From positions 248,001-312,000 of the forward strand of contig NZ_FOQH01000002.1 in NCBI RefSeq assembly GCF_900113695.1: a DNA stretch of 64,000 nucleotides. Reading direction: 5' to 3'. This stretch comes from Albimonas pacifica. Lineage in GTDB: Bacteria; Pseudomonadota; Alphaproteobacteria; Rhodobacterales; Rhodobacteraceae. Every line of letters starts with the position of its first letter. The first letter of the stretch is position 1. Under the pieces are notes generated by a model, which made no database searches, was not told the origin of the DNA, and saw only the letters and a list, made by a program, of their open reading frames with translations. The position numbers and the translations under genes are program-made. This document shows positions 1 to 64,000 of this stretch, one piece after another.

Positions 1-201
1 GTGGACGAGGTCAACACCCGCTTCGCCCGGGTCGAGAACATCCGCCGCTTCGTGATCCTGGAGAAGGAGCTCGACCACGACGACGGCGAGCTGACCGCCA
101 CCCAGAAGGTCCGCCGCTCGATCATCGAGACCAAGTTCGCCCGCGAACTCGAACAGATCTACGGCCCTGCCCAAGGAACCCCGGGGGAGGTCCCCGCATG
201 A
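1..201 (+). CDS. Long-chain acyl-CoA ligase (AMP-forming), C-terminal end only
   Basis: The last 66 codons of a gene that begins before the window. The stretch IRRFVILEKELDHDDGELTA followed by TQKVRR is the closing segment of long-chain fatty acyl-CoA synthetases, which make acyl-CoA from a carboxylic acid, ATP and CoA. The catalytic lysine region of this subfamily lies in the TATQKVRR area. The gene ends in ATGA, so its stop overlaps the start of the next permease gene by four bases and the two are translationally coupled. A ligase fused into a LIV-type transporter operon suggests that the imported substrate is a carboxylic acid activated on entry (inference). The adenylation core lies outside the window. 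Confidence 0.8.
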   Translation: MDEVNTRFARVENIRRFVILEKELDHDDGELTATQKVRRSIIETKFARELEQIYGPAQGTPGEVPA

Positions 202-1070
202 ACTACCTGATCGAGCTGCTGGTCTCCGGCCTCGCCGTCGGCGCCGTCTACGGCCTGATCGCGATGAGCTTCGCGATCATCTTCAAGGCCACGGGCCTTC
301 TGAACTTCGCGCAGGGCGAGATGGGCATGATCACCGCCTACGTCGCCTTCTCCATCGCCTCGGCCACCGACGGGAACCCCTGGCTGACGGCGGCCGGCGC
401 CATCGTCTTCTCGGTCCTCTTCGCGCTGGCGGTGGAGCGCATCGTGATCCGCCCCATGGTCGACGAGCCGATCCTGGCGCGCATCATGACCACCATCGGC
501 CTCGCGGTGATCTTCCGCTCCGGGACCATGCTGGTCTGGGACGCGCTGCCCCATGACATGGGGCTGGCGGCGGGCTCGGCGCTGGTCGACCTGGGCGGCG
601 TCCGGGTCCGCGGCGCCCAGATCGGGGTGGTCGTGGCGCTCGCCGTCGCGGTCGCGGCGATGCTCGCCTTCTTCCGGTATTCCCGCTTCGGCATCGCCAT
701 GCGCGCCGTCGCCTCCGACGACGCCACCGCCCGGCTGATGGGGGTGAAGACCGCCCGCGTCCAGCAGGCCGCCTGGGGCGCGGCCGCGGTCATGTCCGGC
801 ATCGCCGGCGCCCTCTTCGCCATCGCCTGGGAGCTCTCGCCCTCCCTCTACGCGCTGGGGCTGAAATCCTTCCCCGCCACGATCCTGGGCGGGCTCGACT
901 CGGTGGTCGGCTCCGCCTTCGGCGGCGTCGTCATCGGCATCACCGAGAACCTGGTCGGCGGCTACCTCAGCCCCGGCCTGAAGGAGGTCGCCGGCTTCGT
1001 CATCATCATCGCCATCCTCATGGTCCGTCCCTACGGCCTGTTCGGCGAAAAGCGGATCGAGAGGCTCTGA
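198..1070 (+). CDS. livH: LIV-type (branched-chain amino acid family) ABC transporter permease, LivH-like
   Basis: A 290-residue inner-membrane permease of the LivH family. The N-terminal stretch GLIAMSFAIIFKATGLLNFA and the following QGEMGM are the family's typical first segments, and most of the protein is hydrophobic helix. With LivM it forms the channel of a HAAT/LIV ABC importer. The start overlaps the upstream ligase stop by four bases and the stop overlaps the livM start by one base (TGATG). No LivG/LivF ATPase genes are visible, so they are probably upstream of the window. The gene name gives the family; the substrate is probably not leucine, given the acyl-CoA ligase in the same operon. 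Confidence 0.9.
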   Translation: MNYLIELLVSGLAVGAVYGLIAMSFAIIFKATGLLNFAQGEMGMITAYVAFSIASATDGNPWLTAAGAIVFSVLFALAVERIVIRPMVDEPILARIMTTIGLAVIFRSGTMLVWDALPHDMGLAAGSALVDLGGVRVRGAQIGVVVALAVAVAAMLAFFRYSRFGIAMRAVASDDATARLMGVKTARVQQAAWGAAAVMSGIAGALFAIAWELSPSLYALGLKSFPATILGGLDSVVGSAFGGVVIGITENLVGGYLSPGLKEVAGFVIIIAILMVRPYGLFGEKRIERL

Positions 1071-2116
1071 TGCGCTCCGGCTTCTACAAGCAGACCATCG
1101 CCGAGCACCTGGCGCTGACCGACAGCTGGACGCAGCGCGCCTGGATCGCCGTCGCGCTGGCGGCCCTGGCGACGGCGCCCTTCGTCCTCGACACCTACCT
1201 TCTCACGCTGGTCACGCTGATGATGATCACCGCGGTCGGGGGGATCGGGCTGAACATCCTCACCGGCTGGACGGGGCTGATCTCGCTCGGCCAGACCGGG
1301 TTCATGGTGCTGGGCGCCTACGGCTACGCGATCCCGGTCGAGACCTGGGGCTGGGATCCGCTGGCGGGCTTCCTGCTGGCGGGGCTCGTGCCGGCGGCGG
1401 CCTCGGTGCTGGTGGGCATCCCCTCGCTGCGGCTGACGGGGCTCTATCTCGCGATCACCACGCTCGCCTCCGCCTTCATCGTGGTGCACCTGGTGCTGGA
1501 GTTTCCGGGGCTGACCAACGGCGCCTCGGGCATCTTCGTGAACCGCCCGACAGTGCTGGGCTGGACGGTCTTCACCGACCAGGACCTGTTCCGGCTGGTG
1601 GCGATCTTCCTGGTGCTGACGATCCTCGGCGCGCTCAACCTGCGCCGCTCGCGCATCGGGCGCGCCTGGTTCGCGATCCGCGACAAGGACGACGCGGCCC
1701 GCGTGATGGGCGTCGATCTGCGGACCTACAAGCTCTACGCCTTCGTCGCCTCCTCCTTCGTGGTGGGCCTCTCCGGCGCGCTCTACGGCATCTTCCTCAG
1801 CTTCGTGACGGTGGACGGCTTCCCCTTCCTGCTGTCGATCGAGGCGCTGGCGATGCTGATCGTGGGCGGCATGGGCTCGATCGCCGGCGCGGTCCTGGGG
1901 GCGGTGTTCCTGGTGGGCCTGCCCGAGGTCGTCTCGATGGTCTTCTCGGCCTTCGGCGACAGCGCCCGGGCCCTGCTCTCGACCGGCGCGCACGAGGTGA
2001 AGGGCGTCCTCTACGGGCTGGTGATCATCGGGTTCCTGCGGCTCCAGCCCGAGGGGCTGATGGGCCTGTGGCGAGACGCGCAGCGGGTCTGGACGCTCTG
2101 GCCCCTGCGCTACTGA
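1070..2116 (+). CDS. livM: LIV-type ABC transporter permease, LivM-like
   Basis: A 348-residue second permease of the same importer. It has the LivM pattern: GLNILTGWTGLISLGQTGFM near residue 60, and a conserved cytoplasmic coupling region, FAIRDKDDAARVMGVDLRTY, in the second half. The segment IVGGMGSIAGAVLGAVF near the C-terminus is typical of the family. It starts one base into the livH stop codon. The binding-protein gene follows after 26 bases, so all four genes appear co-transcribed. Confidence 0.9.
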   Translation: MRSGFYKQTIAEHLALTDSWTQRAWIAVALAALATAPFVLDTYLLTLVTLMMITAVGGIGLNILTGWTGLISLGQTGFMVLGAYGYAIPVETWGWDPLAGFLLAGLVPAAASVLVGIPSLRLTGLYLAITTLASAFIVVHLVLEFPGLTNGASGIFVNRPTVLGWTVFTDQDLFRLVAIFLVLTILGALNLRRSRIGRAWFAIRDKDDAARVMGVDLRTYKLYAFVASSFVVGLSGALYGIFLSFVTVDGFPFLLSIEALAMLIVGGMGSIAGAVLGAVFLVGLPEVVSMVFSAFGDSARALLSTGAHEVKGVLYGLVIIGFLRLQPEGLMGLWRDAQRVWTLWPLRY

Positions 2117-2142
2117 ACAAGAACGACAGGGAGGACAAATCA

Positions 2143-3288
2143 ATGAAATCATGGAAAGGCGCGGCGCTTCTGGCCGCGGCCCTGGCCGCCCCCGCGATGG
2201 CCGCCGACCAGGGCGTGACCGACACCGAGATCCTGCTGGGCGAGGTCGAGCCCCTGACCGGCCCGCCGGGCCTGCTGGGCATCGCCCACAACCTCGGCGT
2301 CCGCCTGGCGCTGGCCGAGGCCAACGCCGCCGGCGGCGTCGGCGGCCGCACCCTGAAGCTGGTGGCCGAGGACGACGGCTACGTCACCTCCCGCACCATC
2401 CAGAGCCTTCGCAAGCTGATCGGCGTCGACAAGGTTTTTGCATTGACCGCCGTCTCCGGCTCCGGCCAGGCCGTCGCCTCGATCCCGGTGCTCAAGCAGT
2501 CCGGCATCCCCACGATGATCCCCATCGGCCCGCTGCCGCCGCTCTACGAGCCACCGATGGACAACGTCTTCGTCGTCGGCCAGTCCTACACCGAGGGGAT
2601 GCACCAGCTCGCCCTGTTCCTGGCCGAAAAGCACCCCGGCGCGAAATGGGGCGTGATCACCCAGGACGACGACTACGGCGCCGCGCTCCGCGAGGGCATC
2701 GAGCAGGCCAAGGGCGAGGCCCAGATCGAGGTCGCGTTCGAGACCCGCTACGCCCGCGGCCAGAAGGACTTTTCCTCCGAGATGCTCCGCGTGAAGGACG
2801 CGGGCGTCGAGGTCCTGATCGCCGGCGGCATCATCTCCGAGAACATCGCCATGGTGAAGGAGGCCGAGAAGCTGGGCATCACGCCGGCCATCGCCACCTT
2901 CTGGCCCGGCCGCGTGCCGGAGGTGCTGAAGGCCATCGGCCCGGCCTCGGACGGGATCTACGCCGTCGACTACGTGGCCCCGATCCAGTCCGACGCCGGC
3001 CAGGCCTTCCTGGAGCTGGCGCGCAAACACCTGACCGAGGACGAGGTCGCCCGCGTCAACCGCTACACGATGACCGGCTACACCTCGACCCGCCTGCTGA
3101 TCGCGGCCATGCAGACCTGCGCCGAGGACCTGACCTGGGCCTGCACCAACCAGGCGCTGGCCGACGGCCCGGCCGTCGACACCGGCGTGATGGCCCCCGC
3201 AGCCTTCGCGGGCGGGCGGTTCACCAACTCGCCCGTCACCATCATGCAGGCCGACTACGAGACCCTTAGCTACGCCCCGGTCGACTGA
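2143..3288 (+). CDS. LIV-type ABC transporter periplasmic substrate-binding protein
   Basis: A 381-residue secreted binding protein (periplasmic-binding fold type I, Peripla_BP_6). The start is ATG 2143, chosen because AGGGAGG lies about ten bases upstream and because the product then opens with a clean signal peptide (MKSWKGAALLAAALAAPAMA, cleavage near AMA-AD). The mature protein begins with the family pattern VTDTEILLGEVEPLTGPPG. The segment GVITQDDDYGAAL followed by ALREGIEQ is the usual first strand and helix of the second lobe. It delivers the ligand to the LivH/LivM permeases encoded just upstream. The ligand cannot be read from the sequence. The linked acyl-CoA ligase suggests an aromatic or aliphatic acid rather than an amino acid (inference). 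Confidence 0.88.
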   Translation: MKSWKGAALLAAALAAPAMAADQGVTDTEILLGEVEPLTGPPGLLGIAHNLGVRLALAEANAAGGVGGRTLKLVAEDDGYVTSRTIQSLRKLIGVDKVFALTAVSGSGQAVASIPVLKQSGIPTMIPIGPLPPLYEPPMDNVFVVGQSYTEGMHQLALFLAEKHPGAKWGVITQDDDYGAALREGIEQAKGEAQIEVAFETRYARGQKDFSSEMLRVKDAGVEVLIAGGIISENIAMVKEAEKLGITPAIATFWPGRVPEVLKAIGPASDGIYAVDYVAPIQSDAGQAFLELARKHLTEDEVARVNRYTMTGYTSTRLLIAAMQTCAEDLTWACTNQALADGPAVDTGVMAPAAFAGGRFTNSPVTIMQADYETLSYAPVD

Positions 3289-3308
3289 CCTGAGGCCCCA
3301 CGACCCCC

Positions 3309-3335
3309 ACGGCGGCGGCCCCCGGTCGCCGCCGT
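3309..3335 (+). terminator. GC-rich hairpin between binding-protein and flavoprotein genes
   Basis: Perfect 9-bp inverted repeat, ACGGCGGCG (3309-3317) and CGCCGCCGT (3327-3335), with a 9-base loop, 20 bases after the binding-protein stop. Only a short TTCTC follows, with no real T tract, so it may be a weak terminator or an mRNA-stabilising hairpin ending the LIV operon. Confidence 0.45.
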
Positions 3336-3363
3336 TCTCATGCGCGAACGACAGGAGAGAGCG

Positions 3364-4584
3364 ATGGCCGGCGTGGTGATCGTGGGCGGCGGGCAGGGCG
3401 GCTTCCAGGCCGCGGCAAGCCTGCGGCAGGAGGGATACGAGGGCCCCGTGACCCTTGTCGGCGACGAGCCGGGCCTGCCCTACCAGCGCCCGCCCCTCTC
3501 GAAGGCCTATCTCAAGGACGGCGACGCCGCCCGCCTCGCCCTGCGGCCGCAAGCCTTCTACGCGGCCTCCGACATCGCCCTCGTCCACGACCGGGCGACG
3601 GCGCTGGATCGCGACGCCCGCAAGGTCGCCCTCGCCTCCGGCCGCGTGCTGCCCTACGACCACCTGATCCTCGCCCCCGGCGCCCGCAACGCCCGCCCGC
3701 CGCTGCCCGGCATCGACGCCCCCGGCGTCCTCGGCCTGCGCACGCTCGCCGACGCCCGGGCCCTGCGCGAGGCGCTCCCCGGCCCCGACGCGCCCATCGT
3801 GGTCATCGGCGGCGGCTTCATCGGGCTCGAGTTCGCCGCCGTCGCCCGCGCCCACGGCTGCGCCGTCACGGTGGTCGAGGCCGCCCCCCGCCTGATGTCC
3901 CGCGCCGTCTCGTCCGAGACCTCCGCCCGCTTCCGCGCGAAGCACGAGGCCCTCGGCGTCGCCCTCGCCCTCGGCGTCCCCGTGACCGAGGTCCTGACCG
4001 ACCCCGCCGGCCGCGCCCGCGGCGTGGCGCTGGCCGACGGGACCGAGATCCCCGGCGCCCTGGTCCTGCTCGCCGTCGGCGTGCGCCCCAACGTGGAACT
4101 GGCGCAGGCCGCCGGCCTCGACATCGCCGACGGCATCGCCGTGGACGCGCATCTGCTGACCTCCGACCCCGCGATCTCGGCGCTGGGCGACGCCTGCAGC
4201 TTCCCCGACCCACGCACCCGCCAGCGGGTCCGCCTCGAATCCGTCCAGGCCGCCACCGACCACGCCCGCGCCATCGCCCGCCGACTGACCGGCCGCCCGG
4301 CGCCCTACGCCGCCCTGCCGTGGTTCTGGAGCGACCAGGCCGACTGGAAGCTCCAGATCGCCGGCCTGCCGCCGCGCGAGGAAACCGCGACCGAGCTCCA
4401 CGACCTCCCCCGCGGCGGCTTCGCCGTGCACCGCTGGGAGGGCGACGTGCTGGTCTGCGTCGAGACCGTGAACGCCCCGGCCGAGCACATGGCCGCCCGC
4501 CGCCTGCTCGCCTCCGGACCCGTGACCCGCGCCGCGCTCGCCGCGCAGGAGGGCAGCCTCGCCCGCCTCGCGAAAGCCGGCTGA
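3364..4584 (+). CDS. NAD(P)H-dependent FAD ferredoxin/rubredoxin-type reductase
   Basis: A 406-residue flavoprotein of the ferredoxin-NAD reductase family that serves Rieske and P450 systems (CamA/ThcD-like). It has the FAD-binding glycine motif VIVGGGQGG at the N-terminus, LPYQRPPLSKAYL at about residue 40, a second dinucleotide motif VVIGGGFIGLEFAA near residue 150 for NAD(P)H, and the FAD-contacting ALGDACSF near residue 280. ATG 3364 is preferred to ATG 3340 because GGAGAGA sits just before it and the FAD motif then starts at residue 4. Its role is to pass electrons from NAD(P)H to a small iron-sulfur protein. No ferredoxin, P450 or Rieske oxygenase is encoded nearby, so its partner is unknown. 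Its position suggests a part in oxidising the imported compound (inference). Confidence 0.85.
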   Translation: MAGVVIVGGGQGGFQAAASLRQEGYEGPVTLVGDEPGLPYQRPPLSKAYLKDGDAARLALRPQAFYAASDIALVHDRATALDRDARKVALASGRVLPYDHLILAPGARNARPPLPGIDAPGVLGLRTLADARALREALPGPDAPIVVIGGGFIGLEFAAVARAHGCAVTVVEAAPRLMSRAVSSETSARFRAKHEALGVALALGVPVTEVLTDPAGRARGVALADGTEIPGALVLLAVGVRPNVELAQAAGLDIADGIAVDAHLLTSDPAISALGDACSFPDPRTRQRVRLESVQAATDHARAIARRLTGRPAPYAALPWFWSDQADWKLQIAGLPPREETATELHDLPRGGFAVHRWEGDVLVCVETVNAPAEHMAARRLLASGPVTRAALAAQEGSLARLAKAG

Positions 4585-4667
4585 CGGGTCGGGGAATTCG
4601 CCCGATCCGGACGACAGGACGACTCAAGCGTTGGAGCAATAGACTGTTTCCGCTCGATTCATTCCCA

Positions 4668-4696
4668 TTGCATAAACCGGACAGCCGGTTAATAAT
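4668..4696 (+). promoter_or_regulatory. Promoter with TetR-type operator in its spacer, ahead of the TRAP operon
   Basis: TTGCAT (4668-4673) and AATAAT (4691-4696, or TAATAA 4690-4695) are spaced like -35 and -10 boxes (17 or 16 bases). The spacer holds a perfect palindrome, AACCGG-ACAG-CCGGTT (4675-4690). Its 20-base context matches a site at 12664-12683 in 17 of 20 positions. A repressor bound here would block RNA polymerase. The likely protein is the TetR regulator encoded at 7707-8303 (inference from proximity, the shared site and the typical TetR operator shape). The leader to the TRAP gene is about 120 bases. Confidence 0.6.
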
Positions 4697-4819
4697 TGAT
4701 CGTCGAGCCGCCGCCGCCTCGGGGAAGGCGGCGGACGACGTCGCGGGGCCGGGAGCCCCCGACGCAAGGACGCCGGACGCGGAAAAGCGCCGGCGCGACG
4801 CCAGACAGGGAGGAAGACG

Positions 4820-5854
4820 ATGAAGATGGATCGACGCCTGGCGGGCCTCGCGGGGCTCGCCCTGCTGGCGGCCGCCCAGACCGCGCCGGCGCAGGCCGAG
4901 ACGGTGCTGCGCTACTCGAACTGGCTGCCCGCGGGCCACTCGGTGCTGGAAGGCGCCATAAAGCCCTTCATCGCCGAGGTCGCGGAGAAGACCGAGGGCC
5001 GGGTGACCATCGAGACCCTGCCCAAGGTCGTCGGCACCGTGCCCGGCCAGTACGACGTCGCCGTCGACGGGCTCGCCGACATCACCTTCTTGGTGCTCGG
5101 CTACACCCCCGGCCGCTTCCCGCTGACCGAGGTGGCGGAGCTGCCCTTCTCCAACTTCGACCCCAGCGCGCTCAGCATCGCCCTGTGGCGCCTGTTCGAG
5201 GCCGAGATCGAGCCGCGCGACGAGTTCAAGGGCGTGAAGGTGCTGACGCTCGCCGTCACCACCCCCTCCCAGATCGCCACCCGCACCCAGCCCATCGAAA
5301 GCCTCGACCAGCTCCAGGGCCTGAAGATGCGCAACCCCGTCGCCAGCTTCACCGCCGCCTCCGAGGCGCTGGGCACCGTACCGATCAACAAGCCGGTGTC
5401 GGAGATGTACGAGCTCGCCTCCTCGGGCGTCGTCGACGGCACCTTCACCCCCCTCGACACCATGAAGAGCTTCCGCCTGATGGAGGTCATGCCCTACATG
5501 ACCAAGGTCGAGGGCGGCCTGTTCCAGCCCGCGCTGGGCCTGGTGATGAACCGCGACGCCTGGGGGAGCCTCAGCCCCGAGGATCAGGCCGTCGTCATGG
5601 CCGCCGCCGGCGAGAAGATGGCCGGGATCATCGGCGCCGGCTACGCCGCCAACGACGTCGCCGCCGAGGCCGAGATGAACGCGCTGGAAACCGGCGGCGT
5701 CATCGAGGCGAGCCCCGAGATGATGGCCGCCCTGCGCGAGCGTCTCGCCTTCGTCGAGAAGGCCTGGATCGAGAAGGCCGAGGGCCTCGGCGTCGCCAAC
5801 GCCGCCGAGCTGCCCGGCCGGCTGCGCGACGAGACGGCGGCGCTGTCGAAATGA
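4820..5854 (+). CDS. TRAP transporter substrate-binding protein, DctP family
   Basis: A 344-residue periplasmic solute-binding subunit of a TRAP transporter. An N-terminal signal peptide (hydrophobic stretch ending near AQA-E, about residue 26) is followed by the DctP-type opening LRYSNWLPAGHSV. The second lobe contains GLKMRNPVASFTAA at about residue 168, where DctP proteins carry the arginine (here the R of KMRNP) that binds the ligand's carboxylate. A strong AGGGAGGAAG precedes the ATG. The stop overlaps the DctQ start by four bases. The conserved arginine and the nearby acyl-CoA ligase suggest that the ligand is an organic acid (inference). Confidence 0.9.
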   Translation: MKMDRRLAGLAGLALLAAAQTAPAQAETVLRYSNWLPAGHSVLEGAIKPFIAEVAEKTEGRVTIETLPKVVGTVPGQYDVAVDGLADITFLVLGYTPGRFPLTEVAELPFSNFDPSALSIALWRLFEAEIEPRDEFKGVKVLTLAVTTPSQIATRTQPIESLDQLQGLKMRNPVASFTAASEALGTVPINKPVSEMYELASSGVVDGTFTPLDTMKSFRLMEVMPYMTKVEGGLFQPALGLVMNRDAWGSLSPEDQAVVMAAAGEKMAGIIGAGYAANDVAAEAEMNALETGGVIEASPEMMAALRERLAFVEKAWIEKAEGLGVANAAELPGRLRDETAALSK

Positions 5855-6384
5855 CCTCCGGATCCGGGGGACCGGGGCCGGCGCGCCGGCTCTGGTCCCG
5901 GCTGCTGCGCGCGGTGGAGGCGGTCTCGGCCGTCTCCATCCTCGTGATGATGGGGCTGATGACGGCGGACGTGATCGGCCGCGAGGGGCTGAACCGCCCG
6001 CTGCCCGGCGCCTCGGAGCTGATCGAGTTCTGCCTGGTGGCCGCGGTCTTCACCGGCCTGGTCTTCGTCTCCTGGCGCGAGCGGCACATCACCGCCGACC
6101 TGTTCGACGCGCTGCTCGGCCGCCGCGGCCGGCTGGCGCTGCGGGCCTTCGGCTGCGCCATCGGCGCGGGGATCTTCGGGCTCGCCGCGCCGCAGATGCT
6201 GCGGCTCGCGCGGCGGGCGGCGGACTTCGGCGACGTCTCGGCGACCTTCGGCGTCCCGATGGGCTGGCCGCTGGGCGTCATGACCGCGCTGTGCGCCGTC
6301 TGCGCGCTGGCCTTCGTCCTGCGCGCGGTCCTGCTGGCCGCGGTCCTGCTTCGCGGCGAAGATCTCGAGGAGGGCGCGGAATGA
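5851..6384 (+). CDS. TRAP transporter small permease, DctQ family
   Basis: A 177-residue small membrane subunit with four predicted helices, beginning MTSGSGGPGPARRLWSRLLR. ATG 5851 overlaps the DctP stop by four bases. The frame remains open far upstream, but that part is only a shadow of DctP. The central LIEFCLVAAVFTGLVFVSW and the following RERHITADL are typical of DctQ proteins. The subunit stabilises the large permease and helps dock the binding protein in the inner membrane. Its own stop overlaps the DctM start by four bases. Confidence 0.88.
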   Translation: MTSGSGGPGPARRLWSRLLRAVEAVSAVSILVMMGLMTADVIGREGLNRPLPGASELIEFCLVAAVFTGLVFVSWRERHITADLFDALLGRRGRLALRAFGCAIGAGIFGLAAPQMLRLARRAADFGDVSATFGVPMGWPLGVMTALCAVCALAFVLRAVLLAAVLLRGEDLEEGAE

Positions 6385-7676
6385 CCGTCGCGCTGCTGGG
6401 CTTCCTTGCGGCCTTCGTCCTGATCTTCGCCCGCGTGCCGGTGGCGGTGGCGCTGATGTCGGTGGGGACCGCCGGGATCTGGCTGACCTACGGCGCCAAG
6501 ATGGCGCTCGCCTCGATGGCGCTGGTGGTGAAGGAGACGACGCTCGCCTACACCCTGACCGTCATCCCCCTCTTCATCCTGATGGGCGCCGCGGTGGCCC
6601 GCGGGGGGCTCGCCGAAGAGCTCTACGACGCCGCCCGCGCCCTGGTGGGGCGGTTCCGCGGCGGGCTCGCCTTCGCCACGATCCTGTCGTGCGGGGGCTT
6701 CGCCGCCGTCTCCGGCTCCTCGGTCGCGACCGCCGTCACCCTGTCGCGCATCGCGGTGCCCGAGATGCGGCGTCGCGGCTATTCCGACGGCCTCGCCACC
6801 GGCGCGGTCGCCGCCGGCGGCACGCTGGGCATCCTGATCCCGCCCAGCGTGATCATGGTCGTCTACGGCATCACCACCGAGACCCCGATCGGCGAGCTCT
6901 TCGCCGCCGGCATGATCCCGGGCCTGCTGGGCATCGCGGGCTACTGCCTCGCCATCGCCTGGATCGTCTGGCGCCGCCCGCAGAGCGCCCCCGCCGGCGA
7001 GCGGGTCGCCTTCGCCGAGGTCCGCGCGGCGCTGGGCCGGGTCTGGGCGGTGCTGCTCCTCTTCGCCGTGGTCATCGGCGGCATCTACGGCGGCCTCTTC
7101 ACGCCGACCGAGGCCGCCGGCGTCGGCGCCGCGTGCAGCCTCGTGATCGTGGCCCTGCGCGGCGACCTGACCCTGCGCGTGCTGTGGGAGATCCTGGTCT
7201 CCACCGCCGAGGTCACGGCCGCGATCTTCGCGATCCTGATCGGCGCCACGGTCTTCGCCGAGTTCCTCAACTTCTCCGGCGCGCATGAGGGCGTGCTGGC
7301 GGTGGTGCGCGACGCAGGCCTCGCGCCCTGGGCGGTGATCGCGGCGATCCTCGCGATCTACCTGGTGATGGGCTGCGTGCTGGAAAGCCTGTCGATGATG
7401 CTGCTGACGGTGCCGCTGTTCTTCCCCATCGTGACGGGGCTGGGCTTCGATCCGGTCTGGTTCGGCATCGTGGTGGTGATGGCGGTCGAGATCGGGCTGA
7501 TCACGCCGCCGCTGGGCATGAACCTCTTCGTCATGCGCACGGTGGTGCGCGACGTGCCGCTGTGGACCCTCTACCGCGGCGTCGCGCCCTTCGTGGCGGC
7601 GGACGTGCTGCGGCTGATCCTGCTGGCGGCGATCCCGGGGATCTCGCTGTTCCTGCCGGAACTTCTGTTCCGTTGA
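6381..7676 (+). CDS. TRAP transporter large permease, DctM family
   Basis: A 431-residue multi-helix membrane protein that forms the Na+-coupled transport pathway. The start ATG 6381 overlaps DctQ by four bases. Diagnostic stretches include VIPLFILMGAAVARGGLAEE, FAAVSGSSVATAVTLSRIAVP, GTLGILIPPSVIMVVYGI and the closing EIGLITPPLGMNLFVMR, all typical of DctM. Together with DctP and DctQ it completes the transporter. The gene converges on the TetR regulator gene 30 bases downstream; GTTCCG/CGGAAC around its stop codon could form a small hairpin. Confidence 0.92.
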   Translation: MTVALLGFLAAFVLIFARVPVAVALMSVGTAGIWLTYGAKMALASMALVVKETTLAYTLTVIPLFILMGAAVARGGLAEELYDAARALVGRFRGGLAFATILSCGGFAAVSGSSVATAVTLSRIAVPEMRRRGYSDGLATGAVAAGGTLGILIPPSVIMVVYGITTETPIGELFAAGMIPGLLGIAGYCLAIAWIVWRRPQSAPAGERVAFAEVRAALGRVWAVLLLFAVVIGGIYGGLFTPTEAAGVGAACSLVIVALRGDLTLRVLWEILVSTAEVTAAIFAILIGATVFAEFLNFSGAHEGVLAVVRDAGLAPWAVIAAILAIYLVMGCVLESLSMMLLTVPLFFPIVTGLGFDPVWFGIVVVMAVEIGLITPPLGMNLFVMRTVVRDVPLWTLYRGVAPFVAADVLRLILLAAIPGISLFLPELLFR

Positions 7677-7706
7677 TCGGAACGGACGTTTCGGAAATCG
7701 GCTGGT

Positions 7707-8303
7707 TCAGCCCTTGAAGCTGAGCCAGCCGTGCAGGAAGGCCTTGTTGACCTGGGCGGCCATCTCCTCGGCCCGGATCGGGCCGTCGGGGCGGAACCAG
7801 CGGTCGGACCAGTTCAGCACGCCCATCAGGTAGAGCGCCATCGGGCGCAGCATCTCGGCCGGCGCCTCGGGGTTGGCGGCGGCGAGCCGCTCGCCCAGCC
7901 GTTCCATCACCTGCCGCTGCAGGGCCTGCATCTCGGTGCGGCGCTCGGGCGAGAGGTAAATGACGTCGTGGATCGCCACCAGGTTGCGGTGGCGGGCCTT
8001 GGCGGAGGCCTCGAGGAAGCCGCGCACGAAGCCCTCCAGCCGCGCGCGCTCGACCTCGGGGTCGGCGTCGATCTCGCCGTCGAGGCTGTCGGCGACCTGC
8101 TGGAGATGCTCGCGGATCAGGTGGTGGAGGATGTCGTCCTTGGCCGGAAAATAGTGGTAGACCATGGCCTTGGAGACGCCGCAGGCCCTGGCGATCTCGG
8201 CGATGCGCACCGCGGGGTAGCCAGACTCGGCGAAGAGCCGGGCGGAGGCGTCCACGATCGCCTGCCGCTTCTCGCCGTAGTCGGCCGCCTGAACCCGCGC
8301 CAT
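7707..8303 (-). CDS. TetR-family transcriptional regulator
   Basis: A 198-residue repressor-type regulator. The N-terminal helix-turn-helix reads RIAEIARACGVSKAMVYHYF (about residues 33-52), followed by a C-terminal all-helical ligand and dimer domain of the size usual for acyl-CoA-responsive TetR proteins. AGGGGGG precedes the ATG. It is the last gene of a six-gene minus-strand operon (12566 to 7707), 22 bases after an acyl-CoA ligase. Palindromes of the same design lie in the promoter of that operon (12664-12683) and of the TRAP operon (4674-4693), so it probably represses both until its ligand, perhaps the acyl-CoA product, appears (inference). Confidence 0.9.
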   Translation of the reverse strand: MARVQAADYGEKRQAIVDASARLFAESGYPAVRIAEIARACGVSKAMVYHYFPAKDDILHHLIREHLQQVADSLDGEIDADPEVERARLEGFVRGFLEASAKARHRNLVAIHDVIYLSPERRTEMQALQRQVMERLGERLAAANPEAPAEMLRPMALYLMGVLNWSDRWFRPDGPIRAEEMAAQVNKAFLHGWLSFKG

Positions 8304-8325
8304 GCAGCGCCCCCCTGTCCTCGTC

Positions 8326-9882
8326 CTAGCCTACCGAGCGTCGCCGGTCCGCCCACCAGGGCGCGCGCAGCTCAGCTTTCACGATCTTGCCGGCGGCCGA
8401 AAGCGGCAGGGCGTCACGGACCTCGAGGCTGCGGGGGCACTTGAAGCCGGCCAGCCGCGCGCGGCAATGGGCGCGGATCTCCTCGAAGGTGGCCGAGCGG
8501 CCGGGGCGGAACACCACGACGGCGTGGACCGCCTCGCCCCATTCCTCGGAAGGTATTGCGATCACGGCGCAATCCTGCACGGCGGGATGGGCGAAGATCG
8601 CGTTCTCGACCTCCTTGGAATAGACGTTCTCGCCGCCCGAGACGATCATGTCCTTCACCCGGTCGGTGATGTGGACGAAGCCGTCCGCGTCCATGAAGCC
8701 GCCGTCCCCCGTCAGCAGCCAGCCGTCGTGGAAGGCGGCCGCGGTCTGCTCGGACTGGTTCCAGTAGCCGGGCGTGATCTGGGGGCCGCGGAGCAGGATC
8801 TCGCCCGCCTCGCCGCGCGGCAGCTCCTCGCCGCCGCCGGGGGGCGCGATGCGCACGTCGATGCCGTAGGCCGCCCGCCCGGTGGCGGCGCGCTTGCTGG
8901 GGCCCTCGTCGCTCTCGAAATGGTGGCGCCAGGGGAGGGAGAGGGTCAGGGCCGTCGCCTCGGTCAGGCCGTAGCCCTGGATGAAGCGGCAGTCGGGGAG
9001 GCGCGCCATCGCCGCCTCCAGCACCGAGAGCGAGATCGGCGAGGCGCCGTATTCGATCAGCCGCAACGACGACAGGTCGTAGTCGGCCGAGCGCGGGTGA
9101 TTGACCAGCGTGTTGATCATGGTCGGCACGAACAGGCAGTAGGTCACCCGGCGCCGCTGGATCGTCTCCATCGCCGCCTCGGCGTCGAACTTGGGCAGCA
9201 GGACGTGGGTTCCCCCCGCCATGGTCAGCGCGAAGAGGGGGATCGAGCCCGCCAGGTGGAAGAACCCGGCCGAGTGCAGGAACACCGTCTCGTCGGAGAA
9301 ATGCAGGCTGGCGATCCAGTTGACCGCCGCGAAGGTCAGGTTGGCGTGCGTCAGCATCACCCCCTTCGACCGGCCCGTGGTGCCGCCGGTGTAGCACAGG
9401 CTGCACAGGTCCTCGCCCGAGCCGGAGCGGTCGGGCAGGGGGGCGTGGGCGGCGATCAGCGCCTCGTGGCCCTCCATCTCCGCGGGGACCGGGCCGGGGC
9501 CCATGTGGATGGCCGAGGCGATGCCGGCGCGGCGGCGCAGCTCGGGCGCCTGGTCGCGGAAGGCGGCGTCGACGATCAGCACCTTCGGGGTGAAGTCCAG
9601 CAGCGCCGCCGCCGTCTCCTCCACCGACCAGCGGGTGTTGAGCGGGACCGAGACCGCCCCCGCCCGCGCGATGGCGTAGAGCGCCTCGAGGTAGTCGGCC
9701 GAGTTCATCGCCAGGATCGCCACCCGGTCTCCGGGCTCGACCCCCATGGCGACGAGGCCGCCGGCGAGGCGGGCGACCCGCTCGCCGACCTCGGCCCAGG
9801 TGCGCGTGGTCTCGCCGTCGATCACGGCGGGGAAGCGGCCGCGGGTCTGCACCGCCCGCTCCAGGCTCGACATGAACCGCAT
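8326..9882 (-). CDS. AMP-forming acyl-CoA synthetase
   Basis: A 518-residue ligase of the ANL superfamily. The P-loop LCYTGGTTGRSKGVM lies at residues 162-176, and GYGLTEA, the GEILLRGPQITPGYW segment and the hinge motif LLTGDGGFMDADGFVHITDR follow in the usual order. The C-terminal catalytic lysine is in SAAGKIVKAEL. The length is normal for the family. GGGAGG stands before the ATG. The enzyme adenylates a carboxylic acid and forms its CoA thioester in the cytoplasm. It lies between an unknown 368-residue protein and the TetR gene. With the TRAP transporter sharing its operator, the simplest reading is uptake followed by CoA activation (inference). The substrate is unknown. Confidence 0.92.
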   Translation of the reverse strand: MRFMSSLERAVQTRGRFPAVIDGETTRTWAEVGERVARLAGGLVAMGVEPGDRVAILAMNSADYLEALYAIARAGAVSVPLNTRWSVEETAAALLDFTPKVLIVDAAFRDQAPELRRRAGIASAIHMGPGPVPAEMEGHEALIAAHAPLPDRSGSGEDLCSLCYTGGTTGRSKGVMLTHANLTFAAVNWIASLHFSDETVFLHSAGFFHLAGSIPLFALTMAGGTHVLLPKFDAEAAMETIQRRRVTYCLFVPTMINTLVNHPRSADYDLSSLRLIEYGASPISLSVLEAAMARLPDCRFIQGYGLTEATALTLSLPWRHHFESDEGPSKRAATGRAAYGIDVRIAPPGGGEELPRGEAGEILLRGPQITPGYWNQSEQTAAAFHDGWLLTGDGGFMDADGFVHITDRVKDMIVSGGENVYSKEVENAIFAHPAVQDCAVIAIPSEEWGEAVHAVVVFRPGRSATFEEIRAHCRARLAGFKCPRSLEVRDALPLSAAGKIVKAELRAPWWADRRRSVG

Positions 9883-9934
9883 CTCATCCTCCCTGGATGG
9901 TCCCGGCGCGCGAGACGCGCCGGGGGGCGTCGCG

Positions 9935-11041
9935 TCAGAGCGGCTCGTGCGCCTGCGCGATCCGGTATTTCGGGTAGCCCTTGGCGACGCCGTATTCGCT
10001 CATCCCCCAGCCCACGGCGCCGTCGCATTCCACGCGGGTGAAGTGGTCGCCCAGCTGGCGGGCCTGGCGACGGGTCTCGGGGTCGGAGAGGTCCCAGACG
10101 TAGTGGTCCGCGTGCTCGCGCCCCATGTCGTCGCCGTGGTTCCAGCCCTTGTGCCCGCCATAGCCGCCGCCCTTGAGGAAGAACCGCCCCGGCTGGGGAT
10201 CGAGGGTGATGCGCCGCCGCCCGCCGTCCGCGTAGAGCAGGTCGAGGGTCCCGCCCGTCCAGGTCTGGCCCAGCGGGTCGTCGGCCCAGTCGATCTCGTG
10301 CTCGACCTTGATGACGTGGCGGGTGCGGCCTTCGCGGGCGACCTCCTCGCCGGAGAGGAAGAACGGGGCGCCGGGCTCGCGTTCCTTGAGGAACAGGGAC
10401 AGCGCGAAGTCGTCGAACTGGTAGGTCAGCCAGAACCAGAAGAAGTCCTTGTAGGCGGGCAGGCTGTCGTTCGAGGCCATGTCCGTCTGCATCCGCGAGC
10501 GGATGCCCCAGGAGTGGTCGCGCTGGGACCACCAGGTCTCGGGCGCGACGTCGAAGCGGCGGCCGTTCAGCTCGATCCAGCCCTGGAGGCGGCCGAACTG
10601 GGTCATGCGGGTCAGGTCCTCCTCGACCCGGTTGCGCTTGCGGCGGAAGCTCTGCGCCTCCTGCAGCCCGTCGAAGGTGGCGAGCCAGTCGAGCTCGAAA
10701 CTCAGGCCCGAGCGGTTCTCGCCCAGCGTCAGGCGGTGGCGCTTCAGGCCCTCGATCACCTGGAAGCCGAGCGGGCCGACGCGGGCGCCCAGCGGGTCGC
10801 GGCCGAGGCGGCGGGAGACGCGCAGGGTGGTCTGCACCCCGTCCACCGTCACGCCCGCGAAGGCGTCCATGACGTTGCGGTTGGGGTACCAGCCGAGGCC
10901 AAGGTCCAGCACCACGCCGGGCAGGTCGATGGGGGCGCCGGAGTACCAGTAGCGCTCGGTCCAGCGCTCGTCGCTGGAGGCGACGTGGTTGAAGGTGGTC
11001 GGCGTCTGGTGGCCGAGCAGGTCGTCCTGGGGCGACAGCAT
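9935..11041 (-). CDS. Unknown protein, resembling lipocalin-like / hydroxyneurosporene-synthase-type proteins
   Basis: A 368-residue soluble protein with no signal peptide or membrane segment. ATG 11041 is chosen because AAAGGGAGAGGA lies upstream. It is rich in Trp, Tyr, Gly and Arg, with recurrent strand-like stretches (ERYWYSGAPIDLPGVVLDLG, RQARQLGDHFTRVECDGAVG), suggesting two beta-barrel halves like AttH or carotenoid hydratase proteins. The segment ETWWSQRDHSWGIRSR near residue 160 looks like a conserved core motif of that type. No catalytic function can be assigned. It sits inside the operon between the small 151-residue protein and the acyl-CoA ligase, so it probably acts on the same compound. 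The fold assignment is a guess from pattern; the existence of the gene is well supported. Confidence 0.8.
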   Translation of the reverse strand: MLSPQDDLLGHQTPTTFNHVASSDERWTERYWYSGAPIDLPGVVLDLGLGWYPNRNVMDAFAGVTVDGVQTTLRVSRRLGRDPLGARVGPLGFQVIEGLKRHRLTLGENRSGLSFELDWLATFDGLQEAQSFRRKRNRVEEDLTRMTQFGRLQGWIELNGRRFDVAPETWWSQRDHSWGIRSRMQTDMASNDSLPAYKDFFWFWLTYQFDDFALSLFLKEREPGAPFFLSGEEVAREGRTRHVIKVEHEIDWADDPLGQTWTGGTLDLLYADGGRRRITLDPQPGRFFLKGGGYGGHKGWNHGDDMGREHADHYVWDLSDPETRRQARQLGDHFTRVECDGAVGWGMSEYGVAKGYPKYRIAQAHEPL

Positions 11042-11067
11042 GGGCGTCCTCTCCCTTTTTATGGTCG

Positions 11068-11523
11068 TCAGCCGCGGGTCATCGACGAGAAGTCGATGGC
11101 CGCGATGCGTCTGCGTTCGGCCGCGAGCATTCCCTGCAGCGCCTCGCGCAGCAGACGCTCGATGGCGTCGCGGCGGGCGGCGTCGAGCGCCCGGCCGGGG
11201 CCGTGCAGCCAGTCGAGCCAGGCCGCGGTCTCGGCCTGCCGGGCGGCGAGCCGGGCGCGGAGCCCGCCCTGCGGCGCGGCGGGTGCGGGGGCGCCGGCCT
11301 CGCCGGCCGCGGTCTCGGCGGCCTTCGCCAGGCGGGGTTCGAGGGCGGCGAGCTGTTCGTCCAGCATCTCGCCCGACCACTCCAGCAGCGGGGCGATCTT
11401 GCCCAGCACGTCCACGGCGGCGAAAAGCTGCGAGCGGGCGTGGTCGTCGTCGAGCGTCGGCGCCACGTCCTGCACGAGGCGGTCGCGCAGGACCTCGCAG
11501 ATCTGGGCGGGGGTCATGTCCAT
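11068..11523 (-). CDS. Small hypothetical protein, helical
   Basis: A 151-residue protein whose start overlaps the end of the upstream phosphotransferase gene by ten bases. It looks almost wholly helical, with an Ala/Pro-rich linker in the middle (about residues 70-90) between two helical halves, and no recognised motif. MDMTPAQICEVLRDRLVQD opens the protein. It lies next to an APH-type phosphotransferase and upstream of an acyl-CoA ligase. Its tight coupling suggests it works with, or stabilises, the kinase-like partner (inference). Function unknown. Confidence 0.7.
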   Translation of the reverse strand: MDMTPAQICEVLRDRLVQDVAPTLDDDHARSQLFAAVDVLGKIAPLLEWSGEMLDEQLAALEPRLAKAAETAAGEAGAPAPAAPQGGLRARLAARQAETAAWLDWLHGPGRALDAARRDAIERLLREALQGMLAAERRRIAAIDFSSMTRG

Positions 11524-12566
11524 CGGATCGCCTTGATCATGCTCATCAGGCCCATCTGGGCGGCGGCGGGCTGCAGGCCCATCACCGCGAGGCGCGCGTC
11601 ATGGACCGCACCGCGGCGCACCCGCTCGCGCGCCATCAGCAGCAGGCAGGCGGCCTTGAACTGGCCCAGCACCTCGAAATAGCGGATGCGGTCGGGGTCG
11701 ATCGCGAGGCCGGTGCGGGCGGCGTAGCGCTGCAGGAACCCGGCGCGGTCGAGGCGGCCGCCCAGCGTGGTCTCGGTGCCGCCCAGCGTGCGCAGGCCGG
11801 CCCAGGCGAGGTCCTCGTGCGGGTCGCCGAGATGAGTCAGCTCCCAGTCCAGGATCCCCGAGATGCGGCCGTCCTTCACCATGTAGTTGCCGACCCGGTA
11901 GTCGCCGTGCAGCAGGGCGACGCGCACGGCGGTGGGGGCGTGCTCGTGCAGCCAGGCGGCGGCGTAGCGCATCGCCGGCGCCTCGGGGCGGCCGTCGGCG
12001 CCGGGCAGGCGGGCGACCCAGCGGGCGAGCTCGTCGCGCACGCAGGTCTCGGGCGTCGCCTGCGGGTCCAGCGCGGCGGCGGGGGCGGCGCGCCAGTCGC
12101 AGGCGTGGATCGCGGCGAGGCCGGCGGCGAAGTCGTCGAGGATGCGCGGGCCGTCGTCGTCGGCATCGGCGCCGGCGGCGGCGCCGGGCCAGATCGGCAT
12201 CGGCGTGCGCCCCTCTAGCCGGGTGGTGACGATGAAGGGCGCGCCCAGCACGCAGAGGTCGTCGCTCCACCACAGCGACGTCGCCGCCGGCAGCTCGGCG
12301 ATCCCGGCGAGCGAGGTCAGCGCCAGGTGCTCGGGACGCGCCGAGTAGGGGGCGAGCAGCCCGTTGGGGTCGCCGATGCGCAGGATCAGCGGCCGGTCGG
12401 CCTCCCCCTCGCGCCGCAGGGTGAAGCTGATCGTGGCCCAGGAGAGCCCTGCGGTGAACCGGTGCAGGTCGCGCACCGCGACCGGCGCGCCGATCCGCTG
12501 CTCCAGGAAGGCCGCGAGCCGTGGGGCCAGCGCCTCGCTGCGCCAGGCGGGATCACCCTGCGCCAT
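11514..12566 (-). CDS. Phosphotransferase-family protein (APH/choline-kinase fold, acyl-CoA-dehydrogenase-associated type)
   Basis: A 350-residue protein with an aminoglycoside-phosphotransferase-like kinase fold. The catalytic loop HGDYRVGNYMV (about residues 219-229) and the metal-binding ILDWELTHLGDPHEDLAW that follows correspond to the Brenner motif and DFG-like aspartate. The N-terminal half has the family's nucleotide-binding strands (TISFTLRREGEADRPLILRI). Proteins of this subgroup commonly occur beside acyl-CoA dehydrogenases and ligases in catabolic operons and are related to the kinase domain of human ACAD10, which phosphorylates a hydroxy acid. A similar role on a 4-hydroxy acid is possible (inference), but no acyl-CoA dehydrogenase is encoded here. 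It is the first gene of the operon. Confidence 0.85.
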   Translation of the reverse strand: MAQGDPAWRSEALAPRLAAFLEQRIGAPVAVRDLHRFTAGLSWATISFTLRREGEADRPLILRIGDPNGLLAPYSARPEHLALTSLAGIAELPAATSLWWSDDLCVLGAPFIVTTRLEGRTPMPIWPGAAAGADADDDGPRILDDFAAGLAAIHACDWRAAPAAALDPQATPETCVRDELARWVARLPGADGRPEAPAMRYAAAWLHEHAPTAVRVALLHGDYRVGNYMVKDGRISGILDWELTHLGDPHEDLAWAGLRTLGGTETTLGGRLDRAGFLQRYAARTGLAIDPDRIRYFEVLGQFKAACLLLMARERVRRGAVHDARLAVMGLQPAAAQMGLMSMIKAIRWT

Positions 12567-12653
12567 GCTCGCTCCCGCCGGTCCGGTCCGTGAATGTCCG
12601 CGTCGTCGTCATGCCGATCCCTGCCAGTCCGCCCGAGGGGCGTGGTCGCAGCG

Positions 12654-12683
12654 ACCCTAAGAAAAACCGGCCAGTCGGTCAAT
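12654..12683 (-). promoter_or_regulatory. Promoter and TetR-type operator of the phosphotransferase-acyl-CoA ligase operon
   Basis: On the minus strand TTGACC (12682-12677) and TAGGGT (12659-12654) are 17 bases apart, a plausible -35/-10 pair. The plus-strand sequence AACCGG-CCAG-TCGGTC (12665-12680) overlaps the -35 box and is a slightly imperfect palindrome. It matches the perfect palindrome before the TRAP operon in 17 of 20 positions. This would place the operon under the TetR protein encoded as its own last gene, giving autoregulation (inference). Confidence 0.5.
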
Positions 12684-13275
12684 CAATCTTCACCCCACCC
12701 GCATCGGCGGCCCGCGGCCGTCGCGCTGGCCGGCGCCGCAGAGCCCGCATGCGAGGGGCGCGGCCATGCAGGACACGGGGCCCGCGGGGCCTGCGTGCAC
12801 GAGCTCGATCCGAACCCTGGGCGGCAAGGGCCCGGTCGCGGGGCGACGTCGCATGGAAGGCGACGTCGGCGGGCCGGCGGCATGTCCCGGAGACCGGAAG
12901 CGCGTCCTTCGCGGCAAAAGCCGCCGGCGCCGCGGCTCCGGCCGGGTCGTCTCCAGGTCGGGCGGCCGCAGGGTCCCGGCCCGGCTCGTCGGGCGGACGG
13001 CGCCGTGGCCGAGGCGCCGGAGCCGGCGCCGGTCGCCGGGGTGGCGCGCTCCCGGGTCCGGTCCGCAGGGTCGATCGCGTCGATCGAGCGGCGCGCCCTC
13101 GCCCGCGGCGAGGACCGCGCCCGGGTCTTCGCGGGCGTCGCGCAGGGGACGTCGGGCGCGCCGGGCGAGGGTCAGGCCGCCTCCCGCGGCCCGCGGAGGC
13201 TTCGCCCTGCGCGCCGGTCGCGGCCCGCCGGCCGGCGCCGGCGACGCCCTGGACATGGGAGGCGGTCGGGCCGGG
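12684..13275. other. About 590 bp without a convincing gene
   Basis: Extremely GC-rich DNA between the operator and the tautomerase gene. Several frames are open on both strands but all give Arg/Pro/Gly/Ala-biased products with no family pattern and no ribosome binding site. It may be the worn edge of the accessory region to the right. Nothing can be named in it. Confidence 0.5.
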
Positions 13276-13704
13276 TCAAATCGGCGTCGCGTCCGGATCG
13301 GGCTCGCGCAGATCCTTCAGCGTGGCCGTGCCGCCGAACAGGCCGAGGCTGATGTTCGAGACGTCGCGGAAGATGACGTAGGCCGGCACGCGGCCGGTCT
13401 GCCCGGAGGCCTCGCCGAGGATCCTGGTGGCGCGCTCGATGAAGACCTCCTTCGCGGTGGCGTCGAAGCCGCCTTCGAGGGCGTTCACGAGAAGCGTGGC
13501 GATCCTGGCGGTGGCGCGCTTGCCCCCGTGATAGATGTCGCCGGCGGGAAGATCGCAGAAGTGCAGGTAGGTCGTGCTGCGCACGAAGTCGGTCCGGGCC
13601 AGGCGTTCGCATTCGGCGCCGAGGTCGGTCAGCTTCTCGGCGATGGCGTCCTTGGCCGCCTGGTCGAAGACGCCTTCGGGGGCGCTGAGGAACATGATGG
13701 GCAT
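13276..13704 (-). CDS. Tautomerase-superfamily protein
   Basis: A 142-residue protein. ATG 13704 is chosen because the product then starts Met-Pro-Ile, giving the N-terminal proline (after Met removal) that acts as catalytic base in the 4-oxalocrotonate tautomerase/MIF superfamily; an in-frame start further upstream would bury it. The length fits the double beta-alpha-beta forms (cis-CaaD/MSAD-like) rather than the short 4-OT type. The later segment GRVPAYVIFRDVSNISLGLFGG is typical of these proteins. It follows an alcohol dehydrogenase gene by 22 bases in the same operon. The substrate is unknown; an unsaturated or halogenated acid or keto acid would fit the family. Confidence 0.75.
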   Translation of the reverse strand: MPIMFLSAPEGVFDQAAKDAIAEKLTDLGAECERLARTDFVRSTTYLHFCDLPAGDIYHGGKRATARIATLLVNALEGGFDATAKEVFIERATRILGEASGQTGRVPAYVIFRDVSNISLGLFGGTATLKDLREPDPDATPI

Positions 13705-13726
13705 GGCGTGCGTCCTGTCGTGGGGG

Positions 13727-14806
13727 TCAGTTGAAATCGGTGACGACAACGAAACCCTCGGTTTCGAAGGTCGGCATCCGGTCGAAGATGCTCTGGACGT
13801 CGCCCAGCGCGACCTCCTCGGTGATCAGCCTGCTCGGCTGCAGCTTGCCGCTGTCGACGAGGCGGAGGAGTTCGGGGTAGTCGGCGTGCGGGTTGCCCAG
13901 CGTGCCGACGAGGGACCATTCCCTGAAGACCATCAGGTCGATCGGCAGCGCGACCTCCCCCTGGTCGTCCTGCGTGGTCAGCCCCGCGACGCACAGACGC
14001 CCGCCTTTCGCCAGCGCATGCAGCGACGTGAGGGTGGAGTTCCGGCCGCCCATCGCGTCGATCGCGACGTCGGCGCCGCGGCTTCCGACGAGCGCGTTCA
14101 GGCTTTCCCGCACCTCCTCGGGCGTGAGGCCGGAGGAGTTGATCGTGTGGCTCGCCCCCATCGCCCGGGAGGCGTCGAGCGCGCTGTCCTTGGTGTCGAT
14201 CGCGACCACCAGGGCGCCCATCGCCGCCGCGATCTGCACGGCCGACCGGCCGACGCCGCCGTCGCCGACCACGACGACGGTCTCGCCGGCCTGCACCTGC
14301 GCCCGCGAGCGGACGGCCCGGAACGAGGTCATGTAGCGGCACCCCAGCGCCGCGCCGTCCTTTTCGGTGACGTTCGCGGGCAGCGCCACGCAGTTGAGAT
14401 CCGCGTTCGGCACCCGGGCGAACTGCGCGAAGCCGCCGGAGCCCGGGGTGGTGAAGCCCCAGGAGGCGTTGTCGCACAGGTTCGACAGCCCCTTGCGGCA
14501 GTAGGGGCAGTCGCCGTCGGCGAAGTTGAACGGGACGCAGACGCGCATCCCCGGCTTGAAGCGCCGGACGTCGGCGCCCACGCGCTCGACCACGCCGCCG
14601 ATCTCGTGGCCGAGGGTGATCGGGAGCGGGAGGGTCAGGCCGCACCAGGTCCAGTCGCCGTTCCAGACATGCCAGTCGGTCCGGCAGATGCCGGACGCGC
14701 TGGGACGCACGAGGACATCGTCGTCGCCGATGTCCGGGATCGGGACGTCGACGACTTCCATCGGCCGGCGAAGTTCTTCCGCCACCACGGCGCGCATCAA
14801 TTCCAT
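13727..14806 (-). CDS. Zinc-dependent alcohol dehydrogenase (MDR family)
   Basis: A 359-residue medium-chain dehydrogenase. ATG 14806 is preferred because GAGG lies seven bases upstream; an in-frame GTG at 14824 has no such site. Catalytic-zinc ligands appear in GICRTDWHV and in GHEIGG, and the NAD-binding motif is VVVGDGGVGRSAVQIAAAMG. The structural-zinc lobe reads DGDCPYCRKGLSNLC, with three cysteines and an aspartate where the first of the usual four stands. It oxidises an alcohol or reduces an aldehyde with NAD(P). The gene heads a two-gene operon with the tautomerase and is divergent from the large regulator at 15140, which probably controls it (inference). Confidence 0.88.
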   Translation of the reverse strand: MELMRAVVAEELRRPMEVVDVPIPDIGDDDVLVRPSASGICRTDWHVWNGDWTWCGLTLPLPITLGHEIGGVVERVGADVRRFKPGMRVCVPFNFADGDCPYCRKGLSNLCDNASWGFTTPGSGGFAQFARVPNADLNCVALPANVTEKDGAALGCRYMTSFRAVRSRAQVQAGETVVVVGDGGVGRSAVQIAAAMGALVVAIDTKDSALDASRAMGASHTINSSGLTPEEVRESLNALVGSRGADVAIDAMGGRNSTLTSLHALAKGGRLCVAGLTTQDDQGEVALPIDLMVFREWSLVGTLGNPHADYPELLRLVDSGKLQPSRLITEEVALGDVQSIFDRMPTFETEGFVVVTDFN

Positions 14807-15139
14807 CTCTGAGCCTCGCTCCACTCTCGGTCCGGGGGGCCGCGCCGACGGCCGGAGGTCTTCCGGCCATGTCGGAACCGCGGGAAGGGAGGCGTCCGCG
14901 CGACGGCTCGTGGCAGGAGACGGCGCGGCGCGTCGTCGTAATCGAGCGGCGGAAGCGCCCCTTCGACCGAAGTGTTGTCCGCACGTGCAGAAATGATCCC
15001 GTTAAGCCGTATAAACTGGTATGAATTCTGGGCTCCGCGCCGCTGCATGGCGCCGGCGGCCCGGGGCGGGACCCGGCGACGAGGCCGGCCGGGTCGGCCG
15101 CTCGTGCTGCGATCCTGACCCTCGGAGGCCGTGCCGGCC
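14807..15139. promoter_or_regulatory. Divergent promoter region between dehydrogenase and large regulator genes
   Basis: A 333-bp intergenic region. Most is GC-rich, but 14970-15030 is AT-richer than its surroundings (AATGATCCCGTTAAGC, then TATAAACTGGTATGAATTC). It is the natural place for the two divergent promoters and for the regulator's own binding site. I could not fix a -35/-10 pair with confidence. Confidence 0.4.
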
Positions 15140-18022
15140 GTGCCCTCACGCGACGACCAGAGCCCCGATGAGACGGCCGCCGGCGCGGCGCGCGACGCGC
15201 TCGAGCGGCCGCAGTACGTCTTCGGGCCGTTCCGTCTCGTTCCCCGGCAGCGGCTGCTCCTGGGCGGCGAGGGGCCGGCGCCGATCGGCTCGCGCGCCTT
15301 CGACATCCTGACGCTCCTCGCCGCGCGGGCCGGCGAGGTCGTCTCGAAGGAGGAGCTGCTCCGCCACGCCTGGCCGAACACGTTCGTCGAGGACGACAAC
15401 CTGAGGGTCCACGTCGCCGCGCTGCGGCGCGTGCTCTCCGCGGCTGCGCCGGGCATGACGTTCATCGCCACCGAGATCGGACGCGGCTATCGCTTCGTCG
15501 CGCCGGTCCGCGTCGCGCCGCCGGACGAGCCGCCGGCGACGCACACGCCGCCGAACCTGCCCTCGGACCTCGGCGTCATCGGCCGCGCCGACGACATCGC
15601 CGCGGTCGCGCGGCACCTCACGCGGGCGCGGCTGGTGACGATCGTCGGCGCGGGCGGGGTGGGCAAGACCACGGTCGCCGCGGCCGCGGCCCGCCGCGCC
15701 GCCGCGCTCGGTCAGCCCGTCGCCTTCGTCGATTTCTCGACGGTCGGGGATCCGCAGCTGGCGCCGGTCGCGATCGCCGCCGCGCTGGGCGCGGCGACCT
15801 ACCCGAACGCGCTGGACGCGGCCGTCGCCGCGCTTCGCCACCGGCCCGGGCTGCTCCTGCTCGACGGCTGCGAGCATCTCGCCCATGCGGTCGCCGTCGC
15901 GGCGGACCGGCTCTACAGACAGGTCCCGGACGCCAGGATCCTTGCGACGAGCCGCGCGCCGCTCGGCCTCGCCCAGGAACATGTCTTCCGGCTGGAGCCG
16001 CTCGCCAGTCCCGCGCCGGGCGCGGCGCTGCGGCCGCAGGACGCGCTCGCCTTTTCCGCGGTGGAGCTGTTCGTGACCCGCGCCAACGAGCGCAACGGCT
16101 ACGCGTTCGCCGCCGACGACGCGCCGGTCGTGGCCGACATCTGCCGGCTGCTCGATGGCATCCCGCTGGCGATCGAGCTCGCCGCCGCGCGGGCGATCGC
16201 CCTGGACCTGCCCACGATCCGCGCGTCGGTGGCCGAGAGCCTGTCGCTGCTGGCGCACGGTCCCCGCAGCGCCCCGCTCCGGCAGCAGACGATGACGGCG
16301 ACGCTCGACTGGAGCTACAGCCTGCTCTCGGACGCCGAGGCGCGCATCCTGCGCAGCGTGTCGGTCTTCGCCGGCTACTTCAGCAGCGACGACGCGATCG
16401 CCGTGGCTGCGGACGCCCAGCTCTCCCCCGCGGACGTCGCCGCCGGCATCGCCGGGCTGACGGCGAAATCCCTGGTGGCGAGCAGCGTTCGCGACGGCGC
16501 CCTGCGCCACCGCCTTCTGGAAAGTACGCGGGTCTATGCGACCGGCCGCCTGGAGACCGCGGGCGAGGATCGCGACTGCGCGCGCCGGCATGCACGCCAT
16601 CTGCTCGTGGTGTTCGAGCAGGCCGAGGAAGAGTGGAACTCCCGCCCCACCCGCGACTGGTCGGCGTCCTATGCCGCCCGGATCGACGACCTGCGCAAGG
16701 CGCTCGGCTGGGCCTTCGCTCCCGAGGGCGACGCCGAACTCGGCCTGCGGCTCACGAGCGCCGCCATACCCTTGTGGGATGCGCTGTCGCTCGCCGGCGA
16801 AAGCCGGTCCCACGTCGCGCGCGCGCTGACCGTGTTCGAGAGCGGGGCGTGCCGCGACGGCGCCATCGAGGCGAAGCTGCGCGCCTCGCACGCATGGGGT
16901 CTGACGCTGGAGGAGACGCTGGCGCCCGAGATCGAGGGCGCATGGGAGCGGTGCATCGACCTCGCCCGGCGCAACGGGAACGCGGACATCCAGCTGCGGG
17001 CCTTCTGGGGCCTGATCTATCACCTGATCTACACGGGCCGCCCCGCCGAAGCGTTCCCGCCGCTCGACGGGTTCGCCGAGGTGGCGGCGCGCGAGGACGC
17101 CGCGGCGCTCCCGGACGGGGAGCGGCTTCGCGCCCTGGCGGAGTTTCAGACCGGCGACCTGCACGCCGCGCATCGCCGGATCGAGGCCCTGGCGCGCGCC
17201 GACCAGCCCGCCTCGCCGCGGGTCAAGCTGGGCCGGTTCCACTTCGATCGGACCGTCGCGATCCACAGCACGCATTCGCTCACGCTCTGGCTCATGGGGT
17301 TCCCCGACCGGGCGGCGCGGGCCGCCGCGCATTCCGTGGACACGGCCCTGTCGATCGACCATGGAGTCTCGGTCTCCAACTCGCTGGTCGCCTCGGCGCT
17401 TCTGGTGGCGCTCTGGCGCGGCGCGGTGGACGAGGCGGACGACTACCTGGCGCTTCTGGGCGACACCGTCCGTCGCACCGACATCTGGATCTGGCGACCG
17501 CTCGCGCGCACGCTCGCCGCCTGGGCGGTCACGGAGCGCGGCGGCACGGAGGCGATCGACGCCCTGCGCGCATCGATCGCCGACCTCGAGAAGGCCCGGT
17601 TCCTGATCCGGGTCCCGTTCTACCGCAGCGTCCTCGCCGAGGCGCTCGCCGCGAGCGGCGATCTCGTCGAGGCGCAGGCCACGATCGCCGCCGCCGAGGC
17701 CGGCGTCGCGGCGCAGCGCGAGGCATGGTGCCGCCCGGAAGTGCTGCGCGTCGCCGGCGTCGTCCGCATGCGGAGCGGCGACCGCGACGGCGCCGCCGCG
17801 CTGTTCGCCCGCGCCATGGCCGACGCCGAGGCGATGGGCGCCCGGTCGTGGCAGCTGCGCATCGCCATCGCGATGACGGAGCTGGACCCGCGGTCCGGCG
17901 GACTTGATCGGCTCGACCGATGCTGCCGGCGGTTCGACGAGGGGTTCTCGACCCGCGACCTGTCCCGGGCGCGCGCCCTTCTGGCCGGGACAGGTTCCGG
18001 GGCGCGCGACGCAGGGTCCTGA
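15140..18022 (+). CDS. Winged-helix regulator with NB-ARC-like ATPase and TPR-type C-terminal region
   Basis: A 960-residue regulator. An OmpR-type winged helix occupies about residues 25-125 (SRAFDILTLLAARAGEVVSK, then LRVHVAALRRVL and GRGYRFVAPV). A STAND-type ATPase follows, with Walker A IVGAGGVGKTT near residue 170, Walker B GLLLLDGCEHL and LATSRAPLGLAQEH, then PLAIELAAARAIALDL. The last 500 residues are helical repeats resembling TPRs. GTG 15140 is favoured over GTG 15131 because GGAGG at 15124-15128 is 11 bases before the former but only two before the latter. Such proteins act as ATP-switched activators. Divergent orientation makes the dehydrogenase/tautomerase operon its likely target (inference). 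Confidence 0.88.
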   Translation: MPSRDDQSPDETAAGAARDALERPQYVFGPFRLVPRQRLLLGGEGPAPIGSRAFDILTLLAARAGEVVSKEELLRHAWPNTFVEDDNLRVHVAALRRVLSAAAPGMTFIATEIGRGYRFVAPVRVAPPDEPPATHTPPNLPSDLGVIGRADDIAAVARHLTRARLVTIVGAGGVGKTTVAAAAARRAAALGQPVAFVDFSTVGDPQLAPVAIAAALGAATYPNALDAAVAALRHRPGLLLLDGCEHLAHAVAVAADRLYRQVPDARILATSRAPLGLAQEHVFRLEPLASPAPGAALRPQDALAFSAVELFVTRANERNGYAFAADDAPVVADICRLLDGIPLAIELAAARAIALDLPTIRASVAESLSLLAHGPRSAPLRQQTMTATLDWSYSLLSDAEARILRSVSVFAGYFSSDDAIAVAADAQLSPADVAAGIAGLTAKSLVASSVRDGALRHRLLESTRVYATGRLETAGEDRDCARRHARHLLVVFEQAEEEWNSRPTRDWSASYAARIDDLRKALGWAFAPEGDAELGLRLTSAAIPLWDALSLAGESRSHVARALTVFESGACRDGAIEAKLRASHAWGLTLEETLAPEIEGAWERCIDLARRNGNADIQLRAFWGLIYHLIYTGRPAEAFPPLDGFAEVAAREDAAALPDGERLRALAEFQTGDLHAAHRRIEALARADQPASPRVKLGRFHFDRTVAIHSTHSLTLWLMGFPDRAARAAAHSVDTALSIDHGVSVSNSLVASALLVALWRGAVDEADDYLALLGDTVRRTDIWIWRPLARTLAAWAVTERGGTEAIDALRASIADLEKARFLIRVPFYRSVLAEALAASGDLVEAQATIAAAEAGVAAQREAWCRPEVLRVAGVVRMRSGDRDGAAALFARAMADAEAMGARSWQLRIAIAMTELDPRSGGLDRLDRCCRRFDEGFSTRDLSRARALLAGTGSGARDAGS

Positions 18023-18642
18023 GGCCGGGGAGCGATGGTCGTCCACGGCCCCCGAGGTCGAGACGCGACGCTCCGGCCCCGCAGGGCAGGGGCGCCCGAG
18101 CGCATCTCCGGCGGCGGATGCCGCGTCGGGACGATCGGGGCCGATCACGACCGGGCGCCTGCCCGACGTCGCCGAGGCGGCGGGTCGCCCCGCGCGGTCG
18201 CCGGCTGCGCGGCCGGCCCATCCGGATCGCGACCGTCCGGGAGCCGGCCGTCGCCCGGGGCGCATGTCCCGGCGCGATTCATGCGGATTTACATGCGCGC
18301 GCTCCGCATCCGTGCTGAAACATCGTCCGGCGCCGCGGCGGCCGACCGCGGGAAGCGGGCGTCTCCAGGCCGACCGGCCGGATCGCGGTCGGCGGCTTCG
18401 GACGCGTCGGCCACGCCCTCGCGGCGATGCCGCTCGCCCGGCTGAGCCGATGCCGGGAGGTCGACGGCCCCGAGGTCCGGCCGCTCGCGGTCTGCGGGTC
18501 GCGGAGGGGGCCGTTCGACCCCGGCGGTCCCGACGCCGGCCCCGACGCCGGGCTCGTCCCCGGCGACGGCGTGGGCATCGCGGAGGTCGCGGCGCAGGCG
18601 GGCCGATCCGGTCCGCTTCGATCTCGAACGAAGGAGTCGAGC
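18023..18642. other. About 620 bp gap containing a possible gene remnant
   Basis: No complete gene. 18023-18340 is GC-rich with nothing recognisable. From about 18373 one plus-strand frame looks like a decayed Rossmann-fold protein (separate entry). The last 12 bases carry the AAGGAG ribosome binding site of the gene at 18643. Confidence 0.5.
18373..18600 (+). pseudogene. Possible remnant of a Rossmann-fold (homoserine-dehydrogenase-like) gene
   Basis: The frame reads TGRIAVGGFGRVGHALA at 18373-18423, which has the shape of an NAD(P)-binding first strand and glycine loop (GxGxxG with the first Gly-Phe-Gly). About 28 residues later comes VRPLAVCGSRRGPFDPGGPD, resembling the second strand and GxDxRG-type turn of homoserine dehydrogenases. 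No start codon with a ribosome binding site precedes it, the helix between is disrupted, and the frame runs in phase into the next gene without any dehydrogenase body. It is either a relic of a lost gene or chance. Confidence 0.25.
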
Positions 18643-19296
18643 ATGAAGGTCTTCATCATCGGGATCGGCGGCGGGGTCGGCCTCCGCCTGGCGCGCCGGC
18701 TCGTGGCGCGGGGCGACCAGGTCGACGGGCTGCTGCGCCGGGCGGCGACGCGGGAGCGGCTGGCCGCCGAGGGGATCGCGGCCGCCCCCGGCGATCTGGT
18801 CGCGATGTCGGTCCCGGAGCTCGCCGCCGCGATGCGCGGCGCCGACGCGATCGTGTTCACCGCCGGCGCGGGCGGACGCGGCGGGCCCGAGGCGACCGCT
18901 CAGGTCGACGGCGAGGGACCGGGCAAGGTCGCGGCCGCCGCCGAACTGGCGGGCATCCGCCGCTTCGTGCTCGTCTCGGTGTTCCCCGAGGCGTGGCGCG
19001 AGCGGCGCATGAACGAGGCCTTCGAGCGCTACATGGTCGCCAAGAAGCTTGCCGAGACCCGGCTCGTGCTCACCGATCTCGACTGGATCGTCCTGCGCCC
19101 GTCCGCCCTGAGCGACGCGCCGGGCGTCGGGACCGTCGACCTCGGCCTCGCGAAGGTCCACGACGAGATCCGGCGCGACGACGTGGCCGCCACGATCGCG
19201 GAACTGCTGCGTCGGCCCGAGGTCGGCCGCGTCATACTCGAGGTCACCGGAGGCGCGACGCCCATCGCCGACGCCGTCGCGGCGATGACGCCCTGA
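18643..19296 (+). CDS. NAD(P)H-binding atypical SDR (NmrA/YwnB-like)
   Basis: A 217-residue single-domain Rossmann protein. ATG 18643 has AAGGAG six bases before it. The N-terminal MKVFIIGIGGGVGLRLARRL carries a GxGGxVG nucleotide loop. ADAIVFTAGAGGRGG is the usual strand after the cofactor, and DLDWIVLRPSALSD near residue 146 matches the 'W.ilRP' segment of atypical SDRs. The end region RDDVAATIAELL fits the same family. No YxxxK pair is present in the classical position, as is common in this group. It could be a reductase or a redox-sensing NAD(P)H binder. It is flanked by low-complexity gaps and appears to be transcribed alone. Confidence 0.82.
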   Translation: MKVFIIGIGGGVGLRLARRLVARGDQVDGLLRRAATRERLAAEGIAAAPGDLVAMSVPELAAAMRGADAIVFTAGAGGRGGPEATAQVDGEGPGKVAAAAELAGIRRFVLVSVFPEAWRERRMNEAFERYMVAKKLAETRLVLTDLDWIVLRPSALSDAPGVGTVDLGLAKVHDEIRRDDVAATIAELLRRPEVGRVILEVTGGATPIADAVAAMTP

Positions 19297-19814
19297 GATG
19301 GCCGCAAGAGGCGGGATCCGACCATGACGAGCCGCGGCGAGACCCGGCGCCGATCCGCGCCGCCCACCGGGCGCCTGGCCGGACGGCCCGCGATGCGCAG
19401 GCCCCCCGGCGGGGCGTCGCCGGCCCGCGCCGCGCCCGCGGACGGCGCCGTCGGGGCGGCGGGGGCGGGGGCGGCGGGGGCGGGGGCGGCGGAGACGGGG
19501 GCGCGCCGCAGAGGTCGTCGCGGCGAGGCCGGGGAAGGGCCGCGGAGATGCGGCGCCGGGCCCGGACCTCGCGCCTTTCCATTCCCGTCGCGATCGAACA
19601 TCATTTCGCCCACGCGATGCAGCCGGCGACATCGGGTTCGCCGCTGCCGGGGACATCCGTCTGTTCCGAGGGTCGGCATGCGCCTTGAGCGAGATGCAAC
19701 GGCGATGCGGCCTGTGCGCCCGGGCGCCACGGAACGGCTCGGCGACGGCCGGCCGGCCGCGTCCCTGCGGGCGCGGGGCGCCCGGGGCGCGCGGGCGGCT
19801 CGGGAGGGACGGCG
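19297..19814. other. About 520 bp gap with a short G/C tandem repeat
   Basis: No supported gene. At 19453-19492 a 15-bp unit (GGGGCGGCGGGGGCG type) is repeated about 2.5 times. A frame starting at 19324 is open through the whole gap but encodes Ala/Gly/Arg-rich low-complexity sequence. The less biased stretch 19575-19700 probably holds the promoter of the AraC gene that follows. Confidence 0.5.
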
Positions 19815-20726
19815 ATGACGCTGCATGCCCCGTCTTCGTTCGCGCAGTGGCACGGCACGGGCCGACATGCCTCCTACGTGCGCGCCAGGAAATCCTCGGG
19901 CGGACTCGTCGACCTTCTGGAAGTGGCGCGGCCGGCCGGGGACATGTCCCGACCGCCCATCGCGGACCTCGTCCTGGTCGAGGACATCCTGGGCGGCGGT
20001 CGTCTCAGGGGCGATCTGGGAGGCGGCCGCATCGACGTGAAGACGAGGAAAGACACCTTCACGGTCGTCGCGCCGAACTTCTCGACCACGGTGATCAACG
20101 ACCGCAATCATCAGCTCCGGAGCGTGGCCTTCCCCGTGGCGAAGTGGCAGGAGACGCTCGACGGGGGCGCCGAGGGGCGGTTCTCCTTCGACAGTTCCTT
20201 CGCCTACGGCCGGGTGTTCGACTCGCCGACGATCCGCTCGGCGCTGCGCAACCTCTGGGCGCTGTGCGAGGACGAGGGGGCGCCGTCGCGGCTGCTGGCG
20301 CAGGCCGCGGGCTGCGAGATCCTCGCCGAGCTCTGCCGCCTGGGCGGGGCCCCGTTCGCGCCCGCCAGGGGCGGTCTCGCGCCCTGGGCCGAGCGCCGGA
20401 CGGTGGAGCTGATGCGCGCGCGGCTGTCGGAGGACATCAGCCTCGACGAGCTGGCGGCCGAGGCCCGGCTCTCGCCCTATCACTTCGCGCGCATGTTCAA
20501 ACGGAGCCTGGGGGCGCCGCCCCGGGTCTACCTCACGCGGCTGAGGCTGGAGAAGGCCTGCGAACTGCTCGAACGCACGGATCTGTCGATCACGGAGATC
20601 GGGCTCGCCGTCGGCTATTCGTCCAACCAGGTCCTCGCGCGGGTGTTCTTCAAGCACATGCGCATGAGCCCGACCGAGTATCGCCGGGCGGTCCGGGATC
20701 CGGTGCGCGCCTGCGCGAGGCGCTGA
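19815..20726 (+). CDS. AraC-family transcriptional regulator
   Basis: A 303-residue regulator with GGGAGGGA before the ATG. The N-terminal 190 residues form a cupin-like effector domain (APNFSTTVINDRNHQLRSVA). The C-terminal 100 residues are the double helix-turn-helix: ISLDELAAEARLSPYHFARM with FKRSLGAPP, then ITEIGLAVGYSSNQVLARVF and the closing MRMSPTEYRR. Its target is not obvious. It converges on an MFS gene, with a terminator-like hairpin between them, and may act on the NAD(P)H-binding gene upstream or on a distant site. Confidence 0.88.
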   Translation: MTLHAPSSFAQWHGTGRHASYVRARKSSGGLVDLLEVARPAGDMSRPPIADLVLVEDILGGGRLRGDLGGGRIDVKTRKDTFTVVAPNFSTTVINDRNHQLRSVAFPVAKWQETLDGGAEGRFSFDSSFAYGRVFDSPTIRSALRNLWALCEDEGAPSRLLAQAAGCEILAELCRLGGAPFAPARGGLAPWAERRTVELMRARLSEDISLDELAAEARLSPYHFARMFKRSLGAPPRVYLTRLRLEKACELLERTDLSITEIGLAVGYSSNQVLARVFFKHMRMSPTEYRRAVRDPVRACARR

Positions 20727-20763
20727 CGCGCGCGCTGCGGGAAGGCGGCGCCGGCGACCCGCA

Positions 20764-20787
20764 GGGGGCGGGCGCGACGCCGCCCCC
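20764..20787. terminator. Hairpin between convergent AraC and MFS genes
   Basis: GGGGGCGG (20764-20771) pairs with CCGCCCCC (20780-20787) around an 8-base loop, midway between the two converging stop codons. It could end transcription from both sides. There is no T tract. Confidence 0.4.
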
Positions 20788-20825
20788 GGCGCGCCCGGCC
20801 GCGGGGGCGCCTGGCGGGCGCCGGC

Positions 20826-22097
20826 TCACGGCGGCGTCGCGCCGCCGCGCCGCCGCGGCTGCAGGAAGGGCGTGACGGCGAGCATCGCGACGCTCAGCCC
20901 GACCAGCATCCACAGGGGCGCCGTGTAGTCGCCGGCGGCGTCCCGCAGGGAGCCCACGAGCAGCGGACCGGCGGCCCCGACGATGTAGCTGACGAACATG
21001 GCGAAGGCGTTCCAGGCGGTCGCCTCGGCGTCCGTGTCGGCGTTGTCGAGCGGCAGCGTCATCGCCAGCGTGAACGCGCCCCCGGCGCCGGCGCCGACGA
21101 GCGAGACGGCGGCGAACGGGAGAAGGCCCGGCGCGACCGCCAACCAGATCATCCCGGCGAGGCTGAGGGCGGAGGCCAGAGCCAGCACGGCCCTGCGATC
21201 GTCGCTGCGGCTGATCGCGCCGAAAAGGGGGGGCGCCGCCATGAACGCCACGGTGAAGCAGGACAGGATCAGTCCGGCCGAGGCGGGCGACCGCCCGGAT
21301 TCGACGTAGAGCGGCGCGATCCACGACACGCAGCTGTAGAACACCATGTTGTTCAGCGCGAAGAAGACGGCGATGAGCCAGGCCTTGCGCTCGCCCGCCG
21401 GAAGCCGGGGCCGGGGCGTCGAGACGCGGGCCCCCGATGCCGCGCGGCCCCGCGCCTCGACGACCAGCCATGCCGCCGCGCCGATCAGCGCGGGCGCGGC
21501 CCAGACGCCGGCCGGCGCGCGCCAGGAGGCGACGACCTGCGCCAGCAGGCCCGTGCCGGCCGCCGCCAGCGCGCCTCCGACCGACAGCGCCATGGCGTAG
21601 ACCCCCATCAGCAGGGCGACCCGCTTGGGAAAGGTCGCCTTGACGAACGGGGGGACCAGCGCGCCGGCGATCGCGATGCCGACCCCGACCCCGGCCGTCG
21701 CGGCCAGCAGCGCCCCCGTCGACCCCGCGAAAGCGCGGCCGACGGTGGCGACGGCGATCAGCGCCAGGGCCGCGGCGATCGCGCGGTCGCGGCCGAAGCG
21801 GCTCGCGAGCCAGGGCGTCGCAGGGGCCAGCAGACCCATCAGCAGCGTCGGGATGGCGGTCAGGAGCGAGGCCTGCATGTGGAGCAGCCCGAACTCGGCG
21901 ATCAGCGAGGGCAGGATCGGGCCGATCGACACGATGCCCGGCCGCAGCCCCAGCGCGACGAGAACGAGGCAGACGACGGCGACGCCGAAGGCCAGCGGGC
22001 CCGGCGCGGCCGGGCCGGCGAGAGGCGGCCGGCCCGGCCTCCCGGCGCGCATGACGCCGGGGGCGGCGGCGACGGCCCGGAAAACGCGCGTGGTCAT
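20826..22097 (-). CDS. MFS transporter, CynX/NimT-like
   Basis: A 423-residue inner-membrane carrier with 12 hydrophobic segments. LGLRPGIVSIGPILPSLIAE near residue 50 and the MFS loop WLASRFGRDRAI after helix 2 are typical of the cyanate/2-nitroimidazole (CynX/NimT) branch. GGAGGACC precedes the ATG. It is the last gene of a minus-strand run (DJ-1-like protein, GlcG-like protein, SDR relic, MFS), 67 bases after the SDR relic. The sequence does not show whether it exports or imports. Export of a small toxic compound would fit the neighbours (inference). Confidence 0.85.
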   Translation of the reverse strand: MTTRVFRAVAAAPGVMRAGRPGRPPLAGPAAPGPLAFGVAVVCLVLVALGLRPGIVSIGPILPSLIAEFGLLHMQASLLTAIPTLLMGLLAPATPWLASRFGRDRAIAAALALIAVATVGRAFAGSTGALLAATAGVGVGIAIAGALVPPFVKATFPKRVALLMGVYAMALSVGGALAAAGTGLLAQVVASWRAPAGVWAAPALIGAAAWLVVEARGRAASGARVSTPRPRLPAGERKAWLIAVFFALNNMVFYSCVSWIAPLYVESGRSPASAGLILSCFTVAFMAAPPLFGAISRSDDRRAVLALASALSLAGMIWLAVAPGLLPFAAVSLVGAGAGGAFTLAMTLPLDNADTDAEATAWNAFAMFVSYIVGAAGPLLVGSLRDAAGDYTAPLWMLVGLSVAMLAVTPFLQPRRRGGATPP

Positions 22098-22164
22098 CGG
22101 AAGGTCCTCCGCGTGCGCGGGTCGATGCGGTGCGGGGCGCCGGAGGCGGCGCCCCGCACGACGG

Positions 22165-22674
22165 TCAGAACTGCTGGCGCGTCGGCCGCAGCACGATGGC
22201 GTTCACGTCGACGTCGTCCGGCTGCTCGAGGGCGAAGGCGATCGCGCGGGCCACCGAAGACGCCGGGATCGCCTGCCTGTAGAAGTCGAGCACCGTGGCT
22301 TCGGCGGTTCCCGAGGTTCCGTGCCCGAGGTCGCTGTCGACGGCGCCGGGCTCGACCGAGGTCGCGCGCACCTTGTCGCCGACCTCCTGACGCAGGCCTT
22401 CCGCGATCGCGCCGACGGCGAACCTGGCGCCCGAAGAGACCGTGCCGCCGGGGGCGAAGACCTTGAGACCGGCGACCGAGCCGAGGTTGACGACGCGACC
22501 GCTTCCCCGCGCCGGAAAGCGCGGGAGGGCGGCGGCGATTCCGTAGAGGACGCCCTTGAGGTCGACGCCGATCATCCGGTCCCACGCGTCGGCGTTCGCC
22601 TCCGCCATGGGCCGGATCGGCATCGGGCCGGCGTTGTCGACGCGCACCACCTTGCCGTCGATTCCATCGCGCAT
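22165..22674 (-). pseudogene. SDR-family relic lacking its cofactor-binding half and catalytic YxxxK
   Basis: A 169-residue frame, whereas classical SDRs have about 245. After MRDGIDGKVV, the normal first strand, the sequence jumps directly to RVDNAGPMPI, which in intact relatives is the NNAG region some 70 residues later. The TGxxxGxG loop and the intervening strands are missing without a frame break. The catalytic site is also altered: where relatives read YxATKFAV, this protein has SSGARFAV, so both Tyr and Lys are lost, while the serine of NLGSVAG remains. AAAGGA still precedes the ATG and the frame is open. It is either a pseudogene on its way out or a non-catalytic protein; loss of both cofactor and catalytic parts favours the former. 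Confidence 0.75.
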
Positions 22675-22806
22675 CCGAGCATCCTTTCGCCGGGGTGATG
22701 GCGCAGGGTCCCGGCCCCGGCCACGGTGCGGCCGAGCGGGTCCGATCTCGAAAAATCCAGAGCGGCCCGGGCGGCCGCCGGGATCGCGTCCGCCCTCGCA
22801 GGGCCG

Positions 22807-23220
22807 TCAGAAAACGGCGGCGGCGGCCTCGGCGATCGCGACGTCTTCCGCGACGGTTCCGCCGCTCACGCCCACGGCGCCGACGATCCGGCCGTCGATC
22901 CGGATCGGCACGCCGCCGCCGAAGACGACGACCCGGCCGCCATGCGAATGCTGGATGCCGAAGAGCTCTGCGCCCGGCTGCGCCAGAACGGCGAGAGCGT
23001 CGGTTCCCGCATCGAAGATCGCGGCGGTGAACGCCTTGTCGATCGCGAGCTCGACCGACCCCGGGAACGCGCCGTCATGGCGCAGGAACGTCAGCAGGCC
23101 GCCGCTCGCGTCGGTGACGGCGACCGAACAGGACACATGCATGGCGTCGGCCGCGGCGATCGCGCGCTCGGTCATGGCGCGCGCCTGCGCGAGCGAAAGC
23201 GTCGGGTTCAGGGGGGTCAT
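22807..23220 (-). CDS. GlcG/HbpS-family heme-binding-type protein (DUF336)
   Basis: A 137-residue single-domain protein. The order SLAQARAMTERAIAAADA, VAVTDASGGLLTFLRHDGA, KAFTAAIF and GGVPIRIDGRIVGAVGVSGG, then AEDVAIAEAA, is the full GlcG/HbpS pattern. Some members bind heme or interact with redox sensors; many are unassigned proteins in catabolic operons. It is 64 bases downstream of the DJ-1-like gene and probably in its operon. There is no signal peptide, so it is cytoplasmic. Confidence 0.88.
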   Translation of the reverse strand: MTPLNPTLSLAQARAMTERAIAAADAMHVSCSVAVTDASGGLLTFLRHDGAFPGSVELAIDKAFTAAIFDAGTDALAVLAQPGAELFGIQHSHGGRVVVFGGGVPIRIDGRIVGAVGVSGGTVAEDVAIAEAAAAVF

Positions 23221-23284
23221 CGGCGGCCTCGATCGGCAGAGCGCGAGCCGCCGCCGGAGATCGGCGGCGGCGAGGGCGGCGGCC

Positions 23285-23971
23285 TCAGCTGGCTGCGGCC
23301 ACCGCGGCGAGCAGGGTGCGCGCCGCCTCGGTCGAAGACGCCGGGTTCTGACCGGTGACCAGCCGCCCGTCGGACACCACGTGGACGCCCCAGTCCTTGA
23401 CCTTCGAGAAGATCCCGCCCTGGTCGACGAGCTCGTCCTCGACGAGGAAGGGCACCACGTCGGTCAGCCCGACGCCCGCCTCCTCGCTGTTGGTGAAGCC
23501 GGTCACCCGCCGCCCCTGGACGAAGGGCGTCCCGTCGGCGTTCCTGACCCGGTGCAGGACGCCGGGCGCGTGGCAGACGAGCCCGATGTTCTTGCCGGCC
23601 GCCCAGAAGGCTTCGATCAGCGCGACCGAGGCCGGGTCTTCGGCCAGATCCCACATCGGGCCGTGGCCGCCGGGATAGAACACGGTGTCGAAATCCTTCT
23701 GGTCGACGCTGTCGAGCCGGACCGTGGCCGCAAGCTGCGCCTTGGCCGCCTCGTCGGCGACGAAGCGCCGGGTCGCGTCGGTCTGGAAGCCGGGCTCCTC
23801 GCTCTTGGGGTCGAGCGGGGGCTGGCCGCCCTTGGGCGAGGCCAGCGTGATCCGGGCGCCGGCATCCTTGAAGACGTAGTAGGGGGCCGCGAACTCCTCG
23901 AGCCAGAAGCCGGTCTTGCGGCCGGTGTCGCCGAGGCGGTCGTGCGAGGTGAGGACGATGAGAACGTTCAC
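23285..23971 (-). CDS. DJ-1/PfpI-superfamily protein, Hsp31/glyoxalase III-like
   Basis: A 228-residue protein. The start is GTG 23971, since AAAGGAG lies seven bases upstream and the product then begins MNVLIVLTSHDRLGDTGRKT, exactly as in this family. The nucleophilic elbow GLVCHAPGVL gives Cys133-His134, and a conserved glutamate lies at WLEEF (residues 25-26), completing the Cys-His-Glu site of Hsp31-type glyoxalases and amidases. FYPGGHGPMWDL is the usual neighbouring loop. It probably detoxifies methylglyoxal-like aldehydes or repairs damage from them. First gene of the minus-strand run, divergent from a LysR gene. Confidence 0.9.
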   Translation of the reverse strand: MNVLIVLTSHDRLGDTGRKTGFWLEEFAAPYYVFKDAGARITLASPKGGQPPLDPKSEEPGFQTDATRRFVADEAAKAQLAATVRLDSVDQKDFDTVFYPGGHGPMWDLAEDPASVALIEAFWAAGKNIGLVCHAPGVLHRVRNADGTPFVQGRRVTGFTNSEEAGVGLTDVVPFLVEDELVDQGGIFSKVKDWGVHVVSDGRLVTGQNPASSTEAARTLLAAVAAAS

Positions 23972-24086
23972 AGGTCGTCTCCTTTGGCGTTTCGGCGCCG
24001 TCGGGCGCCGGTTCGGAAGGGGCTTCGCGGCCCGTCGGGCGTCGCTTCCGCCCTGCCGCTGACGGGGATATGGGAGAGCCGGACTC

Positions 24087-24129
24087 ATTCGACTAATTTA
24101 TCTCTTGAACGAAAATCATCAGTCTGAAT
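24087..24129. promoter_or_regulatory. Inverted repeat in the DJ-1/LysR divergent promoter
   Basis: ATTCGACTAAT (24087-24097) and ATCAGTCTGAAT (24118-24129) form an imperfect inverted repeat inside an AT-rich island that is unusual for this DNA, immediately before the LysR start at 24138. The arrangement fits a LysR-type site controlling both divergent genes (inference). Confidence 0.4.
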
Positions 24130-24137
24130 GATACCTT

Positions 24138-25040
24138 GTGAAATACGATCTGAACCTGTTCCCGGCCTTCATGGCGCTGATGGAGGAGCGCAGCGTGACG
24201 CGCGCGGCCGAGCGGCTCGGCGTCACCCAGCCTGCGCTGTCGAACACGCTGAACCGCCTGCGCGAGACGTTCCGCGATCCGCTGTTCGTCCGGGAGCGCT
24301 ATGGCGTCGCCCCGACCGAGTTCGCCGAGAGCATCTTCCCCACCGTCGCCGCGGCGCTGGAGCAGTTCGACGAACTGGTGAGGACGCAGCAGACCTTCCG
24401 TCCCGCGGAGGCGGAGCGCCTCTTCACCATCGCGGCCAACAGCTATGTCGAGTTCGTCGTGATGCCGCGGCTCGTCGCCCGGCTGCGGGACGAGGCGCCG
24501 GGGGTTCGCCTGCGGCTTGCGCCCTTCGGCGACGACCTGACCGAGGCGGGCGTGATGTCGGGAGCGGCCGCGCTGGCGGTCGGCCGGGTGGTCGATCAGC
24601 CCGACACCGTCGTCGTGCAGCATCTGATGGACGAGGGCCTGGCCTGCGTGGTGCGCGCCGATCACCCCGACGTCGGCGAGGCGCTCGATCGCGCGACCTA
24701 CGAGCGCCTGAAGCACGTCAACGTCCTGCCGCCCGGCCGCTTGCGGGCGGGCCTCTTCCAGGCGCTGGACCGTCAGGGGCTTCGGCGCGAGGTGGCGATA
24801 TCGGTGACGCATTTTCTCGCCGTGCCCGAGATGATCGCCGTCACCGATCATTGCGCGACGCTGCCGCGCCTGATCTGCCGCGCGCTCGAACGCGACCCGC
24901 GCCTCAGGATCGTCGAGCCGCCGGTCGATCTCGGCAGGTTCCCGGTCGAGATGGCCTGGCATGCGCGCCATCGCCACGACGCCGGCCACCGCTGGCTCCG
25001 GTCCGTCGTCGCAGACACGGCGAAGACGCTCGCCCGGTGA
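24138..25040 (+). CDS. LysR-family transcriptional regulator
   Basis: A 300-residue regulator starting at GTG 24138. The N-terminal helix-turn-helix reads RSVTRAAERLGVTQPALSNT followed by LNRLRETFRDPLFVR, typical of the NodD/PcaQ-like branch. A two-lobed effector domain follows (FTIAANSYVEFVVMPRLVAR). It is transcribed away from the DJ-1-like gene, which it most likely controls together with the GlcG, SDR and MFS genes behind it. Its end lies 195 bp before the left end of the IS element; those bases hold nothing recognisable. Confidence 0.9.
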   Translation: MKYDLNLFPAFMALMEERSVTRAAERLGVTQPALSNTLNRLRETFRDPLFVRERYGVAPTEFAESIFPTVAAALEQFDELVRTQQTFRPAEAERLFTIAANSYVEFVVMPRLVARLRDEAPGVRLRLAPFGDDLTEAGVMSGAAALAVGRVVDQPDTVVVQHLMDEGLACVVRADHPDVGEALDRATYERLKHVNVLPPGRLRAGLFQALDRQGLRREVAISVTHFLAVPEMIAVTDHCATLPRLICRALERDPRLRIVEPPVDLGRFPVEMAWHARHRHDAGHRWLRSVVADTAKTLAR

Positions 25041-25234
25041 CGCCTTCCTCTGATGCCAGGGGAAGCCGTCGGTGAATCCTGCAGGTCCAGGATCGGATCC
25101 GCACAGCGCATCCAGGCGACGACGAGAGTTCTGTGTTGAAACGGGACGCCCTGTCGGCTTGTAGAGAGGACTCTTTTCCCGAGGCCCTGACGAGGCGGCT
25201 CCGACCGCTCCGCAGCCGTGGGCGGAGGGACAGT

Positions 25235-25259
25235 CTGATCCTGCCCCGGTCTGGTGGAC
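25235..25259 (+). repeat. Left terminal inverted repeat of the IS3-family element
   Basis: 25 bases starting CTGATCCTGCCCCGG. They match the reverse complement of 26506-26530 with one mismatch. The element proper probably begins at the TG at 25236, as IS3-family ends are TG...CA. Confidence 0.85.
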
Positions 25260-25298
25260 ACCCGTGCTACGGCTTTCGAGCCAGGAGAGGAGTGTCCG

Positions 25299-25859
25299 AT
25301 GGAGACGAAGACGCGTCGCCATTTTCCGGAGAGCTTCAAGCGGCAGGCCGTCGAGCGTGTGCTCGACAGCGGTCTGCCGATCGTGCGCGTCGCCGAGGAG
25401 TTGGGTCTTCACGAGACGCTGCTGCGGCGCTGGATGAAGCAGCTCTCCGAACCGTCGCCGTCGCGGCAGCCCGCGACGCAGGTCCCGTCTCCGGTGGACC
25501 TCGCCGCGGAGAACGCGCGGCTGAAGTGGGACCTTTCGCGGGCGCAGATGGAGCGCGACATCCTAAAGAAAGCCGCGCTCATCTTCGGAGCGGCCAGCCG
25601 GCGAGGCGCCGGTTCGTCGATGAGCATCGCCGTCTCTGGCCGGTTCGCATGGCCTGCCGCGGTCCCGGCGTATCGCCCGGCGGCTGCTGCGCCTGGCGTC
25701 GGCGGCCGGAGAGCGGGCGCGCCTTCGCGAACTGCGCGCTGTTGGCCGAGATCCCGGCGATCCACGCCGAGAGCGGCGGGGCCTACGGGGCGCCGCGGGT
25801 GCACGCGTATCTGCGCGCCCACGGCGGGCGTGTCGGCCGCCACCGGATCGCGCGGCTGA
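25299..25859 (+). CDS. IS3-family transposase OrfA (helix-turn-helix), stop lost
   Basis: Starts METKTRRHFPESFKRQAVER with the IS3 OrfA helix-turn-helix (IVRVAEELGLHETLLRRWMK) and a leucine-zipper-like segment AAENARLKWDLSRAQMERD, ending the true protein at about ERDILKKAALIFGAASR (near 25599). In intact relatives a stop codon overlapping the OrfB start follows here. In this copy CGATGA-like sequence has become CGGCGA, so translation reads on into about 85 meaningless residues until 25859. OrfA would normally bind the IS ends and pair with OrfB through programmed frameshifting. Confidence 0.8.
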   Translation: METKTRRHFPESFKRQAVERVLDSGLPIVRVAEELGLHETLLRRWMKQLSEPSPSRQPATQVPSPVDLAAENARLKWDLSRAQMERDILKKAALIFGAASRRGAGSSMSIAVSGRFAWPAAVPAYRPAAAAPGVGGRRAGAPSRTARCWPRSRRSTPRAAGPTGRRGCTRICAPTAGVSAATGSRG

Positions 25860-26501
25860 TGCGCCGGGCCGGTCTGCGCGGCCTGGCGGCGATCCCGCGC
25901 CGGCTGCGCACGAAGGACAGCCGGCACGGTCACCCGATCGCACCGAACAGGCTTCGACGGAACTTCACGGCGACGGGGCCGAACCAGGTCCGGCTCGCCG
26001 ACCTGACCTGCGTCCGCACCGGCGAAGGCTGGCGTTCGCGGGGCTTGCGCGGCCCCGCACGGGCCACGGTCCCCGCTCACCTCGGCGTTGATCGACATGC
26101 ATAACCGCAAGGTCGTCGGCTGGGCGGTCCGCGAGACCTTGCACGCCGACATCGCGCTCGAGGCGTGGGAAATGGCCATCAAGCGGCAGCGACCCGCGCC
26201 AAGGCTCGTCCATCACAGCGACAGGGGCGTCCAATGTGCAGCGGATGCCTACCGCCAAGCCCTTGCCGCCGCATGGATCACGCCGTCTATGAGCCGGAAG
26301 GGGAACTGCCTCGACAATGCGCCAATGGAGAGCTTCTTCCACACCCTGAAGGTCGAGCGCGTCCACCACCGCGTCTACGCCACCCGCGGCGAGGCGCGTC
26401 GCGACCTCTTCGCCTACATCGAGGGCTTCTGCAATTCCCGGCGGCTGCATTCCGGGACAGGCTACCGTTCGCCGGCCGACATGGAGCGCATGGCGGCCTG
26501 A
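25600..26501 (+). pseudogene. IS3-family transposase OrfB (DDE integrase core), frame-shifted
   Basis: The first part, in the frame of 25610-26032, reads RFVDEHRRLWPVRMACRGPG through the first catalytic Asp in LADLT and stops making sense after TGEGW. The second part, in another frame from about 26085, resumes at ALIDMHNRKVVGWAVRE with the second Asp in HHSDRGVQ and the Glu in NAPMESFFHTLKVE, ending at 26501. About 40 extra bases separate the two parts. All three DDE residues exist but cannot be made in one protein. The start ATG is also missing, and GYYAW of relatives is GCCAW here. Confidence 0.82.
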
Positions 26502-26505
26502 CCCC

Positions 26506-26530
26506 GTCCACCAGATCGGGGCAGGATCAG
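26506..26530 (-). repeat. Right terminal inverted repeat of the IS3-family element
   Basis: GTCCACCAGATCGGGGCAGG plus five more bases; the reverse complement matches 25235-25259 in 24 of 25 positions. Its last bases create the TGA that now ends the integrase fragment reading into it from the right. Confidence 0.85.
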
Positions 26531-26815
26531 CGCGCATGCACCTCGCGCGCAACTCGCACGAGGGCCGGCGAGGCCCGCTTCTCCCGATCCCGAACCGCGC
26601 GCGGATCGCCGCCGACCCGGCCGATCTTGCGGAGCTCCTGCGCCGCTTCCCGCGCCTCGGCCAGCGAGACGATCGAAGCGCCGCCGAGACCGATATCCCG
26701 CGGTCGACCCTGGACCATTAGCCGAAGCACCCGGCGTCGGGCGCCGCTCGGATCGACGACGAGATAGAGGCCCGTGACGTCGGAATGCCGGCCGGGCCCT
26801 TTCTTGCGCGCCGAG
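26527..26815 (-). pseudogene. P4-type tyrosine integrase, N-terminal fragment cut by the IS element
   Basis: On the minus strand the frame reads LTEISARKKGPGRHSDVTGL, then YLVVDPSGARRRVLRL, MVQGRPRDIGLGGASIVSLA and EAREAAQELRKIGRVGGDP, ending VAREVHAR and a TGA. This is the Arm DNA-binding (DUF4102) domain of P4-type integrases. The core-binding and catalytic domains are gone, because the frame stops exactly at the IS end (TGA at 26529-26527). No start codon is found; an in-frame TAG lies upstream at about 26836. The fragment lies downstream of the 3' end of a tRNA-Ser gene and is transcribed away from it, the standard arrangement of an integrated genomic island. Confidence 0.75.
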
Positions 26816-27048
26816 ATCTCGGTGAGCTGGCTCTCCCGATGACGACCGCTGCGCTAGCCCTTTGCGGCGCGCGTCTGCGAATCCACCTGCTCGGCCGTCA
26901 TGTCGGCCTCGCCGGCGTCCCACATCTCATCCCGCAATTTCAGTGAGATGCTGCGAGTTCGCAAGAAAGTTGGCGAGACGCCTGCTCAGCCAATTCCCTT
27001 GCGAGCGAGGGAATTCCGTCCGGCGTGAAACTCGATGCGTGGGGGTGG

Positions 27049-27138
27049 TGGCGGAGAGAGCGGGATTCGAACCCGCGATAGAGTTGCCCCTATACACGCT
27101 TTCCAGGCGTGCGCCTTCGACCACTCGGCCACCTCTCC
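27049..27138 (-). tRNA. tRNA-Ser (anticodon GGA)
   Basis: 90 nt on the minus strand, from GGAGAGGTGGCCGAGTGGTC at 27138 to CCGCCA at 27049. The acceptor stem GGAGAGG pairs with TCTCTCC, the anticodon arm ACGCCTGGAAAGCGT gives GGA, a long variable arm follows as expected for serine, and the T-arm is GCGGGTTCGAATCCCGC. CCA is encoded. The 3' end faces the integrase fragment, so this gene served as the attachment site. Confidence 0.95.
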
Positions 27139-27217
27139 GTGCGGGTGCGTCTAGCCGAGCGCGCGCGGGGTTTCAAGGCGCAGACGCGCAGGAAGTCGAG
27201 GCAGGGACGCCGCAGGG

Positions 27218-27245
27218 GGCCGCCGCCCGCGCAGGGGCGGCGGCC
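27218..27245 (-). terminator. Hairpin downstream of the guanidine operon
   Basis: GGCCGCCGCCC (27218-27228) and GGGCGGCGGCC (27235-27245) make a perfect 11-bp stem with a 6-base loop, ten bases after the stop of the last operon gene. No T tract follows, but the stem is strong. Confidence 0.5.
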
Positions 27246-27255
27246 GGGCGCCGCG

Positions 27256-27753
27256 TCAGGGCGCGTCGCGGGCCGCCAGGAAGCCGCGCAGGTCCACCAC
27301 GCGCCTGGCGTTCAGCGAGACGTAGACGAAGCCGAGGTTGGTGCGCTCGGCGATCATCTCGCCCGGGTAGGGCAGGTAGCTGAGCTCGCGCGAGCCGAAG
27401 GAGGGGCTGGCGGCGCCCACCTGCCACTCGGTCGTCAGGGTCACGTCGACCAGCTTCAGGGGCGGGCCGCCGGCCTCGTCGGCGATCTCCAGGGGGACGC
27501 CGGCGATGCGAAGGTAGGCGGCCTTGTCGCGGGCCTCGCGGAAGCCGTCGACGAACTGGGCGGTCAGGACCTGCAGCTCGGCCGCGCGGTCGCCCGGGTC
27601 CATGTGGCTGTGCAGGTGGTCGGCGTGGGCGTGGTTGTGGCCGTGACCATGGGGGTGGTCATGCCCGTGGGAATGCCCGTGCCCGTGCCCGAGCCCGTGC
27701 CCATGCCGATGCCCATGTCCGTGCTCATGGTCGTGCATGTGGTCGTGGGGCAT
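27256..27753 (-). CDS. Histidine-rich protein, candidate nickel-handling partner of the ureohydrolase
   Basis: A 165-residue protein. Its first 51 residues contain 23 histidines in HxH repeats with Gly and Asp, a classic Ni/Zn-binding tail like those of nickel metallochaperones. The remaining 110 residues form a small domain with no family I recognise (TAQFVDGFREARDKAAYLRI, then ERTNLGFVYVSLNARRVVDL). The gene starts one base after the ureohydrolase stop (TGA-A-ATG), so the two are tightly coupled. Known guanidine hydrolases need nickel and dedicated chaperones; this protein may store or deliver nickel here (inference). There is no signal peptide, so it is cytoplasmic. It could instead buffer another metal. 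Confidence 0.8.
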   Translation of the reverse strand: MPHDHMHDHEHGHGHRHGHGLGHGHGHSHGHDHPHGHGHNHAHADHLHSHMDPGDRAAELQVLTAQFVDGFREARDKAAYLRIAGVPLEIADEAGGPPLKLVDVTLTTEWQVGAASPSFGSRELSYLPYPGEMIAERTNLGFVYVSLNARRVVDLRGFLAARDAP

Positions 27754-27754
27754 T

Positions 27755-29014
27755 TCAGCGGCTCCCGGCGGGGCGGCCCCAGCGCTTGCCGTGGGTGGCC
27801 TCGGACCACTCGCCCATCGGCAGGCTGACGGGCTTGTCGATGTGCTTCTTGTGGGCGCCCAGCTTGCCGCCCGCGACCAGCGAGCCCAGCACGTCCACGA
27901 TCACCCGCGTGCCCATCAGCGCGGTGATGTCGGAGGTGTCGTAGGGGGGCGAGACCTCGACCAGCTCCATGCCGCAGATGCCTTCGGCGGCGACCTTGGA
28001 GGCCAGGGCGAGGGCCTCGCGCGGCAGGAACCCGCCGGGCTCGGGCCAGCCGGTGCCGGGGACGAAGCCGCAGTCGATGCTGTCGATGTCGAAGGACATG
28101 TAGACCATGTCGACGCCGTCCCAGGCCATCTCCAGCGCCATCTCGGCGGTGCGGTCGACGCCCATCCGCTCCATGTCGGACATGGTGATGATGTTGGTCT
28201 CGCGCTCGCGGGCGACCTTCACCGCCTCGCGCGGGACCTGCCAGCCGCCGATGCCGACCTGGACGAGGTTCTTCGCCGGCACGTTGGGCAGGTTGGTCGA
28301 GTGGAACCAGGGCGTGGTGTGCATCCGCTCGTCCAGGTCCTTCTCCTGGATGTCGGCGTGGCGGTCGAAGTGGACGATGCCGATCTTCTTCGAGGTGCAC
28401 TCGGCGATGCCGCGCACGCAGGGGAAGCCGATGGAGTGGTCGCCGCCGATCATGATCGGCAGAGAGCCGGAGGAGAACACGTGGGAGACGGCGCGGCTGA
28501 TCTGGTCGAAGGATTTCTCGAGGTTGGCCGGGATGGTGAACACGTCGCCCGCGTCGCAGAGCGTCATCTGCTCGCGCAGGTCGATGGCCATCTCGTAGTT
28601 GTAGGGCGTGTAGAGGGCGGAGATTTTTCGAACGCCCTGGGGGCCGAAGCGCGTCCCCGGTCGATACGTCGTGCCGCCGTCGAAGGGGATGCCCAGCACC
28701 GTCGCGTCATAGTTGCCGACTTCGGTCACATCCTCGGTGTAGGGGGCCTTCAGGAAGGTGTTGATGCCGGCGTAGTGGGGCAGCTCGCCGCGGGCGAAGG
28801 TGGGGATCGAGCGGTCCTCGATCGAATCCGCGCCGGTCAGGCCCATGCGCAGGGCCCAGGCCTTCTCCTTCTCCCATTCCGTGCCGGGGATGTCGGCCTC
28901 GGCCCGCATCGCCTTCCAGCCCTGCAGCTTGGAGAGGTCGGGGTGGTGCATCCGGCGACGGTCGGGGAGCAGGGCTGCGGAGATGCGGCGGCGGGGTTCA
29001 GACCTGGGGAACAT
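27755..29014 (-). CDS. Ureohydrolase-family metalloenzyme, candidate guanidine hydrolase
   Basis: A 419-residue arginase/agmatinase-superfamily enzyme, about 100 residues longer than agmatinases because of N- and C-terminal extensions. ATG 29014 has GAGG seven bases upstream; Met22 is a second possible start. Metal ligands are intact: His193 in GGDHS, Asp217/His219/Asp221 in DRHAD, and Asp309/Asp311 in DIDSID. Arg218 replaces the Ala of the usual DAHxD. Other notable stretches are MHTTPWFHSTN (231-241), GGWQVPR and VPGTGWPEPGG. The operon has a guanidine-I riboswitch and an ABC importer, so the probable reaction is guanidine plus water to urea and ammonia, as in the Ni-dependent cyanobacterial guanidine hydrolases (established family; assignment here inferred). 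Agmatinase is the alternative. Confidence 0.85.
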   Translation of the reverse strand: MFPRSEPRRRISAALLPDRRRMHHPDLSKLQGWKAMRAEADIPGTEWEKEKAWALRMGLTGADSIEDRSIPTFARGELPHYAGINTFLKAPYTEDVTEVGNYDATVLGIPFDGGTTYRPGTRFGPQGVRKISALYTPYNYEMAIDLREQMTLCDAGDVFTIPANLEKSFDQISRAVSHVFSSGSLPIMIGGDHSIGFPCVRGIAECTSKKIGIVHFDRHADIQEKDLDERMHTTPWFHSTNLPNVPAKNLVQVGIGGWQVPREAVKVARERETNIITMSDMERMGVDRTAEMALEMAWDGVDMVYMSFDIDSIDCGFVPGTGWPEPGGFLPREALALASKVAAEGICGMELVEVSPPYDTSDITALMGTRVIVDVLGSLVAGGKLGAHKKHIDKPVSLPMGEWSEATHGKRWGRPAGSR

Positions 29015-29804
29015 GGTCGTCCTCTTGGGCTTGCGAGGTCGGGGTCTCGGCGAAAGGGCGGTTCTGGAAGGGGATGCCGCCGTCCCGCGCGTCGAAGTCG
29101 TAGGTGATCGTGGCGCCCCAGGCCTCGGGCTCGATGGGGTCCCAGCGGGGCTTGTCGAAGACCAGGACACGGTCGCCGAGCTTGAAGGCTTCTTCGAGGT
29201 CGTGGCTGACCATGAACACCGTCATGTTGGTCTCGGCGCGCAGGTCCTGGAGGAAGGCGTGCATGGCGAGGCGCGTTCCGGGGTCGAGCGCGCCGAAGGG
29301 CTCGTCCAGCAGCAGCACGCGGGGCCGGCCGGCGAGCGCCTGGGCGATGGCGAGGCGCTGCTGCATGCCGCCGGAGAGCGAGGCGGGGTACTGGTCGGCG
29401 ACATGGGCGAGGCCGATGCGTTCCAGGGCGGCGTCGGCGCGTTTCGCGGCCTCGCGCCGGCGGGCGCCGAAGAAGCGGGGGAGGAGGCCCGCGCGCTCGC
29501 CGCCCAGCTCCTCGGCCGCGATCAGGTTGCCGCGGACCGTCATGTGGGGGAACACCGAGTAGCGCTGGAAGACCACGCCGCGGTCGCGGTCGGGCTCCTG
29601 CGCGGGGGGGCGGCCCTCGATGGAGATCGACCCGCGGGTCGGGCGCTCCTGCGCCAGCAGCAGGCGCAGGAAGGTGGACTTGCCGCAGCCCGAGGCGCCG
29701 ACGATGGAGACGAATTCGCCCTCGGCGACCTCCAGGTTCACGCGCTCCAGGATCGGGCGTTTGCCGTAGGACTGGAAGATGTCGGAGACCGTGACGAAAC
29801 TCAT
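28998..29804 (-). CDS. ABC transporter ATPase, NitT/TauT-type (candidate guanidine importer)
   Basis: A 268-residue nucleotide-binding subunit: Walker A GASGCGKST near residue 36, the signature LSGGMQQRLAIAQALAG, Walker B LLLDEPFGALDPGTR and the switch histidine in SHDLEEAF. It starts inside the permease stop (four-base ATGA overlap), and its last 17 bases overlap the ureohydrolase gene. The C-terminal tail after VLVFDKPRWDPIEP is longer than in SsuB/TauB proteins. It powers uptake of the operon's substrate across the inner membrane. Confidence 0.92.
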   Translation of the reverse strand: MSFVTVSDIFQSYGKRPILERVNLEVAEGEFVSIVGASGCGKSTFLRLLLAQERPTRGSISIEGRPPAQEPDRDRGVVFQRYSVFPHMTVRGNLIAAEELGGERAGLLPRFFGARRREAAKRADAALERIGLAHVADQYPASLSGGMQQRLAIAQALAGRPRVLLLDEPFGALDPGTRLAMHAFLQDLRAETNMTVFMVSHDLEEAFKLGDRVLVFDKPRWDPIEPEAWGATITYDFDARDGGIPFQNRPFAETPTSQAQEDDHVPQV

Positions 29805-30613
29805 GTGGCGGGCCCCGCCCAGGGGAAGGCGCGCCGATGGAGCTGGCGCAGGCCGAGGTCCATCAGGAAGGCGAGCAGGGTGATCCAGATCACGTAGGGG
29901 ATGATCACGTCCATCGCGAAATAGCGGCGCACGAGGAAGATGCGGTAGCCCAGCCCCTCGGTCGAGGCGATGGCCTCGGCGGCGATCAGGAACAGCCAGG
30001 CGGGGCCCAGCGACAGGCGCAGGGCGCCGATCAGGCGGGGCAGGACCTGGGGCAGGGCGACCCGGGTGATTATGGCCCAGGTCGAGGCGCCCAGCGTCTG
30101 GGCCTTCACGATCATCTCCTCGGGGATCTCGGCGGTGCGCTGGGCGATGTCGCGGATCAGCACCGGGGCGATGCCGATGGCGATCAGCGCGACCTTGGAG
30201 ACCTCGCCGAGGCCGAAGACGATGAACAGGATCGGCAGGATCGCCAGCGGCGGGATCAGCGAGATCACCGAGACGAAGGGCGCGAGCGTCGTGCGGATGC
30301 CGGGGATCAGCCCGATCAGCAGGCCGAAGACCAGGCCCATGGACGCCGATATCAAGGCCCCCTCCGCCAGCCGGATCAGGGAGGCGGAGGTGTCGAGCCA
30401 CAGCAGCACGTCGCCCGAGCGGCGGTCGGCCTCGGTCGCGAGGCTGAGCGCGGTGTCGAGGATCTGCGCGGGCGCGGGCAGCAGCTTGTCGGCCGGGTTG
30501 GCGGCGCGGCGCAGGTCGGAGGCGATCACGTAACCCAGCACCGCCAGCGCGAAGGGCAGGGCGGCGAGGCCGAAGGCGACGAGGCGCCCGGGGCGTCGGT
30601 TGATCCAGCGCAT
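29801..30613 (-). CDS. ABC transporter permease, NitT/TauT-type (candidate guanidine importer)
   Basis: A 270-residue membrane protein with six predicted helices and the cytoplasmic loop QTLGASTWAIITRVALPQVL that contacts the ATPase. The start is taken at ATG 30613, seven bases after GGAGG. An ATG six bases earlier (30619) is too close to that site. The gap of about 300 bases to the binding-protein gene upstream is GC-rich, with no other gene. Same family as SsuC/TauC. Confidence 0.9.
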   Translation of the reverse strand: MRWINRRPGRLVAFGLAALPFALAVLGYVIASDLRRAANPADKLLPAPAQILDTALSLATEADRRSGDVLLWLDTSASLIRLAEGALISASMGLVFGLLIGLIPGIRTTLAPFVSVISLIPPLAILPILFIVFGLGEVSKVALIAIGIAPVLIRDIAQRTAEIPEEMIVKAQTLGASTWAIITRVALPQVLPRLIGALRLSLGPAWLFLIAAEAIASTEGLGYRIFLVRRYFAMDVIIPYVIWITLLAFLMDLGLRQLHRRAFPWAGPAT

Positions 30614-30916
30614 GCTCATGCCTCCCCCCGAGGGGACGCGGAGCGGCCGGCGCAAGGCGCCCCATGCGGCGCTCGCGCCTCGCCGCGCAGGGCCGCGCGT
30701 GCGGCAGGCGGCGGGAAGAGGCCCCGGGTCAGGCCCGGGGCGCCCCGGGGCGGGCGTCGTCGCGGCGTCCGCAGGTCGGTCGCCGGCGGGGGCGCCTCGG
30801 CGCAGGGCGCGCGCGTGGCGCCGCGGTTTCCGGAACCGGCTGGCATGGGCCTCTCCCGCTGCGAGGGATCGAGAGGGGGGAGGCCGGGCGCGGCCTCCCC
30901 GTCGTCGCTGGCGTCG

Positions 30917-32017
30917 TCAGAGGAGGCCGTCGGCCGCCATCTTCATGTACTCGACCGAGTAGCGGAACTTCACGTTCCCCTCGTCGCCGGTGACCTGGCC
31001 CGAGGGATAGGCCACGCCGACGAAGTCGGGCGAGGGCGCGCCGGTCCCCAGGATGCCCTTGTCGAACAGGAACTGGGCCACGTAGGTCATGGTCTCGGCG
31101 AGCTTGGGGTCCTCGACGAAGGCCACCGCCTCGGACGGCTCGTAGAACATCGCGGTCGAGTCGAGCTGCGCCTCGTAGCCGGCCTGGTCGGTGCCCGAGG
31201 CCTCGCCCATCGCGGCGCGGGCGGCGGCGCCCTCCTCGGTGTCGGAGGACATCAACGCCATCGTCTCGTACCACGCGCCCACGACCGCCTTGCCGAAGGC
31301 GGGGTTGGCCTCGAGCACTTCGGTGTTCACCGCCAGCAGGTCGATGATCTCGCCGGGGATGTCGGAGCTGTCGGCGACGTTCACCGCGTCGCCCATCTCG
31401 AGGATCGTCGAGACCAGCGGATTCCAGGTCACCACCGCCTCGACGTCCGAGGTCTGCCAGGCGGCGACCATGTCGGCGTCGGAGGTGTTGATCACCGCGC
31501 CCAGGTCCCGCTCGGCCAGCCCCGCCTTCTCCAGCGCGCGGGCGAGCAGGTAGTGGGAGACCGAAAGTTCCACCAGGTTCACCGGCTTGCCGGCGAGGTC
31601 CTCGACCGTGGCGCCCTCGCCCTTCACCAGGATCGCGTCGTTGCCGTTGGAATAGTCGCCCACGATCAGCGCGGTGGTGTCCACGCCGCCGCCCGCGGGG
31701 ATCGAGAGCGTGTCCATGTTGGTGGCCGAGACGCCGTCGAAGGCGCCGGCGGTATATTGGTTGATCGACTCGATGTAGTCGTTGATCTGCACGATCTCGA
31801 CGGTGATGCCGTATTTCTCGGCCCACTTGTCCATGATCCCGTGGTCGGCCATGTAGCCCCACGGCATCCAGCCCACGTAGATCGACCAGGCGATCGAGAA
31901 CTCGGTCTTCGCCTGCGCCAGCGCCGGAGTTCCGGCGGAGAGGGCCAGCACGCCGGCCGCGGCGAGCGCGAGGGCCTTGGATCCCCTGCGCGGGGCGGTC
32001 TTGCGGATAAGGGTCAT
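30917..32017 (-). CDS. ABC transporter substrate-binding protein, NitT/TauT-type (candidate guanidine binding)
   Basis: A 366-residue secreted protein. The signal peptide runs through VLALSAGTPALAQA (about residue 36). The mature part begins KTEFSIAWSIYVGWMPWGYM, then DHGIMDKWAEKYGI, the usual opening of NitT/TauT-type binding proteins, followed by QYTAGAFDGVSATNMDTL at the pocket. Aromatic residues around YVGWMPWGY could cage a small planar cation such as guanidinium by cation-pi contact (inference). AAGGA lies seven bases before the ATG. First gene after the guanidine-I riboswitch, so its translation or transcription is probably switched on by guanidine. Confidence 0.88.
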   Translation of the reverse strand: MTLIRKTAPRRGSKALALAAAGVLALSAGTPALAQAKTEFSIAWSIYVGWMPWGYMADHGIMDKWAEKYGITVEIVQINDYIESINQYTAGAFDGVSATNMDTLSIPAGGGVDTTALIVGDYSNGNDAILVKGEGATVEDLAGKPVNLVELSVSHYLLARALEKAGLAERDLGAVINTSDADMVAAWQTSDVEAVVTWNPLVSTILEMGDAVNVADSSDIPGEIIDLLAVNTEVLEANPAFGKAVVGAWYETMALMSSDTEEGAAARAAMGEASGTDQAGYEAQLDSTAMFYEPSEAVAFVEDPKLAETMTYVAQFLFDKGILGTGAPSPDFVGVAYPSGQVTGDEGNVKFRYSVEYMKMAADGLL

Positions 32018-32104
32018 CTCGGGTCCTTCCGGCGGTCCCGTCCACGGAGGCTGCGGCCCGCCCGCGCGGACGGGACCCAGCGCACGCGTTGCGGACCGTC
32101 GCAG
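32018..32104 (-). promoter_or_regulatory. Possible expression platform of the guanidine-I riboswitch
   Basis: Between aptamer and start codon two arms, GGACGGGACC (plus-strand 32068-32077) and GGTCCCGTCC (32034-32043), can form a 10-bp stem. The RNA copy of one arm (GGGTCCC) can alternatively pair with GGACCC of the ribosome binding site (32021-32026). Such mutually exclusive pairing suggests control by hiding the ribosome binding site. No T-tract terminator is seen. Which state guanidine favours cannot be told from sequence alone. Confidence 0.4.
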
Positions 32105-32232
32105 TGGCCTCCCGGGCTTTTCTCCCGCCGTGTACCCCCGCCGCTGCCGCGGAGGGGCGACGCCTCTCGGACCAGCGCCGCCCCGCTCCCGCCCGGAGGG
32201 GACGGGGAGCGCGGCGGACGGAACCCTAGGCG
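32105..32232 (-). ncRNA. Guanidine-I riboswitch (ykkC class) aptamer
   Basis: On the minus strand the conserved blocks of the guanidine-I motif occur in order: CTAGGGTTC (32229-32221) with CCG, a long GC helix, CTGGTCCGAGAG (block 32173-32164), a second variable helix, then ACGGCGGGAGAAAAGCCCGG with GAG (32134-32109). This matches the ykkC consensus (CUAGGGUUCCG; GGUCCGAGAG; ACGG.GGGA.AAAAGCCCGGGAG) essentially base for base. The class binds free guanidinium and turns on genes for guanidine export or breakdown (established knowledge). Here it precedes an importer-ureohydrolase operon by about 90 bases. Confidence 0.93.
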
Positions 32233-32365
32233 TCCTGCGCAAGGACCAGAATGCAGGCGACGTGCCATGCGGGCAAGGCGAAGGTTTCCCGGTCCTGGGC
32301 GCCTTTGGAACGGGCGCGGCGGCGCCCGGCGCCCGGAAATGCGGCGCCCGGGCGCCCAGGAATGC

Positions 32366-32409
32366 GGCGACGGCGGCCCGGGAGGGCGGCGACGGCGGCC
32401 CGGGAGGGC
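32366..32409. repeat. Two tandem copies of a 22-bp unit
   Basis: GGCGACGGCGGCCCGGGAGG plus GC occurs twice in direct tandem (32366-32387 and 32388-32409), just past the end of the peroxidase gene. A second, looser pair (GCGGCGCCCGG...GGAAAT) precedes it at about 32319-32364. They may act as a transcription end region between the peroxidase gene and the riboswitch. Confidence 0.6.
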
Positions 32410-32419
32410 GGGGCGGCGG

Positions 32420-34177
32420 TCAGAGCAGCTCGGCCGCCTCCAGCAGCGCCTCGAACCCGTCGACGACGCGGCCGCCGGGGCGGACGCCGTCCTCGGGCGA
32501 CCAGGGCAGGCCCTGGCGGCCGCGGCGGCGCCAGATCGAGTCCGGGTCGGTCGCGATCATGCCGATGATCGATTCCGCCAGGATCGCGCTGCCGAGCTGG
32601 CCCAGCCCCCGCCCGTCGCGCTGCACCTCCGCCTCGCGCAGGATGTAAAACCACAGGGGCGTGCGCTCCTCGAACCCGTCGCGGACCGCCTCGCCGGTGT
32701 GGCCCCCCAGCAGCCCCTGGCGCGAGAGCGGGCGCACGAGGTCGACGTAGACCATGTTCAGCTCCGCCGCGCAGGCCTGCGCGGGGGGCAGGTTCAGCGC
32801 GTGGCCCTTGCGCAGCGTCGCCAGCGCCAGGTCGCGGAACAGGGGGGCGTGACGCTCGTCGGGGGCGATGTGGGTGCCGATGGCGCGCGCGCCGCGCGGC
32901 CCGCCGGCGCGCGGCTCGACCGCCAGCCGCGACCAGTTCGCCGTCCGGTCCGCGGGCAGCCGGTCGCCGGCGATCCCCGCGCCGGTCGCGCGCCGCTGCA
33001 GCGCCAGGCCCGCGCGCGGGTGGAAGCGGTTCAGCGGCGCCTCGGCCGGGATCATCGGCAGGCGGAAGCGCGCGGCGGCGGCCCACCACTCCAGCGGCGC
33101 CGGCTGGCGGCGCTGGCCGGGCGCGCGCACGCCGTTGCGCATCTCGACGTAGAAGGGCGCCCCCGCCCGGCGCACCCGCGCCAGCACCGCGGGATCGCAC
33201 AGCCGCGGCAGCCAGCGGTTCAGCGCCAGCCACTGCACGTGGCGGCGCACCTCGCGCCGGGCGGTCTCGAACAGCGCGCCGGGCGCCACGTCGCCGCGGT
33301 CGGCCAGCTCGTCCACCACCCGGTTGTGGAACCGCGCCAGCGCCACCTGCAGCTGGGCCAGCAGCACGTGGCCGTCGTTGCGCAGGTCCCCGGTCAGGGC
33401 GCGCGCCGGATTGACCGCGCCGTCGCGCAGGAAGCTGCGGCGCAGGCGCAGGCGCGGGGGCAGGGCCATGATCTCCGCCTCCGAGATCCCCGTCTCCGCG
33501 TCGCCGCCGAGCGCGAGCCCCAGCCGGGGCAGGTCCGCCCCGCGGTCGGCGGGCCTCGCCACCCGCCCCCGCCCGGAGGGCGCCGGGGCCACGAGGCGCA
33601 GCCGCGCCTCCGCCCCCGGCTCGCGCATCAGGCGGGCGATGCGCCCGGCGAGCGGCCCCTCGGCCGCGTCGACGCCGTAGAGGCTCTCGAGGTCCAGCGT
33701 TCCGTCGCGCAGGTTGACCAGCGAGCGTTCGACCTCCGCCCGCGCGCGCGGGCGCACGGGCGCGGATTCGGGAGAGCGCCCGGAGGTGGTGCGCAGGTCG
33801 CTCGCCGCCGTCAGGTCGTGCTCGAGGAACTGGCCGAACAGCGGCACGATCAGCGGCAGGTCCGAGGCCGCCCGGCGGGGGTCGCACTCGTCCTCCGACA
33901 TCGCCTGGGCGAGCGCGGCCAGGCGCGCCTCGGCGTCGGGATCGTCGGGCGCGTCCTCGGCCCAGCGGAACAGGTAGCCGAAGGAGGCGCCCGGCGCCTC
34001 GCGCGCGCGGCGCGCCGTGCGCCGCACGTCCTGGGCGGCGGCCATGCGCCCGTCGGGCCCGTCGTCGAATGCGGCCTCGGCCGGCGCGGCGGCGCCGGAT
34101 CCCGAAGCGCCGGCGGCGCCCCCGCCGTGCGCCGACAGGGGGTCTGCGCCGCGTCCGCGGCCCATGGAGTAGATCAC
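32420..34177 (-). CDS. Animal-type heme peroxidase (peroxinectin/myeloperoxidase superfamily)
   Basis: A 585-residue bacterial member of the animal heme peroxidase family. The distal-histidine motif appears as PLFGQFLEHDLTAA, the Arg-containing helix as GDLRNDGHVLLAQLQVALAR followed by FHNRVVD, and the proximal-histidine region as VRRHVQWLALNRWLPRLCDP. The start is probably GTG 34177, seven bases after GGAAGGG; ATG 34165 is the alternative. No signal peptide is evident and the N-terminus is Gly/Ala-rich. It would use H2O2 to oxidise halides or organic substrates. It is transcribed alone and is not obviously linked to the guanidine operon behind it. Confidence 0.85.
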   Translation of the reverse strand: MIYSMGRGRGADPLSAHGGGAAGASGSGAAAPAEAAFDDGPDGRMAAAQDVRRTARRAREAPGASFGYLFRWAEDAPDDPDAEARLAALAQAMSEDECDPRRAASDLPLIVPLFGQFLEHDLTAASDLRTTSGRSPESAPVRPRARAEVERSLVNLRDGTLDLESLYGVDAAEGPLAGRIARLMREPGAEARLRLVAPAPSGRGRVARPADRGADLPRLGLALGGDAETGISEAEIMALPPRLRLRRSFLRDGAVNPARALTGDLRNDGHVLLAQLQVALARFHNRVVDELADRGDVAPGALFETARREVRRHVQWLALNRWLPRLCDPAVLARVRRAGAPFYVEMRNGVRAPGQRRQPAPLEWWAAAARFRLPMIPAEAPLNRFHPRAGLALQRRATGAGIAGDRLPADRTANWSRLAVEPRAGGPRGARAIGTHIAPDERHAPLFRDLALATLRKGHALNLPPAQACAAELNMVYVDLVRPLSRQGLLGGHTGEAVRDGFEERTPLWFYILREAEVQRDGRGLGQLGSAILAESIIGMIATDPDSIWRRRGRQGLPWSPEDGVRPGGRVVDGFEALLEAAELL

Positions 34178-34459
34178 GTCGTCACCCTTCCCGCGCCCGC
34201 CGGGCCGCGTCCCCGGGGCGGGGCGCGGCCCCGCGCTCCCTCGCGCGGCCCGTTCGCTCTGAAATCGTGAACAGGTCCTTAACGGAGCGAGCGCGAATTC
34301 AACGTGAATCGCTCCCGACGATTCGCGGCCAAGTGGGTCCAACCTTTCCGGGATCGACGATTCACGAACGCTTCGCGCCGTAGGCCCGAGCCTTTCCCCT
34401 GCGGGCGATCGGGGCTCGCGCAGCGGCCAAGGCCGCGCAGAACAAGGGAAATTCACGAC

Positions 34460-34966
34460 ATGACCAACGCCGTCGACACGATCCGCGTTCCCGGCCAGTT
34501 CGCCGCCGTCGCCTCCCTCGCCGCGCTTGCGCGCAAGCCCTCCCGGCTCGCGCCCGCGCCGGTCGCGCCCGACCACATGTTCACCATCGCCCCCGACTCG
34601 ATGGAGGCGTTCGGGGGCCTGGTGAAGACCTGGGCGAAGTCGCCCGAGACGGCGCCGGTGGGCCGGCACTCGGTCGAGAGCTTCGCCGCGATCCTCGACG
34701 CCCACGGCATCGACTACACCCTGCCGACCCGCGCCGGCTGCGCGCTGCGCGAGGTCAACGTCTCGCTGGCCGAGGCCGGGGTGCTGGAGCTGCGGGTGCC
34801 CGCCAAGGCGATGATCGAGGCCTCCGAGCGGATGCTGGCCGAGAGCGAGTACCCCCTGCCGTCCTACTGCGCGGACGTGTTCCCCGGCGCCGCGCCCGAG
34901 ATCGACGACAACCTCGAGCTGCACCGCAAGCGCGTCGCCGACTACTGCATCCTGAACTGCGCCTGA
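34460..34966 (+). CDS. Hypothetical protein, 168 residues
   Basis: Starts MTNAVDTIRVPGQFAAVASL, with AAGGGA before the ATG. There is no signal peptide, membrane helix or known motif. It has a helical first part, an ordered middle (DAHGIDYTLPTRAGCALREV) and a cysteine-bearing tail (LPSYCADVF, then YCILNCA at the very end). The 280-bp region upstream is less GC-rich than average and likely carries its promoter. It is transcribed divergently from the peroxidase gene, and greA follows 220 bp downstream. Codon usage is normal for the window, which supports it being a real gene. Function unknown. Confidence 0.65.
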   Translation: MTNAVDTIRVPGQFAAVASLAALARKPSRLAPAPVAPDHMFTIAPDSMEAFGGLVKTWAKSPETAPVGRHSVESFAAILDAHGIDYTLPTRAGCALREVNVSLAEAGVLELRVPAKAMIEASERMLAESEYPLPSYCADVFPGAAPEIDDNLELHRKRVADYCILNCA

Positions 34967-35185
34967 GGGGCGCGCGCGACCCCGCCGGACCCGGCGCCGC
35001 CGCGTCGGGTCCCGGCCGCCGCGCACGGCATCTTGAAACCCCTGCCGCCCGCCCATAGTCTTCCCTCACAGCAGCCGCGCCGCGCACAGGCGCGGCTGCG
35101 TCGCGTTTCAGGGGCGGCGGGACACTCTTCCCCCGGCGCCCGGAACGCAGCTCTGCAAGTCCCGACCCGGAGGAGGGCGAGGCAT

Positions 35186-35656
35186 ATGGACAAGGTGCCG
35201 ATGACGGCCCGCGGCTTCGCCGCGCTGGACGCCGAACTGAAGACGCTCAAGAGCCAGGAACGCCCGGCCGTGATCCGCGCGATCGCCGAGGCGCGCGAGC
35301 ATGGCGACCTGTCCGAGAACGCCGAGTATCATTCGGCGCGCGAGCGTCAGTCGTTCATCGAGGGCCGGATCCAGGAGATCGAGGGCCTGATCTCGCGCGC
35401 CGACGTCATCGACCCGTCCAAGCTCTCGGGCGCCATCAAGTTCGGCGCCACCGTGACCCTCGTCGACGAGGACACGGACGAGGAGAAGACCTACCAGATC
35501 GTCGGCGAGACCGAGGCGGACATCGCCAAGGGCCTGCTGAACCTGAAGTCGCCCCTCGCCCGCGCCCTGATCGGCAAGGAGGAGGGCGACAGCGTCGAGG
35601 TGATGACCCCCGGCGGCGGCAAGGCCTACGAGGTGCTCAAGGTCGCGTTCCTCTGA
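35186..35656 (+). CDS. greA: Transcription elongation factor GreA
   Basis: A 156-residue protein of normal GreA length. The N-terminal coiled-coil hairpin contains the invariant acidic tip in [20 protein letters not shown], with D and E residues that insert into the RNA polymerase secondary channel and stimulate cleavage of backtracked RNA. The C-terminal FKBP-like domain runs from [20 protein letters not shown] to the end. AGGAGGG precedes the ATG. It is a housekeeping gene and a good chromosomal anchor. A hairpin follows ten bases after the stop. Confidence 0.97.
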
Positions 35657-35664
35657 CGCCGCCC

Positions 35665-35685
35665 GGCGCCGGCCCGGCCGGCGCC
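35665..35685 (+). terminator. Hairpin after greA
   Basis: GGCGCCGG (35665-35672) and CCGGCGCC (35678-35685) with a 5-base loop, nine bases after the greA stop codon. Strong stem, no T tract. Confidence 0.5.
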
Positions 35686-35713
35686 CCCGCGCCCCCCGGC
35701 GGGGCGGGACGGA

Positions 35714-35807
35714 CGGCGCAGCGCACGACCCCGCGCCGGCCCGCCCGGCGCAGCGCACGACCCCGCGCCGGCCCGCCGGCGCATCGCACGACCCGCGCCG
35801 GCCCGCC
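35714..35807. repeat. Three tandem copies of a 31-32-bp GC-rich unit
   Basis: Units beginning CGGCGCAGCGCACGACCCCG start at 35714, 35746 and 35777 (periods 32 and 31), and a fourth, cut-off start lies at 35808. The third copy has CATCG for CAGCG and lacks bases. Each unit contains the palindrome GCGCCGGC-type sequence and could fold. There are no unique spacers, so this is not a CRISPR. Confidence 0.75.
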
Positions 35808-35869
35808 CGGCGCCTGCGGGAGGCGCCCCCGGCCCCCCGCCGATCCCCGAAGCCGCGGAGGATCCGCGC

Positions 35870-37243
35870 ATGGCCGCCGACGGCCTGTCCCGAGACGAGA
35901 CCGAGACGGGCGACGCCCGATCCGCCGCCGCGCGCGCCCGCGCCGCCGCCGCCGACGAGGCGCTGGGCCTCGCGCCCGGCGGCCGCCCCGGCCTGCCGCT
36001 GGGCCGGGCGCTGGGCGGCATCGCCCTGTGGCTGGGCGCCGAGACCGGCCTCGCCTGGGTCCTGACCCGCCTGACGCCGCCCTGGGGACCGGTCGCGCCG
36101 GCCGAGGCCGCCGCCGCGGCGCTCGCCGTCACCGCGCCCGTCGCCGGCCTGCTGATCTGGGCGAGCCTCGCGCGCCGCGCCGCCGCCGCCGAGGCCCGGG
36201 TCGAGGCGATGGCCCGCGCCCAGGCCCGGGCCGCGGCCGCCGCCGCCGCGGCGCCCCGCCCGGCCGCCTCCGAGGGCCTGAGCCGCGCCGACCTGACCCA
36301 CGCCGTCGCCCATGCCGCGCGCGACGCGCTGGACGGCGAACGCTCGGCCATCGCCCGGCGCATCGCCGAGCTGGCCGAGGCCCAGCGGCGTCTCGAGGCG
36401 GCGATCGTGCGCCTCGGCGCCCCGCTCGCCGCCCCCGCGACGCCGCCCGCCGCGCCGCAGCCGCTTCGCGAGGCCGCGCCCGCCGCTTCGCCCGCTCCTT
36501 CGGCCCCGGCCGCGCCTGCGCCCGCCGCTTCGGCCCCCGCCGCGCCCGCGCCCTCCGCCCCGCCGCCCTCGGCCCCGCCGCCTGCGCCCGTCGCGGCGCC
36601 GGTTCCCGCGCCCGCGCGCGCGGAAGAGGAGCCGGGCCTGCCGCTGGAGCCGCCCGCTGCGCAGCCGGCGCGCGCGCCGGGCGCGATCCCCGCCTCGCCG
36701 CAGCCGGCCGCCGCGGCGGACCCGCAGGGCTCCTTGCCGCTCGCGGCCGAGGCGGCGCCGGCCGACGCCGGGCGCGACTGGGGGCAGGTGGCGCTGGCGC
36801 TCGACTTCCCGCGGGACGAGCGCGACGACGCCGGCTGGGCCGCGCTCGCCGTCGCCGCCAAGGACCGCCCCATCGCCGAGCTGCTGCAGGCGGCCGAGGA
36901 CGCGCTGACCCTGCTCGCCCAGCACGGGGTCTATATGGAGGACCTCTCGGTCCGCCTCGCGCCGCCGGCCCTGTGGACCCGCTTCGCGCAGGGCGAGCGG
37001 GGGCCGGCGCTGGCCTCGGTCGGCGGCGTCGACGACCCGGAGACGGTCGAGAACGTGCGCCGGATGATGAAGGCCGACCCGGTGTTCCGCGACACGGCCA
37101 TGCACCTGATGCGCCGCTTCGACGGGGTGCTGCGCCGCGCGGCCTGCGAGCCGAAGGGCGTGGACCGCCTGCTGCAGCTCGCCGACAGCCGCACGGGCCG
37201 GGCCTTCATGCTCGTCGCCCAGGCCGTCGGCGCCTTCGACTGA
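35870..37243 (+). CDS. Membrane-anchored hypothetical protein with Pro/Ala linker
   Basis: A 457-residue protein in three parts. The N-terminal part has two predicted membrane helices (about residues 45-65 and 75-100) and a following charged helix. A long Ala/Pro linker occupies about residues 185-290. The compact C-terminal domain, about 150 residues, begins ALDFPRDERDDAGWAALAVA and includes LLQAAEDALTLLAQHGVYME and VFRDTAMHLMRRFDGVLRRA. That last domain looks conserved and globular, but I know no function for it. The architecture (membrane anchor, flexible arm, cytoplasmic domain) suggests a scaffold or envelope-associated role (inference). It starts about 215 bases after greA. Confidence 0.75.
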   Translation: MAADGLSRDETETGDARSAAARARAAAADEALGLAPGGRPGLPLGRALGGIALWLGAETGLAWVLTRLTPPWGPVAPAEAAAAALAVTAPVAGLLIWASLARRAAAAEARVEAMARAQARAAAAAAAAPRPAASEGLSRADLTHAVAHAARDALDGERSAIARRIAELAEAQRRLEAAIVRLGAPLAAPATPPAAPQPLREAAPAASPAPSAPAAPAPAASAPAAPAPSAPPPSAPPPAPVAAPVPAPARAEEEPGLPLEPPAAQPARAPGAIPASPQPAAAADPQGSLPLAAEAAPADAGRDWGQVALALDFPRDERDDAGWAALAVAAKDRPIAELLQAAEDALTLLAQHGVYMEDLSVRLAPPALWTRFAQGERGPALASVGGVDDPETVENVRRMMKADPVFRDTAMHLMRRFDGVLRRAACEPKGVDRLLQLADSRTGRAFMLVAQAVGAFD

Positions 37244-37531
37244 GCCCCCCGGGCCGGGGCCGCGGCATCTTCGCTGGCGCCCGGGCCCGTCTCCGCGCCT
37301 CCTGCGCAGCCGACGAGGCCCGCGCGCCCCGCGCCCCCGCCCGGGCCGGCATCCGCGCCGCCGCCAGGGCCTCCGGGGCGCGCCCGCGCCTGTCGGCGGC
37401 CGGGCCGCCCCCGGCGCGCGGCCCGCTTCCGTCGCGCGGATGCCGGCGCGGCGCCGCTTCCGCCGGCCGCGCCCTGCGCTACATCCATAGGCGCCCCGCA
37501 GCCGCCGCGGGGCTGACCCGCGGACGAGGCG

Positions 37532-38593
37532 ATGGCCCCCCAGGACGACCCTTCGCACCCCCCCGTTCCCGCCGCCGAGGCGGAGGCCCGCGCCCCCGAC
37601 CCCGCCGCTCAGGCGGAGGCCCGGGCCCCCGATCCCGCCGCCGAGGCGGAAGCGCGCCGCCTCGTCGCCGAGGCGGCCCGCGCCTATTTCGAAGAGCGGC
37701 GCGCACGCATCGAGGGCTTCGTGGACCGCACCTACCGCTTCCGCGGCTCGCTCGCCCTGCACCGGCACGCGATCGGCTGGGACCTCGCCCGTGCGCCCGC
37801 CAACCTGGCGCTGGCCCCCGCCGCGGCGCTGACCCGGCTGGGCGCCTCCGCCGCCCGGCGCGCCGGGGCCCGGGGGGCGGGCGACTGGCTGGCGCGCCGC
37901 CGGCTGATCCTGCGCACCCAGGTCGCGCGCGAGGTCGAGCGCCGCGTGGTGGTGGAGCTGCTGGAGCTGCCCTGGCGCGACCCCGACGCGCCCGGCGCCC
38001 GGGTCGAGGGCCGCGACGCGCTCGCCGAGGCGATCCTGACCTCGCCCCGGCTCGAGGCCCTGGCCCGCCTGCGCGACCCCGACGCCTCGCCCCGCTTCCG
38101 CGCCTCGGAGACGCTGAGCGAATACGCCGGCGTCCGCTCGGCCGCGGCCGAGATCGCCACGGGGATCGCCACGCTCGGCGCCGGGGCGGCGGCCTTCCAG
38201 CAGCTCACCCCCGGCGCGATCTCGCTGGGCCCGGCGCTGGCGGCGGCGCTGGCGCAGCAGGCGGCGGTCTCGGCCTTTCCGCTGGGGGCGACGGCGGGCT
38301 CGGTCTGGTACGGGTTCTTCCCGGCCGCCGCCTCGCCCGCGCTGGTGGCCGGCGCCACCGCCGGCATGGCCGCCGTGGGCGCCGTCGCCGCCGCCTTCGC
38401 AGGCGTGGTCGCGGACCCGGTGCAGGCCCGCTTCGGCATCCACCAGCGCCGCCTGAGGCGCCTGATCGACGCGCTGGAGCAGGAGTTCCTGGAGGGCGAG
38501 GGCCCGGGCTTCGCGGCGCGCGAGCACTACGCCGCCCGGATCATGGACGTGGTCGACATGGGCCTCGGCGTCGCGCGCCACCTGCGCGCCTGA
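37532..38593 (+). CDS. Hypothetical membrane protein, possibly DUF6635 family
   Basis: A 353-residue protein. Residues 14-42 are near-perfect repeats of an EAEARAPDPAA unit. A helical segment EAARAYFEERRARIEGFVDR and RGSLALHRHAIGWDLARAPA follow. The second half has several hydrophobic segments (about residues 205-295), including a Gly/Ala-rich hairpin GATAGMAAVGAVAAAFAGVV. The end, VDMGLGVARHLR, is amphipathic. The overall pattern reminds me of the alphaproteobacterial DUF6635 proteins, without certainty. No enzyme motif is visible. It lies 290 bases after the preceding gene and ends 210 bases before the acyl-CoA synthetase gene. Confidence 0.7.
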   Translation: MAPQDDPSHPPVPAAEAEARAPDPAAQAEARAPDPAAEAEARRLVAEAARAYFEERRARIEGFVDRTYRFRGSLALHRHAIGWDLARAPANLALAPAAALTRLGASAARRAGARGAGDWLARRRLILRTQVAREVERRVVVELLELPWRDPDAPGARVEGRDALAEAILTSPRLEALARLRDPDASPRFRASETLSEYAGVRSAAAEIATGIATLGAGAAAFQQLTPGAISLGPALAAALAQQAAVSAFPLGATAGSVWYGFFPAAASPALVAGATAGMAAVGAVAAAFAGVVADPVQARFGIHQRRLRRLIDALEQEFLEGEGPGFAAREHYAARIMDVVDMGLGVARHLRA

Positions 38594-38804
38594 CCGGCCC
38601 CCGGCGCCTGGCTCCGCTCCCCTGACGTGCACGGCGCCCGCAAGGCGCCTTGCGTCCCGGAGCGTCCCGCAACATCCTGCCGGGCGGCAGGTGAGGCCCC
38701 GCGCCCCCTGACTCGACAACGAAGGCCCGGAGCGCCCCCCCTGCGCATCCGGCTCGGCCCCGGGAGGACCCCATGACCCATCTTCACCCCGCGCGAGGCC
38801 GCGG

Positions 38805-40970
38805 ATGAGCGCCGGCGGACGTCTCTACAAGGCTTCGGAGCTGCAGCGGCTGCTGGCGCCGAAGTCGATCGCCATCGTCGGCGCCTCGACCCGCGAGGGC
38901 TCCTTCGGGATGCTGACGCATCGCAACCTGCACCGCTTCGCAGGCCCGGTCTGGACGGTGAACCCGCGCTACGAGGAGCTCTACGGCGCGCCCTGCTTCC
39001 CCTCGGTGCGCGACCTGCCGGGCGTGCCCGACTGCGTGGTCCTCGTGACCCCCCGCGACGCGGTGCGCGGCGTGCTGGAGGAATGCGCCGACATCGGCGC
39101 CGGCGGCGTGCTGGTCTTCGCCTCGGGCTTCGGCGAGATGGGCGAGAAGGGCAAGGCGCTGGAGCGGGAGAACGCGCTGCTGGCGCATCGCGCCGGAATG
39201 CCCCTGATCGGCCCCAACGCGCTGGGCTTCATCAACTATTCCAACGGCGGCGCGGTGACGTTCCACCCCCCGCTCGACTTCGAGAAGGGCTTCGACGCCC
39301 CGCCCGAGCAGCGCCGCGTGGGCATCGTCGCCCAGTCCGGCGCGCTGGGCTTCTCGCTGACGCAGGGGATGCGGCGGGGGCAGTTCTTCTCCCACGCGCT
39401 GGCCTGCGGGAACTCGTCGGACGTCGACGTCGCCGACTGCGTGGCCTTCATGGCCGAGGACCCCGAGGCGAAGGCCATCGCCGTGATCCTCGAGGGCGCG
39501 CCGGCCCCCGACCGCTTCGAGGCCGCGATCAAGCAGGCCGCCGCCGCCGGCAAGGCGACGGTGGTGTGCAAGATGGCCAAGGGCGAGAAGGGCGCGGCCG
39601 CGGCCGCCTCCCACACCGGCTCGCTGGCCGGCGCGCACGACGCCTACCGCTCGATGGTCGAGCGGGCGGGCGGAGTCTTCGTCGAGGAGCTGGAGGCGCT
39701 GGTCGAGACCGCGCGGCTCTTCGCCAAGGCCCCCGCGCCGAAGGCCGAGGGGACCTGCATCGTGTGCACCTCCGGCGGCGCGGGCGTGTTCCTGACCGAC
39801 GCCTGCGAGGACGCGGGCGTGCCCCTGCCGCAGCCCTCTCCCGAGGTGGAGAAGGTGCTCAAGGCCCGGATCCCCGAGTTCGGCTCGGCCGCCAACCCGG
39901 TGGACGTGACCGCGCAGGTGGTCTCCGACCGCCAGAGCCTGGTGGATTGCCTCGAGGCGGTGCTGGACCAGGACGACTACGGCTCGCTGGTGGTGCCGCA
40001 TCCGATCGCCATCGAGACCTCGATCCCCCGCATCCAGCTGATGGGCGAGCTGGGCCGGCGCGCCGGCAAGCCGGTGATCGTGCCCTGGATGAGCGCGGCG
40101 CTCGAGGGCCCGGGCCTGCTGGAGGCGGAGGCCTCCGACAGCATCGTCGTCTTCCACAACGTGCGCCACTGCATGGAGGGCGTCGCCGCCTGGAGCCGCT
40201 GGCACAAGCGCCGGATCGAGCCGGTGGAGAAGCCCCGCCTGACCGAACGCTCCGAGGGGCTGGCGGCCCATATCGCCGCCTCCGCCGGCGGCGCGGTGAC
40301 CGAGCGGGAGGCGAAGGCGATCCTGGCGGGCTACGGCGTGCCGGTGATCGAGGAGAAGGCCGCGGCCACGGCGCAGGAGGCGGGGCGGCTCGCCGCCTCG
40401 CTGGGCTTCCCGGTGGTGATGAAGATCGACAGTCCCGACATCGCCCACAAGACGGAAGCCGGGGGCATCGCGCTGAACCTCGGCTCGGCGGAGGCGGTGG
40501 CGGCGGAGTTCGACGCCATGCTCGCGCGGGTGAAGTCCCACGCGCCCAAGGCCCGGATCGAGGGCGTGCTGGTGCAGCGCATGGCGCCCAGGGGCGTCGA
40601 GATCGTGGTCGGCGCCCGCCGCGACCCGGCCTTCGGGCCGCTGGTGGTGGTGGGCCTGGGCGGCGTGCTGGTCGAGCTGATGAAGGACTCGGTCGCGGCC
40701 CCCGCCCCGGTCACCCCGCACGAGGCGATGGACATGCTGGCCCGGCTGCGGGGCGCCGCGATCCTCGACGGGTTCCGCGACCTGCCGGCGGTGGACCGCG
40801 GCCGGCTCGCCGAGATCGTGGCGCGGGTGTCGGAGTTCGCCGCCGACGCCGGCACGGCGCTGGAGGAGCTCGACGTCAACCCGCTGATCTGCCGGGGCGA
40901 CGACATCGTGGCGGTGGACGCCCTGATCATCCCCGCCGCGGCCGCCGAGCCCGCGCGGAAGGCCGGCTGA
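38805..40970 (+). CDS. ADP-forming acyl-CoA synthetase (acetate-CoA ligase family)
   Basis: A 721-residue single-chain NDP-forming synthetase. The N-terminal CoA-binding domain begins LLAPKSIAIVGASTREGSFG, the succinyl-CoA-ligase-like domain contains IVAQSGALGFSL and the phospho-histidine segment SHTGSLAG, and a C-terminal ATP-grasp domain (from TEREAKAILAGYGVPVIEEK to the end) includes GFPVVMKIDSPDIAHKTEAG and VVGLGGVLVELM. It interconverts an acyl-CoA with the free acid while making or using ATP. The next gene, a 3-hydroxyisobutyrate-type dehydrogenase, begins one base after its stop, so the two enzymes probably act in one pathway. Confidence 0.92.
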   Translation: MSAGGRLYKASELQRLLAPKSIAIVGASTREGSFGMLTHRNLHRFAGPVWTVNPRYEELYGAPCFPSVRDLPGVPDCVVLVTPRDAVRGVLEECADIGAGGVLVFASGFGEMGEKGKALERENALLAHRAGMPLIGPNALGFINYSNGGAVTFHPPLDFEKGFDAPPEQRRVGIVAQSGALGFSLTQGMRRGQFFSHALACGNSSDVDVADCVAFMAEDPEAKAIAVILEGAPAPDRFEAAIKQAAAAGKATVVCKMAKGEKGAAAAASHTGSLAGAHDAYRSMVERAGGVFVEELEALVETARLFAKAPAPKAEGTCIVCTSGGAGVFLTDACEDAGVPLPQPSPEVEKVLKARIPEFGSAANPVDVTAQVVSDRQSLVDCLEAVLDQDDYGSLVVPHPIAIETSIPRIQLMGELGRRAGKPVIVPWMSAALEGPGLLEAEASDSIVVFHNVRHCMEGVAAWSRWHKRRIEPVEKPRLTERSEGLAAHIAASAGGAVTEREAKAILAGYGVPVIEEKAAATAQEAGRLAASLGFPVVMKIDSPDIAHKTEAGGIALNLGSAEAVAAEFDAMLARVKSHAPKARIEGVLVQRMAPRGVEIVVGARRDPAFGPLVVVGLGGVLVELMKDSVAAPAPVTPHEAMDMLARLRGAAILDGFRDLPAVDRGRLAEIVARVSEFAADAGTALEELDVNPLICRGDDIVAVDALIIPAAAAEPARKAG

Positions 40971-40971
40971 G

Positions 40972-41847
40972 ATGGCGGTCTTCGGCTTCATCGGCCTGGG
41001 CGTGATGGGCGAGCCCATCTGCCGCAACATCCTGACGAAAAGCGGGTGGGAGGGGGTGGTCTTCGACCTCTCCCCCGACCCGGTCGCGCGGCTGGTCGCG
41101 GACGGCGCGCGCGCCGCCGCCTCGGTCGCCGAGGTGGTGGCGGCCGCGGACGTGATCTTCCTGTCGCTGCCCGGCGGACCCCAGGTCGAGGCGGTGGTCG
41201 CCGGCCCCGGCGGGGTGCTGGAGACGATCCGCGCGGGCCAGATCCTGGTCGACACCTCCACCGCCCCGGTCGGTCTGACCCGGGAGCTGGCGGCGAAGGT
41301 CGAGGCGAAGGGCGCGCGCATGGCCGACGCGCCCGTCGCGCGCACCCGGCAGGCGGCGATCGAGGGCACGCTCTCGATCATGGTCGGGGCGGAGCCGGAT
41401 CTGTTCGCCCGCATCGAGCCGCTGCTGCGCTGCGCCGCCTCGGACGTCACGCTCTGCGGCGGGATCGGCTGCGGGCAGGTGGTCAAGATCGTCAACAACA
41501 TGGTGCTGTTCGAGACGGTGGTGGCCCTGTCGGAGGCGCTGGCGCTGGGCGAGGGGGCGGGGGTGGACCGAACGCTGCTGTTCGAGACGCTGTCCAAGGG
41601 CTCCGCCGACAGTTTCGCGCTGCGCAACCACGGGCTGAAGGCGATGATCCCCGACACGTTCCCGACCGGGGCCTTCCCGACGGATTATGCGCTCAAGGAC
41701 GTCTCCTACGCCCTAGACCTCGCCCGCCAGACCGGCGTCCACGCCGAGGGGGCGGAGCTGGCCGAGGCGCGGATGAAGGCGGCGAAGGCGGCGGGCTTCG
41801 GGGCCGAGTATTTCCCCGTCCTCGCCCGCGCCATCGCCCGGCGCTGA
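40972..41847 (+). CDS. NAD(P)-dependent beta-hydroxyacid dehydrogenase (3-hydroxyisobutyrate / sulfolactaldehyde-reductase-like)
   Basis: A 291-residue enzyme of the HIBADH family. The cofactor loop FIGLGVMGEPICRNI is at the N-terminus and the catalytic lysine is Lys172 in CGQVVKIVNN. The substrate loop usually reads DAPVSGGxxGA; here it is DAPVARTRQAAIEGTL, with Arg124 in place of the second part of SGG. An arginine at this point is known from E. coli YihU, where it binds the sulfonate of sulfolactaldehyde, so an anionic substrate other than hydroxyisobutyrate is possible (inference). It is coupled to the ADP-forming acyl-CoA synthetase upstream. Confidence 0.88.
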   Translation: MAVFGFIGLGVMGEPICRNILTKSGWEGVVFDLSPDPVARLVADGARAAASVAEVVAAADVIFLSLPGGPQVEAVVAGPGGVLETIRAGQILVDTSTAPVGLTRELAAKVEAKGARMADAPVARTRQAAIEGTLSIMVGAEPDLFARIEPLLRCAASDVTLCGGIGCGQVVKIVNNMVLFETVVALSEALALGEGAGVDRTLLFETLSKGSADSFALRNHGLKAMIPDTFPTGAFPTDYALKDVSYALDLARQTGVHAEGAELAEARMKAAKAAGFGAEYFPVLARAIARR

Positions 41848-42329
41848 GCCTCCGTGCGGCCCGGTTCCGGGCCGCGCGGATCCGCCCCGGCGGCGATTGT
41901 GAAAATTTTCTGGACGGGCCGAAACCCGTTCATCTTCGCCCCGTAACTGACCCCCGAGACAGACGATCCGCGGCGGAGCTCCGCTGCGCCGACGGATCTG
42001 CGCGCGCCGGGTCCGGACGGGGGCGGCGCGTGCGGAACGGCGCGCGCGCGATCCCTCGCGGCGTGCGCCCGGGGGCCGGCGCGAGTGGGACGCCGGCCCC
42101 TGTCAGAGGCGGCGGATCGCTGGGGAGCTCCGTCGCCGACGGCGGCCGTCTTTCGTCGCGGCCGGGGCGTTTCCCGCCCCCGGCCGCCCCCCGAAGACGG
42201 GGACGGCCGTCGTCTCGCCCCCCTCCCGCCGATCGCTGCGCGACGCGGCCCCGGCGGTCCGCCGGGGCCGCGCGCCGGCCGCAGGGCCGGTGCGGGCCTG
42301 CCGGCGGCGGCGCGCAGCGGGGGGCGGGG
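41848..42329. other. About 480 bp gap with a promoter-like motif but no gene
   Basis: 41890-41950 contains an AT-rich stretch (GTGAAAATTTTCTGG) followed about 30 bases later by CCCCGTAACTGA, which resembles promoters used by ECF sigma factors. The DNA downstream on the plus strand has no credible gene before 46.6 kb. The rest, to the end of the anti-sigma gene at 42330, is GC-rich with short inverted repeats that may terminate the converging operons. Confidence 0.4.
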
Positions 42330-43121
42330 CTAGTCGGCGCGGATCAGCTCGCCCGTGAACACCACGTCGCCGGTCGGCTGGCCGGTGGGCGAGCCGCCCT
42401 CGGGCTCCACCGAGACCGCGAGGACCGAGCCTTCGACCGGCCCGTCGAGCGTCTCCAGCGCCACCTCTCCGCCCTGGCCCAGCAGGCCCAGCGAAACCGG
42501 CTGCGCGCGGCCGCCGCCGACGGCCCACATCTCGTAGACGCGGCCCTCGGGCGGGGGCGTCGGGCGCAGCGGGCGCAGGCTGAGCGTGCCGGCGGCGAGG
42601 TCGACCTCGGCCACGAAGGCGGGCGCGTCGCCGCCCGGCTGCAGCACCGCGACCCAGGTCCCGGCCTGCGCCGGCGGGCCGTCGGCGACCGGGCCGGGGG
42701 CGGGGCGCGGATCGAAGGGCAGGGCGCCCGGCGGCACGATCAGAAGCGCCAGCATCGCCGCCGCCGCGAGGCCCGCGACCGCCGTGGTTCCGCGCCAGTA
42801 GCGAAGCCGCTGGCGCAGGTCGATCACGTCCGCGTCGCGCGGGGGCGCCGCGCGGGATGCGCCCGAGGCGCCGCCCGGCAGGCGCGCCTCGATCGCGGGC
42901 CAGACCCAGGCGGGGGGGATCGCGGGGCGCGCCTCGGCGGCGAGTTCGGCCAGCGGCGCGAGGCGGCCCTCCCAGGCGCGCACGGTCCCGGCGAAGGCCG
43001 GGTCCGCGGCCATCCGGGCGACGGCTGCGCGGCGCGCGTCGGCGTCGAGCGTGCCCAGCACGTACTCGGCCGCCTCTCCTGCCGCGTCGGGCGCGTCGAT
43101 CTCGTCAGGCGGGTTCGCCAT
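42330..43121 (-). CDS. Anti-sigma factor, RskA type
   Basis: A 263-residue membrane-bound regulator. The N-terminal cytoplasmic part EAAEYVLGTLDADARRAAVA, followed by WEGRLAPLAELA, binds the sigma factor in this family. One membrane helix lies near residues 113-132 (TTAVAGLAAAAMLALLIVPP). The periplasmic RskA domain includes AGTLSLRPLRPTPPPEGRVY, then EMWAVGGGRAQPVSLGLL. It holds the coupled sigma factor inactive until a periplasmic signal triggers its proteolysis. Its start overlaps the sigma gene by 17 bases. Confidence 0.9.
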   Translation of the reverse strand: MANPPDEIDAPDAAGEAAEYVLGTLDADARRAAVARMAADPAFAGTVRAWEGRLAPLAELAAEARPAIPPAWVWPAIEARLPGGASGASRAAPPRDADVIDLRQRLRYWRGTTAVAGLAAAAMLALLIVPPGALPFDPRPAPGPVADGPPAQAGTWVAVLQPGGDAPAFVAEVDLAAGTLSLRPLRPTPPPEGRVYEMWAVGGGRAQPVSLGLLGQGGEVALETLDGPVEGSVLAVSVEPEGGSPTGQPTGDVVFTGELIRAD

Positions 43122-43662
43122 CGAGGCATCCTTTCAGCGCCGACAAGGCCCGGCGCAGGCGCGTCTTCACCGTGTTGACCGGCATCGCGAAGCGCTCGCC
43201 CAGCTCCTCCCGGCTCAGCCCGTAGAGGTAGCCCAGCAGCACCATGCGCCGGTCGTCCGTCTTCAAGCCTTCCAGGCAGGCGCGCAGCGTCAGGGACGTG
43301 GCCTGGTCCAGCCCCGCCGCGGCGGCGAGGCCGGGGCCGTCGTCGGGCTCCAGCTCCTCGGAGGCGGCCGAGACCCGTTCGGCCTGCAGCCGGACCGCGT
43401 CGATGGTCCGGTTGCGCGCGATCGCCGCCATCCAGGCGATGGCCGAGGCGCGCGCGGGGTCGAAGCGATGGGCGTTCCGCCAGATCTTGAGGTAGCTCTC
43501 CTGCAGCAGCTCCGCGGCGAGGTCGGGACGTCTGCAGATACGCAGGATCACCCCGTGGAGTTTCGCCGAGGTGCGCCGGTAAAGCTCGGCGAAGGCCGGC
43601 CGGTCGCCCTCGGCCGTGGCGGCGATCAGGCCCGCCAGGTCCATGGTCTCGATGTCGCTCAT
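43105..43662 (-). CDS. ECF sigma factor, SigK-like (paired with RskA-type anti-sigma)
   Basis: A 185-residue sigma-70-family factor with regions 2 and 4 only. Region 2 includes FAELYRRTSAKLHGVILRIC, AAELLQESYLKIWRNAHRFD and AWMAAIARNRTIDAVR; region 4 includes VLLGYLYGLSREELGERFAM and PVNTVKTRLRRALSALK. ATG 43662 is taken as the start; the Shine-Dalgarno is weak. Pairing with an RskA-type anti-sigma factor places it in the SigK-like group, often linked to oxidative or envelope stress. Its targets here are unknown. Confidence 0.92.
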   Translation of the reverse strand: MSDIETMDLAGLIAATAEGDRPAFAELYRRTSAKLHGVILRICRRPDLAAELLQESYLKIWRNAHRFDPARASAIAWMAAIARNRTIDAVRLQAERVSAASEELEPDDGPGLAAAAGLDQATSLTLRACLEGLKTDDRRMVLLGYLYGLSREELGERFAMPVNTVKTRLRRALSALKGCLDGEPA

Positions 43663-43762
43663 GCGTGGTTCCCGCTCGCTCCCGTCCCGTCCGGGACCGC
43701 CTCCGCCCCGGGGCAAGGTGACCGCCCGGCGGCGAAGGTCAAGCCGCCGCGGCGCCTGACGT

Positions 43763-44599
43763 TCAGCGCGGGAACAGGAGGATGACGTTGAAGCGCACGC
43801 CGACCCCCTCCGGTCCGCCGCGCGGCGACTCGGCCCACCAGCGCGCGCCGAGGCCGAACTGCACCTTCTGGTCGCCGATCGTGGTCAGCTGGTTGACGCC
43901 CACGTTGATCGGCACGGCCCATTGCCCGGTGGTCCAGTCGTAGGTCGCCTCGGTGTTGAGGAAGGCCGAGGCGGCGCTGGGCCAGGTGTAGTTGACGAAG
44001 GGCTGCACGAAGCTCGCGTTCACCTCGTCGCGCCCGCCCTCGCCGGCCACCGACCAGATGTGGTTGGCGAGCGCGCCCACCGTCCAGGGCCCGAACTGCT
44101 TGAGGACCACGGCCGTCGGCCCCAGCCCGAACTTGCCCGCCCCCAGCGCGTCGTCGGTGGCGGTGGGGATCAGCGCCACCGGCCCCACCCCCCAGATCAG
44201 CCCCGAGGCGGTGGACTTCGGCGACACGAACAGGCTCTGCACCACGTCGCCCAGGCCGAACTGGTCGGTTCCCGGCACGACGTCGTCCTGCCAGGCCACC
44301 GGCAGGATGGTGCGCGAGATCAGGTTCCAGTCCTCGTTGAGGTCGATGGGCACCACGGGCTGTATGTTGACGAAGGCCTTCTGGCCGTCCTGCGGCCCGT
44401 AGCCCCCGTCCCAGTTGAACTGGAAGGGAACCGAGATCAGGCTGGCGACCGGGTTGGCGAGCTTCTTGGCGAGCTCCTCGGCGCTTTCCTGCGCCGCGGC
44501 GGGCGCGGCCGCGGACAGCGTCGCGGCGAGACCGGCGGCGAGCGCCGCGGCGCCTCGCCGGCTGGGAAACGGCTGCGGGCGGAACGAGGCGGTCGGCAT
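43763..44599 (-). CDS. Outer-membrane beta-barrel 'transporter'-type protein
   Basis: A 278-residue exported protein. A signal peptide covers about the first 37 residues (hydrophobic GAAALAAGLAATLSAAAPAA, cut before AQES). The mature part alternates aromatic and polar residues in repeated strands (ISVPFQFNWDGGYGPQDGQK, FGLGPTAVVLKQFGPWTVGA, VGVRFNVILLFPR) and ends on Arg after aromatic-rich strands, as in outer-membrane barrels. Proteins of this pattern are annotated as neutral-zone or phenol-pathway transporters. It lies 100 bases upstream of the sigma gene in the same direction, so it might share its control. Confidence 0.8.
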   Translation of the reverse strand: MPTASFRPQPFPSRRGAAALAAGLAATLSAAAPAAAQESAEELAKKLANPVASLISVPFQFNWDGGYGPQDGQKAFVNIQPVVPIDLNEDWNLISRTILPVAWQDDVVPGTDQFGLGDVVQSLFVSPKSTASGLIWGVGPVALIPTATDDALGAGKFGLGPTAVVLKQFGPWTVGALANHIWSVAGEGGRDEVNASFVQPFVNYTWPSAASAFLNTEATYDWTTGQWAVPINVGVNQLTTIGDQKVQFGLGARWWAESPRGGPEGVGVRFNVILLFPR

Positions 44600-44780
44600 G
44601 GCGGGGCTCCGGTTGCGCTGCGGGGCGGGGTGGCCCCTCGCGAACGATGGCGCCGAACCGGGCCCGCGCGCAACGGCCGGTTGCACGCGCCGCGGGGTCC
44701 GGTCCCGCTCCGGGTGCGACGCGGCGCAGTCCACCCGCGGCGCAGTCCGCCCGCGGCCCGCCCGCCGCGGCCCGTCCGCC

Positions 44781-46436
44781 TCAGGCCGCCCGGGCGCCGG
44801 CGCGGGCGGCGGCCTTGATCAGGTCCGCGGCCTTCTCGGCGATCATCACCGTGGGCGAGTTGGTGTTGCCCGAGGTGATCGTGGGCATGATCGAGGCGTC
44901 CACCACCCGCAGCCCCTCGACCCCGCGCACCCGCAGCTCGGGATCCACCACCGAGGCCGGGTCCGGCCCCATCCGGCAGGTGCCCACGGGATGGAAGATG
45001 GTCGAGGCGACGCGGCCGGCCGCCTCGGCCAGCTCGGCGTCCGTCTCCCATTGCGGGCCGGGCTTGAACTCCTCGGGGCGGTAGCGGGCGAGGGGGGCCT
45101 GGGCGACGATGCGCCGGGTCAGGCGGATCGCGGCGGCGGCGACGCGCCGGTCGCCCTCGGTCGACAGGTAATTGGGCGCGATGGCGGGATGCGCGCGCGG
45201 GTCGGGGGATTTCAGGCTCACGCGCCCCCGGCTCTCGGGGCGCAGGTGGCACACGGAGGCGGTGAAGGCGTCGAACGGGTGCAGCGGCTCGCCGAAGGCC
45301 TCCAGCGTCAGGGGCTGGACGTGGTATTCCAGGTCCGGCGTCGCGACGTCCGGCCCCGAGCGGGCGAAGGCCGCGAGCTGGCTGGGCGCCATCGACATCG
45401 GCCCCGAGCGCTTGAGCACGTATTCCAGCGCGATCTTCGCCTTGCCCAGCAGCGTCGCCGAGGTGGTGTTGAGCGTCGGCACCCCGGTCACCTTGTAGGC
45501 GCAGCGGATCTGCAGGTGGTCCTGCAGGTTCGCCCCCACGCCCGGCAAATCGACCCGCGTCTCGATCCTGTGGTCCTGCAGCAGCGCGCCGGGGCCCACG
45601 CCCGAGAGCTGGAGCAGGTGCGGCGAGCCGATGGCGCCGGAGGCGAGGATCACCTCGCCCCGCGCCGCGGCGCGCTTCAGCGGCGCGTCGGCCTCCTTGC
45701 CATGGCGGAATTCGACGCCGGTGCAGCGCGCGCCCTCGAAGGTCAGCCGCTCGGCCTGGGCGTGGGTCATCACGGTCAGGTTGGGGCGCTTCATGGCGGG
45801 GCGCAGGAAGCCGGTGGCCGCGCTCCACCGCCAGCCGCCCTTCTGGTTCACCTTGAAATAGCCCACGCCCTCGTTGTCGCCGCGGTTGAAGTCGTCGGTC
45901 TCGGGCAGGCCGGCCTCGACCGCGGCGGCCTTGAACGCCTCGAGCACGTCCCATTTCAGGCGCTGGGTCTCGACCCGCCACTCGCCGCCCGCGCCGTGCA
46001 TCTCGTCGGCGCCCAGGGCGTAGTCCTCTGACTTCTTGAAGTAGGGCAGCACGTCGTCCCAGCCCCAGCCGGGATTGCCGAGCTGGCGCCAGTGGTCGTA
46101 GTCCGCCGACTGCCCGCGCAGGTAGAGCATGCCGTTGATCGACGAGCAGCCGCCCAGCACCCGGCCGCGGGGATAGCCCAGCACGCGCCCGTTCAGGCCG
46201 GGCTCCGCCTCGGTCCGGAAGCCCCAGTCGGCGCGGGGGTCGCCCATGCAGTAGAGGTAGCCGACGGGCACCTTGAACCAGATCCAGTCGTCGCTCCCCC
46301 CCGCCTCCAGCAGCAGGACCGAGCGCGAGGGATCCTGGCTCAGGCGGTTGGCGAGCACGCAGCCGGCGGTGCCGGCTCCCACGATCACGTAGTCGAACTC
46401 GCCCACGGTCTCGGCGGCGGCGCTGTCGGACGGCAT
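44781..46436 (-). CDS. GMC-family FAD oxidoreductase (choline-dehydrogenase-like)
   Basis: A 551-residue flavoenzyme. FAD-binding DYVIVGAGTAGCVLANRL is at the N-terminus, RGRVLGGCSSINGMLYLRG at about residue 95, the second GMC signature GAIGSPHLLQLSGVGPGALL near residue 280, and the catalytic His in FHPVGTCRMGPDP, with TSGNTNSPTVMIAEKAADLI at the end. AGGGAG precedes the ATG. It oxidises an alcohol to an aldehyde. Without a betaine-aldehyde dehydrogenase or choline transporter nearby, choline is not more likely than other alcohols. Confidence 0.92.
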   Translation of the reverse strand: MPSDSAAAETVGEFDYVIVGAGTAGCVLANRLSQDPSRSVLLLEAGGSDDWIWFKVPVGYLYCMGDPRADWGFRTEAEPGLNGRVLGYPRGRVLGGCSSINGMLYLRGQSADYDHWRQLGNPGWGWDDVLPYFKKSEDYALGADEMHGAGGEWRVETQRLKWDVLEAFKAAAVEAGLPETDDFNRGDNEGVGYFKVNQKGGWRWSAATGFLRPAMKRPNLTVMTHAQAERLTFEGARCTGVEFRHGKEADAPLKRAAARGEVILASGAIGSPHLLQLSGVGPGALLQDHRIETRVDLPGVGANLQDHLQIRCAYKVTGVPTLNTTSATLLGKAKIALEYVLKRSGPMSMAPSQLAAFARSGPDVATPDLEYHVQPLTLEAFGEPLHPFDAFTASVCHLRPESRGRVSLKSPDPRAHPAIAPNYLSTEGDRRVAAAAIRLTRRIVAQAPLARYRPEEFKPGPQWETDAELAEAAGRVASTIFHPVGTCRMGPDPASVVDPELRVRGVEGLRVVDASIMPTITSGNTNSPTVMIAEKAADLIKAAARAGARAA

Positions 46437-46588
46437 CCCGTTTCTCCCTGTCTGGCGCGGATCGTGGGGGGCGCCGCGCGGCGCGAATACTGGTCGCGCC
46501 GGGCGCGCGCTTCAAGACGTTGCGGAATCCGCCCGCGCAACCCATGCTTGAACATCGTCGCCCCAAGAGATTGTCCGCGGAGCCTTGC

Positions 46589-47851
46589 ATGACCGTCGCC
46601 CCGCCGCATTCCGCCGCGGAGGCGGGACCCGGCCCGAGCGCCGGCGCGTCCCCGCCCGAGGATCCCGCCCTGCGCCTGCGCCGGGCGGCCGAGGACATGG
46701 ACTGGGTGATGCGCTTCCCGCTGGCCACCGCGCCGGGGCTGGTCTTCGTCGGCGCCCGCTCCACCCCCGCCCGGCTGGTCGAGGGGGCGGACCCCGCCCT
46801 CTCGGGCAGCCACGCCGGCGGGGCCGAGACCCAGGCCGCCGCCTTCGCCGCCTGCCTGGGCGAGGCCTCCGAGTTCCTCTCCCAGTTCGAGCGTCCGGGC
46901 GACCTGCTGCCTCCGGACCATGGGCTGGAGGTGGTCGAGAGCGGCCTCGACTGGACCCCGCCCACCCCCGATCACGTCCGCGCCCTGCGCCTGCACGACG
47001 GGGCGGAGGTCGCCGTCTCCGCCGACCGCTGCCTGCGCCGGACGGGGCGGGGCGCGGCCGCCGAGCCGCCGGTGCGCCTCGGCCTCGGCTGCGCCGCCGG
47101 GCGGACCGAGGCGGAGGCGCGCCTGCGCGCGGTGCTGGAGCTGGTCGAGCGCGACGCCGCCGCCCTGTGGTGGCGGGGCGGCGCGCCGCCGCGGCCGCTC
47201 GATCCCTGCGACCCCGCGCTCGCCCCCGCCTTCGCCCGCATCGCCGGCTGGCGGGGGGAGGAGACGGGCCGCGCGATGATCTTCGCGGACCTGACCACCG
47301 ACCTCGGCGTTCCCGTCGCGGCCGTCCTCGCGCTCGACCCGGACCCCGAGGCCGCGAGCCCGGCCCTGACCGTCGGCGTCGCCGCCCGGCCGGCGATGTC
47401 GGAGGCGGTCCTGTCGGCCGCGCGCGAGGCGATCCAGGGCGAGCTGGCCCTGACCCTGCTGGCCGAACGTCTCGCCCACCATGGCGAGGGCGTGCTGACC
47501 GAGGGCGACCGCGCCCTGCTGGCGCGCGCCGAGCTGGACCCGGCGCGGGACCCGCGGCTCGCCCCCCGCGGGCGTCCGCGCCGCCGGCCGGCTGCGGAAG
47601 CGGACGCCATGCAAGGGAAAGATGAACAAATTTTGCACCTGATGGTTGAACAGATGGCCGCGCGTCAGCATCATGTCGTCTGCGTGACGCTGACTCGCGA
47701 CCGGCCCGGATTGCCCGTGGTCTGGGCGATGGCGCCGACGCTCCAGCCCGACCCGTCGGCGCTGGAGACGCCCCGGCTCCGCGCGGCCGTCTCGCGGCAC
47801 GCCGCGATCCCGGGGGGGCTGCGCCCCCCGCGGGAGCCGTCGCTTTGGTGA
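46589..47851 (+). CDS. YcaO-domain protein
   Basis: A 420-residue protein. The ATP-binding residues of YcaO enzymes appear in three blocks: AFAACLGEASEFLSQFE, LRAVLELVERDAAALWW with GCAAGRTEAEA before it, and AAREAIQGELALTLLAERLA. The C-terminal strand VVCVTLTRDRPGLPVVWAMA, then PTLQP, is also typical. YcaO enzymes activate peptide backbones with ATP to form azolines, thioamides or amidines. The Pro-rich C-terminus of azoline-forming cyclodehydratases is absent, and no TfuA, E1-like, dehydrogenase or precursor peptide gene is adjacent. ATG 46589 has GGAG before it. The stop overlaps the next regulator gene by four bases. Confidence 0.88.
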   Translation: MTVAPPHSAAEAGPGPSAGASPPEDPALRLRRAAEDMDWVMRFPLATAPGLVFVGARSTPARLVEGADPALSGSHAGGAETQAAAFAACLGEASEFLSQFERPGDLLPPDHGLEVVESGLDWTPPTPDHVRALRLHDGAEVAVSADRCLRRTGRGAAAEPPVRLGLGCAAGRTEAEARLRAVLELVERDAAALWWRGGAPPRPLDPCDPALAPAFARIAGWRGEETGRAMIFADLTTDLGVPVAAVLALDPDPEAASPALTVGVAARPAMSEAVLSAAREAIQGELALTLLAERLAHHGEGVLTEGDRALLARAELDPARDPRLAPRGRPRRRPAAEADAMQGKDEQILHLMVEQMAARQHHVVCVTLTRDRPGLPVVWAMAPTLQPDPSALETPRLRAAVSRHAAIPGGLRPPREPSLW

Positions 47852-50019
47852 CCGAAGGGGGTCCGCTCGCCTTGAACGTCCTGCTCCATCCCCCCGCCGC
47901 CGCCGAGGCCGCCCGCCTGCAGATCCGGATGCTGGGCGCGCCGGCGCTGATGTTCGAGGGGCGCTCGCTGCGCGTCGTGAACCGCAAGCTTTTGTGCATG
48001 CTGGGCTATCTGGCGCTGGACGAGGGCCGCTCGGACTCGCGCGAGCGGCTGGTGGGCCTGCTGTGGTCGGAATCGGACGAGAAGCACGCCCGCGGCTCCC
48101 TGCGCCAGGTGGTCACCGCCCTGCGCCGGATCACCGGCGAGCTCGGCTTCGAGGGGTTCGAGACCGACCGCTCCCACGTCACGCTCGATCCCGCGCGGTT
48201 CCGCGCCGACGTCACGGACGTGCTCGACCAGCTCGGCCCCGACCGCATCCACCCGCTGCTGCTGGCGACCGAGGACCTGCCCCAGACCCTGATGGCGGGC
48301 TGCGAGGACGTCGATCCCGCCTTCGCCGGCTGGCTGCTGGTGCGCCGCGAGACGCTGCGCAACCAGATCCAGCAGGGGCTGATGAGCGCGCTGGAGCAGG
48401 CCGCCCCCGACGGGCGGGCGGAGCGGGAGCTGGCCCGCGCGCTGCTGCGCCTCGACCCCACCCAGGAGCTCGCCGCCCGCCGGCTGATGGAGAACCTCGC
48501 CCGCGGCGGCGACGTGCCGGGCGCGCTGACGGTCTACAACGCCCTGTGGGACGTGCTGGGCGACGAGCACGACATCGAGCCGGCCGAGCCGACCCGCGAC
48601 CTCGTCGCCCGGATCAAGAACGGCGAGGTGCCCGAGCCGGGCGCGGGCCTGGGGCCGGGGGCGCGGATCCTCGCCGCCGCGGGGACCCGCAGCCGGGAGG
48701 CGCCCGCGCCCCGCGAGGGGCGGCCGGGGGAGGTCGCGCCGGGCGAGCCGCGCCCGAGCGAGGCCCGCCGCCGCCTTCTGGCGCCGCCGCGCCTGCCGCC
48801 GCTGCTGGTGGTCGCCCGCTTCGAGCTGCGCGGCGAGGACGCCGACGCGCAGATGATGCTCGACGGGTTCCGCCATTCCCTGATCGGCTCGCTGGTGCGG
48901 TTCCGCGAATGGCAGGTGGCCGAGAGCGACGCCCCCGTCGCCCGCGCCGAGGGGCCCGACGCCCCCGCCCGCAGCCGTTTCGGCATCCGCGCCACCGCCG
49001 AGAAGCTGGGGGCGGAGGGGCTGCGCGTGGCGCTGACCATCCGCGACCTCGACAGCGGCGTGTTCGTCTGGTCGCAGTCCTTCGCCCTGACCTACGAGAC
49101 CTGGACCCTGCGCCAGGAGGAGCTGCTGCGCCACGCCACCATCGCGCTGAACGTGAACCTCTCGGCCGATCGCCTGCGGCGCACCGCGCACCTGCCCGAG
49201 ATCACCGCCTCGCTCCACGACCTGTGGCTGCGGGGGCAGAGCCTGATCCTGCAGTTCAACGCCGCCTCCTGGGAGGAGGCCGACAAGCTGCTGACCGAGG
49301 TGACCGAGCTCGCGCCCGAGTTCGCGCCCGCCTTCAGCTCGCGCGTGCAGCTGGGCAACACCTCGCATATCTCGCGGCCGGGGGTGTATCGCTCCGAGGC
49401 GCTGCACGCGCGCACGCTGGAGCTGGCGCAGAAGGCGGTGGCGCTGGATCCGCTCGACAGCCGGGCGCAGTTGGCGCTGGGCTGGGCGCTGGCCTACAAC
49501 CACCGCTGGGAGCACGCGCTGATGAACTTCGAGCTGGCGCGCGAGCTCAACGGCCACGATCCCTGGACGATGACCTCGGTGGCGCAGGCCTGGGCGGTGG
49601 CGGGGCGGCACGGCGACGCCATGGACCTCGCCGGCCAGGCGCTGGAGGCGACGCCGCTGCCCAATCACACCCGCTGGGGCTACCACGCCGCCATCCGCTT
49701 CTTCGCTGGCGACTACGAGGGCGCGCTGGAGGCGGCGCGGATCGCGGGCGACACCCACCCCAACAACGGCGGCTGGCGGGCGGCCTCGCTCGCGCATCTC
49801 GGCCGCACGGCCGAGGCCAGGGCCGAGGCGCGCAAGCTGCTCGAGGTGCTGTCGCAGCGCTGGTGGGGCGACGTGCCCGCCACGCCGCGCAACATGGCCC
49901 GCTGGGTTCTGCAGGTGTTCCCGTGGCGCCAGGACCTGGAGTGGAAGCGCCTGCGCGACGGGCTGCGCATCGCCGGCCTGCCGGTCGCCAAGCTGCCGAT
50001 GCGCGACGTCGGCCCCTAG
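47848..50019 (+). CDS. BTAD/SARP-like transcriptional regulator with TPR C-terminus
   Basis: A 723-residue protein starting at GTG 47848 (GTGA overlap with the YcaO stop). An N-terminal winged-helix-like region (LQIRMLGAPALMFEGRSLRV, then LCMLGYLALDEGRSDSRERL with GLLWSESDEKHARGSLRQVV) is followed by a BTAD helical domain (about residues 100-250). A central domain, roughly residues 320-450, resembles the adenylate-cyclase-associated 'TolB-like' segment (VWSQSFALTYETWTLRQEEL). TPR-type repeats run to the end. Such regulators often control secondary metabolism in actinobacteria. Tight coupling to the YcaO gene suggests it senses or controls the same process. Confidence 0.85.
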   Translation: MTEGGPLALNVLLHPPAAAEAARLQIRMLGAPALMFEGRSLRVVNRKLLCMLGYLALDEGRSDSRERLVGLLWSESDEKHARGSLRQVVTALRRITGELGFEGFETDRSHVTLDPARFRADVTDVLDQLGPDRIHPLLLATEDLPQTLMAGCEDVDPAFAGWLLVRRETLRNQIQQGLMSALEQAAPDGRAERELARALLRLDPTQELAARRLMENLARGGDVPGALTVYNALWDVLGDEHDIEPAEPTRDLVARIKNGEVPEPGAGLGPGARILAAAGTRSREAPAPREGRPGEVAPGEPRPSEARRRLLAPPRLPPLLVVARFELRGEDADAQMMLDGFRHSLIGSLVRFREWQVAESDAPVARAEGPDAPARSRFGIRATAEKLGAEGLRVALTIRDLDSGVFVWSQSFALTYETWTLRQEELLRHATIALNVNLSADRLRRTAHLPEITASLHDLWLRGQSLILQFNAASWEEADKLLTEVTELAPEFAPAFSSRVQLGNTSHISRPGVYRSEALHARTLELAQKAVALDPLDSRAQLALGWALAYNHRWEHALMNFELARELNGHDPWTMTSVAQAWAVAGRHGDAMDLAGQALEATPLPNHTRWGYHAAIRFFAGDYEGALEAARIAGDTHPNNGGWRAASLAHLGRTAEARAEARKLLEVLSQRWWGDVPATPRNMARWVLQVFPWRQDLEWKRLRDGLRIAGLPVAKLPMRDVGP

Positions 50020-50065
50020 GGCCGGGGGCAGGGGGGCGCCCGGGTCCGGCCCCCCCGGGCCGTCA

Positions 50066-50083
50066 GGCCCGACGCGTCGGGCC
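50066..50083. terminator. Perfect 18-bp palindrome between convergent genes
   Basis: GGCCCGACGCGTCGGGCC, midway between the stop codons of the BTAD regulator (50019) and thymidine kinase (50113). As RNA it folds into a 7-bp stem with a 4-base loop on either strand, suiting a bidirectional terminator. Confidence 0.5.
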
Positions 50084-50112
50084 GGAAGGCCGTCGCGCGG
50101 GGCAGGGGGCGC

Positions 50113-50703
50113 TCAGCCCTCCGGGCCTTCGCCCACCGCCTCGCGCCAGTGCCGCCGGCAGAGCGAGAGGTAGCGGTCGTTGCCGCCGATCTCGACCTGC
50201 GCGCCCTCGGTGACCGCCTTGCCGTCGGGGCCGACGCGGGCGACCATCGTCGCCTTGCGCCCGCAATGGCAGATGGTGCGCACCTCGCGCAGGCTGTCGG
50301 CGAGCGCCAGCAGCGCGGCCGAGCCGGGGAACAGCTCGCCCCGGAAGTCCACCCGCAGCCCGTAGGCCATCACCGGCACGCCCAGGTCGTCGGCGGCCCA
50401 GGCGAGCTGCCTGACCTGGATCGGCTCGAGGAACTGCGCCTCGTCGACCAGCACGCAGGCGAGCGGGCCGTCGGCCAGACGGTCGCGGATCCGGGCGAAG
50501 AGGTCGTCGCCGGGGACGTAGGTCTCGGCCTCCGATCCGATGCCGATGCGCGAGCCGATGCGCCCCTCGCCCGCCCGCTGGTCGAGGCGGGCGGTCAGCA
50601 GCAGGGTGCGCATCCCCCGTTCGCGGTAGTTGTGCGACGCCTGCAGCAGCAGCGTCGACTTGCCCGCGTTCATCGTCGAGTAGTTGAAGTAGAGCTTGGC
50701 CAT
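50113..50703 (-). CDS. tdk: Thymidine kinase (type II)
   Basis: A 196-residue kinase of normal length. P-loop YSTMNAGKSTLLLQ at residues 8-21, DEAQFL as the catalytic and Walker-B-like segment near residue 90, and the lasso/lid zinc residues in CHCGRKATMVAR. It phosphorylates thymidine to dTMP for salvage. The gene is divergent from the ribonucleotide reductase gene 273 bases away, a sensible pairing of two dNTP supply routes. Confidence 0.96.
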   Translation of the reverse strand: MAKLYFNYSTMNAGKSTLLLQASHNYRERGMRTLLLTARLDQRAGEGRIGSRIGIGSEAETYVPGDDLFARIRDRLADGPLACVLVDEAQFLEPIQVRQLAWAADDLGVPVMAYGLRVDFRGELFPGSAALLALADSLREVRTICHCGRKATMVARVGPDGKAVTEGAQVEIGGNDRYLSLCRRHWREAVGEGPEG

Positions 50704-50938
50704 GGCCCGGTCTTATCGACCGGCGGCGCGGCGGCGGCAAGGGGCCGGCGCGGGCGGCCCTCGCGGCGGCTGCGCCGCCGCATCGCCCCGCCCGGCCGTC
50801 CCCCTCGCGGGGCTGCGCCCCGGGGCGGCGCGCCGGCGGGGCGAACGGGGGCGGGCAGGCGGGAGAGGGCAGGCGGGGGGCGGGATCTTCCAGCCGTCCG
50901 CCTTGCCGGCGGCGCCCCTTCGAATTACCCTCGCCCCT

Positions 50939-50954
50939 CCCCATATCTGGTGGA
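50939..50954 (+). promoter_or_regulatory. Possible NrdR box before nrdJ
   Basis: CCCCATATCTGGTGGA, 22 bases before the nrdJ start, resembles the NrdR consensus (ACACwATATaTwGTGT type) at its ATAT centre and the GGTG right arm; the left arm is weaker. NrdR boxes usually occur in pairs and no second one is seen. The rest of the 273-bp intergenic region is GC-rich. I saw no cobalamin riboswitch. Confidence 0.35.
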
Positions 50955-50976
50955 CCCCAGCGCGCGGAGGCCCAGC

Positions 50977-53280
50977 ATGTCCGGTTTCGACGCCCCGATC
51001 GCCGAGCAGATCTGGGACATGAAGTACCGGTTCAAGACCCCGGACGGCGAGCCGATCGACGCCGATGTCGAGGCGAGCTGGTCGCGCGTCGCGCGCGCGC
51101 TCGCGGCCCAGGAGGCCGACCCCGCCGCCTGGACCCCCCGTTTCGAGGCGGCGCTGCGCGACTTCCGCTTCCTGCCGGCGGGCCGGATCCTGGCCGGCGC
51201 GGGCACCGGGCGATCCGTCACCCTCTTCAACTGCTTCGTCATGGGCACGATCCCCGACGACCTCGGCGGCATCTTCGAGGCGCTGAAGGAGGCCGCCCTG
51301 ACCATGCAGCAGGGGGGCGGGATCGGCTACGACTTCTCGACCATCCGGCCCAAGGGCGCCTCGGTGGCGGGCGTCGGCGCGGACGCCTCCGGCCCGCTGA
51401 GCTTCATGGACGTGTGGGATTCGATGTGCCGCACGATCATGTCGGCCGGCGCGAGGCGCGGCGCGATGATGGCGACGCTGCGCTGCGACCACCCCGACGT
51501 CGAGGCCTTCGTCGAGGCCAAGAAGGACCCCGCGCGGCTGCGCAACTTCAACCTCTCGATCCTGGTCACCGACGCCTTCATGGAGGCGGTGGCCCGGGAC
51601 GCCGACTGGCCCCTGGTCTTCGAGGGCCGCACCTACCGCACCCTGCGCGCGCGCGAGCTGTGGGACCGGATCATGCGCGCCACCTACGACTACGCCGAGC
51701 CCGGCGTGATCTTCATCGACCGGATCAACCGGCTGAACAACCTCGCCTATGCCGAGACGATCTCCGCCACCAACCCCTGCGGGGAGCAGCCGCTGCCCCC
51801 CTACGGCGCCTGCCTGCTGGGATCGATCAACCTCGCCCGCCTGGTGCGCGAGCCCTTCGCGCCGGGCGCCCATATCGACGAGGCCGAGCTCTCCGAGCTG
51901 GTGGGCGTCGCGGTGCGGATGATGGACGACGTGGTCGACGCCTCCCGCTTCCCGCTGCCCCAGCAGGCGGCCGAGGCGCAGGCCAAGCGGCGCATCGGGC
52001 TGGGCGTCACCGGGCTCGCGGACGCGCTGCTGATGACCGGCCTGCGCTACGGCTCCGACGAGGCCGTCGCCCAGACCTCCGCCTGGATGAAGGCGCTGGC
52101 GCGGGCGGCCTATTTCGCCTCGGTCGAGCTGGCGAAGGAAAAGGGCGCCTTCCCCCTCTTCGACACTGAAAAATTCTGCGCCTCGCCCTCGGTGCAGGCG
52201 CTGGGCGAGGACGTGGTCGAGGCGGTGCGCGCGCACGGCATCCGCAACGCGCTGCTGACCTCGATCGCGCCCACGGGGACCATCAGCCTTTACGCCGGCA
52301 ACGTCTCCTCGGGCATCGAGCCGGTCTTCGCCTTCGCCTACACCCGCAAGGTGCTGCAGCGCGACGGCACGCGGACCGAGGAGGAGGTCGTCGACCAGGC
52401 CCTCGCCCTCTGGCGCGAGCTGCACGGCGACGCCCCCTGGCCCGAGCATTTCGTCGACGCCCAGACCCTGACCCCCGCCGACCACGTCCGCATGCAGGCG
52501 GCGGCGCAGGCGTGGGTCGACAGCTCGATCTCCAAGACCATCAACGTGCCCGAGGACATCTCCTTCGAGGCCTTCAAGGACGTCTACCTCGAGGCCTGGC
52601 GCACGGGCTGCAAGGGCTGCACGACCTACCGGCCGAACGCGGTGACGGGCTCGGTGCTGACCGTCTCGGCCCCGGCGCCCGAGACCGCGGCCTCCCCGCC
52701 CGAAGAGGCCGGGCGCCGCCCCGCCGACCTCTCCGCCGCGCGCGACGGCGAGGTGGTGTGGATGCACGAGCCGCTCGACCGCCCCGAGGCGCTGGAGGGC
52801 CGCACCTACAAGATCACCTGGCCGGATTCGGCCCATGCGATCTACATCACGCTCAACGACGTGGTGGTGGGCGGCCGGCGGCGTCCGTTCGAGGTGTTCA
52901 TCAACTCCAAGAACATGGAGCACTACGCCTGGACGGTGGCGCTGACGCGGATGATCTCGGCCGTGTTCCGCCGCGGCGGCGACGTGAGCTTCGTGGTCGA
53001 GGAGCTGAAGGCCGTCTTCGACCCCCGCGGCGGCGCCTGGATGGAGGGGCGCTACGTCCCCTCGATCCTGGCCGCCATCGGAGGCGTGATCGAGAAGCAC
53101 ATGATCCAGACCGGCTTCCTGGAGGGGGAGGGCCTGGCCCTGAAGACCGACCCCCAGGCCCGCGCCGTCGCCGTCGGCGAGGCCCCCGGCGCCGTCTGCC
53201 CCAGCTGCGGCGAATACGCGATGCAGATGATGGAGGGCTGCGAGACCTGCCTGTCCTGCGGCTACTCGAAGTGCGGGTGA
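50977..53280 (+). CDS. nrdJ: Adenosylcobalamin-dependent ribonucleoside-diphosphate reductase (class II)
   Basis: A 767-residue class II reductase. Early blocks are FLPAGRILAGAGTGRSVTLF then NCFVMG (an active-site cysteine) and MQQGGGIGYDFSTIRPKG. NPCGEQPLPPYGACLLGSIN carries the thiyl-radical cysteine and its neighbours, and APTGTISLYAGNVSSGIEP follows. The C-terminus has an extra domain ending CPSCGEYAMQMMEGCETCLS, then CGYSKCG, a zinc-ribbon-like cysteine cluster thought to relay reducing power. GGAGG precedes the ATG. It makes deoxyribonucleotides with or without oxygen, using vitamin B12. Confidence 0.95.
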   Translation: MSGFDAPIAEQIWDMKYRFKTPDGEPIDADVEASWSRVARALAAQEADPAAWTPRFEAALRDFRFLPAGRILAGAGTGRSVTLFNCFVMGTIPDDLGGIFEALKEAALTMQQGGGIGYDFSTIRPKGASVAGVGADASGPLSFMDVWDSMCRTIMSAGARRGAMMATLRCDHPDVEAFVEAKKDPARLRNFNLSILVTDAFMEAVARDADWPLVFEGRTYRTLRARELWDRIMRATYDYAEPGVIFIDRINRLNNLAYAETISATNPCGEQPLPPYGACLLGSINLARLVREPFAPGAHIDEAELSELVGVAVRMMDDVVDASRFPLPQQAAEAQAKRRIGLGVTGLADALLMTGLRYGSDEAVAQTSAWMKALARAAYFASVELAKEKGAFPLFDTEKFCASPSVQALGEDVVEAVRAHGIRNALLTSIAPTGTISLYAGNVSSGIEPVFAFAYTRKVLQRDGTRTEEEVVDQALALWRELHGDAPWPEHFVDAQTLTPADHVRMQAAAQAWVDSSISKTINVPEDISFEAFKDVYLEAWRTGCKGCTTYRPNAVTGSVLTVSAPAPETAASPPEEAGRRPADLSAARDGEVVWMHEPLDRPEALEGRTYKITWPDSAHAIYITLNDVVVGGRRRPFEVFINSKNMEHYAWTVALTRMISAVFRRGGDVSFVVEELKAVFDPRGGAWMEGRYVPSILAAIGGVIEKHMIQTGFLEGEGLALKTDPQARAVAVGEAPGAVCPSCGEYAMQMMEGCETCLSCGYSKCG

Positions 53281-53645
53281 TCGACCGGCGGGCCGTGTCG
53301 TAACGGCCTCCATGAATTGACCTTCGCCCCGGGCTTTCGACCGTTCCGGCAACCGAAAGGCCGCCACCGGCCGAAGCGAGGGGCTTCGCGGGGCCTGGAG
53401 GCGGCGCGTGCTCCCCCTCGCCGAGCGTTCGGGACGCAGGCGCGCGGCGGCCGCCGATGCAAATGGCGGGGCGTCATCGCCTCGCGGGAAGACGGTCGGC
53501 GACCCGCGGGCGTCGACGAACCGGCGCCTGCGCATCCGCGTCTCGCCTCAAGGGAGAACAGCCCGACCCGAAACCGGGGGACGTCCGCGGGGGCGGGGTC
53601 GGCGCGCCGCGAGCGATGCGTTGCGTCCACGGGTCTCGCGACGGG
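53281..53645. other. About 365 bp gap between nrdJ and the antiporter gene
   Basis: The two flanking genes converge here. I see no gene with a start and ribosome binding site, no clear hairpin with a T tract, and no repeat. Open frames exist on both strands but only encode Arg-rich sequence. Confidence 0.5.
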
Positions 53646-55424
53646 CTACCGGTCGGACGAGGCGGGGGCCGCAGGTCCGCTCAGGGGCTCGGGGACCGGG
53701 CGGAGGATCAGCTGCTCGGCGCCCGACATGGCGTCGCCCTGCACCTGCTCGGACAGGCGCTGGGCGTCGCGTCGGCGGATGTCCTCGGTCGTCTCCTCCA
53801 CGTCGGCCTGGGACAGTCCCAGGGACCGCAGGCCCTCCGCACCCATCAGGTAGGCGGATTCGACCGTCTCGCGGATCTCGCGGTCGACGCCGGCGCGGAT
53901 CAGCTCCACCGCATGGGCGCGGTCCCGGCTGCGCACCAGCAGCTTCGCCTGCGGGAATTCGTGCTGCGCCAGCTCGACGATGCGCAGCGCGTCGGCGGGC
54001 TCGTCGATGCACACCAGGATCGTCTCGGCCTCCGCCGCGCCGGAGCGGCGCAGCACGTCCAGCCGGGCGCCGTCGCCGAAATGAACCTTGAAGCCGTAGC
54101 GCGCCGCGTCGCGGATCCGGTCGGGATCCCGGTCGATCACCGCGAGATCCACGCCCCGCGCCAGCAGCGGCTGCGAGGCGATCTGGCCGAAGCGCCCGAA
54201 GCCGACCAGCAGGATCCGCCCGCCCAGGTCCTGCGCAGGCTCGACCCCGTCCATCGAGACCTGTCCCCGCAGCAGCCGGTCCGCCGCGGCCATCAGCAGC
54301 GGGGTCAGGGCCATGGACAGGATCACCACCGAGGCGAAGACCGCGCTCTCGCGCGCGTCGATCACGCCGCCGGCGAGCGCGGCGGTGTAGAGGACGAAGG
54401 CGAACTCGCCGCCCTGCATGAACATCGACGTCCGGCGCAGCGCCGCCCGCCGGTCCGCGCCGAAGAGGCGCGCCACCGCGTGGACCAGCAGGCCCTTCAC
54501 CGCCGTGAAGACGACCAGCATCGACAGCGCCAGCGGCCACTCCGCCGCCAGCACGCCCAGGTCGAGCGACATGCCCACCGCGAGGAAGAACAGGCCCATC
54601 AGCAGGCCGCGGAACGGCTCGACGTCGCTCTCGATCTGGTGGCGATAGCTCGAGCTCGACAGCATCACCCCGGCGAGGAACGCGCCCATCGCCATCGACA
54701 GGCCCACCGCCTCCATCAGCATGGCCGCGCCCAGCACCACCAGCAGCGCGCCGGCGGTCAGCACCTCGCGCGTGCGGGCCTTCGCCAGCAGGGCGAAGAA
54801 CGGGTTCAGCCCCGAGCGCGCCCCGCCCACCAGCGCCAGCAGCGCCGCGAGCTTGAGCAGCGCGTCGAGCCAGCCCGCGCTCTCCTGCGCCAGCGGCGAC
54901 AACCAGGCGACCACGGCCAGCAGCGGCACGATCATCAGGTCCTCGAACAGCAGGATCGCGACGGACTTCTGGCCCTCGGCCCCCGCGATCTCGCCGCGGT
55001 CCTGGAGCAGCGACATGATGATCGCGGTCGAGGACAGCACGAAGCCGGCGCCGGCGACGAAGGCCGCGGGCCCCGACAGGCCGAAGAGCCCGACCCCCGC
55101 CAGCGCCAGCGCCGCGATCGCCAGCCCCACCTGCACCAGCCCCAGCCCGAAGATCTGCCCGCGCATCGCGAACAGCTTGCGGGGCCGCAGCTCCAGTCCG
55201 ATCACGAACAGGAACATCACCACGCCGAGCTCGGAGAAATGCAGGATCGAGGCGGCGTCCGTGAACAGGCCCAGCACGGAGGGCCCGACCAGCAGGCCGG
55301 CGGCGAAATAGCCCAGCACCGATCCCAGCCCGACCCGCTGGAACAGCGGCACGGCGACGACCGCCGCGCCCATCAGGACCACGGCGGGTCCGATCATCTG
55401 GCCGAGGCCCGCTTCCGCCATCAT
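53646..55424 (-). CDS. CPA2-family K+/H+ (monovalent cation:proton) antiporter with TrkA-N domain, KefB/KefC-like
   Basis: A 592-residue membrane protein. The first 380 residues hold about 12 helices with CPA2 patterns (GSVLGYFAAGLLVGPSVLGL, then FLFVIGLELRPRKLF and GAGFVLSSTAIIMSLLQDRG). A cytoplasmic TrkA-N domain follows, with the nucleotide motif ILLVGFGRFGQIASQPLLAR near residue 408. The protein releases K+ in exchange for protons; KefB/KefC relatives open when electrophiles form glutathione adducts. Its start overlaps the end of the MoaF/SnoaL gene by four bases. Confidence 0.93.
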   Translation of the reverse strand: MMAEAGLGQMIGPAVVLMGAAVVAVPLFQRVGLGSVLGYFAAGLLVGPSVLGLFTDAASILHFSELGVVMFLFVIGLELRPRKLFAMRGQIFGLGLVQVGLAIAALALAGVGLFGLSGPAAFVAGAGFVLSSTAIIMSLLQDRGEIAGAEGQKSVAILLFEDLMIVPLLAVVAWLSPLAQESAGWLDALLKLAALLALVGGARSGLNPFFALLAKARTREVLTAGALLVVLGAAMLMEAVGLSMAMGAFLAGVMLSSSSYRHQIESDVEPFRGLLMGLFFLAVGMSLDLGVLAAEWPLALSMLVVFTAVKGLLVHAVARLFGADRRAALRRTSMFMQGGEFAFVLYTAALAGGVIDARESAVFASVVILSMALTPLLMAAADRLLRGQVSMDGVEPAQDLGGRILLVGFGRFGQIASQPLLARGVDLAVIDRDPDRIRDAARYGFKVHFGDGARLDVLRRSGAAEAETILVCIDEPADALRIVELAQHEFPQAKLLVRSRDRAHAVELIRAGVDREIRETVESAYLMGAEGLRSLGLSQADVEETTEDIRRRDAQRLSEQVQGDAMSGAEQLILRPVPEPLSGPAAPASSDR

Positions 55425-56224
55425 GCTCTCCCTGCTTCATCGGGTTGCGTCCGCCCGGTCCCGGCGACCGGCCGCGGGGAACGCTCCGCCTGCGGGCGGG
55501 CGCGCGCCTCGGCCTCCCGGGGGTCGAACATCGCGAGGCCGGCGGCGCTCCGCGTCGCGGGGACCTCGGCCTGCAGGACGTCCCAGTGCTCGGCCAGGCG
55601 GCCGTTCTCGATCCGGAACACGTCGACCACCACCTGCGGCGCCGAGGCCCAGCCGTGGATGCGGCCGTGGATCGCGACCAGGTCGCCCTCGGCGATCGTC
55701 AGGCCCGGCTCGTAGCGGACCTCGGGCGACAGGCTCTCGACGATCGTCTGCAGCGCGTCGCGGCCCTGCGGGATGTCGGGATTGTGCTGGGCGTAGTCCG
55801 CGGCGTAGAGGCGACCGACCGCCGAGGCGTCGTGGCGCTGGAACAGCGCGGTCATCGCCTCCAGCACCAGCGCCGTGTTGCGGCGGGGGCGGTCGTCGGA
55901 GGGGCGGTCGGCGGGGCGGACGACCTCGAACGGTCCGCTCATCCGCAGGAAGCGGCCGTCGGGCAGGGTGGCGAAGGAGGAGACCACGCGGCGGTCGTGG
56001 TCCTGGAGGTTGACCACCGTCGCGCCGTCCGCCTCCTGCCAGCTGACCGCGAAGAGGCCGCCGCCCAGCGGCGCGACCTCGATGTCGACCTCCTCGGTGC
56101 GCGCGAAGGGCCCCTCCCGGATCTCGAACCGCAGGCGCGTGGTCGACAGCAGGGTCAGGGAGACGCGGAACTGCGGATAGGCGACGTCCATCTCGAGCCC
56201 GACGGGAAAGCTGTCCAGGGTCAT
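55421..56224 (-). CDS. Two-domain protein: MoaF-related barrel plus SnoaL/NTF2-like domain
   Basis: A 267-residue protein. Residues 1-105 match the MoaF-related lipocalin-like pattern (PVGLEMDVAYPQFRVSLTLL, then FAVSWQEADGATVVNLQDHD). Residues 120-235 are a SnoaL/NTF2-like domain (ALVLEAMTALFQRHDASAVG, then YAQHNPDIPQGRDAL and VDVFRIENGRLAEHWDVLQ). This second part is found in polyketide cyclases and many small-molecule isomerases. The tail after residue 240 is disordered. Both domains bind small hydrophobic ligands. It is coupled to the antiporter gene, which is an odd partner; a role in handling electrophiles is possible. Confidence 0.8.
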   Translation of the reverse strand: MTLDSFPVGLEMDVAYPQFRVSLTLLSTTRLRFEIREGPFARTEEVDIEVAPLGGGLFAVSWQEADGATVVNLQDHDRRVVSSFATLPDGRFLRMSGPFEVVRPADRPSDDRPRRNTALVLEAMTALFQRHDASAVGRLYAADYAQHNPDIPQGRDALQTIVESLSPEVRYEPGLTIAEGDLVAIHGRIHGWASAPQVVVDVFRIENGRLAEHWDVLQAEVPATRSAAGLAMFDPREAEARARPQAERSPRPVAGTGRTQPDEAGRA

Positions 56225-56423
56225 CTGCGGCGTCCTTTCGACGGGAGAAGGGGGCGGGCGGGACGGCGTCGCGACGACAGGCGGGACGGCGCGACGGGAA
56301 CGGGGCCATCGCGATCCCCGGCGGCGCGGTCGAGCCCGCGCCGCGCGCCTGCGTTTCCCGGGGTCCTGCGCCCGGCCGAGGGAGGGGGAGGACCGGGCCT
56401 GCGCCCGCCTCCCCCCGCCTGCG

Positions 56424-57077
56424 TCACTCGGCGGCGGACGGCGCCGGGGTCGCCAGCAGCTGCTGCTCCCACAGGAAGGCGATGCCGCTGCCGCCGGCAT
56501 GCTGCACGAGCAGGTCGGCGAGCGGGCCTGCCGTCTCGGTCCGCGCCCAGTCGCGCTGCCATTCGGCCGCGACCGCGAGCCAGGTCATCATGTTCGCCCC
56601 GGCGTCGCTCATCCGCTGGATCGCGACCTCGTGCGCCTCGATCGAGGTGCCGCCCGAGGCGTCGGTGACCACCGTCACGTCCCAGCCCTCGCCCAGCGCC
56701 TGGATCGCGGGCATGGCGACGCAGACCTCGGTCCAAAGGCCCGCGATGATCAGCTGCTTGCGCCCGGTCGCCTTCACGACGTCCACGACCTTGGGGTCCT
56801 GCCAGGTGTTGATCAGGGTCCGGTCGATGATCTCCTGCCCCGGGAACACGTCGGCGATCTGCGGGAAGATCCTGCCGCCCCGGTCGGCGATGACCGTGGT
56901 CAGGACGGTCGGCACCCCGAACGCCCTCGCGGCCTTGGCCAGCGCGGTCGAGTTGTTCACCACCATGTGGGGGTCGTGGCTGTTGAGGTTCGCGAGCTGG
57001 TAGGGCTGGTGATCGATCAGCACGAGGACCGAGTCCTCGGGACGCAGAAGAGAGTCGAGACCGTTTCGGGGGGCCAC
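56424..57077 (-). CDS. Isochorismatase-family cysteine hydrolase
   Basis: A 217-residue hydrolase. The start is GTG 57077, six bases after AAAGGA; ATG 57107 is further upstream with no site. Catalytic residues: Asp in VLVLIDHQPYQLANL, Lys in ATGRKQLIIAGLWTEVCVAM and the nucleophilic Cys in TEVCVAMPAI. GTSIEAHEVAIQRMSDAGAN is also typical. The length and the HQPYQ signature fit the YcaC/hydrolase subgroup of unknown substrate. It is divergent from a LysR gene, its likely regulator. A 199-bp gap separates it from the MoaF/SnoaL gene, so the operon link is uncertain. Confidence 0.9.
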   Translation of the reverse strand: MAPRNGLDSLLRPEDSVLVLIDHQPYQLANLNSHDPHMVVNNSTALAKAARAFGVPTVLTTVIADRGGRIFPQIADVFPGQEIIDRTLINTWQDPKVVDVVKATGRKQLIIAGLWTEVCVAMPAIQALGEGWDVTVVTDASGGTSIEAHEVAIQRMSDAGANMMTWLAVAAEWQRDWARTETAGPLADLLVQHAGGSGIAFLWEQQLLATPAPSAAE

Positions 57078-57218
57078 TGGGTTTCCTTTCCGGATTGCAC
57101 GGGACATCTCGGGGGGCGCCGGCCGCCGCCGCTCGCCTCGGCGCAATCTGTCGTTCTCCCTCCCGATGCGATAGCGTCGGCGCCTGCAGAGCTGTGTCGC
57201 GAACCGGGGAACGCCGGA

Positions 57219-58109
57219 ATGGATATCGAGGACCTCAGGACCTTCGTGGCCGTGGCCGACGCGGGCGGCGTCTCGGCCGCGGCGCGCCGGCTGGGCGTCT
57301 CGAAGTCGATCGTCAGCCGCCGGCTGCTGCGCATCGAATCCGAGCTCGGCGCGCAGCTGCTGGCGCGCACCACCCGCGGCGCGGCGCTGACCGAGGCCGG
57401 CGTCACCTTCCGCGACCACGCCGCCCGGGCCGCCGCCGAGATCGACGCCGCGCGCGAGACGATCCTGCCCAGCGGCCAGCTGCAGGGCCGCTTCCGGGTG
57501 GCGATGCCGCTGACCTTCGGCCCGACCCACTTCGCCCCGGTGCTCGCCGAGATGGCGCGCCTGCACCCGGGCCTGCACGTCCATGCCGTCTACAGCGACC
57601 GCTACGTCGACCTGGTCGCCGACGGGTTCGACTGCGCGGTCCGCGGCGGCTACCTGCCGGATTCCAACCTGATCGCGCGGCGCGTGGGCGCGATCCACGG
57701 CAAGCTGGTGGCCAGCCCCGGCTACGTCGCCGCCCATGGCGAACCCGAGACCCCCGCCGACCTCGTCAACCACGAGGCCCTGATGCAGGGCACCGAGGCC
57801 TGGCAGTTCCTGGACGGCGACACGGTCGTCACGGTCCAGCCGCAGGGACGGTACAAGGCCGACAGCGCGATCGCGCTCGCCACCGCGGCGGCGGCGGGGC
57901 TGGGCGTCGCCTGGCTGCCCGACTGCATCACCCACGAGCATCTGGCCTCCGGCGCGCTGATCCCGATCATGACGCGCTACCGCGTGCCGCCCGCCGCCGC
58001 CTATGTCGTGCGCCCGCCGGGCCAGCACCCGTCGCGCAAGGTGCGGGTGCTGACCGAGATGATGGTCGAGTATTTCAAGGGCGCCGCCGACATCTGGGGC
58101 GGCCGCTGA
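57219..58109 (+). CDS. LysR-family transcriptional regulator
   Basis: A 296-residue regulator with ATG 57219. The helix-turn-helix reads GGVSAAARRLGVSKSIVSRR followed by LLRIESELGAQLLART. The effector domain (FRVAMPLTFGPTHFAPVLAE onwards) belongs to the CrgA/DsdC-like branch common in regulators of SDR and quinone reductase genes. It faces the isochorismatase gene; the intergenic region contains GATTGC and GCAATC arms about 50 bases apart that may be part of its site. SDR and pirin genes follow in the same direction. Confidence 0.92.
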   Translation: MDIEDLRTFVAVADAGGVSAAARRLGVSKSIVSRRLLRIESELGAQLLARTTRGAALTEAGVTFRDHAARAAAEIDAARETILPSGQLQGRFRVAMPLTFGPTHFAPVLAEMARLHPGLHVHAVYSDRYVDLVADGFDCAVRGGYLPDSNLIARRVGAIHGKLVASPGYVAAHGEPETPADLVNHEALMQGTEAWQFLDGDTVVTVQPQGRYKADSAIALATAAAAGLGVAWLPDCITHEHLASGALIPIMTRYRVPPAAAYVVRPPGQHPSRKVRVLTEMMVEYFKGAADIWGGR

Positions 58110-58293
58110 GGGCCGCGCCCGGTCGGCCCCCGCGCCTCCGGCGTTCCCCGAGCCGGAACACAGCTGCCCGCCGTCCGACGCTGTCGTCGCACGATCCGCG
58201 ACCTCACCTCCTCCGCCAGGCGGTCGGAGGCCGCGCGCCTGCCGCGCGGTCCGCCGTCCGCCGCACCTGCATCCGCAAGGAAGGAGCCCAGAC

Positions 58294-59034
58294 ATGATCG
58301 ATCTGACCGGCAAGCGCGCCCTGGTCACCGGAGGGTCGCGCGGCATCGGGGCCGCGATCGTCCGCACGCTGGCCGAGGCCGGCGCCGACGTCGCCTTCAC
58401 CTACCAGGCCTCGGCCGACCGCGCCGAAGCGGTGGCCGCCGCCATCGCGAAGGTCGGGCGGCGCGCCGTCGCGATCCGCGCCGACAGCGCCGACCCGCAG
58501 GCGATCGCCCGCGCCGTCGAGGAGACGGTCGCGGCGCTCGGCGGGCTCGACATCCTGGTCAACAGCGCCGCCGTCGGCCACTACGGCCCCATCGCCGAGC
58601 TCGACCTCGACGCGTTCCAGGCGCTGATGGACGTCAACGTGCGCGCCCCGGTGCTGTTCGCGAAGGCGGCGATCCCGCACCTGGGCGACGGCGGGCGCAT
58701 CGTCACCATCGGCTCGGGTCTCGCCGAGCGGGTGCCGTTCCCGGGCGTCACCGCCTATGCGATGTCGAAGGCCGCCCTGACCTCGTTCACCCGCGGCCTC
58801 TCGCGCGAGCTGGGGCCGCGCGGCGTCACCGTGAACCTCGTCCAGCCCGGCTCGACCGACACCGAGTCGAACCCCGCCGACGGCCCGGCCGCCGAGGGCC
58901 AGCGCAGCCTGACCTCGCTGGGCCGCTACGCCGACCCGCGCGAGATCGCGAACGCCGTGGCGTTCCTCGCCAGCCCCGCCGCCAGCGTGATCACCGGCGC
59001 GACCCTGACCGCGGACGCCGGCGCCATCGCCTGA
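58294..59034 (+). CDS. Short-chain dehydrogenase/reductase (classical SDR)
   Basis: A complete 246-residue SDR, unlike the relic at 22.2 kb. The cofactor loop is TGGSRGIGAAIV, NSAAVG stands for NNAG, the catalytic Ser is in VTIGSGLAERV, and Tyr-Lys in AYAMSKAALTSF. The end VAFLASPAASVITGATLTAD fits 3-oxoacyl reductase-like members. AAGGAGCC precedes the ATG. It reduces a keto or aldehyde group with NAD(P)H. It sits between the LysR and pirin genes. Confidence 0.92.
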   Translation: MIDLTGKRALVTGGSRGIGAAIVRTLAEAGADVAFTYQASADRAEAVAAAIAKVGRRAVAIRADSADPQAIARAVEETVAALGGLDILVNSAAVGHYGPIAELDLDAFQALMDVNVRAPVLFAKAAIPHLGDGGRIVTIGSGLAERVPFPGVTAYAMSKAALTSFTRGLSRELGPRGVTVNLVQPGSTDTESNPADGPAAEGQRSLTSLGRYADPREIANAVAFLASPAASVITGATLTADAGAIA

Positions 59035-59141
59035 GCGCGCGTTCCCCCCGCCGCGACGCAGTTCGGCGCGCGGCGGGGCTAGCCCCGCGGGCGGCCGCGC
59101 CGCAGGTTCCCCCCCAGGATCGACGCACAAGGAGAACGCGC

Positions 59142-60077
59142 ATGAGCTGGAACCCGGCGATGGAGCCCGGCTGCCCGGACGGGGCCGGGCTCGACGCGAT
59201 CGAGACCCTGATCGTCCCGCGCAGCCGCGACCTGGGCGGCTTCGAGGTGCGCCGCGCGCTGCCCGCGCCCAAACGGCAGATGGTCGGCCCCTTCATCTTC
59301 TTCGACCAGGCCGGCCCGGCCGAGTTCCTGACCGGCCAGGGCGTCGACGTGCGCCCGCACCCCCACACCGGCCTCGGCACCGTCACCTACCTGTTCCGCG
59401 GCGACTTCCATCACCGCGACAGCACCGGCGCCGACCAGGTGATCCGCCCCGGAGAGCTGAACTGGATGGTCGCCGGGCGCGGCGTCACCCATTCCGAGCG
59501 CACCACCTCGACCGCGCGCAGCGGCCCCAGCAGCCTGTTCGGCATCCAGACCTGGCTGGCGCTGCCCGACCGGGACGAGGACATGGACCCGATGTTCGAG
59601 CATCACGGGCGCGACGCCCTGCCGATGATCGAGGACGCCGGCGTCTCGGTGCGCCTGGTGCTGGGCGAGGCCTGGGGCGCGCGGGCCCCGGCGCGGATGT
59701 TCTCCGAGACCTTCTACGCCGACGCGAAGCTCGACCCCGGCCGCCGGCTGCCGATGCCCGACGATCACGAGGACCGCGGCATCTACATCGTCGAGGGCTC
59801 GATCCTCGTCGCCGGCCAGGCCTTCGAGGCGGGGCGGATGATGGTGTTCCGCCCCGGCGACCGGATCGCCATCGAGGCCGGCCCGCGCGGCGCCCGGCTG
59901 ATGCTGCTGGGCGGCGCGACCCTGCCGGGGCCGCGCTACATCTGGTGGAACTTCGTCGCCTCCTCGCTCGAACGGATCGAGCAGGCGAAGGAGGAGTGGC
60001 GCGCCGGCAAGTGGGGCGAGGGCCGCTTCGATCTGCCGGTCGACGACCGCGACGAGCATATCCCCCTGCCGGATTGA
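59142..60077 (+). CDS. Pirin-family protein (cupin metal-binding)
   Basis: A 311-residue bicupin protein. The iron-binding residues of pirins are in VRPHPHTGLGTVTYLFRGDF (two His) and WMVAGRGVTHSER (His and Glu). The second cupin, GIYIVEGSILVAGQAFEAGR, lacks these ligands, as usual. Bacterial pirins can act as quercetinases or redox-sensitive partners. AAGGAGAACGC precedes the ATG. It sits with SDR and GNAT genes, each with its own ribosome binding site, 80-110 bases apart. Confidence 0.92.
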   Translation: MSWNPAMEPGCPDGAGLDAIETLIVPRSRDLGGFEVRRALPAPKRQMVGPFIFFDQAGPAEFLTGQGVDVRPHPHTGLGTVTYLFRGDFHHRDSTGADQVIRPGELNWMVAGRGVTHSERTTSTARSGPSSLFGIQTWLALPDRDEDMDPMFEHHGRDALPMIEDAGVSVRLVLGEAWGARAPARMFSETFYADAKLDPGRRLPMPDDHEDRGIYIVEGSILVAGQAFEAGRMMVFRPGDRIAIEAGPRGARLMLLGGATLPGPRYIWWNFVASSLERIEQAKEEWRAGKWGEGRFDLPVDDRDEHIPLPD

Positions 60078-60160
60078 CCTGACCGGGGCGGTCGCCGACC
60101 GTTCCGACGTCTCCCTCCCGCCCGGGCCGGTCGCCCGGGCTGCACGAAAGGACCGCTCCG

Positions 60161-60463
60161 ATGTCGGACGCCGCCGTCGAAATCATCTATGAGGACCAGG
60201 GCTCCAAGGGCCGCTACGTCGCCCGGATCGCCGGCGTCGAGGGGGAGGGCGAGCTGACCTTCTCCAAGGTCTCGGAGGCGTTGATCATCGCCGATCACAC
60301 CGCGGTGCCGGACTCGATGCGCGGCATGGGCGCGGCGGCGGCCCTGGCCGACCGGCTGGTCGCCGACTCCCGCGCCGCCGGCCGGCGCATCGTGCCGCTG
60401 TGCCCCTTCGTGCGGGCGCGGTCCCTGCGCCGCCCCGACTGGGCCGACGTCATCCAGCAGTGA
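60161..60463 (+). CDS. GNAT-fold N-acetyltransferase, YjdJ type
   Basis: A 100-residue minimal acetyltransferase. The single-domain pattern GRYVARIAGVEGEGELTFSK, then IIADHTAVPDSMRGMGAAAA (with the acetyl-CoA loop RGMGAAAALADRLV) and IVPLCPFVRA, is that of the Gcn5-related YjdJ family (PF14542). The substrate is unknown; these small GNATs often act on amines. Last of the SDR-pirin-GNAT row and followed by a strong hairpin. Confidence 0.9.
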   Translation: MSDAAVEIIYEDQGSKGRYVARIAGVEGEGELTFSKVSEALIIADHTAVPDSMRGMGAAAALADRLVADSRAAGRRIVPLCPFVRARSLRRPDWADVIQQ

Positions 60464-60472
60464 CCCGCCCGC

Positions 60473-60507
60473 GCCCGGGCCGGCGGCGTGCTCGCGCCGG
60501 CCCGGGC
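60473..60507 (+). terminator. Strong hairpin after the GNAT gene
   Basis: A 13-bp perfect stem, GCCCGGGCCGGCG (60473-60485) with CGCCGGCCCGGGC (60495-60507), 9-base loop, ten bases after the stop codon. It is the strongest terminator-like structure in the window although no T tract follows. Confidence 0.6.
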
Positions 60508-60818
60508 GGCCCCTGCGCCGGTTCCGACCCGGGGCCCGACGGGTCCGTGCCGGACCGTCGCGCCGAGGGCGCCGCCGCCCCGCGGCGTCGCCGAAGGCGC
60601 CTGTCATGCGTCGCGCGGCACGACGGTTCCCGAGGCGGGCGGCCGTGCGGACAAGGCCGCCGTCCCGTCATGCAGGTTGCGCGGGCGCCGGGAGGAGAGG
60701 TTCGCGTCGGGATTGCCGCCCGGGTCCGGGTCGTGTTCGATGGCGGCGCAGGACATGGGCGTCGGGCCCTCTGTCCGAGCCCCCCTGCATCCCGATCACG
60801 AGACCTGGAGACTTCGGC
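60508..60818. other. About 310 bp before the quinone-reductase-like gene
   Basis: No gene is supported. GGAG (60807-60810) is the ribosome binding site for the ATG at 60819. A frame open from 60606 into that gene encodes only Arg-rich sequence. The promoter of the following gene must lie here, but I could not define it. Confidence 0.4.
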
Positions 60819-61931
60819 ATGAGCACCACCGGCAAGCAGCTCTTCACGACGCTTGAGAGCGACGGCACGCTCACCGTGGCGATCGAGGATGCGACGTTCC
60901 CCGACCCTGTCGGCGATCAGGTGCTCGTGAGGATGGAGGCGGCCCCGATCAATCCGTCGGATCTCGCCATCCTGGTGGGCGCGGCCGATCTCGAAAACGC
61001 GGACTATTCGCCCGGCAAGTACGTCGCCACCGTGCCCGAGCCGTTCAATTCGGCGTCCAGGGCGCGCCACGGGCTGAAGCTTCCCGCCGGCAACGAGGGC
61101 GCGGGCACGGTCGTGGCGACAGGCGACGGCGACAAGGCGAAGGCGCTGATGGGGCGGCGCGTCGCCTGCGTGCCGGGCCATGCCTACAGCCAGTATTGCC
61201 TCGCCGACGCCGGGATGTGCCTGCCGCTGGACGATCATTCGGCCGAGGACGGCGCGAGCAGCTTCGTCAATCCCATGACCGCGCTCGGCTTCGTCGAGAA
61301 TGCGAAGATGGACGGGCAGGATGCGATCCTGCACACGGTCGGGGCCTCCAACCTGGGCCAGATGCTGACCCGCATCTGCCGGGAAGACGGGATCGGGCTG
61401 GTCAACCTGGTGCGCAAGGCGGACCAGGCCGCGCTGCTCGAACAGCTCGGCGCGACCCATGTGGTCAATTCGTCGGACGACGACTTCATGCAGCGGCTGT
61501 GCACCGCGATCGACGACGCCGAGGCCTTCTACGGCTTCGATCCGATCGGCGGAGGGAAGACGGTCGACAGCGTCTTCAAGGCCATGGAGCAGGTCGCGGT
61601 CGGCAAGATGACCGAGTATTCGCGCTACGGCTCCAACCAGAAGAAGCGCATGTTCATCTACGGGCGCCTGGACACGGGCGCGACGATCCTGACGCCCAGC
61701 TACGGCTTCGGCTGGACCCTGTCCGGCTGGCTCCTGTTCCCGTTCCTGCAATCGGCCGGGCCGGAGATCGTGGGGCGGATGCGCAAGCGCGTGCTCGAGA
61801 ACCTGACGACGACCTTCGCCAGCACCTACAAGAAGCGGGTCGATCTCGAGGAGATGCTGACCAAGGAGGCCGTGATCGACTATCGCGCGATGAAGACGGG
61901 CGAGAAATACCTTGTAACCCCCTGGAAATAA
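60819..61931 (+). CDS. Zinc-independent MDR oxidoreductase (quinone/enoyl reductase-like)
   Basis: A 370-residue medium-chain reductase without zinc ligands. The opening VGDQVLVRMEAAPINPSDLA is the quinone-oxidoreductase pattern, the lobe KLPAGNEGAGTVVATGDGDK follows, and the cofactor region contains AILHTVGASNLGQMLTRICR. Compared with typical QOR proteins it has an insertion around YFGFD-like AFYGFDPIGGGKTVDSVFKA and a long C-terminal region. ATG 60819 has GGAG eight bases upstream. It probably reduces an unsaturated carbonyl or quinone with NADPH. Transcribed alone. Confidence 0.85.
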   Translation: MSTTGKQLFTTLESDGTLTVAIEDATFPDPVGDQVLVRMEAAPINPSDLAILVGAADLENADYSPGKYVATVPEPFNSASRARHGLKLPAGNEGAGTVVATGDGDKAKALMGRRVACVPGHAYSQYCLADAGMCLPLDDHSAEDGASSFVNPMTALGFVENAKMDGQDAILHTVGASNLGQMLTRICREDGIGLVNLVRKADQAALLEQLGATHVVNSSDDDFMQRLCTAIDDAEAFYGFDPIGGGKTVDSVFKAMEQVAVGKMTEYSRYGSNQKKRMFIYGRLDTGATILTPSYGFGWTLSGWLLFPFLQSAGPEIVGRMRKRVLENLTTTFASTYKKRVDLEEMLTKEAVIDYRAMKTGEKYLVTPWK

Positions 61932-62587
61932 GCGACCGCCTGCGGCGGCCATGTCCACGGAGGTTCATGCGTCGCGGCACGTGTTCGGGCGCCGCGGGCA
62001 TGGGCGGGGGGCGGCGTCCGTCGCGGGCTCGAGCCGCGCCGCCGCGGCGCGGCGTCGCCATGCCGTCCTGATGCGGCCGGCAAGGCGCCGGCGATGAGGA
62101 GGGGCGGAGCGGCGAAGGCGCCGTCCCGCCCCCCCCGCGACCTTCCGACGATCCGCCCTGCGCGCCCCGCCGGCACGCCGGGCTTCTGCAGGAACGGCTC
62201 TCGTCGGCCGGGCTCGGGCCGGGCGCGACCGACGCCCATTCCATGCGCCGCACGAAGGCTGCGCAGGTCCCGGGGAAGACGGGCGACCGGCGCGCCGCGC
62301 CGCTGCGCCGGGCGCGCGATGCGGGCGGGGGCCGCGGGCGGACGGGATCGCGGCGCGGGGCGCGGTCCATGAGCGGGGCGGCCCGGGGCGACGTCCGCCG
62401 GGGCCTGCGGCCGTGCGCGGGGTTTGCATGTGCGCGCGCGTCGGGTTGGTATCCGGGGGGCGAGCCGGGCGGCGCGGATCCGCGGCGCGGGCGCCCGCCG
62501 GGCGGCCGCAGCCGCGGCGGGGCGCCCGGCGCCTCGATCCGGACCGGGCGCGGCTGGACCAGACCGACGACAGGAAGGCGAAACCGA
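61932..62587. other. About 655 bp gap with no recognised gene
   Basis: A small CCGCC/GGCGG hairpin (61936-61948) follows the previous stop. Beyond it the DNA is extremely GC-rich, with open frames on both strands that encode only Arg/Ala/Pro/Gly-rich sequence and no family pattern. AGGAAGG at its right end is the ribosome binding site of the aldolase gene. Confidence 0.45.
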
Positions 62588-63379
62588 ATGGCGCACCAAC
62601 TTGCAACGCCCCGGGGCGGGCCCGGCGCACGGCGCAACGTGTCCTTCGACACCGACGAGATCCGCGAGGCGCGCCTCGACCTCGCCGCCAGCCTGCGCAT
62701 GGCCGCGCGGCTCGGGCTCGAGGAAGGGATCTGCAACCACTTCTCGGCGGTGGTGCCGGGCCATCCGGACCTGTTTCTCGTGAACCCGCTGGGGCTGAGC
62801 TTCCACGAGGCGACCGCGTCCTCGCTGCTGATCTGCGATTTCCACGGCGATGTGCTGGAGGGGGAGGGGGAGCCGGAGGCGACCGCCTTCTACATCCACG
62901 CCCGCCTGCACATGGCCTCGCCCCGGGTCGGGGCCGCCTTCCACACCCACATGCCCAACGCCACCGCCCTGAGCATGGTCGAGGGCGAGCCGCTGGTCTG
63001 GGCGGGGCAGACCGCGCTGAAGTTCCACGGGCGGGTGGCGGTGGACCGCGACTACGGCGGCCTGGCGCTGGACGCCGACGAGGGCGACCGGATCGCCGCG
63101 ACCCTGGGCGACGCCGACATCCTGTTCATGCGCAACCACGGCGTGATGGTCTGCGCGCCCACCATCGCCGAGGCCTGGGACGACCTCTACTACCTCGAGC
63201 GCGCGGCCGAGGTGCAGCTCAAGGCGATGAGCACCGGCCGCCCGCTGCTGCCGATCCCCGAGGACGTCGCGCGGCGGACCGCGGCGCAGATGCGCGAGGG
63301 CGATCCCGAAAGCGCGAAGCTGCACATGGCCAGCGTCCGCCGCCAGCTCGACCGCAGCGCTCCGGACTACCGCGACTGA
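62588..63379 (+). CDS. Class II aldolase/adducin-family protein
   Basis: A 263-residue protein of the class II aldolase/adducin fold. Zinc-binding histidines lie in AAFHTHMPNATALS (HxH) and in FMRNHGVMVCAP; the early EEGICNHFSAVVPGHPDLFL is the usual phosphate or carboxylate-binding loop. ATG 62588 has AGGAAGG nine bases upstream. Members act as fuculose- or ribulose-phosphate aldolases, epimerases or decarboxylases; the 250-residue bacterial type seen here is often of unknown function in catabolic loci. It appears to be transcribed alone. Confidence 0.9.
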   Translation: MAHQLATPRGGPGARRNVSFDTDEIREARLDLAASLRMAARLGLEEGICNHFSAVVPGHPDLFLVNPLGLSFHEATASSLLICDFHGDVLEGEGEPEATAFYIHARLHMASPRVGAAFHTHMPNATALSMVEGEPLVWAGQTALKFHGRVAVDRDYGGLALDADEGDRIAATLGDADILFMRNHGVMVCAPTIAEAWDDLYYLERAAEVQLKAMSTGRPLLPIPEDVARRTAAQMREGDPESAKLHMASVRRQLDRSAPDYRD

Positions 63380-63526
63380 CGGCGCGCGGGGCCCATCGGG
63401 CGCCGCGCGCGGGGCGTCGGGAGCGCCGGTCGCGGGGGGCGGAGGGACGGGCCGCCGCCGTCCGCTCCTTGCGTCGGCGCGGCTGCGCGCCCGGAGGCGG
63501 AGCGACGACCGGGCGCGCGCCCGGCC

Positions 63527-63898
63527 TCAGTCCAGGTCGCCGTCGACATAGACCCAGCCCGGTCCCTCGCGGCGGAAGCGGCTGGTCTCGGTCAGGCGGC
63601 CCTTGCGCGCCCCGCGGCGCCAGGTGGCGGTGAAGCGGACGCGCGCCGTGTCCGGCCCCTCGGTCTCGTGGCTCAGGATCGTCAGGCCGGTCCAGGTCTG
63701 GGCGGGGTCCAGGCTCAGGTCCGCGGGGCGCGTCTCCGCGGCCCAGCTCCGGCGCAGGTAGGCCTCGTCGCCCCGGCAGAAGGCGCAGTAGCGGGCGCGC
63801 ATCAGCGCCTGCTCGTCGCGCGCCGGGGCGCCCAGGTGCAGCCGGCCGCAGCATCCGGCGTAGGTCTTCCCGCTTCCGCACTCGCACGGGTGAAACAT
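63527..63898 (-). CDS. YchJ-family protein (SEC-C metal-binding plus NTF2-like domain)
   Basis: A 123-residue protein. ATG 63898 puts the metal-binding SEC-C motif at the N-terminus: CECGSGKTYAGCCGRLHLG, with cysteines spaced as in SecA's zinc tail. The rest (ALMRARYCAFCRGDEAYLRR, then TGLTILSHETEGPDTARVRF) is the NTF2-like YchJ domain, and the length agrees with the family. Function is not established. It is the last gene in the window. The 147 bases before it, and the 100 bases after its start, contain nothing notable. Confidence 0.92.
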   Translation of the reverse strand: MFHPCECGSGKTYAGCCGRLHLGAPARDEQALMRARYCAFCRGDEAYLRRSWAAETRPADLSLDPAQTWTGLTILSHETEGPDTARVRFTATWRRGARKGRLTETSRFRREGPGWVYVDGDLD

Positions 63899-64000
63899 GC
63901 GCAACCCTCCTGCATCCGTCGTCCCGGCGCGGCCGCCCCGCCTGAAGGCGGCGCGGCGACTCGCGGCGGCCGGCCCCGGCCCAGATGCGCCCATCGCCGC

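Follow-up and report, generated by a model that had tools for sequence, protein, structure and literature searches.

How might a guanidinase obtain nickel where HypA and HypB do not accompany it? The question is raised by an operon of Albimonas pacifica that lies in the window, meaning the whole 64,000-nucleotide stretch of DNA analyzed here. All of the parts of the operon that a sequence-only reading had described are in place on the minus strand: a leader element, an ABC importer, a ureohydrolase, and a small His-rich protein, which we call the partner (Table 1). We judge it fairly probable that the operon serves to take up and hydrolyze guanidine and that its partner most likely delivers Ni(II) to the enzyme, GdmH.

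Gene Order and Coordinates

The permease and ATPase genes share an ATGA overlap, the ATPase and guanidinase genes overlap by 17 nt, and 1 nt separates the guanidinase gene from the His-rich gene. A 297-nt gap lies between the binding-protein gene and the permease gene. The true start of the guanidinase may be the ATG at 28951 instead of the start of the open reading frame.

Table 1. Features of the predicted guanidine operon, in window coordinates
Feature	Position	Strand	Evidence
Guanidine-I (ykkC) riboswitch aptamer, long P1a hairpin	32107..32240	-	cmscan RF00442 and relatives-only model R1
Periplasmic substrate-binding protein of the ABC importer, 366 aa, probable ligand guanidine	30917..32017	-	TIGR03427
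ABC importer permease, 272 aa	29801..30619	-	PF00528
ABC importer ATPase, 268 aa	28998..29804	-	PF00005
GdmH-type guanidinase, ureohydrolase PF00491, ORF 419 aa	27755..29014	-	PDB matches, residues, tree
Guanidinase C-terminal tail HKKHIDKPV, clade-wide, possible docking peptide	27827..27853	-	Tail survey of loci
GdmH partner (His-rich) protein, 165 aa, proposed Ni chaperone of GdmH	27256..27753	-	Pairing with gdmH
Partner N-terminal Met-Pro-His-Asp motif	27742..27753	-	N-terminus survey of loci
Partner His-rich tract, predicted disordered	27601..27741	-	pLDDT
Partner conserved folded core, 114 aa	27256..27600	-	Predicted structure

A Riboswitch in the Operon Leader

The Guanidine-I model RF00442 matches the leader from 32240 to 32107 over model positions 1-107 of 107, with 53.8 bits and E 1.1e-8 (cmscan). 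The conserved aptamer blocks CUAGGGUUCCG, CUGGUCCGAGAG, and ACACGG...AAAA..CCCGGGAG are present in the correct order in this full-length alignment. The element is G+C-rich, and a bias term of 21.7 enters its score, which lies below the Rfam gathering score of 63; a default Rfam run is silent there. Model R1, built from the elements of 10 relatives with the window left out, matches exactly 32107-32240 (56.1 bits, E 2e-9). Nothing comparable to the RF00442 match occurs in the rest of the 6.0 Mb genome, where the next best match has 16.3 bits (E 4.7). We consider the sub-threshold Rfam score outweighed because the E value is this low, the genome holds no rival, and R1 finds the element at identical coordinates. 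The sequence-only reading had named a riboswitch score below threshold as grounds for refutation; the score did fall short of the gathering value, and on the evidence just given the claim of an upstream guanidine-I riboswitch stood.

Among 80 named loci of relatives, 76 carry the aptamer, one of them (L053) cut at a contig end, and ten elements of relatives exceed the Rfam cut-off, with 77.0-87.6 bits. Four loci (L037, L045, L080, and L120) have no recognizable aptamer although the operon and upstream sequence are present. A chance match was considered and is rejected by the E value of 1e-8, the lack of a genomic rival, and conservation among relatives. Judged by these comparisons, the leader element is a guanidine-I riboswitch, and sensing of guanidinium is predicted here. 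Plain folding gives the leader no advantage over its shuffles (z -0.30), and a search of 31950-32450 for terminator-like sites came up empty. A strong hairpin lies immediately before the binding-protein start.

Predicted Guanidine Import and Hydrolysis

Three genes encode the predicted importer. The binding protein scores 514.8 bits against TIGR03427, a model of a substrate-binding protein of the urea carboxylase region (curated cut-off 333.9; the query was 4 residues longer than annotated). From the riboswitch and the operon context, the ligand would be guanidine, and the earlier proposal of a likely guanidine importer is supported.

The best PDB matches of the enzyme are 7esr/7oi1 (559 bits) and 9fek (543 bits); the next reaches 174 bits. 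Identity to Synechocystis GdmH is 66% (234 of 356 aligned residues), and to the Nitrospira guanidinase 63% (225 of 357). A list of ten functional residues is given in PMC11410670. All 10 metal and specificity positions are identical, including Thr97, His214, Trp305, and Glu336 (Synechocystis numbering); the guanidine-specificity residues of the window enzyme are T116 and W323, and the metal ligands are kept. In the tree, the enzyme groups with both known guanidinases (7esr and 9fek) with support 99/96, and seven other ureohydrolases (GbuA, GpuA, PAH, and four paralogues from its own genome) stand apart at 100/99 on long branches; no characterized agmatinase is among these outgroups. The agmatinase model TIGR01230 (NCBIfam) gives 166.5 bits, below its cut-off of 174.3. 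An agmatinase identity is rejected by the bit scores, the residues, and the tree with its seven outgroup ureohydrolases. The enzyme is by these measures a GdmH-type guanidinase, with activity on guanidine predicted, as the sequence-only reading had proposed in favoring a guanidine hydrolase over an agmatinase. Nickel would be its metal.

A Partner Tied to One Guanidinase Clade

The gene after gdmH belongs, as far as sequence comparison can tell, to an unnamed family. Specifically, it has no credible match in Pfam, NCBIfam, or the PDB. Searches of Pfam and NCBIfam with the cores of 14 members, at E values up to 1, and with the whole window protein yielded no HypA family. The protein went unmentioned in a full-text literature search and in the passages of guanidine papers that were covered, and it may be published even so.

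Distribution ties the partner to gdmH. Among 176 genomes of the order, 22 carry both genes side by side, 154 carry neither, and none carries the partner without gdmH; three genera (g2, g4, and g285) each include genomes with both genes and genomes with neither. In a class-level sample of 385 genomes, all 11 of 11 close orthologues are paired in this way, as are 7 of 7 in a phylum-level sample of 398; these samples overlap, and Fisher values for the pairing ignore kinship. The two partners in the class sample for which no GdmH was matched are remnants; L044 adjoins a truncated importer gene, and L039 contains stops. The partner lies downstream of gdmH in 79 of the 80 named loci, the exception being at a contig end. 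One partner, that of L045, is missed when the window core is the sole query and is detected by another search. Outside the Pseudomonadota, where plasmid records were searched, the surroundings of two GdmH genes on Rubrobacter plasmids yielded no partner.

The enzymes have a matching feature. An IDKP-type tail is found in the enzymes of 113 of 117 loci (some genomes are counted twice), and the partner is visible in 112 of these 113; the exception (L077) ends with its contig. The tail is absent from the full-length enzymes of L019, L020, and L048, none of which has a partner, and from L047, which is cut before the tail. The partner-bearing enzymes form one clade in the tree. Enzyme tail and partner therefore share one origin, and because of this single origin their co-occurrence is weak evidence.

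Sequence and Predicted Fold of the Partner

The number of His residues per partner runs from 7 to 28 (median 16) in 77 named loci, and 73 of the 77 members have no Cys. Tract length and His number differ among relatives, and some members have lost the tract and retained the core. In the window protein, residues 1-8 and 10-48 have pLDDT under 50; the 114-aa core is predicted with a mean pLDDT of 85.0 and a pTM of 0.73 and contains no conserved His or Cys. Foldseek found no convincing match in the PDB (best E 0.30 for the whole protein, 0.44 for the core). The VIA fold search reached Z 2.9 for the whole partner and 3.4 for the core, the latter with a COMMD-like protein over 47 residues at 4.5 A; rows for tudor and eIF5A scored equally. 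Neither UreE nor HypA appears in these lists, which exclude neither.

At the N-terminus, with starts as first called, the partners of 75 of 79 named loci begin MPHD. Methionine is removed before proline at protein N-termini, and a mature Pro-His-Asp start would rest on such removal. Most members have a start of the PHD, AHD, or MHD type, and several divergent lineages start Met-His; for L038 and L046, this holds only if the later of two possible starts is taken. A clear X-His-Asp start is missing from L040 and L144 (divergent), L054, and L078. In L043, PHD is kept in a partner whose single His is the one in that motif. Could PHD merely reflect coding sequence shared with the stop codon of gdmH? 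This was rejected, as 28 of 30 loci whose partner start does not overlap gdmH keep PHD.

Proposed Nickel Delivery and the Alternatives

We picture the operon as follows. Guanidinium would bind the guanidine-I aptamer of the leader and turn the operon on; the ABC importer would take up guanidine, and the GdmH-type di-metal ureohydrolase would hydrolyze it to urea and ammonia. A urease whose genes lie elsewhere in the genome would complete the breakdown. The last gene would provide a small partner dedicated to GdmH, most likely supplying it with Ni(II), the job of HypA plus HypB in cyanobacteria. The mature Pro-His-Asp (or Met-His-Asp) start could clamp Ni(II) with three groups, namely its free amine, the second-position His, and the acidic third residue. 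The model for this clamp is the Met-His-Glu start of HypA, whose MHE motif binds Ni via the N-terminal amine, His2, and Glu3 (PMC7055735). The disordered His tract would gather or store metal, and the core would dock on GdmH, perhaps on the IDKP tail. We infer nickel binding, delivery, and docking from these features. A stronger version is possible, and we hold it tentatively: the partner would be a single-protein, GdmH-dedicated Ni(II) chaperone with a fold for which these searches found no solved match, which re-invented the amine/His2/acid3 clamp of HypA and replaces the HypA-HypB GTPase pair for a guanidine hydrolase in Alphaproteobacteria.

Nickel helpers elsewhere in the genomes bear on this proposal. 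Among 16 GdmH genomes tested, HypA was not found in 10, HypB above cut-off was not found in 11, and both were missing from 10. Every HypA match and every above-cut-off HypB match lies on a contig other than that of gdmH; weak HypB-model matches (21-34 bits) fall on the gdmH contigs of G148, G000, and G532. UreC is present in all 16 genomes, as is a UreG-like GTPase (HypB-model matches below cut-off, 64-85 bits), which in 15 of the 16 lies no more than about 3 kb from UreC. As a counterpoint to a partner chaperone, UreG-type machinery of urease could load GdmH. Nor is a chaperone always needed, because the Nitrospira guanidinase shows activity with no chaperone known for it and no partner was found at the Rubrobacter loci. 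The passages of PMC11410670 that describe this Nitrospira activity report that the enzyme holds one Ni and one Mn, that it was loaded only in part, and that the loading route is unclear.

What else could the partner be? A structural or regulatory subunit that stabilizes or gates the guanidinase hexamer, with the His tract serving only as a local metal buffer, would fit the close pairing with gdmH and the conserved, confidently predicted core without metal ligands, and the related metformin hydrolase is described as requiring two different subunits (PMC11399263). We nevertheless find this role unlikely: the guanidinase of N. inopinata forms a homohexamer and, according to PMC11410670, is similar to the Synechocystis enzyme, and a subunit role alone leaves unexplained an X-His-Asp start that is kept even without the His tract. 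The ubiquity of UreC and the UreG-like GTPase in the 16 genomes, and in G096 the presence of urease genes on the operon's contig a few kb away, would suit an adaptor that is no chaperone by itself and gives UreG and other components of the urease nickel machinery access to GdmH for loading. To this reading, which we rate as quite improbable, are opposed the lack of sequence matches between the partner and urease accessory families, also absent from the fold lists, which exclude nothing, and the high activity of GdmH when E. coli produces it together with nickel chaperones, as stated in PMC11410670. Finally, the His content invites comparison with Hpn-like proteins for general metal storage or detoxification, present in the operon by chance. 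Such a role is disfavored to the point of being very doubtful, given that the partner was not found without gdmH in the 176 genomes of the order, that the class-level exceptions are remnants, and that some members lose the tract and keep the core.

Nickel delivery by the partner is the reading that we prefer, and it bears on how nickel enters guanidinases without HypA and HypB. The partner is tied to one guanidinase clade and was not found intact elsewhere in the sampled genomes, so the nickel question can be put to the test in E. coli with just two genes. If the partner is a chaperone, it would represent an additional metallochaperone family, one whose operon lacks a GTPase, would explain guanidine use in many Rhodobacteraceae, and would offer a co-expression tool for active guanidine-degrading enzymes.

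Comparison with Known Systems

The operon shares much with that of Synechocystis sp. PCC 6803, which comprises a riboswitch, two Ni accessory genes, the guanidinase, and an ABC importer (PMC12186494). Specifically, gdmH (sll1077), hypA, hypB, and the importer genes sll1080-sll1082 stand there in one operon, and the guanidine-I riboswitch, the guanidinase, and the SsuA/NrtD-type importer are common to both. Here, in contrast, hypA and hypB are absent, one unnamed-family gene follows the enzyme, and the importer genes come first. Riboswitch-controlled analogues of sll1077 are likewise described as often adjoining hypA, hypB, SsuA_fam, TM_PBP2, and ABC_NrtD genes (PMC8390497). The sequence-only reading had inferred that a riboswitch, a dedicated importer, and a different metal-handling candidate in one transcript would make a distinct design; for riboswitch, importer, and hydrolase by themselves this is not supported, as these two sources had already described their union. 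In Nitrospira inopinata, the guanidinase operon is reported to have a guanidine-I riboswitch and the same kind of guanidinase, but an APC permease takes the place of the ABC importer, with no nickel chaperone known in the published account; the solved guanidinase chain ends without the IDKP tail. The metformin and dimethylguanidine hydrolase operons (MefH and DmgH) also join a Ni ureohydrolase to dedicated nickel helpers, as described in PMC11399263. They differ in using two ureohydrolase subunits and HypA/HypB, and their enzyme is distant from this one (134 versus 559 bits).

Among nickel helpers, HypA and HypB resemble the partner in that their genes lie beside a Ni ureohydrolase and in that the Met-His-Glu of HypA is close to the assumed mature X-His-Asp. 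The partner matches neither family, which upholds the earlier suggestion of a different metal-handling candidate as far as sequence goes; its 114-residue core has no GTPase match, and the CXXC zinc motif of HypA is impossible in the Cys-free members. UreE, like the partner, is a small protein that combines a conserved core with a variable His-rich tail. In the K. aerogenes protein, nickel delivery is reported not to depend on that tail (PMC7055735), and the same would hold for the variable partner tract. Unlike that of UreE, the partner tract is N-terminal, a C-terminal tract occurring only in the remnant L044, and the sequences do not match. What is distinct is narrower than first proposed: one unnamed-family gene takes the position of two Hyp genes and accompanies this enzyme clade in the sampled Alphaproteobacteria. 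The His-rich partner is the new part, and it probably represents a nickel supplier of a new kind for a guanidinase.

A guanidine utilization operon

The sequence-only reading had placed a guanidine-I riboswitch, importer genes, a ureohydrolase gene, and a gene for a His-rich protein in one operon. All of these parts are present on the minus strand, in order, from 32240 to 27256.

Features of the operon and its surroundings (positions in the window)
Feature	Coordinates	Strand	Remark
ORF	32420-35056	minus	upstream of operon; partial animal haem peroxidase match (PF03098, E 8.5e-10)
Guanidine-I aptamer	32240-32107	minus	first element of operon
Substrate-binding protein gene	32017-30917	minus	second
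Spacer	30620-30916		297 nt, binding-protein to permease genes
Permease gene	30619-29801	minus	third
ATPase gene	29804-28998	minus	fourth
Ureohydrolase gene (gdmH)	29014-27755	minus	fifth
His-rich protein gene (partner)	27753-27256	minus	last
tRNA-Ser(GGA)	27049-27138	minus	directly downstream of operon
IS3-like transposase pieces	25254-26501	plus	domain matches HTH_Tnp_1, HTH_21, and rve, spread over different frames; roughly 0.5 kb past tRNA-Ser

The aptamer matches the Rfam guanidine-I model (RF00442) over its full length (53.8 bits, E 1.1e-8). Because the gathering score is 63 bits, a default Rfam run reports no riboswitch in the window. The next best score in the rest of the genome is 16.3 bits. 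A relatives-only model, built by aligning 10 relatives' elements that each exceed the Rfam cut-off (77.0-87.6 bits) and leaving the window out, recovers the aptamer at identical coordinates (E 2e-9). Given the full-length match, its uniqueness in the genome, and this recovery, the aptamer is therefore real despite failing the Rfam cut-off. We also consulted 80 named relatives' loci (L numbers denote these and other relatives' loci), labeled as Rhodobacteraceae-type genera or as Alphaproteobacteria, with Albimonas donghaensis nearest; being the best 80 of 489 relatives, they lean to close kin. The relatives-only model finds the element in 76 of the 80, one cut by a contig end. Of the four without a match, two (L096 and L097) begin at a contig end that falls inside the operon or immediately ahead of it. 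The other two, L080 and L120, show no recognizable element and have divergent importers (binding protein 44-45% identical). Elsewhere, no element is recognizable in L037 or L045, and that of L038 is weaker (41.7 bits, relatives-only model).

Among solved structures, the enzyme scores highest against the guanidinases of Synechocystis (GdmH; 7esr/7oi1, 559 bits, 234/356 identical over aligned segments) and Nitrospira inopinata (9fek, 543 bits, 225/357); the next, proclavaminate amidinohydrolase, reaches only 174 bits. All six metal ligands are kept, as are all four residues named important for guanidine hydrolysis (PMC11410670), Thr116 and Trp323 included; the Thr and Trp are both present in 94 of 97 loci examined. 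In a maximum likelihood tree of 32 rows, no characterized agmatinase among them, the enzyme lies within a clade of 20 alphaproteobacterial sequences (support 100/99) that joins the two characterized guanidinases at 99/96, upholding its proposed identity. Three other solved ureohydrolases and four same-genome paralogues separate at 100/99, on outgroup branches that the program warns are long. Urease is encoded in all 16 GdmH genomes tested, the window genome among them, so urea is usable. Two divergent GdmH-like enzymes (L048:7983-9428 and L047:2528-3310) carry a His-rich loop (about HESV...H.HMHD) within the catalytic domain, possibly a built-in metal tract; that of L048 has Thr at the guanidinase Trp position and no partner.

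The binding protein is a clear member of TIGR03427, an NCBI model titled putative urea transporter, whose short name refers to urea carboxylase regions. The urea carboxylases of such regions are now regarded as guanidine carboxylases. Carboxylase-pathway bacteria are described as taking up guanidine via ABC importers (PMC12186494). From the riboswitch and the enzyme, we infer that the ligand here is guanidine.

In Synechocystis, a single operon is described that unites a guanidine-I riboswitch, an ABC importer, the guanidinase, and a pair of nickel accessory genes (PMC12186494), and riboswitch-controlled guanidinase analogues often adjoin hypA, hypB, and importer genes (PMC8390497). Thus, the combination of riboswitch, importer, and hydrolase, which the sequence-only reading had considered a distinct design, is not new; the window locus is a guanidine utilization operon of known kind. 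What is new is that one protein of an undescribed family, the 165-residue partner, occupies the place of the HypA/HypB pair. There is no mention of the partner in the guanidine literature searched, one key 2022 paper lying outside that coverage.

Regarding the surroundings, a strong G+C hairpin opens the spacer, whose overall fold is not unusual (z -0.97); the spacer of Albimonas L049 is shorter, about 77 nt between aligned ends. The tRNA-Ser(GGA) likewise lies downstream of the operon in L049 (L049:7861-7950) and adjoins a broken operon in another genus (L044:9582-9671), the only two cases among 58 relatives' loci scanned. It is possibly a shared insertion site.

The partner and its pairing with gdmH

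Neither Pfam nor NCBIfam has a family for the partner: across 14 diverse cores, the only matches were confined to single members (E 0.07-0.19). A PDB sequence search returned nothing for the window core and one match (E 1.2) for the profile.

gdmH and the partner form a pair, and the partner is tightly tied to the alphaproteobacterial GdmH-clade enzyme. Specifically, of the order's 176 genomes sampled, 22 have both genes, less than 400 nt apart between aligned ends, and the other 154 have neither; three genera include some genomes with both and others with none. In the class, 13 of 385 genomes have an enzyme match of E 1e-80 or better. The 11 close orthologues among them all have the partner; the remaining two are the divergent L048 and L047, the downstream side of L047 being unseen because a contig end cuts the locus. 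Two further class genomes have a partner remnant and no enzyme. The L039 remnant has in-frame stops. At L044:8019-9035, a full-length riboswitch is followed by about 150 initial binding-protein codons that lead directly into a partner core; no permease, ATPase, or guanidinase was found at that locus, and the His tract is C-terminal. In the phylum (398 genomes, the three samples overlapping), an enzyme match of E 1e-90 or better occurs in seven genomes, each belonging to the window's class; the same seven have the partner, with one additional marginal partner match (E 0.004). The partner lies downstream of gdmH in 79 of the 80 best loci; in the exception, the sequence ends at the enzyme's last codons. 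Fisher values for the pairing are tiny and ignore kinship. No partner was found near two Rubrobacter plasmid GdmH genes.

A candidate nickel chaperone

The Synechocystis guanidinase is nickel-dependent (PMC12186494), that of Nitrospira holds one nickel and one manganese (PMC11410670), and nickel chaperones are reported to activate GdmH and metformin-hydrolase relatives (PMC11399263). Across 16 partner-bearing genomes, HypA occurs in six (one a partial match) and over-cut-off HypB in five, always on a contig other than that of gdmH; in 10, neither was found. All 16 have a sub-cut-off HypB-model match that is probably UreG; in 15 it lies no more than about 3 kb from UreC. Three weaker such matches (21-34 bits) lie on gdmH contigs. 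At L037 (G096:C17), genes for urease alpha and a UreG-like protein stand directly upstream of the guanidine operon on the same contig, where an Rfam 5' ureB sRNA match (104.7 bits) also lies.

In the partner's predicted structure, 50 disordered N-terminal residues precede a confident core of two helices, an antiparallel sheet, and a final helix (mean pLDDT 85.0, pTM 0.73, core alone). No solved fold stands out in Foldseek and VIA fold searches with the whole protein or the core alone. His content ranges from 7 to 28 per whole protein (77 of the named loci, two doubtful starts dropped), and one lineage, L043, has lost the tract. The N-terminus is steadier: Met-Pro-His-Asp begins 75 of 79 partners of the named loci as first called, and L051 adds another if an internal start is used; the other starts are one Met-Ala-His-Asp, one Met-Pro-Pro-Asp, and one unclear. 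The motif is present in 28 of 30 loci whose partner start does not overlap gdmH, so it is not a by-product of that overlap. Divergent partners begin Met-His-Asp (L037, L143, L045), Met-His-Gly (L021), or Met-His-Arg (L142); L046 (Met-His-Ser) and L038 (Met-His-Ala) do so only if the later of their two candidate starts is used, and L040 and L144 do not fit the Met-His pattern. Should the initial Met be cleaved off ahead of Pro or Ala, as the usual rule has it, and retained ahead of His, most mature partners would present His at position 2 and mostly Asp at position 3.

The guanidinase bears an IDKP-type C-terminal tail in 113 of 117 loci, 112 with a visible partner (some genomes fetched twice). 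It is missing from L019, L020, and L048, which are full length and partnerless, and from L047, which is cut before the tail. Both tail and partner go back to a single clade, which makes their co-occurrence no more than a hint that the tail may be a partner docking site.

The pairing with gdmH is shown; as to function, the partner is most likely a dedicated nickel chaperone of GdmH. HypA binds nickel via its N-terminal amine, His2, and Glu3, of which His2 is critical (PMC7055735); the predicted mature partner would offer His2 and mostly Asp3. UreE illustrates that nickel delivery by a core may not need the His tail (PMC7055735); the partner has a variable His tract and a core. Where the Synechocystis operon has a HypA/HypB pair, the window operon has a single protein, which would supply nickel to GdmH in their stead.

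Follow-up and report, generated by a model that had tools for sequence, protein, structure and literature searches.

Guanidine hydrolase (GdmH) depends on nickel, and in Synechocystis HypA/HypB-type accessory proteins load it with the metal (PMC12186494, PMC11399263). These proteins, GhaA and GhaB, are a zinc/nickel protein and a GTPase; their genes stand together with those of GdmH and of a guanidine ABC transporter, and a guanidine-I riboswitch governs the set. A comparable set of genes forms the metformin hydrolase operon, which brings together HypA, HypB, two ureohydrolases, and the permease HupE. For the guanidinase of comammox bacteria, no nickel-loading protein was found, and incomplete metal loading was suspected (PMC11410670).

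We analyzed a stretch of 64,000 nucleotides from Albimonas pacifica (the window), which encodes a guanidine hydrolase and, directly behind it, a small histidine-rich protein whose database entries are labelled "hypothetical protein." We found no earlier report of this protein in the open-access literature. We propose, with a probability of roughly 0.6, that it is a nickel-delivery protein dedicated to GdmH and that it belongs to an undescribed family. The features of the locus are:

27256..27753, minus strand: His-rich GdmH-linked protein, 165 amino acids, with an ATG start; directly 3' of gdmH
27601..27753, minus strand: N-terminal tail of this protein (residues 1-51, with 23 histidines); the predicted mature N-terminus is Pro-His-Asp
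27256..27600, minus strand: conserved domain of this protein (residues 52-165); no relative in Pfam, NCBIfam, PHROGs, or PDB
27755..29014, minus strand: gdmH, Ni-dependent guanidine hydrolase (elsewhere annotated as agmatinase family protein), from PDB matches and ligand motifs
28998..29804, minus strand: ABC transporter ATPase, 268 amino acids (PF00005); overlaps the start of gdmH
29801..30619, minus strand: ABC transporter permease of the TauC/NtrB type (PF00528 and NCBIfam matches)
30917..32017, minus strand: substrate-binding protein (TIGR03427, 513.9 bits against a cut-off of 333.9), with its ATG at 32017
32107..32240, minus strand: guanidine-I riboswitch aptamer (RF00442, 53.8 bits, E = 3e-7; this is under the Rfam gathering score of 63)

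Judging by its sequence, the ureohydrolase upstream of the His-rich gene is GdmH. Its top PDB matches are GdmH from Synechocystis (7esr/7oi1, 559 bits, E = 6e-167), followed by the guanidinase of Nitrospira inopinata (9fek, 544 bits, E = 3e-162), while the other ureohydrolases in PDB score far lower (174 bits for proclavaminate amidinohydrolase and 168 bits for guanidinobutyrase). The metal-ligand motifs GGDHS, DRHxD, and SFDxD are retained and the ligand motifs are invariant. The transporter ATPase gene overlaps both of its neighbors (gdmH and the permease gene), and the riboswitch sits 90 nucleotides upstream of the first gene of the operon; in the relatives' loci, a guanidine-I riboswitch scored above the gathering score in 7 of 8 cases. 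Because the ABC transporter, GdmH, and the riboswitch occur together, this is an operon for the import and hydrolysis of guanidine. TIGR03427 is named "putative urea ABC transporter substrate-binding protein"; given the riboswitch and GdmH, the substrate of this binding protein is probably guanidine. Urease, which was present in all 31 carriers that we tested, takes guanidine breakdown the rest of the way to ammonia. A tRNA gene (27052-27138, minus strand; Rfam RF00005) lies directly downstream of the His-rich gene, and the remains of an IS3-type insertion sequence (pieces of orfA and orfB, recognized by eye only) lie just past the 3' end of the operon, at 25254-26501.

The His-rich gene starts one base past the stop codon of the ureohydrolase (the junction is TGA-A-ATG). 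This spacing and the 23 histidines within 51 residues had been pointed out in the original prediction, and the ORF confirms both. Residues 1-51 also contain 20 HxH motifs, and elsewhere in the window, across all six frames, no stretch of 51 residues has more than 12 histidines. There are none at all across residues 52-165 (114 amino acids). The translation of this gene is not in doubt: aligned Rhodobacterales proteins share 54-87% identity with it, with the tail free to vary.

Scanning GTDB genomes, we took the best 80 GdmH loci, which come from Hyphomicrobiales, Rhodospirillales, Roseibium, and other groups; in 80 of these 80 alphaproteobacterial loci (one of which, L061, is interrupted by undetermined bases), the His-rich gene is directly behind gdmH. 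A phylum-level sample of 398 genomes contained GdmH in 7, and the His-rich family was present in the same 7. At the level of the order, 22 of 198 genomes have GdmH and the same 22 have the family, always adjacent and on the same strand; a genome lacking GdmH gave one further weak match, to a remnant of 29 residues. At the level of the class, the family is present in 13 of 385 genomes, and the two that have no adjacent GdmH contain a truncated locus and a remnant. Outside the context of GdmH, the family appears, within these loci and the phylum, order, and class samples, only as broken remnants. Because related genomes are not independent, shuffle-type probabilities would overstate the association; the pattern is still exclusive. 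The expectation that this protein would be a one-to-one partner of the metalloenzyme was thus borne out at every locus (80/80) and in every carrier of GdmH at both levels (22/22 and 7/7). By co-occurrence, the gene is tied to one nickel enzyme, as a dedicated nickel metallochaperone should be. Furthermore, distances between the conserved domains track those between the GdmH proteins (r = 0.88 across 36 loci).

The broken remnants, in which GdmH has been lost from the genome or from the locus, are L039 (genome G110), L172 and L174 (G727), and L171 and L173 (G945); the G945 case may be a deletion or a misassembly that fused the gene for the binding protein to the domain. We also saw four actinobacterial GdmH loci (L127-L130) with neither the His-rich family nor HypA/HypB nearby. 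In Rubrobacter, the gdmH genes are followed by a permease gene, and urease genes are close by in one instance. Since neither GdmH at these four loci nor, according to the literature, the comammox guanidinase has a local chaperone, a helper is perhaps not an absolute requirement.

Residues 52-165 have no match in Pfam, NCBIfam, PHROGs, or the sequences in PDB. Scanning 73 aligned members singly gave no NCBIfam match and, in Pfam, just one match to DUF1236 (E = 0.064), and the profile of these members had no match in PDB. AlphaFold2 was run on two alignments, each headed by a different subfamily but with most rows in common; both models are confident (pLDDT of 87.0 and 86.2), and the predicted secondary structure is nearly alike in both: two helices, then strands, and a last helix. 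With Foldseek, neither subfamily model had a PDB fold match at E ≤ 0.001. The original prediction's statement that a remainder of about 110 residues fits no family therefore survives profile and structure searches with the 114 residues.

The known nickel chaperones were considered individually. The His-rich protein does not match the HypA family (PF01155), and the zinc site of HypA, with its two CxxC motifs, is absent: CxxC occurs in 1 of 109 members (L085, whose start codon is uncertain), and only 17 of the 109 contain any cysteine. Profiles for HypB and G3E GTPases (TIGR00073 and PF02492) do not match it either, and the P-loop pattern is found in a single member of the 109 (L041), by chance. 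With no conserved P-loop or CxxC, the protein has no mechanism in common with HypB or with the zinc site of HypA. Pfam and NCBIfam profiles for the UreE domains gave no match, and no UreE fold is among the Foldseek matches shown for the two subfamily models. We rejected membership in the UreE-like, HypA-like, and HypB-like groups because there was neither a profile match nor a fold match.

The conserved core of the family is the domain and not the tail. In 109 members, the number of histidines in the N-terminal tail ranges from 0 to 28, with a median of 17. L115 has no histidines at its N-terminus and 11 at its C-terminus, in L004 both ends bear a tail, and L171 has a C-terminal tail. Three members from the class-level sample (L168, L169, and L170) keep the domain beside GdmH with at most 5 histidines at the N-terminus. 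In the stretches that we read, these tail-poor members have no adjoining gene for HypA, HypB, or a separate His-rich protein; the exception, in L177, is a weak match resembling hypB at a distance of about 6 kb, and this could be a UreG. Since the domain persists with almost no histidine in some members, the tail is not the essential part, and since those members have no neighboring HypA/HypB, the part that carries the argument for nickel is dispensable. On this point the original prediction needs correcting, as it does on HypA/HypB (below); in outline, its interpretation holds. UreE offers a parallel, as its tail is absent in some species and is dispensable in Klebsiella (PMC7055735).

The predicted N-terminus gives a second lead, also in tail-poor members. 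At the predicted mature N-terminus, 101 of 114 members have histidine at position 2 (X-His), and the commonest N-termini are PHD, MHR, and MHD; the count depends on start codons picked by a rule, and histidine is frequent in the tails in any case (44% over residues 4-25). In HypA, the nickel site is formed by the N-terminal amine and His2 (PMC5557546). The resemblance to HypA's MHE site is one of sequence, and marks X-His as a candidate nickel site.

The neighborhood of the gene also points to nickel. A nickel permease of the HupE/UreJ family (PF04955) is encoded in 29 of the 80 loci, and in 23 of these it is within 2.5 kb 3' of the His-rich gene; we confirmed six of these proteins with PF04955, from both arrangements and including the one from S. 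fredii NGR234. HupE is absent from the other 51 loci and from the window's own operon. The same permease family accompanies metformin hydrolase (PMC11399263). In Ancylobacter and its relatives (L043-L045 and L047-L053), HupE, where found, is before gdmH, and a gene resembling 5-aminolevulinate synthase comes after the His-rich gene.

HypA/HypB were found in none of the 80 loci by blastp with this genome's own copies. The original prediction had remarked on the lack of these genes: this is correct for the window, which encodes neither, and does not extend to the genome, as hypA and hypB lie on another contig (C48, 28612-29819) beside a response-regulator gene, probably in a hydrogenase cluster. 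Judged by the family cut-offs, HypA is missing from 19 of 27 Rhodobacteraceae genomes that carry the family, and 18 of these lack HypB as well. HypA/HypB encoded elsewhere could serve GdmH in Albimonas; for the 18 of 27 carriers without both, this is ruled out.

Set against the described systems, the His-rich protein is most like GhaA/GhaB in its genetic context and in its expected job, the nickel loading of GdmH, but it is a single protein that is unrelated to that pair and has no conserved P-loop or CxxC. Most members recall HypA in the His2 predicted at the mature N-terminus, but there is neither a PF01155 match nor a Zn(Cys)4 site. Like UreE, it would be a small chaperone serving one enzyme, and its His-rich tail differs among species and may be dispensable; unlike UreE, its tail is mostly N-terminal, and it has no Pfam match and no significant fold match in PDB. 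Its composition is of the Ni-binding, His-rich type known from Hpn and Hpn-like proteins of Helicobacter, but Hpn is not tied to the operon of one enzyme and is not known to have a large conserved domain. In the metformin hydrolase operon, too, a nickel ureohydrolase is encoded together with HupE and a nickel helper, but there the helpers are HypA/HypB.

The evidence that the His-rich protein handles nickel is circumstantial, and the main rival, which we consider unlikely, is that it partners GdmH in structure, assembly, or regulation, for example as a small second subunit or a folding factor, whose domain binds GdmH and whose tail is secondary. Much of what we observed would fit such a partner: the linkage is strictly one-to-one, conservation lies in the domain, which is retained even in members that have almost lost the tail, its distances follow those of GdmH, and metformin hydrolase is a ureohydrolase that requires a second subunit (PMC11399263). 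However, GdmH from Nitrospira is an active homohexamer, like the Synechocystis enzyme, with no such partner, and the linkage to HupE and the placement of tails at the other end of some members also speak against this reading.

His-rich tails bind zinc, cobalt, and copper besides nickel, and this lack of selectivity would allow the protein to handle another metal (manganese, cobalt, or zinc) for this branch of GdmH, as might the discovery of one nickel and one manganese in the N. inopinata guanidinase. This seems very improbable, because HupE/UreJ is, by established annotation, a nickel permease family and because the alphaproteobacterial GdmH proteins are close in sequence to nickel-dependent GdmH enzymes. 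The poly-His composition and the wide variation in tail length could instead reflect a protective nickel store or buffer, like Hpn of Helicobacter, that hands nothing over to GdmH; a store would hardly be expected to appear only with GdmH, to have a conserved domain of 114 residues, or to be encoded in an operon under a guanidine riboswitch, and we think this improbable too. Finally, a tail made of simple repeats might suggest a coincidental neighbor or low-complexity sequence with no function. We rejected a chance His repeat, as the conservation of the domain and its exact co-occurrence with GdmH across the class already refute coincidence, and we give this idea almost no credence.

If the protein does deliver nickel to GdmH, the process might run as follows. 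When guanidine is present, the riboswitch would permit transcription of the operon; the ABC transporter would import guanidine while the cell makes GdmH and, alongside it, the His-rich protein. The tail would gather Ni2+, supplied in some species by the HupE/UreJ permease from the same locus, and the conserved domain would dock on apo-GdmH and help nickel into the dinuclear site, with the transfer perhaps passing through the N-terminal X-His site. GdmH would then yield urea and ammonium, and urease would finish the job. We infer the binding of nickel, the docking on GdmH, the delivery, and the role of the N-terminus. In Alphaproteobacteria, the His-rich protein would fill the role that the unrelated GhaA/GhaB pair has in Synechocystis. 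More tentatively, and with less than even confidence, we suggest that this unnamed family has a new fold and loads nickel into GdmH alone, without a GTPase partner, so that the domain would be a GdmH-specific module for docking and insertion, transfer would take place at the N-terminal X-His (a convergence with HypA), and the tail of histidines would serve as an optional reservoir.

If it is true that the His-rich protein delivers nickel to GdmH, a protein now annotated as "hypothetical" would gain a name, and a nickel-delivery family unrelated to HypA, HypB, or UreE would be added to those described. It would also be a practical partner to co-express for obtaining fully loaded GdmH. GdmH is carried by many marine and root-associated Alphaproteobacteria, and this protein would explain how the alphaproteobacterial guanidine hydrolases that have no helpers of the HypA/HypB type are supplied with nickel.
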